This document shows positions 1-48,665 of a DNA stretch of 48,665 bases, in pieces (position 1 is the stretch's first letter; each line of letters opens with the position of its first letter). The translations under genes and the position numbers were made by a program. Source of the DNA: an uncultured Burkholderiales bacterium. Lineage in GTDB: Bacteria; Pseudomonadota; Gammaproteobacteria; Burkholderiales; Burkholderiaceae_C. Under the pieces are notes generated by a model. It saw only the letters and a program-made list of their open reading frames with translations. It ran no database searches and was not told where the DNA came from. Where the stretch lies: NCBI GenBank assembly GCA_903896615.1, contig CAITYM010000131.1, positions 1-48,665 on the forward strand. The letters run 5' to 3'.

Positions 1-1
1 A

Positions 2-208
2 TTGTGGATTGATAACCTGCAGGCAGCTTATGACTGGTTAAGCGCCCAAGGTGTTCGGTTTGCACCTGGTGGTATTCGAAAGGGCGCGGCTGGTTATGAT
101 ATTTGTTTCATCCATCCAAGGGGTGAAGCAACGCTGCCCATAAGCGGTGAAGGCGTACTAATTGAACTTGTTCAAGCACCCAAGGACGTCATAGAGGCTA
201 AGGCGTGA
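2..208 (+). CDS. VOC (glyoxalase/epimerase-like) family protein, C-terminal part only
   Basis: The reading frame is open at the left edge, so only the last 68 residues are present and the true start lies outside the window. The visible part has a [16 protein letters not shown] segment and ends [14 protein letters not shown]. Such an acidic metal ligand on the last strand (the E of LIELVQ) is typical of vicinal-oxygen-chelate enzymes such as methylmalonyl-CoA epimerase or lactoylglutathione lyase. The substrate cannot be inferred from this fragment. It converges on rnfB. Family assignment is reasonable, the function unknown. Confidence 0.7.
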
Positions 209-303
209 TTCAAAATGAAGTTTTAGTGTTGAGATCAGGTAATTAGATCAACAAATTAGATGGAGTTTCGGGGGGAGAGTATTTTGTTGAATTTGCTGGC
301 CCA

Positions 304-999
304 TCACTTCTTCAACTGAAGCGATTTTGCTCTGTCTAAAGCGGCTTGAATAATTGCAGTTTTGCGGTCTACCTGCTGACTATAGGCTTTTGTACCTTGC
401 TCGAGTTTTCCAGGCATATGAGTTGTGCCATCAAGGTCCTCAAGATGCTCTAGCGCTTTTAAGCGCAGACGCTCCTCTTGCTCGATTGTTTCTCGTTTAA
501 GTCTTATTTGTCGGCTCTTGTAGCGTTCTTTGGCTTGCACTGCTAACTCAGTGCTCCATGCTTTCCAGCCCGTTAAATTAGGAGTTGTGTTCTCAAGCAA
601 AATGCAGTCAACTGGGCATACTGGTATACAAAGCTCACATCCAGTGCAGTCCTCTTCAACCACAGTGTGCATTTTCTTATTGGTGCCCAGTATTGCATCG
701 GTTGGACAAGCATCCAAACAAAGCGTACACCCAATGCAGACTTCCTCATCTATCCAAGCTGTATAGCGGGGCCCTTCTAGACCGTTCAAAGGATTTAGAG
801 GTACAACAGGGCGACCCGTGATGAGGCTTAAGCGAATGACGCCTTCCTCTCCACCAGGGGGACATTGATTGATGGGGGCATTATCAACTGCGACAGCCAC
901 AGCATAGGCCTCGCAATCTGGGTAACCACAGCGTGTGCACTGAGTCTGGGGTAGGGCGTTAAACACCCTCTCAGATAGGCTTTGAGCGGTGGTAGTCAT
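304..999 (-). CDS. rnfB: RnfB/RsxB-type electron transport ferredoxin, stand-alone form
   Basis: A predicted 231-aa iron-sulfur protein. An N-terminal 4Fe-4S motif uses C21, C24, C29 and C46 (CTRCGYPDC...CPPGG), followed by two 4Fe-4S ferredoxin repeats, CIGCTLCLDACP (C88-C98) and CTGCELCIPVCP (C118-C128). The C-terminal ~90 residues are charged and helical. Canonical RnfB begins with a membrane helix and sits in an rnfABCDGE operon. This copy has neither, which is common in Burkholderiales, where it probably acts as a soluble ferredoxin or electron donor. I prefer the ATG at 999 over a TTG at 1011, which would add four residues. The partner proteins are not visible here. Confidence 0.88.
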   Translation of the reverse strand: MTTTAQSLSERVFNALPQTQCTRCGYPDCEAYAVAVAVDNAPINQCPPGGEEGVIRLSLITGRPVVPLNPLNGLEGPRYTAWIDEEVCIGCTLCLDACPTDAILGTNKKMHTVVEEDCTGCELCIPVCPVDCILLENTTPNLTGWKAWSTELAVQAKERYKSRQIRLKRETIEQEERLRLKALEHLEDLDGTTHMPGKLEQGTKAYSQQVDRKTAIIQAALDRAKSLQLKK

Positions 1000-1069
1000 C
1001 TGCTCAGTCAAGAGTCTTATAACTTAAATGAGTATGGGGCGAAAAGTCGGGAAACCAAAAAAATTCAAA

Positions 1070-2428
1070 TCAAGCTGTAGTCTTTTTGCTCGAAGAAGAG
1101 TTTGCCTCATTAGACTTGCCCTTAACAGCAGCTTTACTAACTGCGGGGTCGGCAAGTTTTGATTGTGGTTGATTATCCGCAATAAAGCGCTTAAGATGGG
1201 GATAAACCACCTCTCGCCAACGACGTCCACTAAATATCCCGTAGTGCCCTGCGCCTTGAACCTCAAGGTGGTGGGAGGACTTCTTAATGAGTCCAGTGCA
1301 AAGGTTATGAGCCGCTTCGGTTTGACCTGAACCGGAGATGTCATCGAGTTCACCTTCAACGGTGAGGAGAGCTGTTGTTTTGATATCCTGTGGGCGGACT
1401 CGCTCTAACTCTCCTTCCTCGGACATTACGTCCCAAGTACCTTTTACGAGCTTGAACTCTTGGAATACCGTGGATATGGTCTCTAAGTAGTAGTCTGCGT
1501 CCATGTCCAGCACTGCGTTGTACTCATCATAGAATTGACGGTGTGAGGCTGCACTTGAATTGTCGCCCTTCATTAGGTCCTTAAAGTAATCGTAGTGACT
1601 CTTTAAATGTCTGTCTGGATTCATAGCAACAAAACCAGTGTGCTGCAAAAAGCCTGGGTAGACTCTGCGTCCAGCACCGGGGAAGTTCTCAGGAACACGG
1701 AAAATGACGTTGTTTTCAAACCAAGACATGCTCTTGTTCATGGCGAGGTTGTTCACCGCTGTTGGGGATTTTGACGCATCGATCGGTCCACCCATCATGG
1801 TCATGCTCAACGGTGTTTGTTCGCCCCGACTTGCCATGAGTGAAACAGCGGCTAGTACAGGTACAGTAGGCTGACAGACACTGACAACGTGACAATTCTC
1901 GTATTTACCCTGCAAATACCTGATGAATTCTTGAATGTAGTTAACGTAATCATCTAAATGAAATGATCCACTCGATAAGGGAACTGTTCTAGCATTGGCC
2001 CAATCAGTGATGTAGACCTTGTGGTCAACCAACATTGATTTCACTGTATCCCTCAAAAGGGTAGCGTAATGTCCTGATAGCGGCGCAACAATTAAGACAA
2101 CGGGTTGTGACTTAAGATGAGTAAGTGTGTGTGGGTCATCGCTAAAGCGTTTGAATCTTCTCAATTCGCAAAAGGGTTTAGAGATTTCAACTCGCTCTTG
2201 GATTGCAACTTCAACGTTTTCTATGGTTACTGAATGAATACCAAACGCGGGTTTGACATAGTCTTTACTTAGACGGTAAAAGAGGTCGTAACTTGCTGAG
2301 ATCCGATGACCTAATTGGGACTGCGAGGCTGGCAAGTTGGGGTTGTTATATAACTTAGCTGCGACTTGGGCAAAATCAGCAAACGGCTCAAGTAAGGATC
2401 TTTGAGATTCGTAGAGTTGATAAAGCAT
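1070..2428 (-). CDS. phaZ: Intracellular polyhydroxyalkanoate (PHB) depolymerase, PhaZ1 type
   Basis: A 452-aa alpha/beta hydrolase that would mobilise stored polyhydroxybutyrate granules in the cytoplasm. The family-typical N-terminus MLYQLYESQRSLLEPF begins at 2428. The nucleophile elbow reads VSVCQPTVPVLAA, with Cys at residue 185. This agrees with PhaZ1 enzymes, which use Cys in place of Ser in the lipase box. A C-terminal GAGHYGIFSGRRWR segment supplies the expected His. The last ~35 residues are Lys/Ser/Ala-rich. The frame stays open upstream to a TTG at 2581, giving 51 extra residues that do not look like the family. No phaC, phaB or phasin gene is in the window. The gene is divergent from the ygiD-like gene. 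Confidence 0.9.
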   Translation of the reverse strand: MLYQLYESQRSLLEPFADFAQVAAKLYNNPNLPASQSQLGHRISASYDLFYRLSKDYVKPAFGIHSVTIENVEVAIQERVEISKPFCELRRFKRFSDDPHTLTHLKSQPVVLIVAPLSGHYATLLRDTVKSMLVDHKVYITDWANARTVPLSSGSFHLDDYVNYIQEFIRYLQGKYENCHVVSVCQPTVPVLAAVSLMASRGEQTPLSMTMMGGPIDASKSPTAVNNLAMNKSMSWFENNVIFRVPENFPGAGRRVYPGFLQHTGFVAMNPDRHLKSHYDYFKDLMKGDNSSAASHRQFYDEYNAVLDMDADYYLETISTVFQEFKLVKGTWDVMSEEGELERVRPQDIKTTALLTVEGELDDISGSGQTEAAHNLCTGLIKKSSHHLEVQGAGHYGIFSGRRWREVVYPHLKRFIADNQPQSKLADPAVSKAAVKGKSNEANSSSSKKTTA

Positions 2429-2612
2429 AGATTTGGTTTTTAAATGAAGTTGATGGACTGTAACAGTTCTATCGTCAAAATATTGGGGGCTAGACTCCAA
2501 TTTTACCCATTTTGGTGCAATTTTGGGATGGTTTTTGATTTCTCTTAGGATGCTTACCCAGCCCTCAATCAAGTGGGACAATGATGATCACTAACTATAC
2601 ATAGATCTATAA

Positions 2613-3479
2613 ATGAATACTTCGGTGCAAACGGATTCCCTGCAAGCCAGTAGCAAAATGCCGGTTATGTTTGTCGGACACGGAAGTCCGATGAACGCGA
2701 TCGAGGATAACGAGTTCAGGCAAGCATGGCAACGGGTAGGCTGCTATTTTGGAGAAGGACTCAGGTGGCCAAGGCCCCAGTTAATTTTGTGCGTATCAGC
2801 GCATTGGTTGACCAACGGCTGGGCTCTCACAGCCATGGAGCGGCCCCCAACCATTCATGATTTCGGGGGATTTCCACCAGAGCTTCATGCACAGCAGTAT
2901 CCAGCACCCGGAGCTCCAGGATTAGCTGCTCAAATCTCAAGACTCATACAACAACCCATTAAGGGACAAGCAGATGCAAGTTCAAGCCAGGACTTGTATC
3001 TTGACAAAGGGGAGTGGGGATTTGATCACGGCAGTTGGTCAGTCCTAAAACCCATGTTCCCCAAAGCAGACATTCCGGTCGTACAAATGAGTATCGACTA
3101 TACGGCTAGTGCTGCTACGCATTTTCAGCTTGGGAGCCAACTCTCCCAACTAAGAGAGTTAGGGGTTTTGATCCTTGGCTCGGGCAATACGGTTCACAAC
3201 CTAGGAGCGATGAGTAGAACCGCTTCTAACAAAGAGGCTTACGATTGGAATAAATCTTTTGACAACTGGGTAGCTGCTAGTATCAATGATGGGGACCTAG
3301 AGCGATTAATTAAATTTCAAAGTCTAGGTGAAACAGCAAAACTTGCACATCCCAGTTATGAACATTATTTGCCAATTCTTTATGCAGCAGGTGCTGCTAG
3401 AGGGGATGACAGAGTAGAGTACTTTAGTGAAATTTATCAAGCAAAATCAATTGCGATGCGTTCTGTGATTTGGTACTAA
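2613..3479 (+). CDS. ygiD: Extradiol dioxygenase, YgiD/LigB (4,5-DOPA dioxygenase-like) family
   Basis: A 288-aa protein of the LigB-fold class III extradiol dioxygenases. The N-terminal PVMFVGHGSPMNAI puts a metal-ligand His at H23, a second likely ligand is H64 (SAHW), the catalytic-type His is in FDHGSW (H139), and GSGNTVHNLG (H195) and HPSYEHYLPIL (H251) match the conserved C-terminal segments. E. coli YgiD opens the ring of L-DOPA in vitro. Its physiological substrate is unclear, so this may act on another catechol. The length is slightly above the ~260-270 usual, owing to a 15-residue N-terminal lead. The ATG at 2613 has no strong ribosome-binding site. Monocistronic, divergent from phaZ. 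Confidence 0.85.
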   Translation: MNTSVQTDSLQASSKMPVMFVGHGSPMNAIEDNEFRQAWQRVGCYFGEGLRWPRPQLILCVSAHWLTNGWALTAMERPPTIHDFGGFPPELHAQQYPAPGAPGLAAQISRLIQQPIKGQADASSSQDLYLDKGEWGFDHGSWSVLKPMFPKADIPVVQMSIDYTASAATHFQLGSQLSQLRELGVLILGSGNTVHNLGAMSRTASNKEAYDWNKSFDNWVAASINDGDLERLIKFQSLGETAKLAHPSYEHYLPILYAAGAARGDDRVEYFSEIYQAKSIAMRSVIWY

Positions 3480-3532
3480 GTTTAGTGCGCTTGGGGTTAT
3501 AGGGGTACGGGATAAGCGAGCCAAGAGTTTAA

Positions 3533-4270
3533 TCAACAACTTAATTGGTTTGCTAAATCGATCAGATCCGTTGCTGAATAATCTACTGTAGTGTGTGCTT
3601 CGTGTTCAGCTTGAGTGTAGTTCTTTGAACCCACAGGACCGTGTTCAAACGTACGGGTAATGAATGCAGTTCTTAATCCTTGCTCTGCAGCAGCTTTCAA
3701 GTCTGAGGAATGCGCAGCAACCATCATGACTTCACTGGGGTTTAGTCCTAACGCCTTAACGCTTGCACGGTAAACAATGGGGTTGGGTTTATAGTTGCCT
3801 GCGATTTCAGAGCCCAGGATTGCATCCCAGTGAATTTGGTTATGACGCGCCAAGTCAATCATCAAAGATATGTTCCCATTCGAACAAGGCGCAGTCAAAA
3901 ACTTGGTCCTCAAACGACTTAGCCCCTCATGTGTGTCTGCCCACCCGTCAAGTTTGTGCCACGCAAGGTTTAGTTCCCTCTTAGTGCTCTCCTCAACTCC
4001 CTTTAATCCTAAGTCTTGTATGACACGGTTTAGATTGATCAGATGAAGCGAGTCAAGTGAGCTAAATGGGATTTCTCCGCTTCTGACTTTTTGCATTGAG
4101 GGTTGATACTGATCACGCCACGCGTCTGCAAAGGCTAGCCAATCAAGTGAGAAATCCTTGCCAAGATGATTTTGAGCGTGCATAGCGACACTAGTTCTCC
4201 AATCAACCAAGGTCCCGAATACGTCAAATAGGAGTGCTTTGATAGTGGTTGGGGGTGAAGTATTTGTCAT
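3533..4270 (-). CDS. Haloacid dehalogenase type II-like HAD hydrolase
   Basis: A 245-aa HAD-superfamily enzyme resembling L-2-haloacid dehalogenases. Motif I is LLFDVFGTLVDWR with nucleophile D16, the motif II region is APCSNGNISL (S130, N131), motif III is NYKPNPIVYRAS (K161), and motif IV is MVAAHSSDLKAAAEQG (D190). The NYKP and AAHxxDL forms fit haloacid dehalogenases better than phosphatases. Many such annotations act on other 2-substituted acids, so the dehalogenase activity is not proven. It starts at ATG 4270 and is read in the same direction as the ABC importer, 185 bases downstream of it, across an interval with 15-bp tandem repeats. Confidence 0.85.
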   Translation of the reverse strand: MTNTSPPTTIKALLFDVFGTLVDWRTSVAMHAQNHLGKDFSLDWLAFADAWRDQYQPSMQKVRSGEIPFSSLDSLHLINLNRVIQDLGLKGVEESTKRELNLAWHKLDGWADTHEGLSRLRTKFLTAPCSNGNISLMIDLARHNQIHWDAILGSEIAGNYKPNPIVYRASVKALGLNPSEVMMVAAHSSDLKAAAEQGLRTAFITRTFEHGPVGSKNYTQAEHEAHTTVDYSATDLIDLANQLSC

Positions 4271-4333
4271 CTGGGTCTAAACGGAGTTGATCAGTCGTAG
4301 TTAACAAAATTAATTGGAAGTAAGTGAATCTGC

Positions 4334-4371
4334 AACTAAAGCAAATTGAACTAAAGTAAATTAAACTAAAG
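4334..4371. repeat. 15-bp tandem direct repeat (about 2.5 copies)
   Basis: The 8-mer AACTAAAG starts at 4334, 4349 and 4364, exactly 15 bases apart. The intervening 7-mers are nearly the same (CAAATTG, TAAATTA). It lies 64 bases upstream of the start of the dehalogenase-like gene read on the minus strand. The arrangement looks like an iteron-type protein-binding site or a small tandem duplication. Confidence 0.7.
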
Positions 4372-4455
4372 TGCTGTTCAAAACATTTAGATTTTACAAC
4401 TGCTGGGGACCGCTATGGGATTTGATAATAAGTTAATTTAGGGTGAGCTATCCAT

Positions 4456-5268
4456 TTAGTTCGGGCGGTGCATCTCGCGTTGGAATATTTGAAGCGCCTG
4501 AGCCTTAATTTTAATAAACTCCGGCGCACTCACTGACTCAGCCAGGCGGGGTCGAGCCATATCAAAATCTAATAACGCAGCGATCTTAGTAGGGCGACGG
4601 GTAAGAAGTAAGATTTGATCTGCTAAAAAAACGGCATCCTCTAAATCATGGGAGACGATAACCATGGTAACGCCTGTCTTAAGATTTGTTTCTTGAAGCT
4701 TTTCTCTGATGAAGAGTGTCATCTCAAAGTCGAGTGCAGAAAACGGCTCATCCAAAAAAAGCACTTCTGGTTCACAGGCCAAGGCCCGCATAATTGATGT
4801 AGTTTGTTGTTGACCACCAGAGTGCTCGTAGGGGTATTGTTTTAAGTTAAACTTAATTTCAAATAAATCGATTAGCTCCTCAACTCTCTTTTGCACCTGA
4901 GCTTTGTCCATCCCCAACCGTTTGAGTGGATATGCAATGTTGTCCCAAGCCGTCATCCATGGAAAGAGGGCGTCCCTGTAGTTTTGAAAAACGTATCCAA
5001 TTTTAGTTTGCTCGAGTGTTTTTCCGTCAAAGAGGACTTGACCTGAGTCAATCTCCATAAGTCCAGCCACCATATTGATCAGAGTCGATTTGCCGCAACC
5101 ATTAGGGCCGAAGACGGAGACGATTTTGCCTTTCTTTATATCTAGATTGAAGTTTTCATAAAGTGTTATGCCAGCAAATTGTTTATGTAGGTTTTGAATC
5201 GTAACGTGCGCACGCTTTGAGCCTGGTTTTGGGGCGATGGCTGGGCGCGAATCAAAAATGCTATTCAT
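4456..5268 (-). CDS. ABC importer ATP-binding protein (nitrate/sulfonate/taurine family)
   Basis: A 270-aa nucleotide-binding subunit of the SsuB/TauB/NrtD group. Walker A is FGPNGCGKSTL, the Q-loop is VFQNYRDALFPW, the signature is a variant HSGGQQQTTSIMRAL where LSGGQ(R/K)QR is usual, Walker B is VLFLDEPFSALDF, and the switch His is in VSHDLEDAV. I chose the ATG at 5268 because GGAAAGG lies about 8 bases ahead of it. A TTG at 5274 would overlap the permease stop by four bases. It is last in a tight three-gene operon with the permease and the binding protein. The substrate cannot be named from sequence, but the sigma-54 promoter ahead of the operon suggests a nitrogen compound. Confidence 0.9.
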   Translation of the reverse strand: MNSIFDSRPAIAPKPGSKRAHVTIQNLHKQFAGITLYENFNLDIKKGKIVSVFGPNGCGKSTLINMVAGLMEIDSGQVLFDGKTLEQTKIGYVFQNYRDALFPWMTAWDNIAYPLKRLGMDKAQVQKRVEELIDLFEIKFNLKQYPYEHSGGQQQTTSIMRALACEPEVLFLDEPFSALDFEMTLFIREKLQETNLKTGVTMVIVSHDLEDAVFLADQILLLTRRPTKIAALLDFDMARPRLAESVSAPEFIKIKAQALQIFQREMHRPN

Positions 5269-5270
5269 GT

Positions 5271-6035
5271 TCAAGCCTTTCCGCCCCAGTGAATCAGTCG
5301 ACGTTCAATCATCAAAAATGCGAGGTTTAAGAAGTAACCCAAAGCGCCCGTAATAAGTATGGAACTGTACATGTCTTTGATATTGAAAACTTGTTGGGCG
5401 TCGATGATCCTGTGGCCTAATCCGTTTTCAGAGCCAATAAACATCTCGGCCACAATCACAATGACGAGTGCTAGAGATATCCCTGTGCGCAAACCAATAA
5501 ATGTTTGGGGAAGACTCTCCATTAACAAAACATCTTTAAATATATGGAAGCGACTAACCCCCATCGTTTGGGCAGCCATGACCCGTGTTTTCTTGGCGTT
5601 CATGACCCCATAGGCACTGTTGAAAATAATAACCAATACAGCTGCAAATGCAGCTATGGCAATTTTGTTTATATCTGTGATGCCAAAGATGAGCATGAAC
5701 AACGGAATTAACGCAGATGAAGGTGTGGAGCGAAAGAAATCAATTAAAAACTCAACACTCTTATAAATTGGGGGGGAACTACCTAGCATGACCCCTAATG
5801 GAACACCCATTAAACTTGCGCCTAGAAAAGCATAAAAAGTTCTCGCAATTGTTGCCCATAGATCTGGAAATATGGAGCCCGTCGCAAACACGTGGAACAT
5901 GTATGCGACTGTTGTGCTGGGTGCGGGTAAAAGGGTTGCGCTAACCCATTTCGCAGAAACAGCTGTAGCCCATATTAAATAAAGAAAAGCAGGACCAGCA
6001 AGCGGAAGTAGCTTTTTCAGAAATTGAAACCGCAT
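5271..6035 (-). CDS. ABC importer permease (SsuC/TauC-like)
   Basis: A 254-aa inner-membrane protein with about six hydrophobic segments (for example near residues 10-28, 65-85, 110-145 and 185-205). The cytoplasmic coupling loop has the binding-protein-dependent permease EAA-like pattern, MAAQTMGVSRFHIFKDVLLMESLP followed by IGLRTGISLALVIVIVAEM. This is typical of nitrate/sulfonate/taurine-type permeases. It begins three bases after the stop of the binding-protein gene and ends two bases before the ATPase start, so the three are surely co-transcribed. It would form the membrane channel of the importer, probably as a homodimer. Confidence 0.9.
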   Translation of the reverse strand: MRFQFLKKLLPLAGPAFLYLIWATAVSAKWVSATLLPAPSTTVAYMFHVFATGSIFPDLWATIARTFYAFLGASLMGVPLGVMLGSSPPIYKSVEFLIDFFRSTPSSALIPLFMLIFGITDINKIAIAAFAAVLVIIFNSAYGVMNAKKTRVMAAQTMGVSRFHIFKDVLLMESLPQTFIGLRTGISLALVIVIVAEMFIGSENGLGHRIIDAQQVFNIKDMYSSILITGALGYFLNLAFLMIERRLIHWGGKA

Positions 6036-6038
6036 ACT

Positions 6039-7031
6039 TTATTTATAAAATAGTGCGTTTGCGGAAATAGAATTTTCAAAAACTTTTTTTTCTGCAAAAA
6101 TATCAAATAACTTTTGCAAAGCATGCACATCTGTTGGCTTGACCTCTGTGTGATCAATATATCCGCTGAGGGGTACCGCTTTTGCAAGTTCTCCCTCTAT
6201 GGCTGTGTATCCTGTTAAATATTTGTTTGCTTTAAGTCCTTCCTTTCTCACATATGCAAGACCGGCAGAGTAGCCGCTTAAATAACCAGGCACAAGAGAG
6301 GCTTTATTTTTGAGTGTAGTCGCCGTTAACGCAGCAGCGCCGCCGATCCAGGGCAGGTTATCTTTAAGTACATATTTTGTAACGACGCCTGTGGCCAGAG
6401 TGCGTGATATTTTTTCTTGAGTTCCAATTACGCCAGTTGGCTCTAAGATATAGGCTGCCTCAACTTGACCTGCTGATAGAGAGGGCAAAATTTGAGCGAT
6501 CGGTAGCTCTACAACTCTTACATCCTTGGCACCACCCCCTAACATTACTGCTTTTGCGAGGGTTACATTATTTATGCCCGGTCCGCACGCCACTTTCTTT
6601 CCTGAGAGATCAGAAATGTTTTTAACAGTTGAGCCAATTGGAACGATGACTTCATCAAGTACATACTTGTCATTTGCAAAGTTAACGCATGTAAATTTGA
6701 TATTTCCTGGCTCCTGGGCATCGGCCAAGGCTAAAGCTGTAATTGCAACTCCATTTGCGCATCCATCAATTCGCCCAGCCATCATTGCCTCAACGACTTG
6801 ACTTGGGCTTGCAAATTTAACAGCTTCTACTGTTACCCCAGCGTCCTTAAAGAGGCCTCTCTCCATGGCTGTAAAAAAAGGCAAACCTGCAGCAATAGGC
6901 CAATAGCCGATCATCAATTTTTTATCATCTGAAGCAAGTGCAGGTGTACCAAAGCGAAGCGTTGCGACACTTACCCCAAGTTTTACAGCACTTATAAGGC
7001 TTTGTCTTTTAGAGGGTTGAAATGTATTCAT
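6039..7031 (-). CDS. ABC importer periplasmic binding protein (NMT1/SsuA-like)
   Basis: A 330-aa solute-binding protein. An N-terminal signal peptide runs to about residue 33 (VATLRFGTPALA-SDD). The mature part begins KKLMIGYWPIAAGLPFFTAMERGLFKDAGVTVE and includes GKKVACGPGINNVTLAKAVM, the usual ligand-pocket layout of the NMT1/THI5/SsuA family. Ligands in this family range over alkanesulfonates, taurine, nitrate, pyrimidine precursors and aromatic acids. It is first in the operon, the usual place for the most highly expressed component. A full sigma-54 consensus promoter lies 140 bases upstream, so the ligand is probably a nitrogen source. That last point is inference. Confidence 0.88.
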   Translation of the reverse strand: MNTFQPSKRQSLISAVKLGVSVATLRFGTPALASDDKKLMIGYWPIAAGLPFFTAMERGLFKDAGVTVEAVKFASPSQVVEAMMAGRIDGCANGVAITALALADAQEPGNIKFTCVNFANDKYVLDEVIVPIGSTVKNISDLSGKKVACGPGINNVTLAKAVMLGGGAKDVRVVELPIAQILPSLSAGQVEAAYILEPTGVIGTQEKISRTLATGVVTKYVLKDNLPWIGGAAALTATTLKNKASLVPGYLSGYSAGLAYVRKEGLKANKYLTGYTAIEGELAKAVPLSGYIDHTEVKPTDVHALQKLFDIFAEKKVFENSISANALFYK

Positions 7032-7170
7032 TTAAAGTTCCCGGTTGAGTTCTTTTTGGAAAAGTGTTTGGCGTGCTGAAGCTGCCTTCAATACGAAAAG
7101 TGAGATTAGATGAATACCTGGTGTAGGAATCTAGGTTTTGAACCCGACAAGAAAGGATGTCCTTATCTCA

Positions 7171-7186
7171 TGCAACTGCTGTGCCA
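7171..7186 (-). promoter_or_regulatory. Sigma-54 (-24/-12) promoter for the ABC importer operon
   Basis: Read on the minus strand the site is TGGCACAGCAGTTGCA, which matches all 16 positions of the consensus TGGCACRNNNNTTGCW. It includes the GG doublet near -24 and the GC doublet near -12, at correct spacing. The predicted transcription start is near 7160, giving a leader of about 129 bases before the binding-protein ATG. Sigma-54 promoters need an activator bound upstream. NtrC would fit a nutrient importer, but no clean NtrC palindrome lies within the nearest 200 bases on that side. Confidence 0.8.
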
Positions 7187-7196
7187 GGGCTTGCAA

Positions 7197-7210
7197 TTGG
7201 AATCTTCCAA
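7197..7210. repeat. Inverted repeat just upstream of the minus-strand sigma-54 promoter
   Basis: TTGGAA-TC-TTCCAA is a perfect 6-bp inverted repeat with a 2-base spacer. It lies 10 bases beyond the -24 element of the minus-strand promoter. It could be an operator, but short palindromes are common by chance. Confidence 0.35.
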
Positions 7211-7727
7211 CGCAGAGGACTCTAAATTTAAATACGCTTACCCCTGTGTTGTTATATTCAATGCGATTTAGTTGGACTCGATAAGGGTAACGAGAATTTG
7301 AGTAGATTTCAGTCTGAGTCTTGGTGAATTAAAAGTCAAAAAATTTAGTATCAAACAACACTTTTTTAGTGCACGCGCACCAATTTTAGTAGTCTTTAAG
7401 ACGGTCAATCCGTGAATTTAATAATTTACCGGGTCTTTTTTAACTGTTTTTATGGAATCAGTACTCAGAAAATTAGCTGAAACACATGACTTTAGCTAAG
7501 ACTTAAAGTCAGCAGCATCAGGGGAGTGCCAACCGACACACGCACCTGTTGGAGATATTGCGCTGCAGCACTCAATCTGTGTACCTGGGTTGTCGGCTGT
7601 GTCATCCATTTTTGGTCAAGATCTCTGGTAAGTGGTTCAAGTGGGTATGGCTCATATTAATGAGCAATCATTGTCGGACCTTCATTTGAGTTGATTTACT
7701 TCTAAAGTAACTATTTTTGAATCTATT

Positions 7728-7744
7728 TGCACTAATATAGTGCA
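7728..7744. promoter_or_regulatory. NtrC-type binding site
   Basis: TGCACTA-ATA-TAGTGCA is a perfect 7-bp inverted repeat and fits the NtrC core GCAC-N7-GTGC. Its centre (7736) is about 107 bases upstream of the start predicted from the sigma-54 site at 7817-7832. This is the distance of an NtrC site from the start at the enterobacterial glnAp2 promoter (about -108). I see only one strong copy close to the promoter. Confidence 0.7.
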
Positions 7745-7798
7745 CGTGTTGAATTTTTGAGTTCAAAAAACTGATTCATTATTAACAAAATGTTGGGT

Positions 7799-7817
7799 AT
7801 GCGTAAGGCTTACGCAT
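7799..7817. repeat. 19-bp perfect palindrome touching the -24 element
   Basis: ATGCGTAAG-G-CTTACGCAT is a perfect 9-bp inverted repeat around a single central base. Its last base is the first base of the -24 element of the plus-strand sigma-54 promoter, so a protein bound there would sit against the polymerase. It has no T tract and lies before the predicted transcription start. A DNA operator is therefore more likely than a terminator. Confidence 0.6.
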
Positions 7818-7832
7818 GACACAGTTCTTGCT
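7817..7832 (+). promoter_or_regulatory. Sigma-54 (-24/-12) promoter for the 126-aa orphan gene
   Basis: TGACACAGTTCTTGCT matches 15 of 16 consensus positions. The one mismatch is the second G of the -24 GG doublet, an important base. The predicted start is near 7843, leaving a 29-base leader that contains a strong GAGGGAGGGG ribosome-binding site ahead of the ATG at 7872. The NtrC-type palindrome at the classical distance supports the call. Confidence 0.65.
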
Positions 7833-7871
7833 AGATATAAAAACAATAAGTATTAGAGGGAGGGGCAAATC

Positions 7872-8252
7872 ATGTCGATGCAAACCAGTCACGTGGAATT
7901 GGTAGGGAAACACGAAGTTCAATATGCCATAGTTACCTTGTCTAGAGATAAAGAATTCTTAAAGTTAATGGAGTACGAGCTCCCCGAGCTTGAGGAGTCG
8001 CTAGAACTGCGATTTGCTCCTCAAACAATTTTTCTAAAGCAATCCCTGAATAAGTCTTTAGATAAATACTATTTATTGATTGAAATTCAAATAGGCTCCA
8101 AAAAAATTAACTTCAACGTGTTAGTTAATGATTCTGGCCCAGCCTTCATCATAGAAACTCCCAAGCAACTCTATCCGCTGCTTTCAGCCAAGCGAATCAG
8201 GGAAACCCTTTATGATTTAGCGGTTGAATTTTTTGATATCAGGTATGCGTAA
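7872..8252 (+). CDS. Uncharacterised 126-aa cytoplasmic protein under probable NtrC/sigma-54 control
   Basis: I do not recognise this protein. It has no signal peptide, membrane segment or Cys motif. The predicted structure mixes strands (VQYAIVTLS, YYLLIEIQI, KINFNVLVND) with helices (EFLKLMEYELPELEESLEL and the C-terminal SAKRIRETLYDLAVEFFDIRY), like a small alpha/beta domain. The gene has a strong GAGGGAGGGG ribosome-binding site and ends before a paired hairpin. It stands alone between the divergent ABC importer and the convergent aminotransferase. The NtrC palindrome and sigma-54-like promoter suggest induction under nitrogen limitation. A role in nitrogen metabolism or its regulation is possible, but no enzymatic motif supports any specific function. 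Confidence 0.75.
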   Translation: MSMQTSHVELVGKHEVQYAIVTLSRDKEFLKLMEYELPELEESLELRFAPQTIFLKQSLNKSLDKYYLLIEIQIGSKKINFNVLVNDSGPAFIIETPKQLYPLLSAKRIRETLYDLAVEFFDIRYA

Positions 8253-8317
8253 CCTAGAAGGCTTTTATTTACCGATGTATAAATTAATTTGACGCGAGCA
8301 AATTTAGATAAAACCTT

Positions 8318-8407
8318 CGTGCCTTAAGTTTGATTCATATTAAGTAGGCACGATGCAGATGAGTCTAAGTTGGCTTACACAGGGTCCTATGGGTTCAGCC
8401 AACTTAG
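8318..8407. terminator. Two hairpins between convergent genes
   Basis: The first stem pairs CGTGCC (8318-8323) with GGCACG (8347-8352) and continues with TTAA/TTAA after a 3-base bulge. The second pairs CTAAGTTGGCT (8365-8375) with AGCCAACTTAG (8397-8407), a perfect 11-bp stem with a 21-base loop. Read from the aminotransferase side, the first stem is followed by a short T-rich stretch. Neither has a strong T tract. They probably end or stabilise both transcripts. Confidence 0.55.
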
Positions 8408-8415
8408 AGGGCAAT

Positions 8416-9618
8416 TCAGCCCCTCATGACTGCAGCTATAGAAGTTGCAACATGCTCAACGTTCTTTGTGTTGAGTGCAGAAACTGCCATACGACCCGAG
8501 TCAGTTCCGTAAACACCAAACTCAGTGCGCAGTCTAATCATTTGATCTTTTGAAAGTCCCGAGTAGCTGAACATACCGATCTGATCGGTAATAAAACTCA
8601 TGTTTTCTTTCACTCCCGCCTTGGCAAGACCATCTACAAGCATCTTTCTCATAAGCTTGATTCGAACACGCATCTCACCAAGTTCTCTCTCCCACAATGC
8701 GCGTAACTCTGGGGTATTTAAAACGTGCGCAACCACAGATCCACCGTGAATTGGCGGATTAGAGTAGTTGGTTCTCACCATGATTTTGAGCTGAGAGAGC
8801 ACGCGGTCGCATTCGGATTTATCTGAACAAACTACAGACAAAGCACCGACACGTTCGCCGTATAAGCTAAAGCTCTTAGAGAAAGATGTGGATACGAAAA
8901 AATTCATTCCAGACTTGATGAATTTCCCGATCACTGCGCCGTCCTCGGCAAGTCCAACTCCAAAGCCTTGATAAGCCAGATCAAGGAACGGGGTTAATTC
9001 TCTGCTCTTAACGACTTCAATCACCTGATCCCACTGAGCAGGAGTGATGTCATACCCGGTCGGATTATGGCAGCATGCATGAAGCACGATGATTGTTTGT
9101 TTTTGTGCTGACTTTAGTGAGGCAAGCATTGAATCAAAATCAATGCCTTTTTTAGCTGCATCGTAGTAGCCGTAAGTCTTGACATCGAAGCCGGCCTGTG
9201 TAAAGAGCGCACGGTGGTTTTCCCAACTTGGGTCAGATATCAATAAAGTAGCATTCGGCAAAAGTTTCTTTAAAAAATCTGCACCAACTTTAAGTCCACC
9301 TGTACCTCCCAATGTTTGAACTGTCGCTACACGCCCAGAAGTGACAGGCTCTGACCCCTCACCGAACACCAAGGATTTAACAGCCGCATCATAAGCCGCA
9401 ATTCCGTCAATGGGTAAATAGCCACGAGCTGTGGGTTTGGAAATCAATGCTTTTTCGGCCTGTTGAACGCATTCAAGCAGTGGTATCTTGCCGTTATCGT
9501 CAAAATAAACGCCAACACCGAGGTTGACTTTTAATGGGTTCTTGTCTGTGGCAAATTGCTCATTTAAGCCCAAAATTGGGTCCCTTGGAGCCATCTCGAC
9601 GGCGGTAAACAACGACAT
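8416..9618 (-). CDS. tyrB: Aromatic-amino-acid/aspartate aminotransferase (class I, PLP)
   Basis: A 400-aa fold-type I aminotransferase of the AspC/TyrB subgroup. The N-terminus VEMAPRDPILGLNEQF, the LGVGVY and TLGGTGGL segments, N185 and D213 (CHNPTG, FLDLAYQG), and the PLP Lys K248 in STSFSKSFSLYGERVG are all present. The length is normal. It interconverts glutamate/2-oxoglutarate with aspartate/oxaloacetate or with aromatic amino acids and their keto acids. Sequence alone does not separate the two specificities, so the symbol is provisional. It is divergent from uvrB, an arrangement familiar in Burkholderiales. Confidence 0.9.
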   Translation of the reverse strand: MSLFTAVEMAPRDPILGLNEQFATDKNPLKVNLGVGVYFDDNGKIPLLECVQQAEKALISKPTARGYLPIDGIAAYDAAVKSLVFGEGSEPVTSGRVATVQTLGGTGGLKVGADFLKKLLPNATLLISDPSWENHRALFTQAGFDVKTYGYYDAAKKGIDFDSMLASLKSAQKQTIIVLHACCHNPTGYDITPAQWDQVIEVVKSRELTPFLDLAYQGFGVGLAEDGAVIGKFIKSGMNFFVSTSFSKSFSLYGERVGALSVVCSDKSECDRVLSQLKIMVRTNYSNPPIHGGSVVAHVLNTPELRALWERELGEMRVRIKLMRKMLVDGLAKAGVKENMSFITDQIGMFSYSGLSKDQMIRLRTEFGVYGTDSGRMAVSALNTKNVEHVATSIAAVMRG

Positions 9619-9870
9619 TGCAAAGCCTTATTAGGAAATTAATGAAATTAGGGGGAGAATCTAGGGTTGCGCTTGTGAATTTGAAGGGGCCATTCCCATG
9701 ACTTCTTCAATTAACGTGGAAAGCTTTACCCAAGTCGTCATTTTAGCCCCCTATATAGAACTTTTTTGCGAATTTAGGTATCCTATACGGTTGATTTGTA
9801 CCTTTGCAATCAAATTTTCAATTCTTGACTTTCATCCTTTTGTTAACTTTGCTAATTGAGCCCTCCTTAT

Positions 9871-11958
9871 ATGCTTGAGTCAATCGATCTGTCGCACACC
9901 ACACAAGAGGGAGAATTTGTTCAGTTTCCTGGTTCCCCCTTTGAGCTTTTTCAACCCTATCCACCCGCTGGGGACCAGCCGCAAGCGATCGATTTATTGG
10001 TCGAGGGAATTCAAAACGGGGAGTCCTTTCAGACCTTACTTGGTGTAACCGGATCTGGTAAGACCTTCACCATGGCCAATGTGATTGCTCGTTTGGGGCG
10101 TCCGGCGATGGTATTTGCTCCCAACAAAACATTGGCGGCGCAGTTGTATTCTGAATTTAGGGAGTTTTTCCCTAAAAATGCAGTTGAATATTTCGTCAGT
10201 TACTATGACTACTATCAACCCGAGGCTTATGTTCCTCAGCGAGATATGTTCATCGAGAAAGACAGTGCCATTAATGAGCACATTGAGCAAATGCGCTTAT
10301 CATGCACAAAGAGTATTCTGGAGCGACGTGACGTAATCATTGTTGCCTCAGTATCCGCTATATACGGTATTGGTGAACCCGAGAGCTATCACCAAATGGT
10401 AATGACTCTTAGAGTTGGTGATAAGCTTGGACAAAGGGATGTTATTGCTCAACTTGTTCGTATGCAATATGAACGTAACGAGATTGAATTTTCAAGAGGT
10501 AAATTTAGAGTTCGCGGGGACACGATCGATATCTTCCCTGCTGAGCACAGTGAACTTGCAATTCGAATTGAGCTCTTTGATGATGAGATCGAGTCGCTCA
10601 CCCTCTTTGATCCTTTGAGCGGCCAGGTTAAACAAAAGATACCCCGTTTTACTGTTTATCCTTCGAGTCACTATGTGACTCCAAGGGACCGCGTACTCGC
10701 GGCGGTCGAGACTATTAAAATTGAGCTCTCAGAGCGAGTCAAAGAATTGGTTAGTCAGGGCAAGTTGGTTGAGGCACAAAGACTTGAGCAGCGCACGCGT
10801 TTTGATCTAGAGATGTTGAGCGAGATCGGTCACTGCAAAGGGATTGAGAACTATACAAGACATTTATCAGGCGCCAAACCAGGTGACCCACCTAGCACGC
10901 TGACAGATTATCTTCCCAAAGATGCAATTATGTTCATGGATGAAAGCCACGTTTTGATGGGGCAATTCTCTGGCATGTACAACGGCGACAGGTCAAGAAA
11001 ATCCACACTTGTTGAATACGGATTCAGATTACCCAGTGCGCTTGATAATCGGCCATTGAAGTTGGAGGAGTTGGAGCAAAGAATGCGGCAAGTGATCTTT
11101 GTTTCAGCCACTCCCAGTGATTATGAAAATACGCACGCAGGTCAGGTTGTGGAACAACTTGTTCGCCCAACTGGACTCGTAGATCCAGAAATTGAAGTCA
11201 GACCCGCCGCTCATCAAGTAGATGATGTACTTCAAGAAATCAAAAAGCGAAGTGATAAACGTGAACGTGTTTTAATCACAACGCTTACCAAACGGATGGC
11301 CGAGCAATTAACGGATTATTTATCCGACAACGGCGTCAAGGTGCGCTATCTGCATAGCGATATCGATACGGTTGAGCGCGTTGAGATATTGCGCGACCTA
11401 AGACTTGGTGTCTTTGATGTGTTAGTTGGAATTAACCTACTTAGAGAAGGTCTTGATTTACCGGAAGTATCCCTAGTCGCAATCTTGGACGCTGATAAAG
11501 AGGGCTTTCTTCGCTCCGAGCGAAGTCTTATACAGACTATTGGCCGTGCTGCCAGGAATCTGTCTGGCAAGGCAATCTTATACGGTGACAGAGTAACGGA
11601 GTCTATGCGAAAAGCAATCTCTGAGACGGAACGCCGGCGGAGTAAACAAATTCAGCATAACCTTGATGAAGGCATTACGCCGCGAGGAGTTTTCAAGGAG
11701 GTCAAAGACTTAATCGACGGCGTGTACAGCGAAAAATCAGGCAAAGACGCGCAGCTCGCCGCTCAATCAGCTTCTATAGAGGCGATGAGCGAGAAAGAGC
11801 TATCAAGGGAGATCAAACGACTAGAAAAGCAAATGATGGAACACGCTAAGAACTTAGAGTTTGAGAGCGCCGCCAGAACTAGAGATCAGCTAGCTAAGGT
11901 GCGTGAAAGAGCTTTCGGTGCTTCAGGGCACGATTCAATCCAAGTGAGTAATTCTTAA
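9871..11958 (+). CDS. uvrB: Excinuclease ABC subunit B
   Basis: A 695-aa UvrB, the damage-verifying helicase-like subunit of nucleotide excision repair. Walker A GVTGSGKT is at residues 58-65, the beta-hairpin region [13 protein letters not shown] is present, as are the DESHV motif, the SATP motif, the QTIGRAARN motif VI, and a C-terminal UVR domain ([22 protein letters not shown]) that contacts UvrC. I prefer ATG 9871. A TTG at 9856 would add five residues, and neither start has a clear ribosome-binding site. I saw no LexA-type CTGT-N8-ACAG box upstream, so SOS control is not evident. Confidence 0.95.
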
Positions 11959-12322
11959 TGGGTTTTAAGCTTTCTATACGGAAGCTACTTAAACGGGATT
12001 CAGTCTTTCGGTAGAACCATTAGCAACTGAACAATTTGGAACTTACAAAGTGAGGGCTGATCAACTGGGGGCCCTTATTATTGCTCGGCGCATTAAGTTA
12101 TACAAAATTCCCTACCTCCTCCACAACGTAATACCTTCATCTAAATTAGTACCTTTTAACTAATAAACACTATTTAATCAGGGTTTTAGACGGCAATACC
12201 CTACCAAATTATTGGGTTTCTGGTAAACTTGACTTAATCAGTCGGCTTAGCAACTCTAAAGCGTCGAATTCAGATTCAATTTATTTGAAATCTACCTTGG
12301 AGGTTGCACTTAGGAGTTTCTT
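11959..12322. other. Intergenic region upstream of the isc operon
   Basis: This 364-base gap has no credible gene. Just after uvrB a short imperfect hairpin (AGCTTTC/GGAAGCT, about 11966-11987) without a T tract may end that transcript. The distal third holds the IscR-type site and the isc promoter region. A ribosome-binding site, TAGGAG, lies about 12 bases before the iscR ATG. Between 12000 and 12180 I see nothing specific. Confidence 0.5.
12225..12249 (+). promoter_or_regulatory. IscR type 1 binding site overlapping the isc promoter
   Basis: The core TTGACTTAATCAGTCGGCT matches the two half-sites (YYGACT and AGTCRRS) at correct spacing. I count 21 of 25 positions of the type 1 consensus. 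It overlaps a TTGACT -35-like box (12229-12234) and an extended -10-like TGGTAAACT (12221-12229). In E. coli, [2Fe-2S]-IscR binds such sites to repress its own operon, so autorepression is the likely function here. Confidence 0.72.
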
Positions 12323-12859
12323 ATGCGTCTTACTACAAAAGGTCGTTTTGCAGTTACTGCGATGATCGACTTGGCACTTCGCCAAAATTCTGGCCCAGTT
12401 ACCTTGGCCGCAATCAGCCAAAGGCAACAAATTTCATTGTCCTACCTGGAACAACTCTTTGGCAAATTAAGACGCAACGATTTGGTCGAGTCCACCAGAG
12501 GTCCCGGAGGCGGTTACACCCTGGGTCGAAATCCCAATAACATCACTGTATCCGAGATCATCATGTCAGTTGATGAGCCTATCGATGCAACCCACTGTGG
12601 AGGCAAGGAGAATTGTTTGGGTGACTCTGGTCGGTGTATGACACATGAATTATGGGCCTCTCTCAATGAAAAAATGATTGAATTCCTAAGTTCCGTGACG
12701 CTACAAAAACTTGTCGACGATCAAGTTGCTAAAGGCGTGGAAGTTGAGGGAAAACCTTCCTTAAAACGGGCTATTTCGGCGATGCCAGTGGCCAAGCCAA
12801 TCCGGGTCAATGCACCAAATTCTGTTTTTGCTTTGGGAAATGCATTCACAAAAATGTAA
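12323..12859 (+). CDS. iscR: Fe-S cluster regulator IscR
   Basis: A 178-aa Rrf2-family repressor. The N-terminal winged helix reads MRLTTKGRFAVTAMIDLA...GPGGGYTLGR. The [2Fe-2S] ligands are C92, C98, C105 and H108 (HCGGKENCLGDSGRCMTHELW). The last Cys and the His are one residue later than in E. coli IscR (C104, H107), because of an extra residue in the loop. It senses cluster status and represses the isc operon through the site 74 bases upstream of its ATG. It is first in the isc cluster, with iscS 96 bases downstream across a hairpin. The C-terminal ~35 residues are weakly conserved. Confidence 0.95.
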   Translation: MRLTTKGRFAVTAMIDLALRQNSGPVTLAAISQRQQISLSYLEQLFGKLRRNDLVESTRGPGGGYTLGRNPNNITVSEIIMSVDEPIDATHCGGKENCLGDSGRCMTHELWASLNEKMIEFLSSVTLQKLVDDQVAKGVEVEGKPSLKRAISAMPVAKPIRVNAPNSVFALGNAFTKM

Positions 12860-12896
12860 TTCATTGAAGATCTAACTTTCCTTAGAAGTTTTTGAT

Positions 12897-12923
12897 ACTG
12901 CCAAATTTTTTCAAGTGGGCAGT
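12897..12923 (+). other. Hairpin between iscR and iscS
   Basis: ACTGCC (12897-12902) pairs with GGCAGT (12918-12923) around a 15-base, T-rich loop. E. coli also has an iscR-iscS hairpin that lets iscR mRNA persist when the rest is degraded. A similar role is possible here but not shown. There is no T tract after the stem, so it is not a typical terminator. Confidence 0.4.
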
Positions 12924-12955
12924 GATTCTCTAAAAATTATTTAAAAGCACATATC

Positions 12956-14176
12956 ATGGACATGACACCTCACTTTCCAATTTACATGGACTACGGTGCT
13001 ACGACTCCCGTAGACCCCAGAGTCGTTGACTCAATGATTCCTTGGCTCAGAGAGCACTTTGGTAATCCCGCATCCCGCAGTCACGCTTGGGGCTGGGAGG
13101 CTGAGGAGGCCGTTGAAAAAGCTAGGGCGCAGGTGGCAGATCTTGTCGGTGCGGACTCAAGGGAGATTGTGTGGACGTCTGGAGCTACAGAGTCGATCAA
13201 TTTGGCAGTGAAAGGCGCAGCACATTTTTATAAGACAAGAGGGCGTCACTTAATCACGGTTAGAACGGAGCATAAAGCAACTCTGGACACTATGCGTGAG
13301 CTGGAGCGTCAAGGTTTTGAGGTCACATACCTTGATGTTCAAGAGGACGGCCTCCTAGATTTAGACAAACTAAAGGATGCGATTCGAGCTGACACTATTT
13401 TGATCAGCGTCATGCATGTTAACAATGAAATCGGTGTGATTCAAGACATTGTCACAATTGGTAACATGTGTAGAGAAAAGGGGATTATTTTCCATGTTGA
13501 TGCTGCGCAAGCAACAGGAAAAATTGAAATAAATTTAGCTGAATTACCTGTTGATTTGATGAGCCTTGCCTCTCACAAAACCTACGGTCCAAAGGGCATA
13601 GGCGCATTATTCGTCAGAAGAAAGCCCAGGATCCGCATCGAAGCTCAGATTCACGGGGGAGGTCATGAAAGAGGTATGCGCTCAGGTACGCTACCCACGC
13701 ACCAGTGCGTAGGTATGGGGGAGGCTTACAAGTGGGCCAAGCTTGAGATGAAGCAAGATTACGACAAGGCCGTCAAGTTACAAAAGCGTTTGATCGAGGG
13801 GTTACAAAGCATGGAGCAAGTCTTCATCAATGGACACCTAGAAAAGCGCGTGCCTCACAATTTGAACATCAGCTTTAATTATGTTGAGGGTGAATCCTTA
13901 ATCATGGGCATCAAGGGACTTGCGGTATCTTCAGGTTCCGCCTGTACATCTGCAAGTTTGGAGCCCAGTTACGTATTGAGGGCTCTAGGGCGTAGTGATG
14001 AATTGGCTCACAGTAGTCTTCGTATGACTATTGGTCGGTTTACGGAGGAACAAGAAATTGATTACGCTATTACTACGATTACTCAAAACGTAGGAAAACT
14101 AAGAGAGCTGAGTCCCCTGTGGGAGATGTTCAAAGACGGCGTTGATCTCAGCTCCATTCAGTGGGCTGCTCATTAA
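12956..14176 (+). CDS. iscS: Cysteine desulfurase IscS
   Basis: A 406-aa PLP enzyme that takes sulfur from cysteine and passes it as persulfide to IscU and other acceptors. The PLP Lys is K208 ([12 protein letters not shown]) and the persulfide Cys is C330 ([13 protein letters not shown]), each two residues later than in E. coli IscS (K206, C328). The start is ATG 12956 or the in-frame ATG 12962, and neither has a strong ribosome-binding site. It is second in the isc operon, and IscU follows at 14249. Full length with no disrupted motif. Confidence 0.96.
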
Positions 14177-14248
14177 ATTTAGGGCTTTCTTGATAGGTCC
14201 CCTTGATTGAGGCAATTGAGTCAGATAGTTATTTCAGGAGTTACGAAT

Positions 14249-14635
14249 ATGGCATATAGTGAAAAAGTTATCGATCATTACGAAAATCCACGTAACGTGG
14301 GATCCTTTGAAAAAGGTGATGATTCTGTGGGTACGGGAATGGTGGGTGCACCAGCTTGTGGCGATGTTATGAAACTCCAAATCAAGGTAAACCCCCAGAC
14401 TGGAGTTATCGAAGATGCTCGTTTTAAGACCTACGGATGCGGATCGGCTATTGCCTCCTCATCTTTGGTAACAGAGTGGGTCAAGGGAAAGACGCTTGAT
14501 GAGGCAGCAGCTCTTAAGAACAGCCAAATTGCTGAGGAACTTGCACTGCCTCCAGTAAAAATTCACTGCTCGATATTGGCAGAAGATGCAATTAAAGCCG
14601 CTGTTGACGATTACAAGAAAAAGCATACACATTAA
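14249..14635 (+). CDS. iscU: Fe-S cluster scaffold IscU
   Basis: A 128-aa scaffold protein, exactly the usual length. Cluster ligands C37, C64 and C107 with D39 are present (GAPACGDVM, TYGCGSA, IHCSIL), and the HscA-recognition motif LPPVK is at 100-104. The ATG at 14249 is chosen because AGGAG at 14236-14240 sits eight bases before it and the protein then starts MAYSEKVIDHYENPRNVG as in the family. The frame upstream is open but non-homologous. It receives sulfur from IscS and is remodelled by HscA/HscB encoded downstream. Confidence 0.97.
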   Translation: MAYSEKVIDHYENPRNVGSFEKGDDSVGTGMVGAPACGDVMKLQIKVNPQTGVIEDARFKTYGCGSAIASSSLVTEWVKGKTLDEAAALKNSQIAEELALPPVKIHCSILAEDAIKAAVDDYKKKHTH

Positions 14636-14670
14636 TAACGTAACTACGCCCTATAAGCACGAATTCAATC

Positions 14671-14994
14671 ATGTCCGTTACTCTGACCGAAGCTGCAGCC
14701 AAACACGTAAACCGTTACCTCACTAAACGAGGCAAGGGGGTGGGAGTAAGGTTGGGCGTTAAAACGACGGGCTGCTCAGGCCTGGCCTACAAACTCGAAT
14801 ATGTCGATGAGTTCACGCCTGAGGATGTTGTGTTTGAGGATCATGGCATTAAAGTTTTAGTTGACCCAAAGAGTCTTGCCTACATAGATGGAACACAACT
14901 TGATTTTGTCCGAGAGGGCTTAAACGAAGGGTTTAAATTTAACAACCCAAATGAGCGTGACCGCTGTGGATGCGGGGAATCTTTTAGAGTGTGA
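14671..14994 (+). CDS. iscA: A-type Fe-S carrier IscA
   Basis: A 107-aa A-type carrier with the three invariant cysteines, C35 (TTGCSGLAY) and C99/C101 (DRCGCGESF). It would shuttle iron or [4Fe-4S] clusters from IscU to apo-proteins. The length is normal. The gene is 35 bases after iscU. Its 3' end meets hscB, which either overlaps it by 44 bases (ATG 14951) or starts one base after its stop (GTG 14996). Confidence 0.96.
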
Positions 14995-15544
14995 TGTGAG
15001 CCAAACTACTGACCGAGGCGTCATTAATCTACAGTCAAATGATTTTGAACTGTTCGAACTCAAACCTCAAGCTACCATAGATCTGGGTTATTTAACTCGA
15101 AAATGGAAAGAGTTGCAAGCATTGACTCACCCTGATAAGTTTACAAGTAGTGGTGATAGTGCCGTTAGAGTTGCAATGCAATACTCAATTAGGGTTAACG
15201 AAGCGTATCAAAGATTGAAATCTCCACTTACCCGCTTTGGTTACTTGTGTGAGTTAAACGGCGCACCCATCGAAGCAGAGAGAAATACCTCCATGCCTCT
15301 TGAATTCTTGTCCCAACAAATGCAGTGGCGAGAGGACTTGGATGAAGCTAGTACCGTGTCTGCACTTGAAATCATTCAATCGGAAGTAGACCAACTTAAA
15401 GAAAGCTTAGAGTTGGAGTGCGCAAATACTATTGATCAAAAGTGCGACTTTGCCGGAGCGGCCAAAATTGTGCGCTCAATGATGTTTGTAGACAGATTCC
15501 AAAGCGACATTGATAAAAAATTCGATCTTCTAGACCGTAGTTAA
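14951..15544 (+). CDS. hscB: Fe-S co-chaperone HscB (J-domain protein)
   Basis: Up to 197 aa. The J domain starts near [19 protein letters not shown] and has the HPD motif (ALTHPDKF) that triggers HscA ATPase. A C-terminal three-helix domain, which binds IscU, follows. The frame allows ATG 14951, overlapping iscA by 44 bases, or GTG 14996, one base after the iscA stop, which gives 182 aa and is closer to the family length of about 170. Neither has a good ribosome-binding site, and translational coupling to iscA is likely. The coordinates given are those of the ATG frame. Confidence 0.9.
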
Positions 15545-15603
15545 TTCCTCTATTTATAAAAGTAATTGTTTAATCACATTAGTAAACACTCAAACAACAA
15601 TCA

Positions 15604-17463
15604 ATGGCACTCCTTCAAATATCAGAACCCGGTCAAGCCCCCAATCCACACGAAAGGCGCATTGCTATAGGCATTGATTTAGGCACAACTCACTCCCTCG
15701 TTGCGAGCGTTCGCAATTCAGTGGCTGAGTGCTTGCCCAATGATGCTGGTGAGGTAATGCTTCCCTCTGCTGTGCGCTACCTTGAGGGAGGTCGTCGTGA
15801 GATCGGTGCCAAAGCACTTGCCAATCGACACCTTGATCCAACAAACACGATAGTCTCAGTCAAACGGTTTATGGGACGTGGACTTAAGGATATTAAAAAT
15901 GTAGAAGATATCCCACTTCAGCTAATTGACAAGCCCGGAATGCTGTCCATTCAAACCCGTGACGGCGAGAAGTCCCCGGTTGAGATTAGTGCTGAGATTT
16001 TGGCAACACTTAGGTATACCGCACAGGACACTTTTGACGACGATATTTACGGTGCAGTTATTACTGTCCCTGCTTATTTTGATGACGCGCAGCGTCAAGC
16101 CACAAAGGACGCTGCTCAGTTGGCGGGTTTAAATGTTTTAAGACTGATCAATGAACCCACTGCAGCAGCTATTGCATATGGATTGGAGAACGCGAGTGAA
16201 GGAACGTTTGCTGTTTTTGATCTAGGAGGGGGTACATTTGACATCTCCATACTGCATCTAACCAAAGGAGTGTTTGAGGTATTGGCAACAGGCGGTGACT
16301 CTCACCTGGGCGGAGATGATTTTGATCACTCGCTTATGAATTTAGTGTTGAGTAAGCAAGCTCCTAGCTCCAAAATATCAGATTCTGATAGATCTGTACT
16401 TCTTGCGCAATCTCGAAAGGTAAAGGAATTACTTAGCACCAATTTAGAAGTTAATTTTGAAGCCTCACTCGCAACTGAATCTATTCAAACTGTGATAACT
16501 CGTCGTGAGTTTCAAGAAATAACAAAGCCTTTGGTTGACCGCACCATTACCAGTGTGAAAAAAGCTTTGAGAGACGCATCCCTTAAAGTGGCTGATATCA
16601 AAGGGGTTGTAATGGTGGGGGGATCTACCCGCATGCCGCAAATTCAAGAGGCTGTAAAAGAATTCTTTAAGCAAGAGCCATTGATTAATTTAAATCCCGA
16701 TGAAGTAGTCGCTATTGGCGCTGCAATTCAAGCTGAGCAACTTGCTGGTAACGCTCAGGGTGATGCACTGCTTTTATTAGACGTCATTCCATTGTCTCTA
16801 GGTGTAGAGACAATGGGCGGTTTGGTTGAGAGGATCGTCCCTCGCAACCAAACCATACCGACGGCTATGGCTCAGGACTTTACCACCTATAAGGATGGCC
16901 AAACTGCACTGTCCTTGCATGTTGTTCAAGGCGAGCGGGACATGGTTGTGGATTGCAGAAGCTTGGCACGGTTTGAACTAAAAGGTATCCCTCCTATGGC
17001 TGCTGGAGCTGCTCGTATCAGGGTTACATTTACGGTTGACGCAGATGGGCTCTTAAGTGTGGAGGCCAAGGAGTTACAAAGTGAAGTTGTTGCCAAAATT
17101 GAAGTCAAACCTTCTTACGGGCTAAGTGATGACGATATCGCCAAAATGCTTCAAGACGGCTTTGCTACGGCAGAAGTTGATAAGCTCTCGCGTGCGCTTG
17201 CGGAGGCGAGGGTGGACGCACAGCGCATGGTCTTAGCAACCCAAAGTGCACTTGAGGCAGATGGAGATTTGGTAAGCCCAGATGAACTTGCAAAAATGCA
17301 GGACATAATCCGTAACATTGAAACTGAGGTCTTGGGCTCCGACTACGCATTGATTGAATCTTTGACCTCACAGCTTGCTCATGAGACAGAACACTTTGCT
17401 GCAAACCGTATGAACCGAGGTATTCAAAAAGCACTATCTGGTCAAAAAATTGAATCACTTTGA
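15604..17463 (+). CDS. hscA: Fe-S cluster chaperone HscA (Hsp70 family)
   Basis: A 619-aa specialised Hsp70 that binds the LPPVK loop of IscU and drives cluster transfer. The actin-like ATPase domain begins [17 protein letters not shown] and includes [44 protein letters not shown] and [13 protein letters not shown]. The substrate-binding domain follows ([26 protein letters not shown]). The length matches E. coli HscA (616). It follows hscB by 59 bases and precedes fdx by 64. It is distinguishable from DnaK by length and by context. Confidence 0.96.
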
Positions 17464-17527
17464 TTCAGTAACTAGGAGCTATTAGAAGCCATATCGACCA
17501 CCTTTCTAAAAACCTTTAATTTAATGT

Positions 17528-17866
17528 ATGACTACCATCAAAATTTTGCCTCATCCTGAATACTGTCCACAGGGCACACAAATTGAGGCTGTGCGTGGCA
17601 TGACTATTTGTGAAGTTTTGCTGGAAAATAGTATTAATATTGAGCATGCATGCGAGATGAGTTGTGCATGCACCACTTGCCATGTGGTTGTACGCGAGGG
17701 CTTCAAGTCTTTAAACGCACTGGAAGAACTTGAAGAGGATATGCTTGACAGAGCTTGGGGACTTGAGCCTAATTCACGATTAAGTTGTCAAGCGATCGTC
17801 GCAGGAGATCCGTTGGTAATTGAAATTCCTCGCTACACAGTGAACCATGCAAAAGAGAATCATTAA
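17528..17866 (+). CDS. fdx: Adrenodoxin-type [2Fe-2S] ferredoxin of the isc operon
   Basis: A 112-aa ferredoxin with ligands C42, C48, C51 and C87 (HACEMSCACTTCHVVV and SRLSCQAIV), at the same positions as E. coli Fdx, plus a non-ligand C46. It supplies electrons for cluster assembly on IscU. It is the last isc gene. The small iscX gene often found next is absent, and dnaQ starts 39 bases later on the same strand. Confidence 0.95.
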   Translation: MTTIKILPHPEYCPQGTQIEAVRGMTICEVLLENSINIEHACEMSCACTTCHVVVREGFKSLNALEELEEDMLDRAWGLEPNSRLSCQAIVAGDPLVIEIPRYTVNHAKENH

Positions 17867-17905
17867 GTGAATAGGCAATTAATTAATACTTAAACGATTG
17901 GTAAT

Positions 17906-18616
17906 ATGAGTGACAGATATATCTTCTTAGACACCGAGACAACCGGACTATCGGCGGAAGCTGGCGACAGAATTTTGGAAATTGGTTGTGTAGAAATGGT
18001 TAACCGTAAACTCACGGGAAATAATCTACATTTCTATATCAACCCAGAGCGGGCTAGTCATGAGGACGCCTTGAAAGTTCACGGCATTAGTGATGAATCT
18101 TTGCTTGATAAGCCAAAATTTGCCCAACTCGTGGATGAAATACTGGATTACCTGTCTGGAGCACATATATTCATTCATAACGCATCATTTGATGTGGCCT
18201 TCTTGGACAAGGAACTCGCATTTTGTTCGAAAGAATTGTTTTCAAGTTACGTGAGCAACATAACTGATACCCAGGTGATGGCTAAGCAACTTTTTCCTGG
18301 AAAACGAAACTCTCTTGATGCATTGTGCGATCGTTATGGTGTTGATAACTCAAGTCGTAAATTACACGGTGCGCTTTTGGACGCTGAGCTCTTAGCCGAC
18401 GTCTACATCTGCATGACCAGAGGCCAAGATGCTTTGTTGATGGATAGCGATGAATCAAAAGAGGTTAAGACTAATCTAAAGAAAATTGATTTATCTAGCT
18501 ACGATTTATCCACTGTTTTAGCCAATGAGCAAGAAAATGCTGAACACTTAATTGTCTTGGCGGATATTGATAAAGCAAGTTCAGGTAAAACTGTATGGCG
18601 CTCACTTAACCATTAA
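17906..18616 (+). CDS. dnaQ: DNA polymerase III epsilon subunit (proofreading exonuclease)
   Basis: A 236-aa DEDDh 3'-5' exonuclease. The catalytic residues are D9 and E11 (FLDTETTGL), D96 (HNASFDVAFL), H154 and D159 (LHGALLDAELLADVY). The C-terminal ~50 residues would carry the region that binds the alpha subunit. The length is typical. It provides replication proofreading in the Pol III core. It sits 39 bases after fdx and may share the isc transcript. Its usual neighbour rnhA is not next to it here, and tRNA-Val follows. Confidence 0.93.
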   Translation: MSDRYIFLDTETTGLSAEAGDRILEIGCVEMVNRKLTGNNLHFYINPERASHEDALKVHGISDESLLDKPKFAQLVDEILDYLSGAHIFIHNASFDVAFLDKELAFCSKELFSSYVSNITDTQVMAKQLFPGKRNSLDALCDRYGVDNSSRKLHGALLDAELLADVYICMTRGQDALLMDSDESKEVKTNLKKIDLSSYDLSTVLANEQENAEHLIVLADIDKASSGKTVWRSLNH

Positions 18617-18705
18617 GCCATTACAACTCCATACATCAATAGACCATATCCGTTTGCCCCAACTATGAGATAATCATTGCAACCTTGAGTCGTATTTTAT
18701 GATTT

Positions 18706-18780
18706 GGGCGATTAACTCAGCGGTAGAGTGCCACCTTCACACGGTGGAAGCCACATGTTCGATCCATGTATCGCCCACCA
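18706..18780 (+). tRNA. tRNA-Val (anticodon CAC)
   Basis: A complete 75-base cloverleaf. The acceptor GGGCGAT (18706-18712) pairs with ATCGCCC (18770-18776), then discriminator A and encoded CCA (18778-18780). The anticodon stem CCACC/GGTGG encloses the loop TTCACAC, placing CAC at 18738-18740, which reads GTG valine codons. The T-loop segment is TTCGATC. It lies between dnaQ and the phosphatase gene, both on the same strand. Confidence 0.95.
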
Positions 18781-18800
18781 CCCAATCCTTAGGAGTTTAG

Positions 18801-19385
18801 ATGGGGGTCATTTTGAGATTTTTAAAAAAATTAGTAGTCTCACTTGTCACTATAGGACTAATTGGTCTTCTTTTCTTAGGTGGTTTTTATTTATTCGTTA
18901 ATTACGACGATAACTTTTACGCTTTAAAAGACGGTGTTATCTATCGCTCAGCTCAATTAGACGCAAATGCCCTAGAGAAGCATATCGTTTCTCAAAACCT
19001 TAAAACTGTTGTAAACCTAAGGGGCCCCAATCCGGATAAGGATTGGTATAGGACGGAGTCTAATATTGCAAAAAATAATGGCATTACCCTAATCGACATA
19101 CCCTTATCAAGCTCCGAGCGCATCAGACCTGATCAAGCTAGGACATATATCGATTTAATCAACCAAGCGCCCAAACCCTTGCTCATACACTGCTTGAACG
19201 GATCTGACCGAACTGGGTTCATCTCCGCTGTTTACTTGATTCAAAACGGAGTCGACGAGATCACTGCAAGTCATCAACTTGCTTTACGCTATGGACATTT
19301 CCCCTATGGTCCTTGGTCAGATACCAAGGCAATGGATGAGAGTTTGAATGACTTTATAAATACTTTACAACCTGGTACTGACTAA
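18801..19385 (+). CDS. Membrane-anchored dual-specificity/tyrosine phosphatase-like protein
   Basis: A 194-aa protein with one N-terminal membrane helix (about residues 11-33) and a periplasm-facing or cytoplasmic catalytic domain. The phosphatase signature HCLNGSDRTGF gives C131 and R137 of the HCx5R loop. KTVVNLRGP and the upstream GVIYRSAQL are typical of the bacterial DSP-PTPase group. A likely general-acid Asp is less clear. Substrates of this family are mostly unknown. The ATG at 18801 has a clear AGGAG (18791-18795). It starts 20 bases after the tRNA and converges on the YggT gene, with a 2-base gap. Confidence 0.85.
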   Translation: MGVILRFLKKLVVSLVTIGLIGLLFLGGFYLFVNYDDNFYALKDGVIYRSAQLDANALEKHIVSQNLKTVVNLRGPNPDKDWYRTESNIAKNNGITLIDIPLSSSERIRPDQARTYIDLINQAPKPLLIHCLNGSDRTGFISAVYLIQNGVDEITASHQLALRYGHFPYGPWSDTKAMDESLNDFINTLQPGTD

Positions 19386-19387
19386 AT

Positions 19388-19957
19388 TTAAACAAAGAGT
19401 CCGAGTATTTGACCTTCTAAACCTTGCAAAATCATGATGCCTATTTGTATTAAAGCAAGGAGTGCGAGTGGTGACAGATCGATCCCGCCAAAAAGTGGCA
19501 GCAGCCTTTGTATAGGTCTTAGCATGGGGTTAACTAATCTTGCAAAGATATCGCTAATTGTTGAATTTGTACTAATCCAAGTCATTACTGCGTAAGCCAA
19601 CACCAATCCGTTCAAGCAAGACAGACACATCTTTAATAAACTAAAGAGGCTAATTCCTAGGATAAAACTGAAAGGTTGACCACTTAGGGTGATAAGCCAC
19701 ATGATGCTCGCTTTGGCTAAGACGATCAAATATGCGGCTATTAAACTGGCCGAATCTAAGCGTCCTAGTGAGGGAAGTATTCGTCTCAGAGGTAGAACAA
19801 TCCAATTGGTAGTTGCAAAAACAAATCCGCCAAGTGGATTGCCAGAGCTTGGGGTGAGGGAGACGCGTTGAAAGTGGAATAATAGCCTTAGCAAACAAGT
19901 GCCAGCCAGCAATCCTTCTATGATCTCGAGCACGAAGCTAGCAATCTGGTAAAGCAT
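19388..19957 (-). CDS. YggT family integral membrane protein
   Basis: A 189-aa protein with two YGGT domains, each with a pair of hydrophobic helices and the motif (LL)RLLFHFQR or LVNPMLRPIQRLLP at its end. E. coli YggT has been linked to osmotic stress tolerance, but the molecular role is not settled. The start codon overlaps the stop of the small Zn-ribbon gene by one base (TAATG), so the two are translationally coupled. No catalytic motif is visible. Confidence 0.85.
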   Translation of the reverse strand: MLYQIASFVLEIIEGLLAGTCLLRLLFHFQRVSLTPSSGNPLGGFVFATTNWIVLPLRRILPSLGRLDSASLIAAYLIVLAKASIMWLITLSGQPFSFILGISLFSLLKMCLSCLNGLVLAYAVMTWISTNSTISDIFARLVNPMLRPIQRLLPLFGGIDLSPLALLALIQIGIMILQGLEGQILGLFV

Positions 19958-20178
19958 TAGGTATCTGTTTTAGGCGCTGGCTTGCAGTCAAAGCAAATGA
20001 ACATGGTCGAGCCAAGCATTCGCTTAAAGGAACCTTCGGATCTGGGTTTATGGCGGCCACATTTGATACAACTCATAGTGTCTATTGATCTGCCGCCCGT
20101 GCCAAATGGTGAACCACCTTTTTTGGATTTATAGCGTAGGCCATCGTTTCTGATTTGGGTTGTATCGTCTCGGGCCAT
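19957..20178 (-). CDS. Small Zn-ribbon-like hypothetical protein
   Basis: A 73-aa basic protein with four cysteines in two CxxC pairs, C37/C40 (SCIKCGRH) and C62/C65 (FICFDCKP), spaced as in a zinc ribbon. The N-terminal half is charged and Gly-rich. The start is set at ATG 20178. An upstream extension to 20211 is possible but reads as non-coding. It overlaps the yggT start by one base. The function is not known. It may bind RNA, DNA or another protein, but this is a guess from the fold type. Confidence 0.75.
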   Translation of the reverse strand: MARDDTTQIRNDGLRYKSKKGGSPFGTGGRSIDTMSCIKCGRHKPRSEGSFKRMLGSTMFICFDCKPAPKTDT

Positions 20179-20242
20179 AGTGAATTTTAACACTAAAGCA
20201 CAAAAAATCAAAAGGCAGCTTGATCAAAAGGAAATACAGAGG

Positions 20243-20857
20243 TTATCTAATACCTGAGTTAATACCTGAGTCTTCCTTAGAGTTGTAGGGTAGGTCGACT
20301 CTTATGGAGTGAACAAAATATTTGGTATCAATTTCGTCTAACGGGACTCTGCGTGCACCATTAAATCGCCTGACCCAATAGGCTTCACGCATGTCCTCAA
20401 TTCGGATGGCTGAGCCAGTTCTAGGCGAGTGAATAAACTTTCCATCACCTAAATAGATTCCTACATGGCTGAAAGCATGTTTCATCGTGTTGAAGAAGAC
20501 CAGGTCGCCAGGTTGGAGTTCGTTGGGATCAACCTTGTCCGTGACCGCGGCTTGTTGGCTAGCATTATGGGGAAGTGCAAGTCCGACTGTTTTCTCATAC
20601 ATTGCCCTAACAAAGCCACTGCAATCGAATCCAGAGGCTTCATTTGTACCGCCCCTATGGTATCTAACACCAAGGAATTGCATTGCGTTTGAAATCAACT
20701 CAGAAGCTTGAACCGATACGCCTTGCCCGACGTTGTTCATACGGTTAACAAGTCCTTGATCGTTGGGGGCTCTTTGATCACTCTGCGCGTATGAAGCGGA
20801 CGCGCAGATAAAAAGCACCGTGGAGGTTAGAACATAGAAGAATCGTATAAATTTCAT
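20243..20857 (-). CDS. Exported NlpC/P60 (C40) peptidoglycan hydrolase
   Basis: A 204-aa protein with a signal peptide ending ASYA-QSD near residue 24, so it is probably periplasmic. The catalytic triad is C79 (SGFDCSGFVRAMY), H131 (FSHVGIYLG) and H143 (FIHSPR). This family cleaves the D-gamma-glutamyl-diaminopimelate bond of murein peptides. There is no lipobox, unlike E. coli Spr. The gene is divergent from the isochorismatase-fold gene. Confidence 0.9.
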   Translation of the reverse strand: MKFIRFFYVLTSTVLFICASASYAQSDQRAPNDQGLVNRMNNVGQGVSVQASELISNAMQFLGVRYHRGGTNEASGFDCSGFVRAMYEKTVGLALPHNASQQAAVTDKVDPNELQPGDLVFFNTMKHAFSHVGIYLGDGKFIHSPRTGSAIRIEDMREAYWVRRFNGARRVPLDEIDTKYFVHSIRVDLPYNSKEDSGINSGIR

Positions 20858-20967
20858 AGACTTAACATTATAACTTAAGAAAACGAATTATTTATAGTTA
20901 CTTTTGTGACCTTCAGAAATGGTAGAAAATATAGTTACTAATGAAAAACTGAAATCCGGAAAACTAT

Positions 20968-21576
20968 ATGTTGATACAACTCGAAGAATCACAGCTTATT
21001 CTTGTGGACTATTCTGCAGATCAAATTACAAGCATCCCAAATAGCACTCAAGCACTTAACGCTGCACTGGCCCTTTGCGAAATAGCCAAGCTCTTGAATG
21101 TTCCGGTATGGGGGGCAGAACAAGCTAATTCAAACAACAACAATGCAATGCATGTAAATCTTCGGACAAACTGCCAAAAGGTTGTCTCTAAAACATCCTT
21201 TGATGCCTGTGAGCATGGTCTGCTCGAATTTTTTAAAGCGCCCATCAAGCAAGCCCCCCAAGGCAACGCTAAAAGTTTGCCCAAGCATTTGCAAAAACAG
21301 GAGGCTTCAGTCGAGAAAATGACACTGGTTATAGCTGGATTTGAAACACATTTGAGTGTTTTACAAACGGCACTCAGTTTGTCAGAACAAGAGTTTGATG
21401 TGTGCCTTGTCACTGATGCGTGCGCTGCAGTGAAGAGCCATAACCATGATGCAGCCCTGGACCGACTGGCAGGCGCCGGTGTTGAACTTGTGACGCTTGA
21501 GATGGTGGTATTCGAGTGGTTAGAATCATCTAATCATCCGCTGTTTGAAAAAGCGATGCAGATAATCGGCCGTTAG
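20968..21576 (+). CDS. Isochorismatase-fold hydrolase with Ser at the usual nucleophile Cys
   Basis: A 202-aa cysteine-hydrolase-fold protein. D14 (LILVDYSADQ) and K75 (VVSKTSFDA) match the Asp-Lys part of the triad. The nucleophile motif, normally GxE(A/T)HVCVxxTA, reads GFETHLSVLQTAL, with S130 in place of Cys. The rest of the fold (FDVCLVTDACAAVKS and HDAALDRLAGAGVELVTLE) is intact, so the gene does not look decayed. Isochorismatases of the EntB type also lack the Cys. This protein may therefore have another chemistry, a serine mechanism or a binding role. Alone between divergent and downstream units. Confidence 0.82.
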   Translation: MLIQLEESQLILVDYSADQITSIPNSTQALNAALALCEIAKLLNVPVWGAEQANSNNNNAMHVNLRTNCQKVVSKTSFDACEHGLLEFFKAPIKQAPQGNAKSLPKHLQKQEASVEKMTLVIAGFETHLSVLQTALSLSEQEFDVCLVTDACAAVKSHNHDAALDRLAGAGVELVTLEMVVFEWLESSNHPLFEKAMQIIGR

Positions 21577-21609
21577 GCCCCGTATCTTGGGTATCCCCGT
21601 TAAATATTC

Positions 21610-21759
21610 TGCTCCTGCGGGGAGCAAATCGCCAATTAAGTGGCACAATATCAATCAACTTAGGCTACATCCGGCCCAAGTCGCGTCTGCAAGCCGGCTA
21701 AGTCGGTGTAGCAGAAGGTTTTCTTCAACCAGCTAATGTTCCCTGCAGGGGAACGGAGG
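21610..21759 (+). ncRNA. Structured sucA 5' leader, candidate sucA RNA motif
   Basis: The leader can fold into several stems: TGCTCC/GGAGCA (21610-21626); a nested stem of GCTACA (21664-21669) with TGTAGC (21707-21712), enclosing CCGGC (21671-21675) with GCCGG (21693-21697); and GTTCCC/GGGAAC (21738-21754), which ends one base before the GGAGG ribosome-binding site. A conserved 'sucA RNA' is known in Burkholderiales upstream of sucA, often involving the ribosome-binding site, and this leader fits in position and style. I could not compare it with the published consensus. Confidence 0.6.
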
Positions 21760-21767
21760 TCAGCGCT

Positions 21768-24635
21768 ATGACACAGGCATCCAATGTCTACCAAGCCTTT
21801 GCGGGCAATAGTTATCTCTTTGGGGGCAACGCTCCTTATGTAGAAGAGATGTACGAGAACTACCTAGCCAATCCTGGAAGTGTTCCAGACACCTGGCGAG
21901 AGTACTTTGATGCACTACAGCATGTACCAGCGGTAGACGGCTCACAAGCTAAAGACGTACCCCACCTACCAGTCATAAACGCGTTCGCTGAGCGTGCAAA
22001 GATGGGTGGAACTCGTGTTGTCATGGCAAGTACTGATCCTGAAATGGGTAAGAAGCGAACAGCGGTTCAGCAGTTAATTGCCGCTTATCGCAATTTAGGC
22101 GTTCGATGGGCTGACCTAGACCCTCTTAAACGAACTGAGCGTGAAAGCATACCTGAATTGGATCCTGCATCTTACGGATTTAGTGATGCGGATCAGGAAG
22201 CAATTTTTGATACAAGTAACACCTTCTTTGGCAAGGACCGAATGAGCTTGCGTGAGTTGCTCAATGCACTTCGCGAAACTTACTGCGGCTCGATTGGAGC
22301 TGAATTTAACTTTATTACCAATCAAGACCACAAACGCTGGTGGCAACAAAAATTAGAGAGTATTCGAGCAAAGCCAAACTTCAATGTAGAAAAGAAAAAG
22401 CATATTCTTGAGCGCATTACTGCTGCTGAAGGGTTGGAGCGTTTCCTTCATACTAAATATGTGGGGCAAAAGCGCTTTTCCTTAGAGGGTGGGGAGAGCT
22501 TTATTGCCTCTATGGACGAATTGATCAATGATGCCGGATCCAAAGGCATTCAAGAGATCGTTATTGGAATGGCCCACCGTGGGCGATTGAATGTCTTAGT
22601 AAATTCAATGGGCAAGATGCCCAAAGATTTATTCGCTGAGTTTGATCATACGGCTCCTGAGGACTTACCAAGTGGGGATGTTAAGTACCATCAGGGTTTC
22701 AGCTCAGATGTAACAACACCTGGTGGTCCCGTTCACTTGAGCCTTGCTTTCAATCCATCTCACCTTGAGATTGTTAACCCCGTAGTTGAGGGTTCAGTTC
22801 GCTCCCGTATGGATCGTCGTAACGATCCACACGGCAAACAAGTCTTACCTGTTTTGGTACACGGGGACGCTGCATTTGCGGGGCAAGGCATCGTTATGGA
22901 AACTCTCGCACTCGCAGAGACCAGGGGCTATTCCACAGGCGGTACTGTACACATCGTAATCAACAACCAGATTGGTTTTACGACCTCAGATCCGAGGGAC
23001 TCAAGATCAACTCTTTACTGTACAGACATTGTAAAAATGATCGAATCTCCGGTACTTCACGTCAACGGTGACGATCCAGAGGCAGTGGTACTTGCAACGC
23101 AACTTGCACTTGAATTTCGTTTAGAGTTTGCAAAGGATGTCGTTGTTGACATCATTTGTTTCAGAAAACTGGGGCATAACGAGCAAGATACACCGAGCCT
23201 TACACAGCCCTTGATGTATAAAAAGATTGCTCAGCATCCTGGCACACGTAAACTTTATGCAGACAAGTTGGCTACCCAAGGGCTTGGCGACACGCTAGGC
23301 GATGATATGGTCAAAGCATATCGAGCGGCACTTGACCAAGGAAGGAATACTGAGGATCACGTACTCACAAACTTCAAGAGCAAGTTTGCGGTTGACTGGG
23401 CTCCCTATTTAGATAACAAGTGGACAGATGCGGGTGATACATCCATACCCATGGCAGAGTGGAAGCGCATTTCACAAAAGATTACAACCATTCCAACCTC
23501 CGTCACACCTCACCAACTGGTCAAAAAGGTGTTGGATGATCGCGCAGCAATGGGACGGGGCGACATTCCTGTGGATTGGGGTATGGGCGAACACATGGCT
23601 TTTGCTTCTCTCGTCGCTAGCGGATTCCCTGTCCGTTTGTCGGGTGAGGATTGTGGTCGAGGCACCTTCACTCACAGGCATGCAGTAGTGCATGATCAAA
23701 ACCGTGAGAAGTGGGATACAGGAATTTATATACCGCTTCAAAATGTTTCTGAGACACAAGCTCCTTTTACTGTCATTGACTCGATTCTTTCGGAAGAGGC
23801 TGTATTAGGTTTTGAGTACGGATACGCATCAAACGATCCAAATACATTGGTCATTTGGGAAGCGCAGTTCGGCGATTTCGCAAACGGCGCACAAGTGGTT
23901 ATTGATCAGTTTATTGCTTCTGGCGAAGTGAAGTGGGGCCGCGTCAATGGCTTGACTTTGATGTTGCCACATGGCTATGAGGGACAAGGACCTGAGCACA
24001 GTTCTGCGCGTGTCGAACGCTTTATGCAACTTGCTGCAGATGCAAATATGCAGATTGTCCAACCAACAACGGCTAGTCAAATCTTCCACATTTTGCGTCG
24101 ACAAATCGTTCGTAATCTTCGTAAACCGTTGATTATCTTTACGCCGAAATCATTGCTTCGTAATAAAGATGCTACGTCTCCTATCTCCGAGTTCGTCAAG
24201 GGAAGTTTCCAAACCATCATCCCAGAGAGCAAGGAACTGAAGGCAGATAAAGTTAAGCGACTCGTAATGTGCTCTGGCAAAGTCTATTACGACTTGGCCA
24301 AGAAACGCGAGGAACTTGGACAAGACGATACGGCGATCATCCGTGTCGAACAGCTCTACCCATTCCCACACAAAGCTTTCAGTGCAGAACTGAAAAAGTA
24401 TCCGAACGTCACGGAGATTGTGTGGACTCAAGATGAGCCACAAAACCAAGGCGCTTGGTTCTATGTACAACACTACATCCATGAAAACATGTTGGATGGA
24501 CAAAAACTGGCCTACTCAGGAAGAGCGGCATCAGCCTCTCCCGCCGTTGGTTATTCACACTTGCATCAAGAGCAACAAAAGGCCCTCGTTGAGGGTGCAT
24601 TTGGCAAGATCAAAGGTTTTACTTTTAGTAAGTAA
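21768..24635 (+). CDS. sucA: 2-oxoglutarate dehydrogenase E1 component
   Basis: A 955-aa thiamine-diphosphate enzyme that decarboxylates 2-oxoglutarate in the TCA cycle and transfers succinyl to E2. The N-terminal E2-binding stretch (YLFGGNAPYVEEMYENYLANPGSVPDTWREYF), GMAHRGRLNVLVN, the ThDP motif GDAAFAGQG...INNQIGFTTS, and the C-terminal pyrimidine-domain segments (LPHGYEGQGPEHSS) are all present. The length is normal. It is preceded by a structured leader and a GGAGG site, and sucB follows after 29 bases. Confidence 0.97.
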   Translation: MTQASNVYQAFAGNSYLFGGNAPYVEEMYENYLANPGSVPDTWREYFDALQHVPAVDGSQAKDVPHLPVINAFAERAKMGGTRVVMASTDPEMGKKRTAVQQLIAAYRNLGVRWADLDPLKRTERESIPELDPASYGFSDADQEAIFDTSNTFFGKDRMSLRELLNALRETYCGSIGAEFNFITNQDHKRWWQQKLESIRAKPNFNVEKKKHILERITAAEGLERFLHTKYVGQKRFSLEGGESFIASMDELINDAGSKGIQEIVIGMAHRGRLNVLVNSMGKMPKDLFAEFDHTAPEDLPSGDVKYHQGFSSDVTTPGGPVHLSLAFNPSHLEIVNPVVEGSVRSRMDRRNDPHGKQVLPVLVHGDAAFAGQGIVMETLALAETRGYSTGGTVHIVINNQIGFTTSDPRDSRSTLYCTDIVKMIESPVLHVNGDDPEAVVLATQLALEFRLEFAKDVVVDIICFRKLGHNEQDTPSLTQPLMYKKIAQHPGTRKLYADKLATQGLGDTLGDDMVKAYRAALDQGRNTEDHVLTNFKSKFAVDWAPYLDNKWTDAGDTSIPMAEWKRISQKITTIPTSVTPHQLVKKVLDDRAAMGRGDIPVDWGMGEHMAFASLVASGFPVRLSGEDCGRGTFTHRHAVVHDQNREKWDTGIYIPLQNVSETQAPFTVIDSILSEEAVLGFEYGYASNDPNTLVIWEAQFGDFANGAQVVIDQFIASGEVKWGRVNGLTLMLPHGYEGQGPEHSSARVERFMQLAADANMQIVQPTTASQIFHILRRQIVRNLRKPLIIFTPKSLLRNKDATSPISEFVKGSFQTIIPESKELKADKVKRLVMCSGKVYYDLAKKREELGQDDTAIIRVEQLYPFPHKAFSAELKKYPNVTEIVWTQDEPQNQGAWFYVQHYIHENMLDGQKLAYSGRAASASPAVGYSHLHQEQQKALVEGAFGKIKGFTFSK

Positions 24636-24664
24636 TTGAGTAAAAAATAATTTAGGAAATTGAC

Positions 24665-25909
24665 ATGTCCATCGTTGAAGTTAAAGTACCCCAACTCTCT
24701 GAATCGGTTGCCGAGGCAACTATGTTGCAATGGAAAAAGAAGCCTGGAGAGGCAGTTGCCATTGATGAAATATTAATTGAAATCGAAACTGACAAAGTTG
24801 TTTTAGAAGTACCTGCGCCAGCCGCCGGTGTTTTAACGGAACACGTGGTTGAAAGTGGTGGCACCGTTGTTGCCGATCAGTTGATTGGAAAAATCGATAC
24901 CACTGCCGTTGCAAGCGCAAGTCCATCTGCGGCTGCGCCGCCCGCTTCGGCCAAAGTAGCCCCAGTTGTCGCCCCAGTCGCCGCTTCCTCAGATGCGTCG
25001 AAGGCTGGTTTCGCTATGCCCGCCGCCGCCAAAATTATGGCCGATAACAAGCTCGGTGCTGGCTCTGTAGCTGGAACAGGTAAGGACGGGCGCGTTACAA
25101 AAGGTGATGTTTTGGGCGCCCTTGCTGGCACAAGTACAGCTTCAATTCCAACTGGCATTCCTACATCGACCCTTCCCCAGGTTCAAGCCCCTACAGTATC
25201 TTTGGGCGATAGACCAGAGCAGCGCGTACCGATGAGTCGTCTGCGTGCGCGTGTTGCAGAGCGTCTTTTACAGTCACAAGCTACGAATGCTATTTTGACA
25301 ACGTTTAACGAAATCAATATGGCTCCAGTAATGGAGATGCGTAAGAGATTCCAAGAAAAATTTGAAAAAGAACACGGCGTGAAAATTGGTTTTATGAGCT
25401 TCTTTGTGAAAGCGGCTGTTCATGCACTCAAAAAATATCCAGTCCTAAACGCATCTGTTGATGGTAATGATATTGTTTATCACGGATATTTTGATATTGG
25501 TATTGCAGTGGGATCACCACGCGGTTTGGTCGTTCCGATACTTCGTAACGCAGATCAAATGAGCTTTGCTGAGATTGAGAAGAAAATTGCTGAATACGGA
25601 GCAAAAGCTAAGGACGGTAAACTTGGTATTGAAGACATGACTGGGGGCACATTCTCCATCTCTAACGGCGGCGTATTTGGCTCCATGCTCTCAACGCCAA
25701 TTATCAACCCACCGCAAGCAGCTATATTGGGTGTTCATGCTACCAAGGACCGTGCAGTCGTTGAAAATGGGCAAGTCGTAGTTCGCCCAATGAATTACTT
25801 CGCGATGAGCTATGACCATAGAATTATTGATGGTCGTGAGGCTGTGCTTGGATTGGTTGCAATGAAAGAGGCACTAGAGGATCCAGCCAGACTACTCTTT
25901 GATATTTAA
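24665..25909 (+). CDS. sucB: 2-oxoglutarate dehydrogenase E2 (dihydrolipoyl succinyltransferase)
   Basis: A 414-aa E2 with a single lipoyl domain (lipoylated K44 in [10 protein letters not shown]), an Ala/Pro-rich linker (about 80-115), a peripheral subunit-binding domain ([12 protein letters not shown]...[11 protein letters not shown]), and a catalytic domain ending in [13 protein letters not shown], with H385 and D389 as the acyltransferase residues. It forms the core of the complex. It is 29 bases after sucA, and the intergenic region to lpdA contains an intrinsic terminator. Confidence 0.97.
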
Positions 25910-25928
25910 AGTTAAGGAGCTAGGTATT

Positions 25929-25958
25929 AAAAGGGAGGTTTGTTAACCCCCTTTTTTT
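25929..25958 (+). terminator. Intrinsic terminator between sucB and lpdA
   Basis: The stem AAAAGGG-a-GGTT pairs with AACC-CCC-TTTT around a TGTT loop with one bulged A, followed by a run of seven T. This is a good Rho-independent terminator. As lpdA lies 50 bases further on, it probably lets lpdA be expressed at a lower level than sucAB, or gives lpdA its own promoter. Confidence 0.78.
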
Positions 25959-26007
25959 GCACTTAGCTGCCGAAGTAAGTATTATGCTAACTAGGTTCTA
26001 AATTATT

Positions 26008-27435
26008 ATGACTAAAGAATTTGATGTAATCGTAATTGGTGGTGGCCCAGGTGGCTATATCGCGGCTATCAGAGCGGCTCAACTTGGTATGAGTGCCGCT
26101 TGTATTGATGAATGGAAGAATGAGAAAGGTGGTCCCGCTTTAGGCGGAACTTGTACCAACGTAGGATGCATACCCTCCAAGGCTTTGCTGCAGTCCTCTG
26201 AGCATTTTGACCAAGCCCAACACCATTTTGCAGAGCACGGCATTGAGGTTAAGGGTTTAAAGATGGACGTACCTCAGATGACCGCTCGAAAAGACAGCGT
26301 CGTCAAGCAAAACAATGAAGGCATTTTGTATCTATTCAAAAAGAACAAAGTGAGTTTCTTTCACGGACGCGGATCATTTGTTAAAGCGGTTGACGGCAAA
26401 TATGAGATTGCTGTTGCCGGCGCTCAAGCTGAAACATTAATTGGTCGCCATATTATTATTGCTACGGGATCTAGCGCGCGTCCGCTTGCAGGTACGCCAT
26501 TCGATGAGGAGACAATTCTCTCTAACGATGGAGCATTAAAAATCAAGGGTGTACCAGCTAAGCTGGGATTAATTGGAGCAGGTGTTATTGGCCTGGAGAT
26601 GGGCTCAGTCTGGAGACGGTTAGGCTCCGAAGTAACTATCTTAGAGGGGCTGCCCACGTTCTTAGGGGCGGCGGACGAGCAAATTGCCAAGGAAGCCCAC
26701 AAAATATTCGTTAAACAAGGCCTCAAAATTGAGCTCGGCGTTAAAGTTGGAGAGATAGTTAAGACGAAAAAAGGTGTTTCTGTTTCTTACACGACTGCAA
26801 GCGGCCAAGCCCAAACTGCAGAGTTCGACAAATTGATCGTATCTATTGGTCGAGTACCCAACACTGTTGGACTCAAGCCTGAGGCAATCGGATTGCAACT
26901 TGACGAGCGAGGTGCTGTCATCGTTGATCAAGACTGTAAAACTCACCTCGCTAACGTTTGGGCTATTGGAGACGTAGTTCGCGGTCCTATGCTCGCTCAC
27001 AAGGCTGAGGAGGAAGGAGTTGCAGTTGCAGAGCGCATTGCTGGACAACATGGCCACGTTAACTTCAACACCATTCCTTGGGTTATTTACACCAGTCCTG
27101 AGATTGCCTGGGTTGGACAAACCGAGCAACAACTTAAAGCCAGTGGCCGTGCTTATAAAGCCGGTACATTTCCGTTCTTAGCCAACGGGCGTGCTAGGGC
27201 TATGGGAGACACGACTGGCATGGTTAAGTTTCTTGCTGATGCTGCCACAGATGAAATCTTGGGAGTACATATCATTGGTCCTGTTGCTAGCGAGTTGATT
27301 GCTGAGTCTGTGGTTGCAATGGAATTTAAAGCAAGCGCAGAAGACATTGCACGAATTTGCCATGCCCACCCAAGCCTTAGCGAAGCTACCAAGGAAGCTG
27401 CACTCGCGGTAGACAAGCGAACACTTAACTTTTAA
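26008..27435 (+). CDS. lpdA: Dihydrolipoamide dehydrogenase (E3)
   Basis: A 475-aa FAD-dependent disulfide oxidoreductase. The FAD motif is [21 protein letters not shown], the redox-active disulfide is C49/C54 ([13 protein letters not shown]), the NAD motif is [20 protein letters not shown], and the C-terminal HAHPSLSEA provides the catalytic His. It reoxidises the lipoyl group of SucB, making NADH, and probably serves other 2-oxoacid complexes and the glycine cleavage system. It is the third gene of the cluster but lies after an intrinsic terminator. Confidence 0.96.
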
Positions 27436-27446
27436 GAATTCAATCC

Positions 27447-28544
27447 ATGACGGTTCGGGATACATATCTTGAGCAATTAAAGCTCAAGGGGTTTAGTAGC
27501 GATCCTGCCCAACTCAGAGCAATTGATTCACTAACAAGGTGTGAACAGGAGTGGGGAGAGTACAGAGCGAAGCGCTCCAATGCGGTTAAAAAGCTACTCG
27601 TGCACCCGCCAATTCCTAAGGGCGTTTACATGTTCGGCGGAGTTGGAAGGGGTAAAAGCTTTTTGATGGATTGCTTTTATAACTCCGTACCCATTAAACG
27701 TAAAACTCGACTTCATTTTCATGAATTTATGCGTGAGGTTCACCGTGAACTTCGGGAACTGCAAGGCACAGTTAATCCACTGGATGAACTAGGTCTGCAG
27801 ATTTCTAAGCGCTTCAAGCTCATTTGTTTTGATGAGTTTCATGTTGCTGATATTACAGACGCAATGATTTTGCATAGGCTGTTGGTCTCTTTGTTTAAAA
27901 ACGGGGTTGGATTTGTCACGACATCTAATTTCAAACCCGATGACCTGTATCCCGACGGTTTACACAGGGACCGTATATTGCCTGCTATCGATCTTTTAAA
28001 TGAACAGTTAGAGGTTATCAACGTTGACGCAGGTGTCGATTACAGGGGACAGTTCTTCCAGCAAGTCAAGATGTACCATACGCCGCTTAGCGATCAAGTG
28101 AGGGCTGACATGACGGAGGCGTTTAATCAACTCGCTGAGTCTAAGGATGAAGAGCCCCGCTTGATGATCGAACACCGCGAAATAAAAGCAAAGCGACGCG
28201 CGGGTGGTGTCGTTTGGTTTGATTTCAAAACAATTTGTGGCGGACCTCGATCACAAAATGATTATTTGGAAATTGCCTCTCAGTTTCACACTGTGTTTTT
28301 AAGTGAAGTCCCAGAAATGGGCGTAAATATGGCCTCAGAGGCGAGACGCTTTACATGGTTGATTGATGTTTTATACGACCGTCACGTTAAGCTCATCATC
28401 TCCAGTGCAGTTGCACCAGAGATGCTCTACACCCAAGGTCCGATGTCCCATGAATTTCCAAGAACTGTCTCCAGGCTGCAAGAAATGCAGTCCGCTGAGT
28501 TCTTAGCTTCCGAGAAGCGAAGCGTTGATACAGGACTTACCTAA
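27447..28544 (+). CDS. zapE: Cell division protein ZapE (AFG1-like ATPase)
   Basis: A 365-aa P-loop ATPase of the AFG1/ZapE family. Walker A is MFGGVGRGKSFLMD (64-71 core), Walker B is LICFDEFHVADITDA, and the sensor region is GVGFVTTSNFKPDDLYPDGLHRDRILPAI. E. coli ZapE associates with the Z ring under stress. It begins 11 bases after lpdA, so it may be co-transcribed, a gene order common in Burkholderiales. The secreted coiled-coil gene starts 60 bases later. Full length. Confidence 0.93.
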   Translation: MTVRDTYLEQLKLKGFSSDPAQLRAIDSLTRCEQEWGEYRAKRSNAVKKLLVHPPIPKGVYMFGGVGRGKSFLMDCFYNSVPIKRKTRLHFHEFMREVHRELRELQGTVNPLDELGLQISKRFKLICFDEFHVADITDAMILHRLLVSLFKNGVGFVTTSNFKPDDLYPDGLHRDRILPAIDLLNEQLEVINVDAGVDYRGQFFQQVKMYHTPLSDQVRADMTEAFNQLAESKDEEPRLMIEHREIKAKRRAGGVVWFDFKTICGGPRSQNDYLEIASQFHTVFLSEVPEMGVNMASEARRFTWLIDVLYDRHVKLIISSAVAPEMLYTQGPMSHEFPRTVSRLQEMQSAEFLASEKRSVDTGLT

Positions 28545-28604
28545 AACTCTTAGATGTATACCCTTGCAACTCCCCAGCAACAAATGACCCCAGGGGGATT
28601 TGTC

Positions 28605-29300
28605 GTGAAAAAATTAGCTGCAAACTGTAAAAACATAATATCAAATCTGTATGCGCAAGAACTTTTAATTCGTGTTGCAAGTTTTCTGCTTTTGCCTTCA
28701 TTCATTTTTTTATTAAACACTGGTTCACTTGCACAAGGAATTGACGGCACTCAATCGTCTGAGCCGTCCTTGATGAGCGCTGAAGAAATTAAGGAGCTCA
28801 AAATAAAGGCTGAAAACACTTATAACGAGGAAGTCAAAGCTTGTTATCAAAAATTTGCAGTCAACAACTGCAAGGACGTTGCTGCGCAAAAGAGAATCGC
28901 AGAATTACAAAGGCTTCGTCCTTTTGAATTAAAACTGAATGCACAAAAGCGCGCCGAAAAAGCTGAGCAAATAGAAAAAGACGCTCAGCTCAAAAAAATG
29001 GAGCACGAACAGTCTCAAAAAGAAATCACGGAGCGATCAAACCTTGACTATCAAAATCGGGTGAAGGCAAATCAAGAGAAAAATGATCAATATAAATCAA
29101 AACAAAATCCTGCCCCTCCCGCCCTCTCTCCTAATGGGATGGATGGGGCGGTAGAGTCTAACTCCTCGGTATCAAGTGGCCCGCGCGCTCAGTATGAACA
29201 AAAGCAAAAGGAGGCTCTTGAGCATAAACTTGAGGTTCAAAAAAGATTGGAGGAGAAAGCAAAATCCAAAACTCCAACTCAGCCCAGTACCAAGCCCTAA
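28605..29300 (+). CDS. Secreted coiled-coil protein of unknown function
   Basis: A 231-aa protein. The GTG at 28605 is preferred because AGGGGGA at 28592-28598 lies at good spacing. An ATG at 28554 would add 17 residues without a ribosome-binding site. It has a long basic n-region, a hydrophobic segment LLLPSFIFLLNTGSLA and a likely cleavage before QGID. The mature part is a charged, mostly helical Lys/Glu/Gln-rich coiled coil with a CYQKFAVNNC pair, then a Pro/Ser-rich segment. A similar protein often follows zapE in Burkholderiales, so the pair may work together at the envelope. Its role is not known. Confidence 0.78.
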   Translation: MKKLAANCKNIISNLYAQELLIRVASFLLLPSFIFLLNTGSLAQGIDGTQSSEPSLMSAEEIKELKIKAENTYNEEVKACYQKFAVNNCKDVAAQKRIAELQRLRPFELKLNAQKRAEKAEQIEKDAQLKKMEHEQSQKEITERSNLDYQNRVKANQEKNDQYKSKQNPAPPALSPNGMDGAVESNSSVSSGPRAQYEQKQKEALEHKLEVQKRLEEKAKSKTPTQPSTKP

Positions 29301-29309
29301 AAGGTCTTA

Positions 29310-29331
29310 GCAAGCTGGTCGCATAGCTTGC
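29310..29331 (+). terminator. Hairpin after the secreted coiled-coil gene
   Basis: GCAAGCT (29310-29316) pairs perfectly with AGCTTGC (29325-29331) around an 8-base loop, nine bases past the stop codon. There is no T tract after it. It may be a Rho-dependent terminator or a 3' stabilising hairpin. Confidence 0.4.
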
Positions 29332-29466
29332 AACAATTATCAAAGCTTCTATTGAGTCAAATACACCGCTTAATGCGATCATCCGTTGATCCTTCAAAAA
29401 TTGATTCTCTTTGTGTGAATTGTCTGTAAACTCAGGCAGCCACTTTTCCATTCAACAAAATTACCC

Positions 29467-31608
29467 ATGCCCGCCCTAAGCTCAACTGAATATATAACTC
29501 TAGTTGAAAGTGCCTTTTCTGCAGAGGGTTTACTTGCTCGAAATACTTCCCACTTCCAACCAAGGAGCGGGCAAACTGAAATGGCATTGGCAGTTGCAAA
29601 GACTATGGAGAATGGAGGAAGTCTAGTTGTTGAGGCGGGAACAGGGGTTGGGAAAACTTTTGCATATCTAGTCCCAGCACTTCTAAGTGGTGAACGAGTA
29701 TTACTCTCAACGGCTACAAAGGCTTTACAAGATCAACTCTTTTCTCGTGACCTACCTCAGCTCGTCAAAGTATTCAAGTTACCGCTCAAAATCGCTCTTC
29801 TCAAAGGCAGATCGAGTTACCTGTGTCAACAGCGCCTTCAGACACATGCACGAGAGCATAACCTCAGTGATAAAAGCAGTATTAAAACCCTCACATTAGT
29901 TCGTGAATGGGCTAAATCGACTCAAACAGGTGATTTGGCAGAGTTGGGTGGGCTCGAGGAGCGCTCAGCCTTGTGGCCCCTTATTACGTCATCGCGTGAG
30001 AATTGTTTAGGATCACAGTGTCCAGAACATAAGGCTTGTTTTGTTAATTCAGCGCGTAAACAAGCCCTAAGTGCAGATATAGTCGTAATCAATCATCACC
30101 TGTTTTTTGCCGATCTTGCCGTTAAAGAATCTGGGATGGCTGAATTACTCCCAAGTGTGAGGGTCGTCATCTTTGATGAAGCTCATCAACTTAACGAGAC
30201 AGGCACTCAATTTTTAGGGGAACAGTTAAGTATTGCTCAACTACTAGATCTTGTGAGGGACATATTGGCCAGTGGACTCACCACAGCGGCTGGGCTTTGT
30301 GATTGGCAAACGATTTGCAGTGATTTTGAGAAATCAGTGAGAGATTTTAGACTCTGCATCGGAAACCAAGCAGGCAGCACTCGCCTTCGTTGGACTGAGA
30401 GTGTTCCCGAGGGCATTGCACCAAATGAGTGGCAGGAGTGCTTGGATGCACTCCATAGTGCATTTACAAAAGCAAGTGAGGCGCTTGACACTGTCAGCGA
30501 ACTTGCCCCTGAGTTTCCCCGTTTAAGTGAGAGGGTAAGCAAAGCTGAGCAGACGCTCAAACATTTTGCAGCCCCCCCCAAGGGTGATCAGGTAAGGTGG
30601 GTGGAGTTGGGTCAAATGGCAAGGCTCGTAGAGGCCCCATTAGATATTGCAATTGTTGTTCAAGAAAAAATGTTAGGTCTTAAGAGTGATCAAACAAATT
30701 TGCAAAATCCGTTGACGGTTCAAAAAACAGTTCAAGATGAACATCTCAATGGCTCTGAGACAACAGATCAAAGTACTTCTGAGTATGTACATTTACCAAG
30801 AAGTTGGATCTTTACTTCCGCAACGCTGGGAAATGATGACACTTTGTCTTGGTTCACCAAACCCTGTGGCCTCGAAAGCAGTCAGATCCTTCAGGTTCAA
30901 AGTCCTTTTGATTACCCAAATCAGGCACTTTTGTACATTCCTAAAGCGATGGTTAAACCTAGTGATCCCAATCACTCCCTAGAAGTTACAGAGCTTGCTA
31001 AAGAGATTATTGGACGCCTTGGTGGAAGAACGCTCATTCTTACAACTACTAACCGTGCAATGAAATCCATTGGTGATGCTTTAAGCGCTTACTACGGTGA
31101 GAATAGTGGATTCGGTGACATTGAAGTTCTTATTCAGGGGCAACTTCCTAAACGGTTTTTGATGGACCGGTTTCGTTCAACGACAGAGAATTTCACAAGT
31201 TCGGACGAGTCCATTCGTCCAAAGGGGTGTGTACTGGTTGCTACCGCTAGTTTTTGGGAAGGATTTGATGTTCCCGGGGACGCTTTGCAGGCTGTGATTA
31301 TTGATAAATTACCGTTTCCCCCGCCAGGTGACCCATTGGTCGAAGCGCGTTGTAACCGGATTGAAAGAGAGGGCGGAAGTGCCTTCAATGAGTACTCCGT
31401 GCCAGAAGTTGCAGTTGCCCTAAAGCAGGGGGCAGGCAGACTCATACGTAGGGAGAGTGACACGGGAGTATTAGTGATTTGCGATAGTCGATTAATGACC
31501 ACAGGCTACGGTAGAAAATTAATTAGGAGTTTGCCCCCAATGCGACATGAGGAGCAATTGCATGAGTTACTTGGATTTTTAGAAAAAATCAATATTCCAA
31601 CCCTTTAA
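29467..31608 (+). CDS. ATP-dependent Fe-S helicase of the DinG/YoaA family
   Basis: A 713-aa superfamily 2 helicase of the XPD/DinG group. Walker A EAGTGVGKT is at about 56-64, four Cys that can hold a [4Fe-4S] cluster are C120, C180, C185 and C191 (YLCQQR, CLGSQCPEHKACF), and DEAH is at 237-240. The C-terminal helicase domain contains ATASFWEGFDVPGD and QGAGRLIRRESDTGV. It likely unwinds forked or R-loop DNA during repair. YoaA and DinG are hard to separate by eye, so no symbol is given. No LexA-like site was seen. Confidence 0.9.
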   Translation: MPALSSTEYITLVESAFSAEGLLARNTSHFQPRSGQTEMALAVAKTMENGGSLVVEAGTGVGKTFAYLVPALLSGERVLLSTATKALQDQLFSRDLPQLVKVFKLPLKIALLKGRSSYLCQQRLQTHAREHNLSDKSSIKTLTLVREWAKSTQTGDLAELGGLEERSALWPLITSSRENCLGSQCPEHKACFVNSARKQALSADIVVINHHLFFADLAVKESGMAELLPSVRVVIFDEAHQLNETGTQFLGEQLSIAQLLDLVRDILASGLTTAAGLCDWQTICSDFEKSVRDFRLCIGNQAGSTRLRWTESVPEGIAPNEWQECLDALHSAFTKASEALDTVSELAPEFPRLSERVSKAEQTLKHFAAPPKGDQVRWVELGQMARLVEAPLDIAIVVQEKMLGLKSDQTNLQNPLTVQKTVQDEHLNGSETTDQSTSEYVHLPRSWIFTSATLGNDDTLSWFTKPCGLESSQILQVQSPFDYPNQALLYIPKAMVKPSDPNHSLEVTELAKEIIGRLGGRTLILTTTNRAMKSIGDALSAYYGENSGFGDIEVLIQGQLPKRFLMDRFRSTTENFTSSDESIRPKGCVLVATASFWEGFDVPGDALQAVIIDKLPFPPPGDPLVEARCNRIEREGGSAFNEYSVPEVAVALKQGAGRLIRRESDTGVLVICDSRLMTTGYGRKLIRSLPPMRHEEQLHELLGFLEKINIPTL

Positions 31609-31700
31609 TAAAAATTCAAACACAATAGATCAACTAATGTTGAATGCAAAGGCTAACATAGGTGCAATTAGACCCATAGATTGCCCTTTTAGATTAGGGA

Positions 31701-32063
31701 TCATGCGCGTTCTGTAATTCGCGTTTTATCGCCGTTACTGTTAATTTTGAATCTAGCCACTTCTCTTGGGACTAGCTCTTGCAATCTTTTTCTAACATTA
31801 TTTGCAACCATAGAGTCATTATTGAATGCCCATCTAAGCTCGTCAGCCAATATGCCAAGAACAAATACTTTGATTTGCTGATGATTCATTGTCGGTTGAT
31901 GTGATTGCGCGCTGTCCAAAAATTTGTCAATGAGTTGATTGGTGGTTATCATGTCGTTGAATCCCGCTACTGATGCTGTGTTTAATGAGAAGATTTCAAT
32001 AAATGCAGATGCTAGTGATTTAGTTATTGGATGTATAGGCGAAATCACGATTAATAAATTCAT
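31701..32063 (-). CDS. Small hypothetical protein divergent from a TetR regulator
   Basis: A possible 120-aa protein. The C-terminal 83 residues, from an in-frame ATG at 31952, look most protein-like: a helical segment HQQIKVFVLGILADELRWAFNNDSMVANNVRKRLQ split by charged residues, ending in a basic tail. The first 37 residues from ATG 32063 are less convincing. No ribosome-binding site is clear for either start. I recognise no domain. It lies in an AT-rich pocket next to the TetR gene, its probable regulator. It may be recently acquired. Confidence 0.5.
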   Translation of the reverse strand: MNLLIVISPIHPITKSLASAFIEIFSLNTASVAGFNDMITTNQLIDKFLDSAQSHQPTMNHQQIKVFVLGILADELRWAFNNDSMVANNVRKRLQELVPREVARFKINSNGDKTRITERA

Positions 32064-32156
32064 TTAATATTTATTTCGATGCCTCAAGAGCTAGATTACA
32101 TGAGAGTTTGCAGACACCCTTATTTGAAAATTAAGCGTTTCATTTTTCTAATCAAA

Positions 32157-32162
32157 TATAAT
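32157..32162 (+). promoter_or_regulatory. -10 box for the TetR gene, possible leaderless start
   Basis: A perfect TATAAT lies seven bases ahead of the ATG at 32169, so the predicted transcription start falls on or next to that codon. No -35 hexamer is clear at 17 bases. With no ribosome-binding site, a leaderless message is possible, or initiation at the second ATG at 32178. Confidence 0.4.
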
Positions 32163-32168
32163 GACCTT

Positions 32169-32816
32169 ATGAAAATAATGGATACGCTAATCGGCTCCTA
32201 TAAGAAAAAGCCAAAGCAAGATCGTGCTGCCAAAACAGAACAAGACTTGTTGTATGCAGCAAATGAGATTTTGGATAAAGGGAAATTAGATGATCTTTCA
32301 GCAAAAGTGCTTTCAGAAAAATCTGGTTACAGCATTGGCGTAATTTACAAATACTTTAATAAGTATGAAGATATTTTTATAAAAATATTTTTACAAAAAG
32401 TTGATGCCCATTTCAAGGAGGTTGAGCAGATTTATGTAGATCACCAACCCAATGAGACTGTGAGTGATTTATTTAATAAAGTCATTAATCATGGTTTTTT
32501 ATTTGTGGAGAGATACGGTAAGTTACAGAACAAATTAATTCCATTATTCAGGTTTTTTATGAGACGCCATAAAACGCCTGAAGACTTTTACAAGGTTACA
32601 GATAGACTAGCGCCATTTACCCTGATTTTGCAAGCAAATGACAAGACCGGAACTTTTAAAAAAATGAGCGAAATGGAATGTATTCTTAAGCACCGTGCAT
32701 TTGATCATTATTTAAGAACGCCATTTATCGATGCTCAAAATAAGTTCAGTTCTTCAGAGCATAAGAAGAGCTGTTTAGAATTCGCAGTTTTGATCTTCTC
32801 CGTCTCAAATAATTGA
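32169..32816 (+). CDS. TetR/AcrR family transcriptional regulator
   Basis: About 215 aa. The N-terminal DNA-binding domain is seen as TEQDLLYAANEILDKGKLDDLSAKVLSEKSGYSIGVIYKYFNKYEDIFIKIF, the pattern of a TetR helix-turn-helix where YKYFNKYEDIF stands for the usual (L)YxYFxxKExL(F). The C-terminal domain is variable and would bind an unknown ligand. The start is ATG 32169 rather than the open upstream frame from 32079, because a TATAAT sits just ahead of it. It probably represses itself and the divergent small gene. The neighbourhood is richer in A+T than the flanks. Confidence 0.8.
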   Translation: MKIMDTLIGSYKKKPKQDRAAKTEQDLLYAANEILDKGKLDDLSAKVLSEKSGYSIGVIYKYFNKYEDIFIKIFLQKVDAHFKEVEQIYVDHQPNETVSDLFNKVINHGFLFVERYGKLQNKLIPLFRFFMRRHKTPEDFYKVTDRLAPFTLILQANDKTGTFKKMSEMECILKHRAFDHYLRTPFIDAQNKFSSSEHKKSCLEFAVLIFSVSNN

Positions 32817-32879
32817 TGTTAGAGGAGAGCTGGAAAATAAGGATTCTTTAAAAAAAGCAAACAACTTTACGGTATTGGG

Positions 32880-33701
32880 TTATTTGCCAAACCAGCTTTT
32901 CCATCCACCAGATTTAGATTCTTGTTTCTTGCCAAAGTACTCGCTGTTTGGGTAGGACTGCTGTAGAACGCGAACAGTATCTTCTTTGAGTTGATCCAAA
33001 CCAAGTTCGCTGTAGCTTTTGATCATGATAATCAAAGCCTCTTCAATGATAGGCACATCTTGGTAATCTGAAATGGCTGATTTAGCTCTGTTGATTGCGG
33101 CGACATATGCGCCCTTTCGGTAATAGTATTTCGCAACTATAACCTCTGATTTTGCAAGGGTGTTAATGATAAAGCGCATGCGCATCGAAGCGTCGGGCGC
33201 GTATTTCGAATCCGGAAATCTTGTAACCACTTCCTTGAAAGATTCAAAAGACTGTTTAGCTGCCTTTTGATCACGCTCAGATAAGTCTTGATTAAAGTAG
33301 CGGGAGAAAAAACCTAAGTCATCATTAAAGTTCACAACACCACGCAAATAATACGCGTAATCTAATGCAGGACTTGAAGGGTTAAGTTTGATAAATCGGT
33401 CTAACGTGCTTACCGCCAATGCAGGTTCGGAATTTTTGTATTGAGCAAAAGCTTTTTCAATTTGAGCTTGCTGAGCCAAAGTTGTGCCCGCCGCGCGTCC
33501 CTCCAACTTTTCGTAATAACCAATAGCCTTTTCGTAGGACCTGTTTTCCATCTCCTCTTTAGCTTGTGCGTATAGTTTGTCTGTAGACCACCCCGAAGTC
33601 AGGTCGTTATCGTTGGCACAACCGCTTATAAATAAATAAATCACCAAGATCAACAAGAATAAGGATCGGGGTAAGGAGGATAATGGCAGTCTTCTGAACA
33701 C
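32880..33701 (-). CDS. bamD: Outer membrane assembly lipoprotein BamD
   Basis: A 273-aa lipoprotein. The signal peptide ends in the lipobox FISGC, with lipidated C28. The mature protein has tetratricopeptide-like repeats, among them LYAQAKEEMENRSYEKAIGYYEKLE and YYYRKGAYVAAINRAKSAI, and the family segment ALDYAYYLRGVVNF. BamD binds BamA and the C-terminus of outer-membrane proteins. The start is a GTG at 33701 with AGAAAGAG ahead of it. It is divergent from rluD, whose predicted start is only 12 bases away. Confidence 0.93.
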   Translation of the reverse strand: MFRRLPLSSLPRSLFLLILVIYLFISGCANDNDLTSGWSTDKLYAQAKEEMENRSYEKAIGYYEKLEGRAAGTTLAQQAQIEKAFAQYKNSEPALAVSTLDRFIKLNPSSPALDYAYYLRGVVNFNDDLGFFSRYFNQDLSERDQKAAKQSFESFKEVVTRFPDSKYAPDASMRMRFIINTLAKSEVIVAKYYYRKGAYVAAINRAKSAISDYQDVPIIEEALIIMIKSYSELGLDQLKEDTVRVLQQSYPNSEYFGKKQESKSGGWKSWFGK

Positions 33702-33713
33702 GGGAACTCTTTC

Positions 33714-34829
33714 TTGAAATTCAATGCACCCCTATTATCTTCTAAGCCAGAGCCTTTAGAGCAACAACTCGAAAAGGATTTGGAATCTTTAGAAACCGAG
33801 GATTTGGGACCCGAAATCGAGGTCAGGGAGATCCAAGTCCCCGAAACCATGCATCTTCATCGATTAGATGTCGTTTTAACTGCTCTTTTGCCTGAGTTTT
33901 CCCGCAATTATGTGCAACAACTCATCTCAGAGAGCTGTGTGGAGCGTCTAAGCCCCGGGGGATTTCCAGCACTTGAAATAGGCGCTTCAAAAGCTCAAAC
34001 AGTTACCAAAATTGCCTCCAAAGCTCATGCTTTTGATCGGTATAGGCTCTCCCTTAAACCGTCGCCCCAGGCCCTTGCCTATAAGCCTCAAGAAATGTCG
34101 ATTGAGGTCTTGTTTGAAGATGCCCATATTAGGGTCATAAATAAGCCTGCTAATTTGGTTGTGCACCCTGCACCAGGAAATTGGGGAGGAACACTTTTGA
34201 ATGGCCTGCTCTTTTTAGATCCCCAACTCACCCAAGTGCCACGGGCGGGGATTGTTCACAGGCTGGATAAGGACACAAGCGGCCTAATGGTAGTTGCCAA
34301 AACTCGAGCTTGCATGGATGCTTTGGTCATTCAAATTGCGAATCGAGATGTTCACCGTGAATACCTAGCTATCGCACATCGACCCTGGACGGGGCCAGAG
34401 ACTAAAGTGGTCGAATCCAGTATCGGGCGTGACCCCAGGAATAGACTCAAAATGGCGGTCGTTGACTTACTACGTACCCCTGGAAAGGCTGCCAAAACGA
34501 CTTTTACCTTCATCTCTAACGGAATGGAGGCATCCGTAAATGGGGCACCGATTTCAGATGAAGAAGTTTGCCTGTTGCACTGTCAACTTCATACCGGAAG
34601 AACCCATCAAATTAGGGTTCATCTGTCCAGTATTGGGCATCCCATACTAGGCGATGTCGTCTACGGTGGTCGGGTGCATTCGAGTATCAAAAGGCAAGCC
34701 CTACACGCCTATAAATTGGGGTTTGATCACCCAATCACGGGCGAACCGATGGCCTTTAAGGCTGAGTTACCATTGGATATGACCAGCGCAATCGAGGCAT
34801 GGTCACTCGGTTACAATATTCCCAATTAA
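33714..34829 (+). CDS. rluD: 23S rRNA pseudouridine synthase RluD
   Basis: A 371-aa enzyme that makes pseudouridines in helix 69 of 23S rRNA. An S4 RNA-binding domain (about 47-90, MHLHRLDVVLTALLPEFSRNYVQQLI) precedes the RluA-type catalytic domain with D185 in GIVHRLDKDTSGLMVVAKT. The frame begins at a TTG at 33714 with no convincing ribosome-binding site, and the first 45 residues are acidic and not conserved. The true start may be internal. Full catalytic domain present. RluD and the shorter paralogue RluC share motifs, and the bamD-adjacent position supports RluD. Confidence 0.88.
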   Translation: MKFNAPLLSSKPEPLEQQLEKDLESLETEDLGPEIEVREIQVPETMHLHRLDVVLTALLPEFSRNYVQQLISESCVERLSPGGFPALEIGASKAQTVTKIASKAHAFDRYRLSLKPSPQALAYKPQEMSIEVLFEDAHIRVINKPANLVVHPAPGNWGGTLLNGLLFLDPQLTQVPRAGIVHRLDKDTSGLMVVAKTRACMDALVIQIANRDVHREYLAIAHRPWTGPETKVVESSIGRDPRNRLKMAVVDLLRTPGKAAKTTFTFISNGMEASVNGAPISDEEVCLLHCQLHTGRTHQIRVHLSSIGHPILGDVVYGGRVHSSIKRQALHAYKLGFDHPITGEPMAFKAELPLDMTSAIEAWSLGYNIPN

Positions 34830-34951
34830 GCAGGCGCTATTCAAGCCCAAGCTTAGCTTGCAGTTTTTGCAGTTAGGCTGGACACTTTAGCGTCAATCCT
34901 ATACCCTGATAATGATTTCCATCCTTATCTAATTTCCCAAATTTAAATGTT

Positions 34952-35761
34952 ATGAACACCGCGGAGGCCAAGCGTGTCCTCGAGACTGCGCTTATTTGTT
35001 CGTCGCAACCCCTTACTCTGCGGGATATGGGGGTTTTGTTTGACAACGAAATCGCAGCTGACACTATTAAAACCCTACTTGATGCATTACAAGAAGACTG
35101 GCATCAGCGTGGGGTTGAGCTTTTGCAAGTTGCGACTGGCTGGCGTTTTCAAAGTCGCCCTGAGATGCGCATTTATCTGGACAGATTGCATCCTGAAAAA
35201 CCGCCCAAATATTCCCGTGCAGCGATGGAAACGCTTGCAATCATTGCATATCGACAACCTTGTACGAGGGGAGATATGGAAGATATACGAGGTGTTGCAA
35301 TCAATTCAATGGTCATCAAACAACTGGAAGACCGGGGTTGGGTTGAGGTGATCGGGCACAGGGAAACCGTGGGTAGACCTGGCCTTTATGCAACTACAAA
35401 GCACTTCTTGGATGATTTGGGACTTAGTTCCCTTGATCAATTGCCAACTTTACAAGACTCTGCAGAGTTGAGTGAATCCTTTTCTAAACTTGAGGATATC
35501 GTGAATGATTCCCAAATAGAGATGGACCTCGACGGGACGACAGTTTTAGCCAATCATGAGGAGTCACATGGACCCGTAATTGACTCCGGCGATGAAGTAG
35601 GCTTAGGCGAAGGGGTTGGCGAATCTGCGCCTACTCATGATGATTCTCTTGACTCCTCTATTGCCTCGGATCGAGCCGCTAATACTGAATCCAGCGACGG
35701 TGAGAATTCCTACAATCACTCTGCGCAAATTAAAAATCATTCCGATGATGCAACTGGTTAA
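34952..35761 (+). CDS. scpB: Segregation and condensation protein B
   Basis: A 269-aa protein. The two winged-helix domains of ScpB cover about residues 1-165 ([77 protein letters not shown]). ScpB dimers join SMC and ScpA in chromosome condensation. A further ~100 residues are acidic and Ser-rich, likely disordered. scpA is not in the window. rluB begins 56 bases downstream. Confidence 0.92.
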
Positions 35762-35817
35762 GAGTTTGATTGTCAGCCTCTTTTTAAAATCTATATACAC
35801 ACTAACAAAGAGCTAAG

Positions 35818-37185
35818 ATGGTCCAGAAAAAAACAACAACAGGCTCATCGAATGCACAAACAAAAAGAAATCCTAATCCCGTATTAGGTTCTGACAAGAT
35901 TGAAGCCTCTCATGATGAAGCGGATCTATCAGACCGTGTTCTTTTTGAGGACGTAACTTCCGGAGCGTTTGACCAAGGCGGTGGGGACGATGAATTGGTT
36001 GAAGAGGACGCGTATCTAGATGATGAAGATAATCATATTCATTTAGTCGAGACTGAACCTGCCAAAAGAGTGCTTTTACCGCAGACCGAGTCTCCAAAGT
36101 TACATAAAGTACTTGCTCAATCCGGACTAGGCTCCAGGCTTGAGATGGAAGCATTGATTACGCAGGGGCGAGTTACCGTCAATAACCAACCTGCTCATGT
36201 GGGCCAACGTATCCAACAAGGTGACGTGATCAAGGTAAACGGCCACGTCGTACATTGGCGCGTTACTGCACCACAGGCAAAGGTCATTGCTTATCACAAA
36301 CCAGTTGGTGAGATAGTCACTACAGACGATCCACAAAACAGACCCACTGTATTTAGAAAGTTACCCAGACTCTACTCTGGTAAATGGCAATCTGTTGGAC
36401 GATTGGACATTAACACCGAAGGTTTGCTTTTGTTTACCAACTCTGGCGAGCTCGCCAATAAACTCATGCACCCAAGGTTTGGGCTAGAGCGAGAGTACGC
36501 GGTAAGGGTTTTAGGGGCTCTGAAAAAAGAGGAAAAAGAACGTTTGATAGAAGGCGTCAATTTAGATGACGGACCCGCTAACTTTGGATCAATTGAGGAC
36601 GGCGGCGGTGAGGGCGCAAATCACTGGTACCGGGTCACCATCAAGGAGGGTCGCAACCGCGAAGTTCGACGCCTCTTTGAGTCAGTTGGTCACGCTGTTA
36701 GTCGACTGATACGAATTCGTTACGGAGCTATGGCACTCCCTAAAGGTCTGCAGCGCGGTCACTGGATGGAGCTTGGCGAGGCTGATGTTCAAGCCCTTAT
36801 GACTTTGGTTGGCCATGAAACCCACCAACAGCCTATCAAGCGCGGTAAAAGAATTAGTTCCCCAAAATCTGGACCCCGAGCAAAATCCCCTCAAGCTGCC
36901 ATGATTAAATTGGCCAAAACCACCTCCCGCTCGCGCAGAGGGGCTCCTTTATACGTTAACCCCAATGAAATGGGCTCAAAAGACGATAACACCTCGGAAA
37001 ATACTGAAAAACCCATTAAAACCGTCACTATAGGTGCTGATAGCTATTCCAAACTTAGGAAGGATGCTAAGGGTCGCAGACGAGCCAATATGGGTACCGG
37101 TGGTTTTACAGGAGCAGGCAAAGGAGCTGACGGATTTGTTGCCAAACCGGGCTCTAAAAAACCCGGTGGGCGAGGGCGCCCCTAA
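35818..37185 (+). CDS. rluB: 23S rRNA pseudouridine synthase RluB
   Basis: A 455-aa enzyme that modifies U2605 of 23S rRNA. An acidic N-terminal extension of about 90 residues leads into an S4 domain (LHKVLAQSGLGSRLEMEALITQGRVTVN) and a RsuA-type catalytic domain with D197 in GRLDINTEGLLLFTN. The C-terminal ~110 residues are Lys/Arg/Gly-rich, a basic tail common in betaproteobacterial RluB and able to bind rRNA. The gene lies 56 bases after scpB and is followed by an intrinsic terminator at 37222-37242. Confidence 0.92.
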   Translation: MVQKKTTTGSSNAQTKRNPNPVLGSDKIEASHDEADLSDRVLFEDVTSGAFDQGGGDDELVEEDAYLDDEDNHIHLVETEPAKRVLLPQTESPKLHKVLAQSGLGSRLEMEALITQGRVTVNNQPAHVGQRIQQGDVIKVNGHVVHWRVTAPQAKVIAYHKPVGEIVTTDDPQNRPTVFRKLPRLYSGKWQSVGRLDINTEGLLLFTNSGELANKLMHPRFGLEREYAVRVLGALKKEEKERLIEGVNLDDGPANFGSIEDGGGEGANHWYRVTIKEGRNREVRRLFESVGHAVSRLIRIRYGAMALPKGLQRGHWMELGEADVQALMTLVGHETHQQPIKRGKRISSPKSGPRAKSPQAAMIKLAKTTSRSRRGAPLYVNPNEMGSKDDNTSENTEKPIKTVTIGADSYSKLRKDAKGRRRANMGTGGFTGAGKGADGFVAKPGSKKPGGRGRP

Positions 37186-37221
37186 ATTCGCCCATTTAGC
37201 GGCAGAATTACCAAGGTTTTG

Positions 37222-37242
37222 TGGGCTCTAAGCCCAATTTTT
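37222..37242 (+). terminator. Intrinsic terminator after rluB
   Basis: TGGGCT-CTA-AGCCCA forms a compact 6-bp hairpin followed two bases later by a run of five T. It lies 37 bases after the rluB stop and ends the scpB-rluB unit. Confidence 0.65.
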
Positions 37243-37299
37243 CTACAAGATCAAACCCTATAGACTCTTAAAAAGCTAAAATAAGAGGTTAAGGTTAAT

Positions 37300-37331
37300 T
37301 TGACTATTTACTTTTACTTTTAAACTATAAA
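37300..37331 (+). promoter_or_regulatory. Candidate ndk promoter
   Basis: TTGACT (37300-37305) is a 5/6 match to a -35 box. A TATAAA (37326-37331) lies 20 bases further, a longer spacer than ideal, and other A/T hexamers lie closer. AGGA at 37335-37338 precedes the ndk ATG by 11 bases, so any start must lie close to it. Confidence 0.4.
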
Positions 37332-37349
37332 AACAGGAAAATCTCAATC

Positions 37350-37775
37350 ATGTCTCAAGAACGTACTCTATCCATCATCAAACCAGACGCTGTTGCAAAA
37401 AACGTGATTGGCCAAATTTATTCACGCTTTGAGTCCGCTGGATTGAAGGTCATTGCTTCACGTATGAAGCATCTCTCCAAAGAAGAGGCAGAAGCCTTTT
37501 ACGGCGTACACAAAGATCGCCCATTCTTTAAGGACCTCGTCTCATTCATGATCTCTGGTCCAGTTATGATTCAAGTTTTGCAGGGCGCGAACGCTATTCA
37601 AAAAAATCGTGACTTGATGGGAGCTACCGATCCTAAGAAGGCTGACAAAGGTACCATTCGTGCTGATTTTGCAGATAGCATTGACGCTAATGCTGTTCAT
37701 GGTTCAGACGGACCAGACACCGCAGCGCATGAGATTGCATTTTTCTTTGCTGGCTTAGAAGTTTACGGACACTAA
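37350..37775 (+). CDS. ndk: Nucleoside diphosphate kinase
   Basis: A 141-aa enzyme that balances nucleoside triphosphates using a phospho-histidine. The active His is H117 in [21 protein letters not shown], and the N-terminal [16 protein letters not shown] is conserved. The length is typical. It has its own upstream region, including a candidate promoter, and lies 63 bases before rlmN, with a hairpin between them. Confidence 0.97.
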
Positions 37776-37784
37776 GTAGTTGAT

Positions 37785-37825
37785 CTTGGGAGCCGCTCCT
37801 AGCGATGGACAAAGCGACTCCCAAG
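37785..37825 (+). other. Hairpin between ndk and rlmN
   Basis: CTTGGGAG (37785-37792) pairs perfectly with CTCCCAAG (37818-37825) around a 25-base loop. It ends 13 bases before the rlmN ATG, with no T tract. It may be an RNA-processing or translation-control element rather than a terminator. Confidence 0.45.
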
Positions 37826-37838
37826 CTAGCGAACCCCG

Positions 37839-38999
37839 ATGCTCGTTAACCTCCTTGAATTTGATCTCGAACACTTAAGCGAGTACTGCGAGAGTTTGGG
37901 GGAGAAGCGTTTTCGGGCGACACAGCTTTTTCGTTGGATTCACCAACGGGGGGCTAAGAGCTTCGATCAAATGACAGACCTTGCAAAGTCGTTGCGTCTA
38001 TTGCTGGAGTCAAACTGCACGATCACTCCTTTAAAAGTTTTATCTCGACAAAACTCCAAGGACGGCACCATTAAGTGGCTCTTTGATGTTGGCGGCGGTG
38101 ATGCGATCGAAACTGTATTTATTCCCGAATATGACAGGGGCACTTTGTGTGTTTCATCACAGGCAGGTTGCGCAGTGGGTTGCGTCTTTTGTTCAACGGG
38201 ACACCAAGGCTTTAGCCGAAACTTAACTACTGCCGAAATCATCTCACAACTTTGGTTTGTTGAGCATACGCTGCGGGAGGAATTTGCGCGTCAAGATCGC
38301 ATCATCTCAAATGTCGTCATGATGGGAATGGGCGAGCCACTACAGAATTATTCCGCGCTAATTCCGTCCCTTAAAACCATGTTGAGTGATCATGGTTACG
38401 GTATTTCACGCAGACGACTAACAGTATCTACCTCGGGTGTTGTACCCATGATTGAGCGTCTTGGTCAAGATGCTCCAGTAGCGCTCGCAGTTTCATTGCA
38501 CGCTCCAAATGATGCGCTCAGAGACAGACTAGTTCCGTTAAATAAAAAATATCCACTCTCTGAGTTAAGGATTGCTTGTGAGTCCTATTTAGCTGTTGCT
38601 CCAAGAGATTTCATCACTTTTGAGTACTGTATGTTGGACGGTGTCAATGACACCCTGCTCCACGCGCAGGAGATCTTGGATTGGTTAAGGCCCCCACCAT
38701 TTTCCCAGTTGAGAGCTTTACCAGCGAAGGTAAATTTAATTCCCTTTAACCCATTTCCCGCCTCGGGCTTGAAATGCAGCCCACCCGAGACGGTGAAAGA
38801 ATTTGCTCAATTGCTACTGAATGCAGGTATAGTAACTACGGTGCGTAAAACCCGTGGTGACGATATCGACGCTGCGTGCGGTCAATTAGCAGGAGAAGTT
38901 TTGGATAGAACGGATGTGAGCACTAGGATGTCCAAGCAAAAAGTAATTCCGCTTACACCGGTTAATTTATCCCGTTTACCAGTCGGTACTACGGATTAA
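37839..38999 (+). CDS. rlmN: 23S rRNA/tRNA dual methyltransferase RlmN
   Basis: A 386-aa radical-SAM enzyme that methylates C2 of A2503 in 23S rRNA and A37 of tRNAs. The radical-SAM cluster is bound by C111, C115 and C118 ([16 protein letters not shown]), and the methyl-carrying Cys is C347 ([10 protein letters not shown]). The N-terminal RlmN domain and the usual length are seen. It is followed by ispG without the pilF/rodZ genes that lie between them in many relatives. Confidence 0.95.
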
Positions 39000-39024
39000 A
39001 AATAATAGTTTTAAGAATCAGATC

Positions 39025-40305
39025 ATGGACTTAACCCCCTCTGAATTGCAAATACCAATCCCTTTCTCAAAGCCGGTTGGACACCCTACGCTACAAGCAA
39101 AAGTAAGCTGGGGGGACCACATAGTTACTGTTGGGGGCGGTGCTCCCGTGCGTGTTCAGTCTATGACCAATACGGACACAGAGGACGCTATCGGCACAGC
39201 CATACAAGTTAAGGAATTGGCCCAAGCAGGATCAGAGTTAGTCCGTATTACGGTGAACACTCCGCAGGCTGCAGCCGCGGTGCCCTATATTCGAGAGCAG
39301 TTAGATAAGATGGATATACATGTCCCATTAATAGGTGACTTTCATTACAACGGACATCGCTTATTGACAGAATATCCTGAATGTGCCAAAGCATTATCTA
39401 AATACAGAATCAATCCGGGTAATGTAGGTAAGGGTGACAAGCACGATAAGCAATTTGCTCAGATGATTGAAGCTGCTGTGCGCTATGACAAGGCAGTGCG
39501 TATAGGTGTGAACTGGGGTAGCCTGGATCAAGAGCTATTGGCAAGACTCATGGATGTTAATGCACTGCGTCAAACCCCATGGGACGCCAAACAAGTAATG
39601 TATGAAGCCTTGATCGCCTCTGCGGTTGAGTCGGCTGAACTCGCAGAGTCCCTTGGACTTCGGGGCGAGCAAATTATCTTAAGCTGTAAGGTAAGTGGTG
39701 TGCAAGATTTGATCGCTGTTTACCGGGCCCTTTCAAAGCGCTGTAAATACGCTCTACACCTTGGGTTAACTGAAGCGGGAATGGGTACCAAGGGAACTGT
39801 CGCCTCCAGTGTTTCGTTGGGCATCTTATTGCAAGAGGGTATAGGTGACACTATAAGAGTTTCCTTGACCCCGCAGCCCAATGAAGCAAGAACACAAGAG
39901 GTAGTGATTGCAAATGAGATATTACAGTCGCTTGGCTTAAGAACTTTTGTGCCCAGCGTCACAGCTTGTCCAGGATGTGGGCGCACGACAAGCACTACCT
40001 TTCAAGTATTAGCCCAGGAAATAGATACCTACCTGCGCTCCCAGATGTTGGTATGGCGAAAACAATATCCAGGCGTAGAGCACTTAAAAGTCGCTGTAAT
40101 GGGGTGCATCGTGAACGGTCCGGGGGAGAGCAAACACGCCGATATCGGTATTAGCTTACCCGGAACAGGCGAGGCACCAGCTGCGCCGGTTTTCATCGAC
40201 GGCGAGAAAGTGCTTACCCTCAGGGGGGACTCAATTGCCCAGGAATTTCACAAAATCGTGGATCAATACGTTAAAAAGCGGTTCGGCTCAACACACCCCA
40301 CGTGA
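39025..40305 (+). CDS. ispG: 4-hydroxy-3-methylbut-2-enyl diphosphate synthase (IspG/GcpE)
   Basis: A 426-aa [4Fe-4S] enzyme of the non-mevalonate isoprenoid pathway, acting on 2-C-methyl-D-erythritol 2,4-cyclodiphosphate. The N-terminal TIM-barrel reads [10 protein letters not shown]...[13 protein letters not shown]...YRINPGNVG, and the cluster ligands are C315, C318 and C361, with the GPGES motif after it. It starts 25 bases after the rlmN stop. The first ~20 residues (Pro/Ser-rich) are variable. Normal length. Confidence 0.96.
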
Positions 40306-40388
40306 GCTGATTTAATCTCTATGCCCAGAGAAAAATTGACTTACCTTTCTTGTCCTCAAACTTAAATATTTATTTTCTTTTTTAATTC

Positions 40389-41756
40389 ATGAGTCAAAAA
40401 TTAACTGCCGTTAAGGGCATGAATGATCTTTTACCGCCTGACTCAAATGCCTGGGTCTGGTTAGAGAGCGTTGTTCAAAAAGTGATGAGACGTTTTGCTT
40501 ACTCAAACATTCGCACTCCTATTGTTGAGCCAACAGCACTCTTTGTCAGGGGCTTAGGTGAAGTAACTGATATTGTTGAAAAAGAGATGTACTCTTTTGA
40601 GGATCGGCTTAACCACGAGCAATTAACGCTCAGGCCGGAAGCTACAGCGGGAGTGGTTCGTGCAACGATAGAACACAACATGCTTTATGACGGGGGTAAA
40701 AGACTTTATTACATGGGCCCCATGTTCAGGCATGAGCGTCCCCAAAGAGGTCGATACAGGCAATTTCATCAAATTGGCGCGGAAGCCCTTGGATTTGCAC
40801 TCCCAGATGTTGACGCAGAGCTTATTTTGATGGCGCACACCCTTTGGAAGGAGTTAGGACTGAAGAATGTTAAGCTCGAACTTAACTCTTTGGGCGAGCC
40901 AGAAGAGCGTTTGAAGCACAGGCAAGCACTTATCGCCTACTTTGAATCACACTCTGCGTTATTAGATGAGGACGCTAAGCGTCGACTTCATTCAAATCCC
41001 TTGCGCATTTTGGACACCAAGAACCCTGCAATGCAAGATCTAGTGAATGCAGCACCTAATTTGATGGACTTTTTAGGTGAAAAGTCAAAATCACACCTTA
41101 AGGGTGTTTGTTCCATCTTAGATGCAAATTGGGTTGAATACTCACTCAATGCCCGACTTGTTCGCGGAATGGATTATTACAACCTAACCGTTTTTGAATT
41201 TATTACGGACCAACTTGGATCGCAGGGCACAATCTGCGGTGGTGGTCGATATGATTATTTAATTGCTCAAATGGGCGGTAAACCCGCTCCTGCAGTTGGT
41301 TGGGCAATGGGGGTGGAGCGTGTTATCGAACTTCTAAAAGATGCTAACCTGATTCCTAAAGTGCAGGGGCCGGATGTATTTGCAGTAGTCCCCGAATCTG
41401 AGAATTTGGAAGTGGTCATGCAAGTTTTACAAACCCTTAGGTCAAAGGGGATAAGTGTTCAGATGCATTCACCCTCAGCCTCAGGTAATCCCGGGAGCAC
41501 GGTAACTGCCCCGATTACTGGAAATGGGGGAGACGAAAAAGCAGCCCGTGGCAGCATGAAGTCACAATTTAAACGTGCAGATGCCAGTGGGGCCTCCTTT
41601 GCCTTAGTTTTTGGCGCTGCGGAGCTCTCAAAAGGGGTGGTTACGGTCAAATCTCTAAGGGACGGAGTGGGTGCCCAGCGTGAAGAGTCAATTTCGCAAA
41701 TCGATGGCTGGGCTTCGAGCCTACAATCGGGGGGTGAGATGAAGGACTGGGAATAA
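40389..41756 (+). CDS. hisS: Histidyl-tRNA synthetase with an unusual loop insertion
   Basis: A 455-aa class II aminoacyl-tRNA synthetase. Motif 1 ([11 protein letters not shown]...[27 protein letters not shown]), motif 2 ([24 protein letters not shown]), the His-binding [13 protein letters not shown] and motif 3 ([13 protein letters not shown]...[11 protein letters not shown]) are present. In the anticodon-binding domain, residues 361-387 form a Gly/Ser/Thr/Pro-rich stretch inside the usual strand-helix turn before [15 protein letters not shown]. This makes the protein about 25 residues longer than usual. Essential and apparently intact. Confidence 0.95.
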
Positions 41757-41903
41757 GACTTTCAAAACTATTGAATCGGTAGTAAAGCCAGGATTAAGCT
41801 AACTTTAATGTTAACTTTTAGATCAATTAGATTTCAAACTTCTTGAAATGGCTTTTACCGAAGTGAAATTTATCTAGATATGTATTACTGAAATGGGAAA
41901 TCC

Positions 41904-42617
41904 ATGGCATTGCAATTAGACCTTGAAGAACAAGAACAAATTGACGAGTTAAAACATTTTTGGGCTCGTTGGGGTGACTACGTCGTTTGGGTGTTGATCA
42001 TTATTTTAGGGGCCTATGCGGCTTGGAATGGTTGGCACTATTGGCAAAGACGCGAAGCATCCCAATCCGCCATACTTTTTGAGACCGTAGAGCGGGCCTC
42101 AGAGAGTGCAGATCTTGCTTTAATGGATCGATCATTCGGCGATATCAAAGAAAAGTTTGGATCAACAACTTACGCTAATCAGGCTGCTTTCTTGGTTGCA
42201 AAGGTCTACTATGAAAAAGCTCAATCCGCAAAAGCTGAGGAAGCTTTAAACTGGGTTATCAAGAGCGCGTCCGAAGAGGGCTATCGATCGCTTGCCCGGC
42301 TCAGGCTAGCAGGTTTGATGATTGACAAAGGTGACTTTGCTCAGGCCAAAGCCTTATTGGCAGAGAAAGTTGTCGCAGAGTTTGAGCCACTCGTAGAGGA
42401 CCGACTCGGTGACATTGATACGCTTGACAAGCATAGTGACACAGCCAAAGGCCACTACCTTAAATCTTGGAGGGGCTTAGATGCACATGCACCTTACCGC
42501 AAGTATGTTGAAGCAAAACTAAATGCGATCGGAGTTGATCCGACTATTGACGGTACAACTTCTGGCGTTACAAGCTCTTCATCCAAATCCACTTTAGAGT
42601 CTAAGGATCATCAGTGA
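41904..42617 (+). CDS. yfgM: YfgM family tetratricopeptide ancillary translocon protein
   Basis: A 237-aa protein with one membrane helix near residues 23-42 (WGDYVVWVLIIILGAYAAWNG) and a periplasmic domain of helical repeats (EKAQSAKAEEALNWVIKSA, LARLRLAGLMIDKGDFAQAKALL). In E. coli YfgM partners the SecYEG-associated chaperone PpiD. It overlaps bamB by four bases (GTGA), implying coupling, and the gene order hisS-yfgM-bamB-der matches that in E. coli. Confidence 0.92.
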   Translation: MALQLDLEEQEQIDELKHFWARWGDYVVWVLIIILGAYAAWNGWHYWQRREASQSAILFETVERASESADLALMDRSFGDIKEKFGSTTYANQAAFLVAKVYYEKAQSAKAEEALNWVIKSASEEGYRSLARLRLAGLMIDKGDFAQAKALLAEKVVAEFEPLVEDRLGDIDTLDKHSDTAKGHYLKSWRGLDAHAPYRKYVEAKLNAIGVDPTIDGTTSGVTSSSSKSTLESKDHQ

Positions 42618-43789
42618 ATACTTTAAAACATTTCACCTCGTTGCGACAAACGTTGAGCAAAATGTTAAAACAAATATTGAGTGTGTCAAGGGCTGGAACA
42701 TCGCTATTCCTAGCTTTCGCTTTGGTTTTAAGTGCTTGTTCAAGCAATAAAGTTAAGCCCTTACAGACTAAACAAGATATGCGTGCCCTATGGTCTACAG
42801 ACCTCGGCGGTGAAATCAATTATCCAACTACACTAAGTATTGTTAATGATCAGATTGCAACTGCAACAAGTTCAGGTAGTGTTGCAGTTTTGAATGTTAG
42901 CAACGGATCTTTTGCCTGGAAAATTAAGATCAAAGGTACCATCAATTCAGGGGCTGGGTTTGACGGAACAAGAGTTGCTGTTGTAACCCAGGACAATGAC
43001 TTGGTGGTCATTGAGAACGGCAAAATTATTTGGCAACAAAATTTAAGTGCTCAAGCGTTTACATCCCCAGTCGTAGCTGGATTGCGTGTATTTGTGCTTT
43101 TAGCTGATCGGTCGGTGGTTGCATTTGACGGTGCTACGGGCAAAAAGCTATGGACCCAACAAAGAACGGGGGACGCTTTGGTTCTGAAGCAAGCGGGCGT
43201 TTTAGCGCCGTTTCACAACACCTTAATTGCGGGTCTTGGAGCACGCTTGAGCGGGCTAGATCCATTGACAGGTAAGGTTTTATGGGAATCAGCTTTAGCC
43301 AATCCGAGGGGAATCAACGATTTGGAACGCCTGGTAGATTTGGTTGGACCTGTTGGGCGTGTAGGCGACGTAATTTGTACGCGTGCATTTCAAGCCCAAA
43401 TCGGCTGTGTGGATGCAGATCTGGGTAAACTAATTTGGACGCGTCCCTCCTTTGGTGAAGAGGGTATCTCTGTTTATGAGAACCAGCTGGTCAGTATTGA
43501 ATCCAATGGACAAATACTCTCTTGGAAGGTCAGTAATGGTGACAGACTTTGGGACAGGGATGCCTTTAAAAATCATCACCTGACCGCACCTTTGGTGGCA
43601 TCCAAAGGTATTTTCTTAGGCGATTCTGTCGGATGGGTTTATTTACTTTCAAAAGAGGACGGTTCGGTGCTTAACCGTTTGCCTGTTGGATCTAGCCGAG
43701 GTTTTGCTTCACCACCTACTGCCATTGATAGTGAACACATTGTGATTGCCACTAAAAACGGCGTCATCAGTCAATACTACACGCCCTAG
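42614..43789 (+). CDS. bamB: Outer membrane assembly lipoprotein BamB
   Basis: A 391-aa lipoprotein with lipobox VLSAC (C42) after a long signal region. It has eight repeat blades of a PQQ-type beta-propeller, for example GSVAVLNVSNGSFAWKIKIKG, DRSVVAFDGATGKKLWTQQR and IGCVDADLGKLIWTRP. BamB binds BamA and helps outer-membrane protein insertion. The start is a GTG sharing four bases with the yfgM stop; an internal ATG at 42662 would give a more typical signal peptide. Der follows after 161 bases. Confidence 0.93.
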   Translation: MNTLKHFTSLRQTLSKMLKQILSVSRAGTSLFLAFALVLSACSSNKVKPLQTKQDMRALWSTDLGGEINYPTTLSIVNDQIATATSSGSVAVLNVSNGSFAWKIKIKGTINSGAGFDGTRVAVVTQDNDLVVIENGKIIWQQNLSAQAFTSPVVAGLRVFVLLADRSVVAFDGATGKKLWTQQRTGDALVLKQAGVLAPFHNTLIAGLGARLSGLDPLTGKVLWESALANPRGINDLERLVDLVGPVGRVGDVICTRAFQAQIGCVDADLGKLIWTRPSFGEEGISVYENQLVSIESNGQILSWKVSNGDRLWDRDAFKNHHLTAPLVASKGIFLGDSVGWVYLLSKEDGSVLNRLPVGSSRGFASPPTAIDSEHIVIATKNGVISQYYTP

Positions 43790-43950
43790 TAACTTGCTAT
43801 CACTAGGCCATGGTCTGAACTGACTTGTGTCGGTATTGGTGTTTAAAGTTGAGCCCTCGATTAGCGAGTGTGCATTTGAAAATGAAAATAGTAGATGGAC
43901 TCTGAATCATCAAGGTCTGTGTTTGCATTTGTATTGAACTGGAAAAAGTT

Positions 43951-45294
43951 GTGAAACCTGTGATCGCCCTAGTGGGTCGACCTAATGTGGGTAAATCCAC
44001 TCTCTTTAATCGCCTGACTCAAACCAGGGATGCAATCGTGGCTGACTTTGCAGGCTTAACTCGTGACCGCCACTACGGAAATGCAAAGATGGGGCCGCAC
44101 GAATTTATTGTGATTGACACGGGGGGGTTTGAGCCCGACGCGTCTAGCGGCATATACAAAGAAATGGCCAAACAAACGCAGCAGGCCGTAGCTGAATGTG
44201 ATGTTGTTGTCTTTATGGTCGACGCCCGCGCTGGAGTTGCTGGTCAGGATCATGATATTGCAAAGTACCTCCGTAAACTCGGTAAGCCAGCTCTACTGGT
44301 AGCAAATAAAGCGGAAGGGATGCAAGAGGGGCCGCGTTTAGCAGAGTTTTATGAACTCGGTTTTGGCGAGGTAATACCAGTTTCTGCAGCGCACGGTCAA
44401 GGCATTAGGGGGCTAACACAAAGTGTTATGGAGACATTAAACCTGTCTGATACGGATGAGCCACCCGAGGAGGAGTTGGACTCCTCAATTATCAGATTGG
44501 CAGTAGCTGGGCGCCCCAATGTTGGTAAATCAACTCTCATTAACACATGGTTGGGTGAGGAGCGGGTCGTGGCGTTTGACCAACCCGGTACCACACGCGA
44601 CGCTATTCATATCCCCTTTGAGCGCTCCGGGCAGCGTTTTGATTTGATTGATACAGCTGGACTAAGACGCAAAGGCAAGGTTTTTGAAGCGATTGAGAAA
44701 TTTTCAGTCGTCAAAACGCTTCAAGCCATTGAATCAGCAAACGTTGTTTTGCTTTTACTAGATGCGACTCAGGGAGTAACTGATCAAGATGCACATATAG
44801 CGGGCTATATTTTGGAGAGTGGACGGGCAGTAGTCATTGGGGTCAACAAGTGGGATGCCGTTGACGCATATCAACGAGAACAACTCAACCGATCTATAGA
44901 ATCTAGGCTTGCATTTTTGAAATTTGCAAAGCTCCATTTCATCTCAGCGATCAAACGCCAAGGATTAGGCCCCGTATGGACTTCGATCGCTCAAGCCCAC
45001 AAGGCTGCTATGTGCAAAATGCCAACCCCTCAACTCACACGCATTTTGCTGGAGGCTGTTCAGTTTCAGTCCCCAAAACGCGCGGGTATGTTCAGGCCCA
45101 AATTGCGCTATGCCCATCAAGGGGGGATGAATCCACCGGTTATCATTGTCCACGGAAACTCTCTTGAACACGTCACTGACTCCTACAAACGGTTTTTAGA
45201 GGGTCGTTTTCGCAAAGAATTTAGCTTAGAGGGCACGCCCCTCAGAGTTGAGATGAAGACCTCTCATAATCCTTATGCTGACAAGGACAAATAG
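43951..45294 (+). CDS. der: Ribosome-associated GTPase Der (EngA)
   Basis: A 447-aa protein with two tandem GTPase domains, each with [10 protein letters not shown] (G1), a switch II motif ([14 protein letters not shown]) and an NKxx motif ([16 protein letters not shown]), and then a C-terminal KH-like domain. Der acts in 50S ribosomal subunit maturation. The start is a GTG at 43951 with GGAAAAAG upstream. It follows bamB in the order found in many proteobacteria. Normal length. Confidence 0.95.
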
Positions 45295-45401
45295 GCAACA
45301 TTGATACCAGTAGGGCAATCAAAGCAAGGGATTATGTCCGATTGGCTTAAAGCCCTACGGATGCAACGCTATCGAGTGGTGCGGTGTTCGCCCATTTAAA
45401 A

Positions 45402-45407
45402 TATAAT
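45402..45407 (+). promoter_or_regulatory. -10 box candidate upstream of hfq
   Basis: A perfect TATAAT lies 92 bases ahead of the hfq start, in a stretch with no gene. No clear -35 box accompanies it at 17 bases. It is the best -10 match in the der-hfq gap, so hfq may have its own promoter. Confidence 0.35.
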
Positions 45408-45498
45408 CTATGCATGGTAAAACGTTTTGAGGCATGCATAACAAGCATTTTTTTAATAAACTTTTACTGTATCTTTTTTTACAAACACGGAGAATATC

Positions 45499-45765
45499 GT
45501 GAGCAATAATAACAAAGGGCAACTTCTTCAAGATCCTTTTCTTAACACCCTTCGCAAGGAACATGTCCCTGTTTCCATTTATTTAGTCAATGGGATTAAA
45601 CTTCAAGGACAAATTGAATCTTTTGACCAGTATGTCGTATTACTTCGAAACACAGTTACGCAGATGGTCTACAAACACGCAATCTCCACAATTGTTCCTG
45701 GTCGAGCAGTTAATTTTGCATCGATTGAAGGGCTCAGTGATTCTCAGGTGGGTACAGACTCATAA
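45499..45765 (+). CDS. hfq: RNA chaperone Hfq
   Basis: An 88-aa Sm-like protein. Sm1 is [39 protein letters not shown] and Sm2 has [11 protein letters not shown], the latter with the YKHA motif that binds RNA. It forms a hexameric ring that pairs small RNAs with messages. The start is GTG 45499, with CGGAG at a spacing of about six. The C-terminal tail is short and rather acidic. It precedes hflX, as in many proteobacteria, but is separated from it by 211 bases with hairpins. Confidence 0.96.
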
Positions 45766-45800
45766 TTTTTGATCTGCCTTGAGTTCCATTACTTTTTTTC

Positions 45801-45930
45801 AAGTGCCCCGTTTTTCTTTAGATGGGGAGTTCGTTAGGTTTTCTTAGCAAGAGGGGCACTTAGATTTTCGGTCAAATGATTCCACGATTCCCTATCGCGT
45901 TACGTCCAGGCGATCGCTTTCATAGCGATC
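45801..45930 (+). terminator. Hairpins between hfq and hflX
   Basis: AAGTGCCCC (45801-45809) pairs with GGGGCACTT (45853-45861), a perfect 9-bp stem with a 43-base loop. Another hairpin is GATCGCT-TTCAT-AGCGATC (45912-45930), a 7-bp stem followed by TTTATCACTTTT. The second is the better candidate for a terminator. The first may hold a longer RNA element. Confidence 0.5.
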
Positions 45931-45976
45931 ACTTTATCACTTTTAACAATACACGACCTCTTAAGTCCAATCCAAT

Positions 45977-47230
45977 TTGATCGATAATCTACCCGAACCT
46001 TTAGAAGAATTAGTTGAATTAGAGGCATCTGTGCACTATGCGCAGTCCGTTGTAGCACCCTGTATTTTGGTGGGAGTAGATTTTGGTGAGACCAACTTTG
46101 ATGCGCAACTAGAGGAGTTGGGTCGTCTTGCGTTGACAGCGGGGCTTACCCCTGTTGCTAGGATCACCTGTAAGCGAAGAGCTCCCGATCCCGCATTTTT
46201 TGTGGGGTCTGGGAAAGCACAAGAAATTAAAGAAACAGCGGAGACGCTAGGCGCTGTTGAAATTTTGTTTGATCAAGCACTTAGTCCCGCGCAGCAACGC
46301 AACCTAGAGCGGGCAACGGGCCTGCCTGTCAATGACCGTACATTATTAATACTCGAGATATTTGGTCAACGCGCTAGGTCGCACGAAGGCAAGCTCCAAG
46401 TCGAATTAGCTAAACTTCAGTACCTATCCACACATTTGGTTAGGCGTTGGTCACATCTTGAGCGTCAACGCGGGGGAATTGGTAACCGAGGAGGGCCTGG
46501 GGAGACGCAAATTGAGCTTGACCGCCGTATGATCTCAGATTCTATTAAACGCACGAAAGAACGTTTAGAGCGAGTAAAAAAACAGAGAAAAGTACAAAGA
46601 CGACAACGCGAAAAGCATCAAGTATTTAAAGTGTCTTTGGTGGGCTACACCAATGCAGGCAAGTCAACCCTTTTTAATGCGTTGGTAAAGGCAAAGGCTT
46701 ACGCCGCGGATCAATTATTTGCGACCTTAGATACGACCACTCGGCATATGTACCTTGGCTCTCATCCCGAATCGGGCCAAGCATTGAGTGCTTCAATATC
46801 GGATACTGTAGGTTTTATTCGCGATTTGCCACATACATTGGTGGACGCGTTTGAGGCGACCCTCCAAGAGGCGGCACAGGCCGATCTGTTACTTCATGTG
46901 GTTGACGCTTCCCATAAAGACTATTTAGAACAAATTAGGGAAGTTCAAAAGGTTTTAAAGGAGATTAATGCGAGTGAAGTTCCTCAAATATTAGTCTTCA
47001 ACAAGATCGATGCTCTTGCGCCCGAAAATCAGCCTGTAAAGAGCCAAGATTTATTCGATTGGGAGGGTACACCAGTGCCCCGAATTTTCATCAGTGCAGC
47101 GGCTGGAGAGGGGATGAGTGGCTTGCGAGAGCTATTGGCTCAGGCAATATTGCTCCCTGATCCCCCCCAAATCCGCAAGAGTCTTGAAATTGATGGGGTT
47201 TTGCACGTTGATTCTCATGATCAAACGTGA
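45977..47230 (+). CDS. hflX: Ribosome-splitting GTPase HflX
   Basis: A 417-aa GTPase. The N-terminal HflX domain has RITCKRRAPDPAFFVGSGKAQEI and the glycine-rich GIGNRGGPGETQIELDRR, then the GTPase domain with G1 GYTNAGKSTLFN, switch II DTVGFIRDLP and NKID. HflX binds 50S subunits and can split stalled or hibernating ribosomes under stress. The frame starts at TTG 45977 with no good ribosome-binding site. It precedes hflK, the usual order hfq-hflX-hflK-hflC. Confidence 0.93.
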   Translation: MIDNLPEPLEELVELEASVHYAQSVVAPCILVGVDFGETNFDAQLEELGRLALTAGLTPVARITCKRRAPDPAFFVGSGKAQEIKETAETLGAVEILFDQALSPAQQRNLERATGLPVNDRTLLILEIFGQRARSHEGKLQVELAKLQYLSTHLVRRWSHLERQRGGIGNRGGPGETQIELDRRMISDSIKRTKERLERVKKQRKVQRRQREKHQVFKVSLVGYTNAGKSTLFNALVKAKAYAADQLFATLDTTTRHMYLGSHPESGQALSASISDTVGFIRDLPHTLVDAFEATLQEAAQADLLLHVVDASHKDYLEQIREVQKVLKEINASEVPQILVFNKIDALAPENQPVKSQDLFDWEGTPVPRIFISAAAGEGMSGLRELLAQAILLPDPPQIRKSLEIDGVLHVDSHDQT

Positions 47231-47369
47231 ACGAACCCATAATTTAGGCACAATTGAGCGCTAAGATCAAAGTACAACAAAAGCTCAGGTCAAAATTTTC
47301 GTATTTCATAACTTTTTTCCTCTCGCGCACCTCCAGCAAGTGTTAAATCTCCAAGAAGAATTTCTCAAG

Positions 47370-48665
47370 ATGAACTTAAACTATAGAACCTCGCGAATTC
47401 GCGTTTTGATGAGCACGTTACTCAGTGCCTTATTGTTCGGGTCACGCCGTGTCTACTCCAGAATGTTAGGCATGTTCAATTTAAATGATGGTCGCTGGGG
47501 AAGGGGGCAGGATTCATCCCCTCAAAATACAGACCACAACTCGGATCCAAATTCTGGTAACGGGGCTCATCCTAACCAACCAAGCGGCTCACACGGCGCC
47601 GATGGACAGGACAGTCCTCCCTCAGACCCGCCTAGGCCAAGACCCACAACTGCAGGCCCGCCTGACTTAGATGAGCTTTGGAAGGACTTCAACAAGAAGA
47701 TTGGTAGGATTTTTGGTCAAAAAGATGCCAATCAAAACGCAAACCTTGAGTCCCCGGGTGGAGATCCAAACGGTGGTGGTAATGGTGCAGGCGGGGGCGG
47801 TTACGGTCTATTCCCCAACCTTCAAAGCGCTAAGGCCGGAGCTAGTGCACTAGTAGTGATTCTCCTTTTGATTTGGCTTGGAACTGGCTTTTTTATCGTT
47901 CAAGAGGGCCAGCAAGCCGTTATTACTCAGTTTGGTGGTTATCACTCAACAGTAGGAGCAGGCATAAATTGGCGCCTACCTTATCCGGTTCAGCGTCACG
48001 AGATTGTCTACGTTACTCAAATTCGCTCAATTGATATTGGACGCGATACGGTCATGAAGGCAACAGGGTTACGTGAATCAGCTATGTTGACTGAGGATGA
48101 GAATATAGTTGAAATTAAGTTTGCAGTGCAATATCGACTCACCGATGCAAGGGCTTATCTCTTTGAGAGTAAAAATCCGACCGATGCGGTGTCTCAAGCA
48201 GCAGAGACTGCTGTGCGTGAGGTAGTTGGAAAAATGCGAATGGATTCAGCCCTCTCTGAGGAGCGTGACCAAATTGCTCCTCGCGTACGCGCCATCATGC
48301 AAAATATCTTAGACAGCTACAAAGTGGGTATTGAAGTAGTTGCCATCAACTTGCAACAAGGCGGTGTCAGGCCCCCTGAGCAGGTACAAGCTGCGTTTGA
48401 TGATGTTTTAAAAGCAGGCCAAGAGCGAGAGCGTGCTAAAAACGAAGCCGAAGCATATGCCAACGACGTCATACCCAGAGCAGTTGGCTCGGCCTCACGT
48501 CTGAAACAAGAGGCAGACGCCTATAAGGCTCGAATCGTTGCACAAGCTGAAGGTGACGCTCAACGCTTTAAATCCCTTTTGGCCGAATATCAAAAAGCGC
48601 CTCAAGTCACAAGGGACCGCTTGTATATTGATACTATGCAGCAGATATACACCAATGTTACGAAA
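47370..48665 (+). CDS. hflK: FtsH protease modulator HflK, cut by the window edge
   Basis: The frame runs to the right edge with no stop, giving at least 432 residues. There is a Pro/Gly-rich cytoplasmic leader (PPDLDELWKDFNKKIGRIFGQ), a membrane helix (LVVILLLIWLGTGFFIV), then a band-7/SPFH domain (EGQQAVITQFG, NWRLPYPVQRHEIV, MLTEDENIVEIKFAVQYRL). HflK with HflC forms a cage around FtsH. The ATG at 47370 is the first in frame, but the family start is closer to ATG 47463 or 47472 (MFNLNDGRWGRG). hflC presumably follows outside the window. Confidence 0.92.
   Translation, partial: MNLNYRTSRIRVLMSTLLSALLFGSRRVYSRMLGMFNLNDGRWGRGQDSSPQNTDHNSDPNSGNGAHPNQPSGSHGADGQDSPPSDPPRPRPTTAGPPDLDELWKDFNKKIGRIFGQKDANQNANLESPGGDPNGGGNGAGGGGYGLFPNLQSAKAGASALVVILLLIWLGTGFFIVQEGQQAVITQFGGYHSTVGAGINWRLPYPVQRHEIVYVTQIRSIDIGRDTVMKATGLRESAMLTEDENIVEIKFAVQYRLTDARAYLFESKNPTDAVSQAAETAVREVVGKMRMDSALSEERDQIAPRVRAIMQNILDSYKVGIEVVAINLQQGGVRPPEQVQAAFDDVLKAGQERERAKNEAEAYANDVIPRAVGSASRLKQEADAYKARIVAQAEGDAQRFKSLLAEYQKAPQVTRDRLYIDTMQQIYTNVTK

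Follow-up and report, generated by a model that had tools for sequence, protein, structure and literature searches.

Organization of the locus

The sequence analyzed here (the window) is a 48.7-kb stretch of DNA from an uncultured Burkholderiales bacterium (GCA_903896615.1, CAITYM010000131.1, positions 1-48,665), whose whole genome comprises 3.18 Mb. It contains a gene for a 126-aa orphan protein, which is preceded by an NtrC-type palindrome, a sigma-54-type -24/-12 element and a ribosome-binding site, and which is divergent from an ABC transporter operon (Table 1). The inverted repeat TGCACTA-ATA-TAGTGCA noticed in the original prediction is present and perfect, and the sigma-54 match placed 72 bases downstream of it was recovered with 11 of 12 informative positions. 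With C7831 taken as the -12 base, the predicted transcription start lies 107 bp from the palindrome center, in agreement with the distance proposed before, and the ribosome-binding site, which had been described as strong, is a GGAGG located 8 nt before the ATG at 7872. An AT-rich stretch (ATATAAAAACAATAAGTAT-like, 7835-7854) lies between the -12 region and the start codon and is similar within subfamily A (see below). Elsewhere in the window, a sucA RNA motif (21681-21765) is found before a 955-aa ORF.

Table 1. Features of the 126-aa gene locus and of the divergent operon (positions in the window)
Feature	Position	Strand	Basis
ABC transporter ATPase	4456..5274	-	Sequence
ABC transporter permease	5271..6035	-	Sequence
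NMT1-like periplasmic substrate-binding protein (divergent operon, gene 1)	6039..7031	-	Sequence
Sigma-54 promoter of the divergent ABC operon, perfect match TGGCACAGCAGTTGCA	7171..7186	-	12/12 informative positions
Conserved NtrC-like site GCACTAAAAAAGTGT, upstream of the divergent ABC promoter	7358..7372	-	7/8 core
NtrC box (putative enhancer) TGCACTAATATAGTGCA	7728..7744	.	Core kept in L049, L050 and L051; fits published consensus
IHF-like match AATCAGTTTTTTG in the spacer	7764..7776	-	Weak
Sigma-54-type -24/-12 element TGACACAGTTCTTGCT, second -24 G replaced	7817..7832	+	Element in 14/16 family loci
Predicted transcription start	7843..7843	+	Placed 12 bp downstream of C7831 (-12)
Shine-Dalgarno GGAGG	7859..7863	+	Sequence
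126-aa orphan protein gene	7872..8252	+	ORF, homologues, coding test

Only three sites in the window reach 11 of 12 sigma-54 positions, namely 7817 (+), 7186 (-) and 30304 (+). The second of these qualifies the earlier description of the 126-aa gene as standing alone, because it is a perfect sigma-54 promoter belonging to the divergent ABC operon. This 16-mer, overlooked in the original prediction, is identical in three related loci (L049, L050 and L051). The NtrC-like site upstream of it also has a 7/8 core in L049 and L050. Its counterpart in L051 has a 5/8 core and a spacing reduced by 1 bp. Between the palindrome and the ABC promoter, a small Cys-containing ORF (7433-7576, minus strand) was observed. 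It is 63-64 aa long and intact in G026, G076 and G089, whereas in this genome an in-frame TAG breaks it; diverged copies occur elsewhere in 5 genomes.

Distribution and genomic context of the 126-aa protein family

The family profile detected 16 loci in 14 of the 84 genomes of the genus and none in 398 other genomes drawn from the order, with up to 10 first-look candidates scored per genome; a search of the protein database yielded 20 proteins. Subfamilies B (9 loci, support 99/95) and C (2 loci, 100/100) were well separated in the phylogenetic tree, and the remaining 5 loci formed a weakly supported subfamily A (77/52). Judging from the sequences, the family is coding and under purifying selection: dN/dS ranged from 0.056 to 0.273 in six of seven pairs, the seventh being saturated. 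The predicted fold is alpha-beta-alpha, and possible known counterparts are the folds of frataxin/CyaY and of the ribosome hibernation factor (HPF / protein Y). Neither the frataxin/CyaY family nor the HPF family was among the 7 families matched by any of 24 members at E values up to 1.

Four subfamily A loci are divergent from the NMT1-like ABC transporter, and in two of the genomes an amidase is present as well. Each of the 9 subfamily B loci comes after the same amidohydrolase cluster, for which Pfam was consulted on one member; an FAD monooxygenase cluster lies near seven of them, and transport genes are frequent. Subfamily C adjoins a [2Fe-2S] protein and a partner that we take to be xanthine-dehydrogenase-like, and one further locus (L091) has a uroporphyrin methylase nearby, an enzyme often encoded in nitrite assimilation loci. 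Going by family names, the recurring theme would be that nitrogen is released or taken up from organic compounds, and we suggest, with low confidence, that the 126-aa protein is a cytoplasmic helper of nitrogen scavenging. Apart from the window, three subfamily A stretches (L094-L096) contained canonical sigma-54 promoters. The remaining 12 family stretches (9 of subfamily B, 2 of subfamily C and L091) had none, and the neighbors there therefore give no independent sign of sigma-54 control.

The NtrC palindrome and its position

The palindrome conforms to the NtrC box given in the literature as (T)GCAnnAnnnTnnTGC(A) (PMC8743547), and the consensus sequences given in PMC8743547 and PMC4987338 agree with the box of this genus. 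TGCAC-N7-GTGCA sites occur four times in the 3.18-Mb genome (control, 0), so that the palindrome alone is modest evidence. Its center is 81 bp upstream of the -24 T, with a spacer of 72 bp between palindrome and element, compared with distances of 60-91 bp and 124-135 bp at the control promoters described below. The original prediction had looked to conservation upstream of homologues, and this was found for near relatives: in three subfamily A genomes (G026, G076 and G089) the core is kept amid diverging flanks at nearly the same distance (69, 81, 82 and 83 bp from the element in the window and these relatives), and the -24/-12 element recurs in 14 of the 16 family loci. Among shuffled family regions, 0.2% reached an 8/8 core. 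The spacer also contains a weak match to what we take to be the IHF pattern; it is present in L049 (AATCAAGGTCTTG) and absent from L050 and L051.

Beyond these four genomes the picture is less complete. In subfamily B, 7 of the 9 loci have an NtrC-like site 25-28 bp upstream of the -24 (L082, L083, L087, L088, L089, L090 and L092), mostly in degenerate form, with a perfect core only in L092; none that was convincing was seen in L084 and L085. Such a distance is unusually near for an activator and close for usual looping, and the site could be a governor or belong to another regulator. L091 has a 7/8 NtrC-like site 97 bp upstream, and the two subfamily C loci (L086 and L093) have neither an NtrC site nor a -24/-12 element. 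These gaps are real weaknesses of the regulatory case.

The joint layout was searched for as GCAC-N7-GTGC followed, after 55-85 bp, by TGNCAY-N6-TGCW. This gave 62 matches in 53 of the 84 genomes of the genus and 1 match for the reversed control, and the window site was the only match in its genome; the layout is thus beyond what chance would produce. Among the 30 matches to which loci had been given, and which were inspected, the third base of the element is G in 25. Of these, 22 lead to an ORF of secreted type, 1 to what is presumably glnK and 1 to a presumed urtA-like ORF (both judged by how the proteins begin); 1 is unclear. Among the 22 secreted-type matches, 17 have an amtB match within about 3 kb downstream; the other 5 could not be placed in this way. 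We also observed that the NtrC/sigma-54 promoter upstream of amtB meets a secreted-type protein gene first, mostly of about 250-290 aa (L155-L157, L159, L167-L170 and others). The 5 inspected matches without G comprise 3 members of the 126-aa family and 2 antisense sites inside ORFs, and a fourth family member among the 62, that of G089, was recognized by position.

The box might serve only the divergent side, either the Cys-containing ORF or the transporter operon, with the 126-aa gene as a bystander. An NtrC box is able to act on both sides, and the divergent operon does own a perfect sigma-54 promoter. However, that promoter is some 540 bp distant and comes with an NtrC-like site of its own (7/8 in three of four loci), the box stays 69-83 bp from the plus-strand element in four genomes, and subfamily B repeats the element in stretches without the ABC operon. 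We consider this explanation highly improbable.

Conservation of an altered -24 region

The second G of the -24 GG doublet is thought to be essential, and it is the sole mismatch of the window element, which reads TGA. In 14 of the 16 family loci the element was found at 10-11 of 11 positions when the third base was ignored, the runner-up sites reaching 7-9. GG is present in none of the 14: the third base is T in 7, A in 6 and C in 1. The original prediction regarded this mismatch as its main weakness; it is instead a conserved trait of the family, which is new here and, in our view, the most interesting part of the case. With only the third base ignored in the scan, TTGCT at correct spacing is found in 14 of 14 elements. 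The TG before the third base, the C after it and T10 are likewise invariant, and the columns just upstream need 3-6 changes on the tree. Although the pattern behind these counts itself required TG, C and TTGC, an unforced scan chose the same sites. The third base needs three changes on the tree, too few to tell a base that is free to vary from one selected against G.

In another system, a GG to TT change at -24 cut transcription more than 40-fold (PMC3665592), and given this loss the absence of the second G in all 14 elements counts against a sigma-54 reading. Two explanations without sigma-54 use were considered. One is that the altered base turns TTGGCA into TTGACA or TTGTCA, the -35 box of a sigma-70 promoter; 13 of the 14 elements do have A or T there, and some loci make passable -35/-10 pairs by eye, such as TTGACA-N17-GATCAT in L085. 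Against this, TTGCT is kept in 14 of 14 elements although a sigma-70 spacer would be free, no conserved -10 hexamer was seen by eye at 16-18 bp, and the NtrC box stands at enhancer distance, so that a sigma-70 promoter appears unlikely. The other is a decayed sigma-54 promoter that is out of use, as the loss of the -24 G and the scattered occurrence of the gene (14 of 84 genomes) might suggest. Yet the element is otherwise kept across proteins that are only about 25% identical, and the coding sequence is under purifying selection, which leaves decay with very little probability.

A whole-genome scan with TGNCAY-N5-TTGCW gave 53 sites (reversed control, 15), of which 18 have G at the third base. 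Several of these 18 presumably precede urtA, flagellar genes and a sigma-54 activator, judging from the sequence starts. Since the pattern demanded TTGC, promoters of the glnK-amtB type fall outside its 53 sites. Among the sites without G, only the window site combines an intergenic position before an ORF with a perfect NtrC core; a second one (L137) is intergenic and before an ORF, but its core is 6/8.

glnK-amtB promoters and the regulators encoded in the genome

The 30 amtB loci contained 21 TGGCAY-N6-TGCW promoters; the 9 loci without this pattern include those of the four subfamily A genomes, which were examined separately. Seven of the 21 have no room upstream, and in the other 14 a perfect GCAC-N7-GTGC was present 10 times, at 60-91 bp (5.2% of shuffles reached 7/8). 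TGGCTCGTTCTTTGCT in L111 is outside the pattern and was not counted. In the four subfamily A genomes, that of the window included, a perfect box lies 124-135 bp upstream of a weaker TGG[CT]CT element before glnK-amtB, farther out than the boxes of the 126-aa family. In this genome the element is TGGTCTGAATTGTGCT, with similar ones in the other three; these elements are tentative, as they were picked among several candidates with 9-10 of 12 positions. glnA of this genome has TGGCATAAATTCTGCT, and a perfect NtrC box looked for there was not seen, the best being 7/8. The boxes at glnK-amtB, together with the fit to the published consensus, indicate that NtrC of this genus very probably uses a GCAC-N7-GTGC-type box. 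NtrC itself is encoded about 1.8 kb after glnA, with a score above the family cut-off, and RpoN is also encoded, with a normal RpoN box (CARRTVAKYREALR).

Proposed regulation of the 126-aa gene

It is quite likely that the 126-aa gene belongs to the NtrC/sigma-54 nitrogen-limitation regulon and is controlled by the following looping mechanism. At low glutamine, phosphorylated NtrC would bind 7728-7744, loop to sigma-54 RNA polymerase at 7817-7832 and open the promoter, and a transcript from about 7843 would encode the cytoplasmic alpha-beta-alpha protein. The divergent ABC operon would probably be expressed simultaneously from 7186-7171, under sigma-54 control. The 126-aa element combines a perfect -12 (TTGCT) and a T-rich spacer with an altered -24 (TG[ACT]CAY), a change that could lower resting occupancy and impose a strict need for strong NtrC activity. 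The original prediction described the site correctly and is probably also correct on regulation by nitrogen limitation: the conserved box and element, the presence of RpoN and NtrC and the parallels at glnK-amtB support it, while the degenerate sites of subfamily B and the absence of both elements in L086 and L093 speak against it. If true, freshwater Burkholderiales would respond to nitrogen limitation with one more protein family, an orphan one, and its regulation would offer a testable handle on what it does.

A more tentative idea, which we would not yet favor over its negation, is that these elements form a class of sigma-54 promoters working without the second -24 G and selected for a weak -24, a perfect -12 and a T-rich spacer. 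Such promoters would mirror those of glnK-amtB and reserve a genus-specific protein for deep nitrogen starvation. If so, the -24 GG rule for predicting sigma-54 promoters misses a conserved class, and a natural promoter series would display the trade-off between -24 and -12 strength.

Comparison with known promoters

The promoter of the 126-aa gene resembles the NtrC-activated glnK-amtB promoters in its NtrC box at enhancer distance, its -24/-12 element, the NtrC and RpoN encoded in the genome and its nitrogen-related neighbors. The two differ in where the element is weak: the 126-aa family lacks the second -24 G and has a perfect TTGCT, whereas the glnK-amtB promoters of the genus have GG, but a T at the first base of TTGC is seen in none of the 21, nor in any of the 4 from subfamily A genomes. 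Combining a weak -24 with a perfect -12, or GG with a poor -12, may be alternative means of preventing excessive strength in a sigma-54 promoter.

Of the 29 intergenic sigma-54 sites that Table 3 of PMC3844500 gives for Salmonella, 28 read TGG, the exception being clpP, TGTCACGTATTTTGCATG, which was predicted within a ChIP-chip-enriched region. This site is like the 126-aa family in its substituted position, its perfect TTGC and its T-rich spacer. It is a predicted site and a lone exception (1 of 29) in that table, whereas in the 126-aa family the substitution is the rule (14 of 14).
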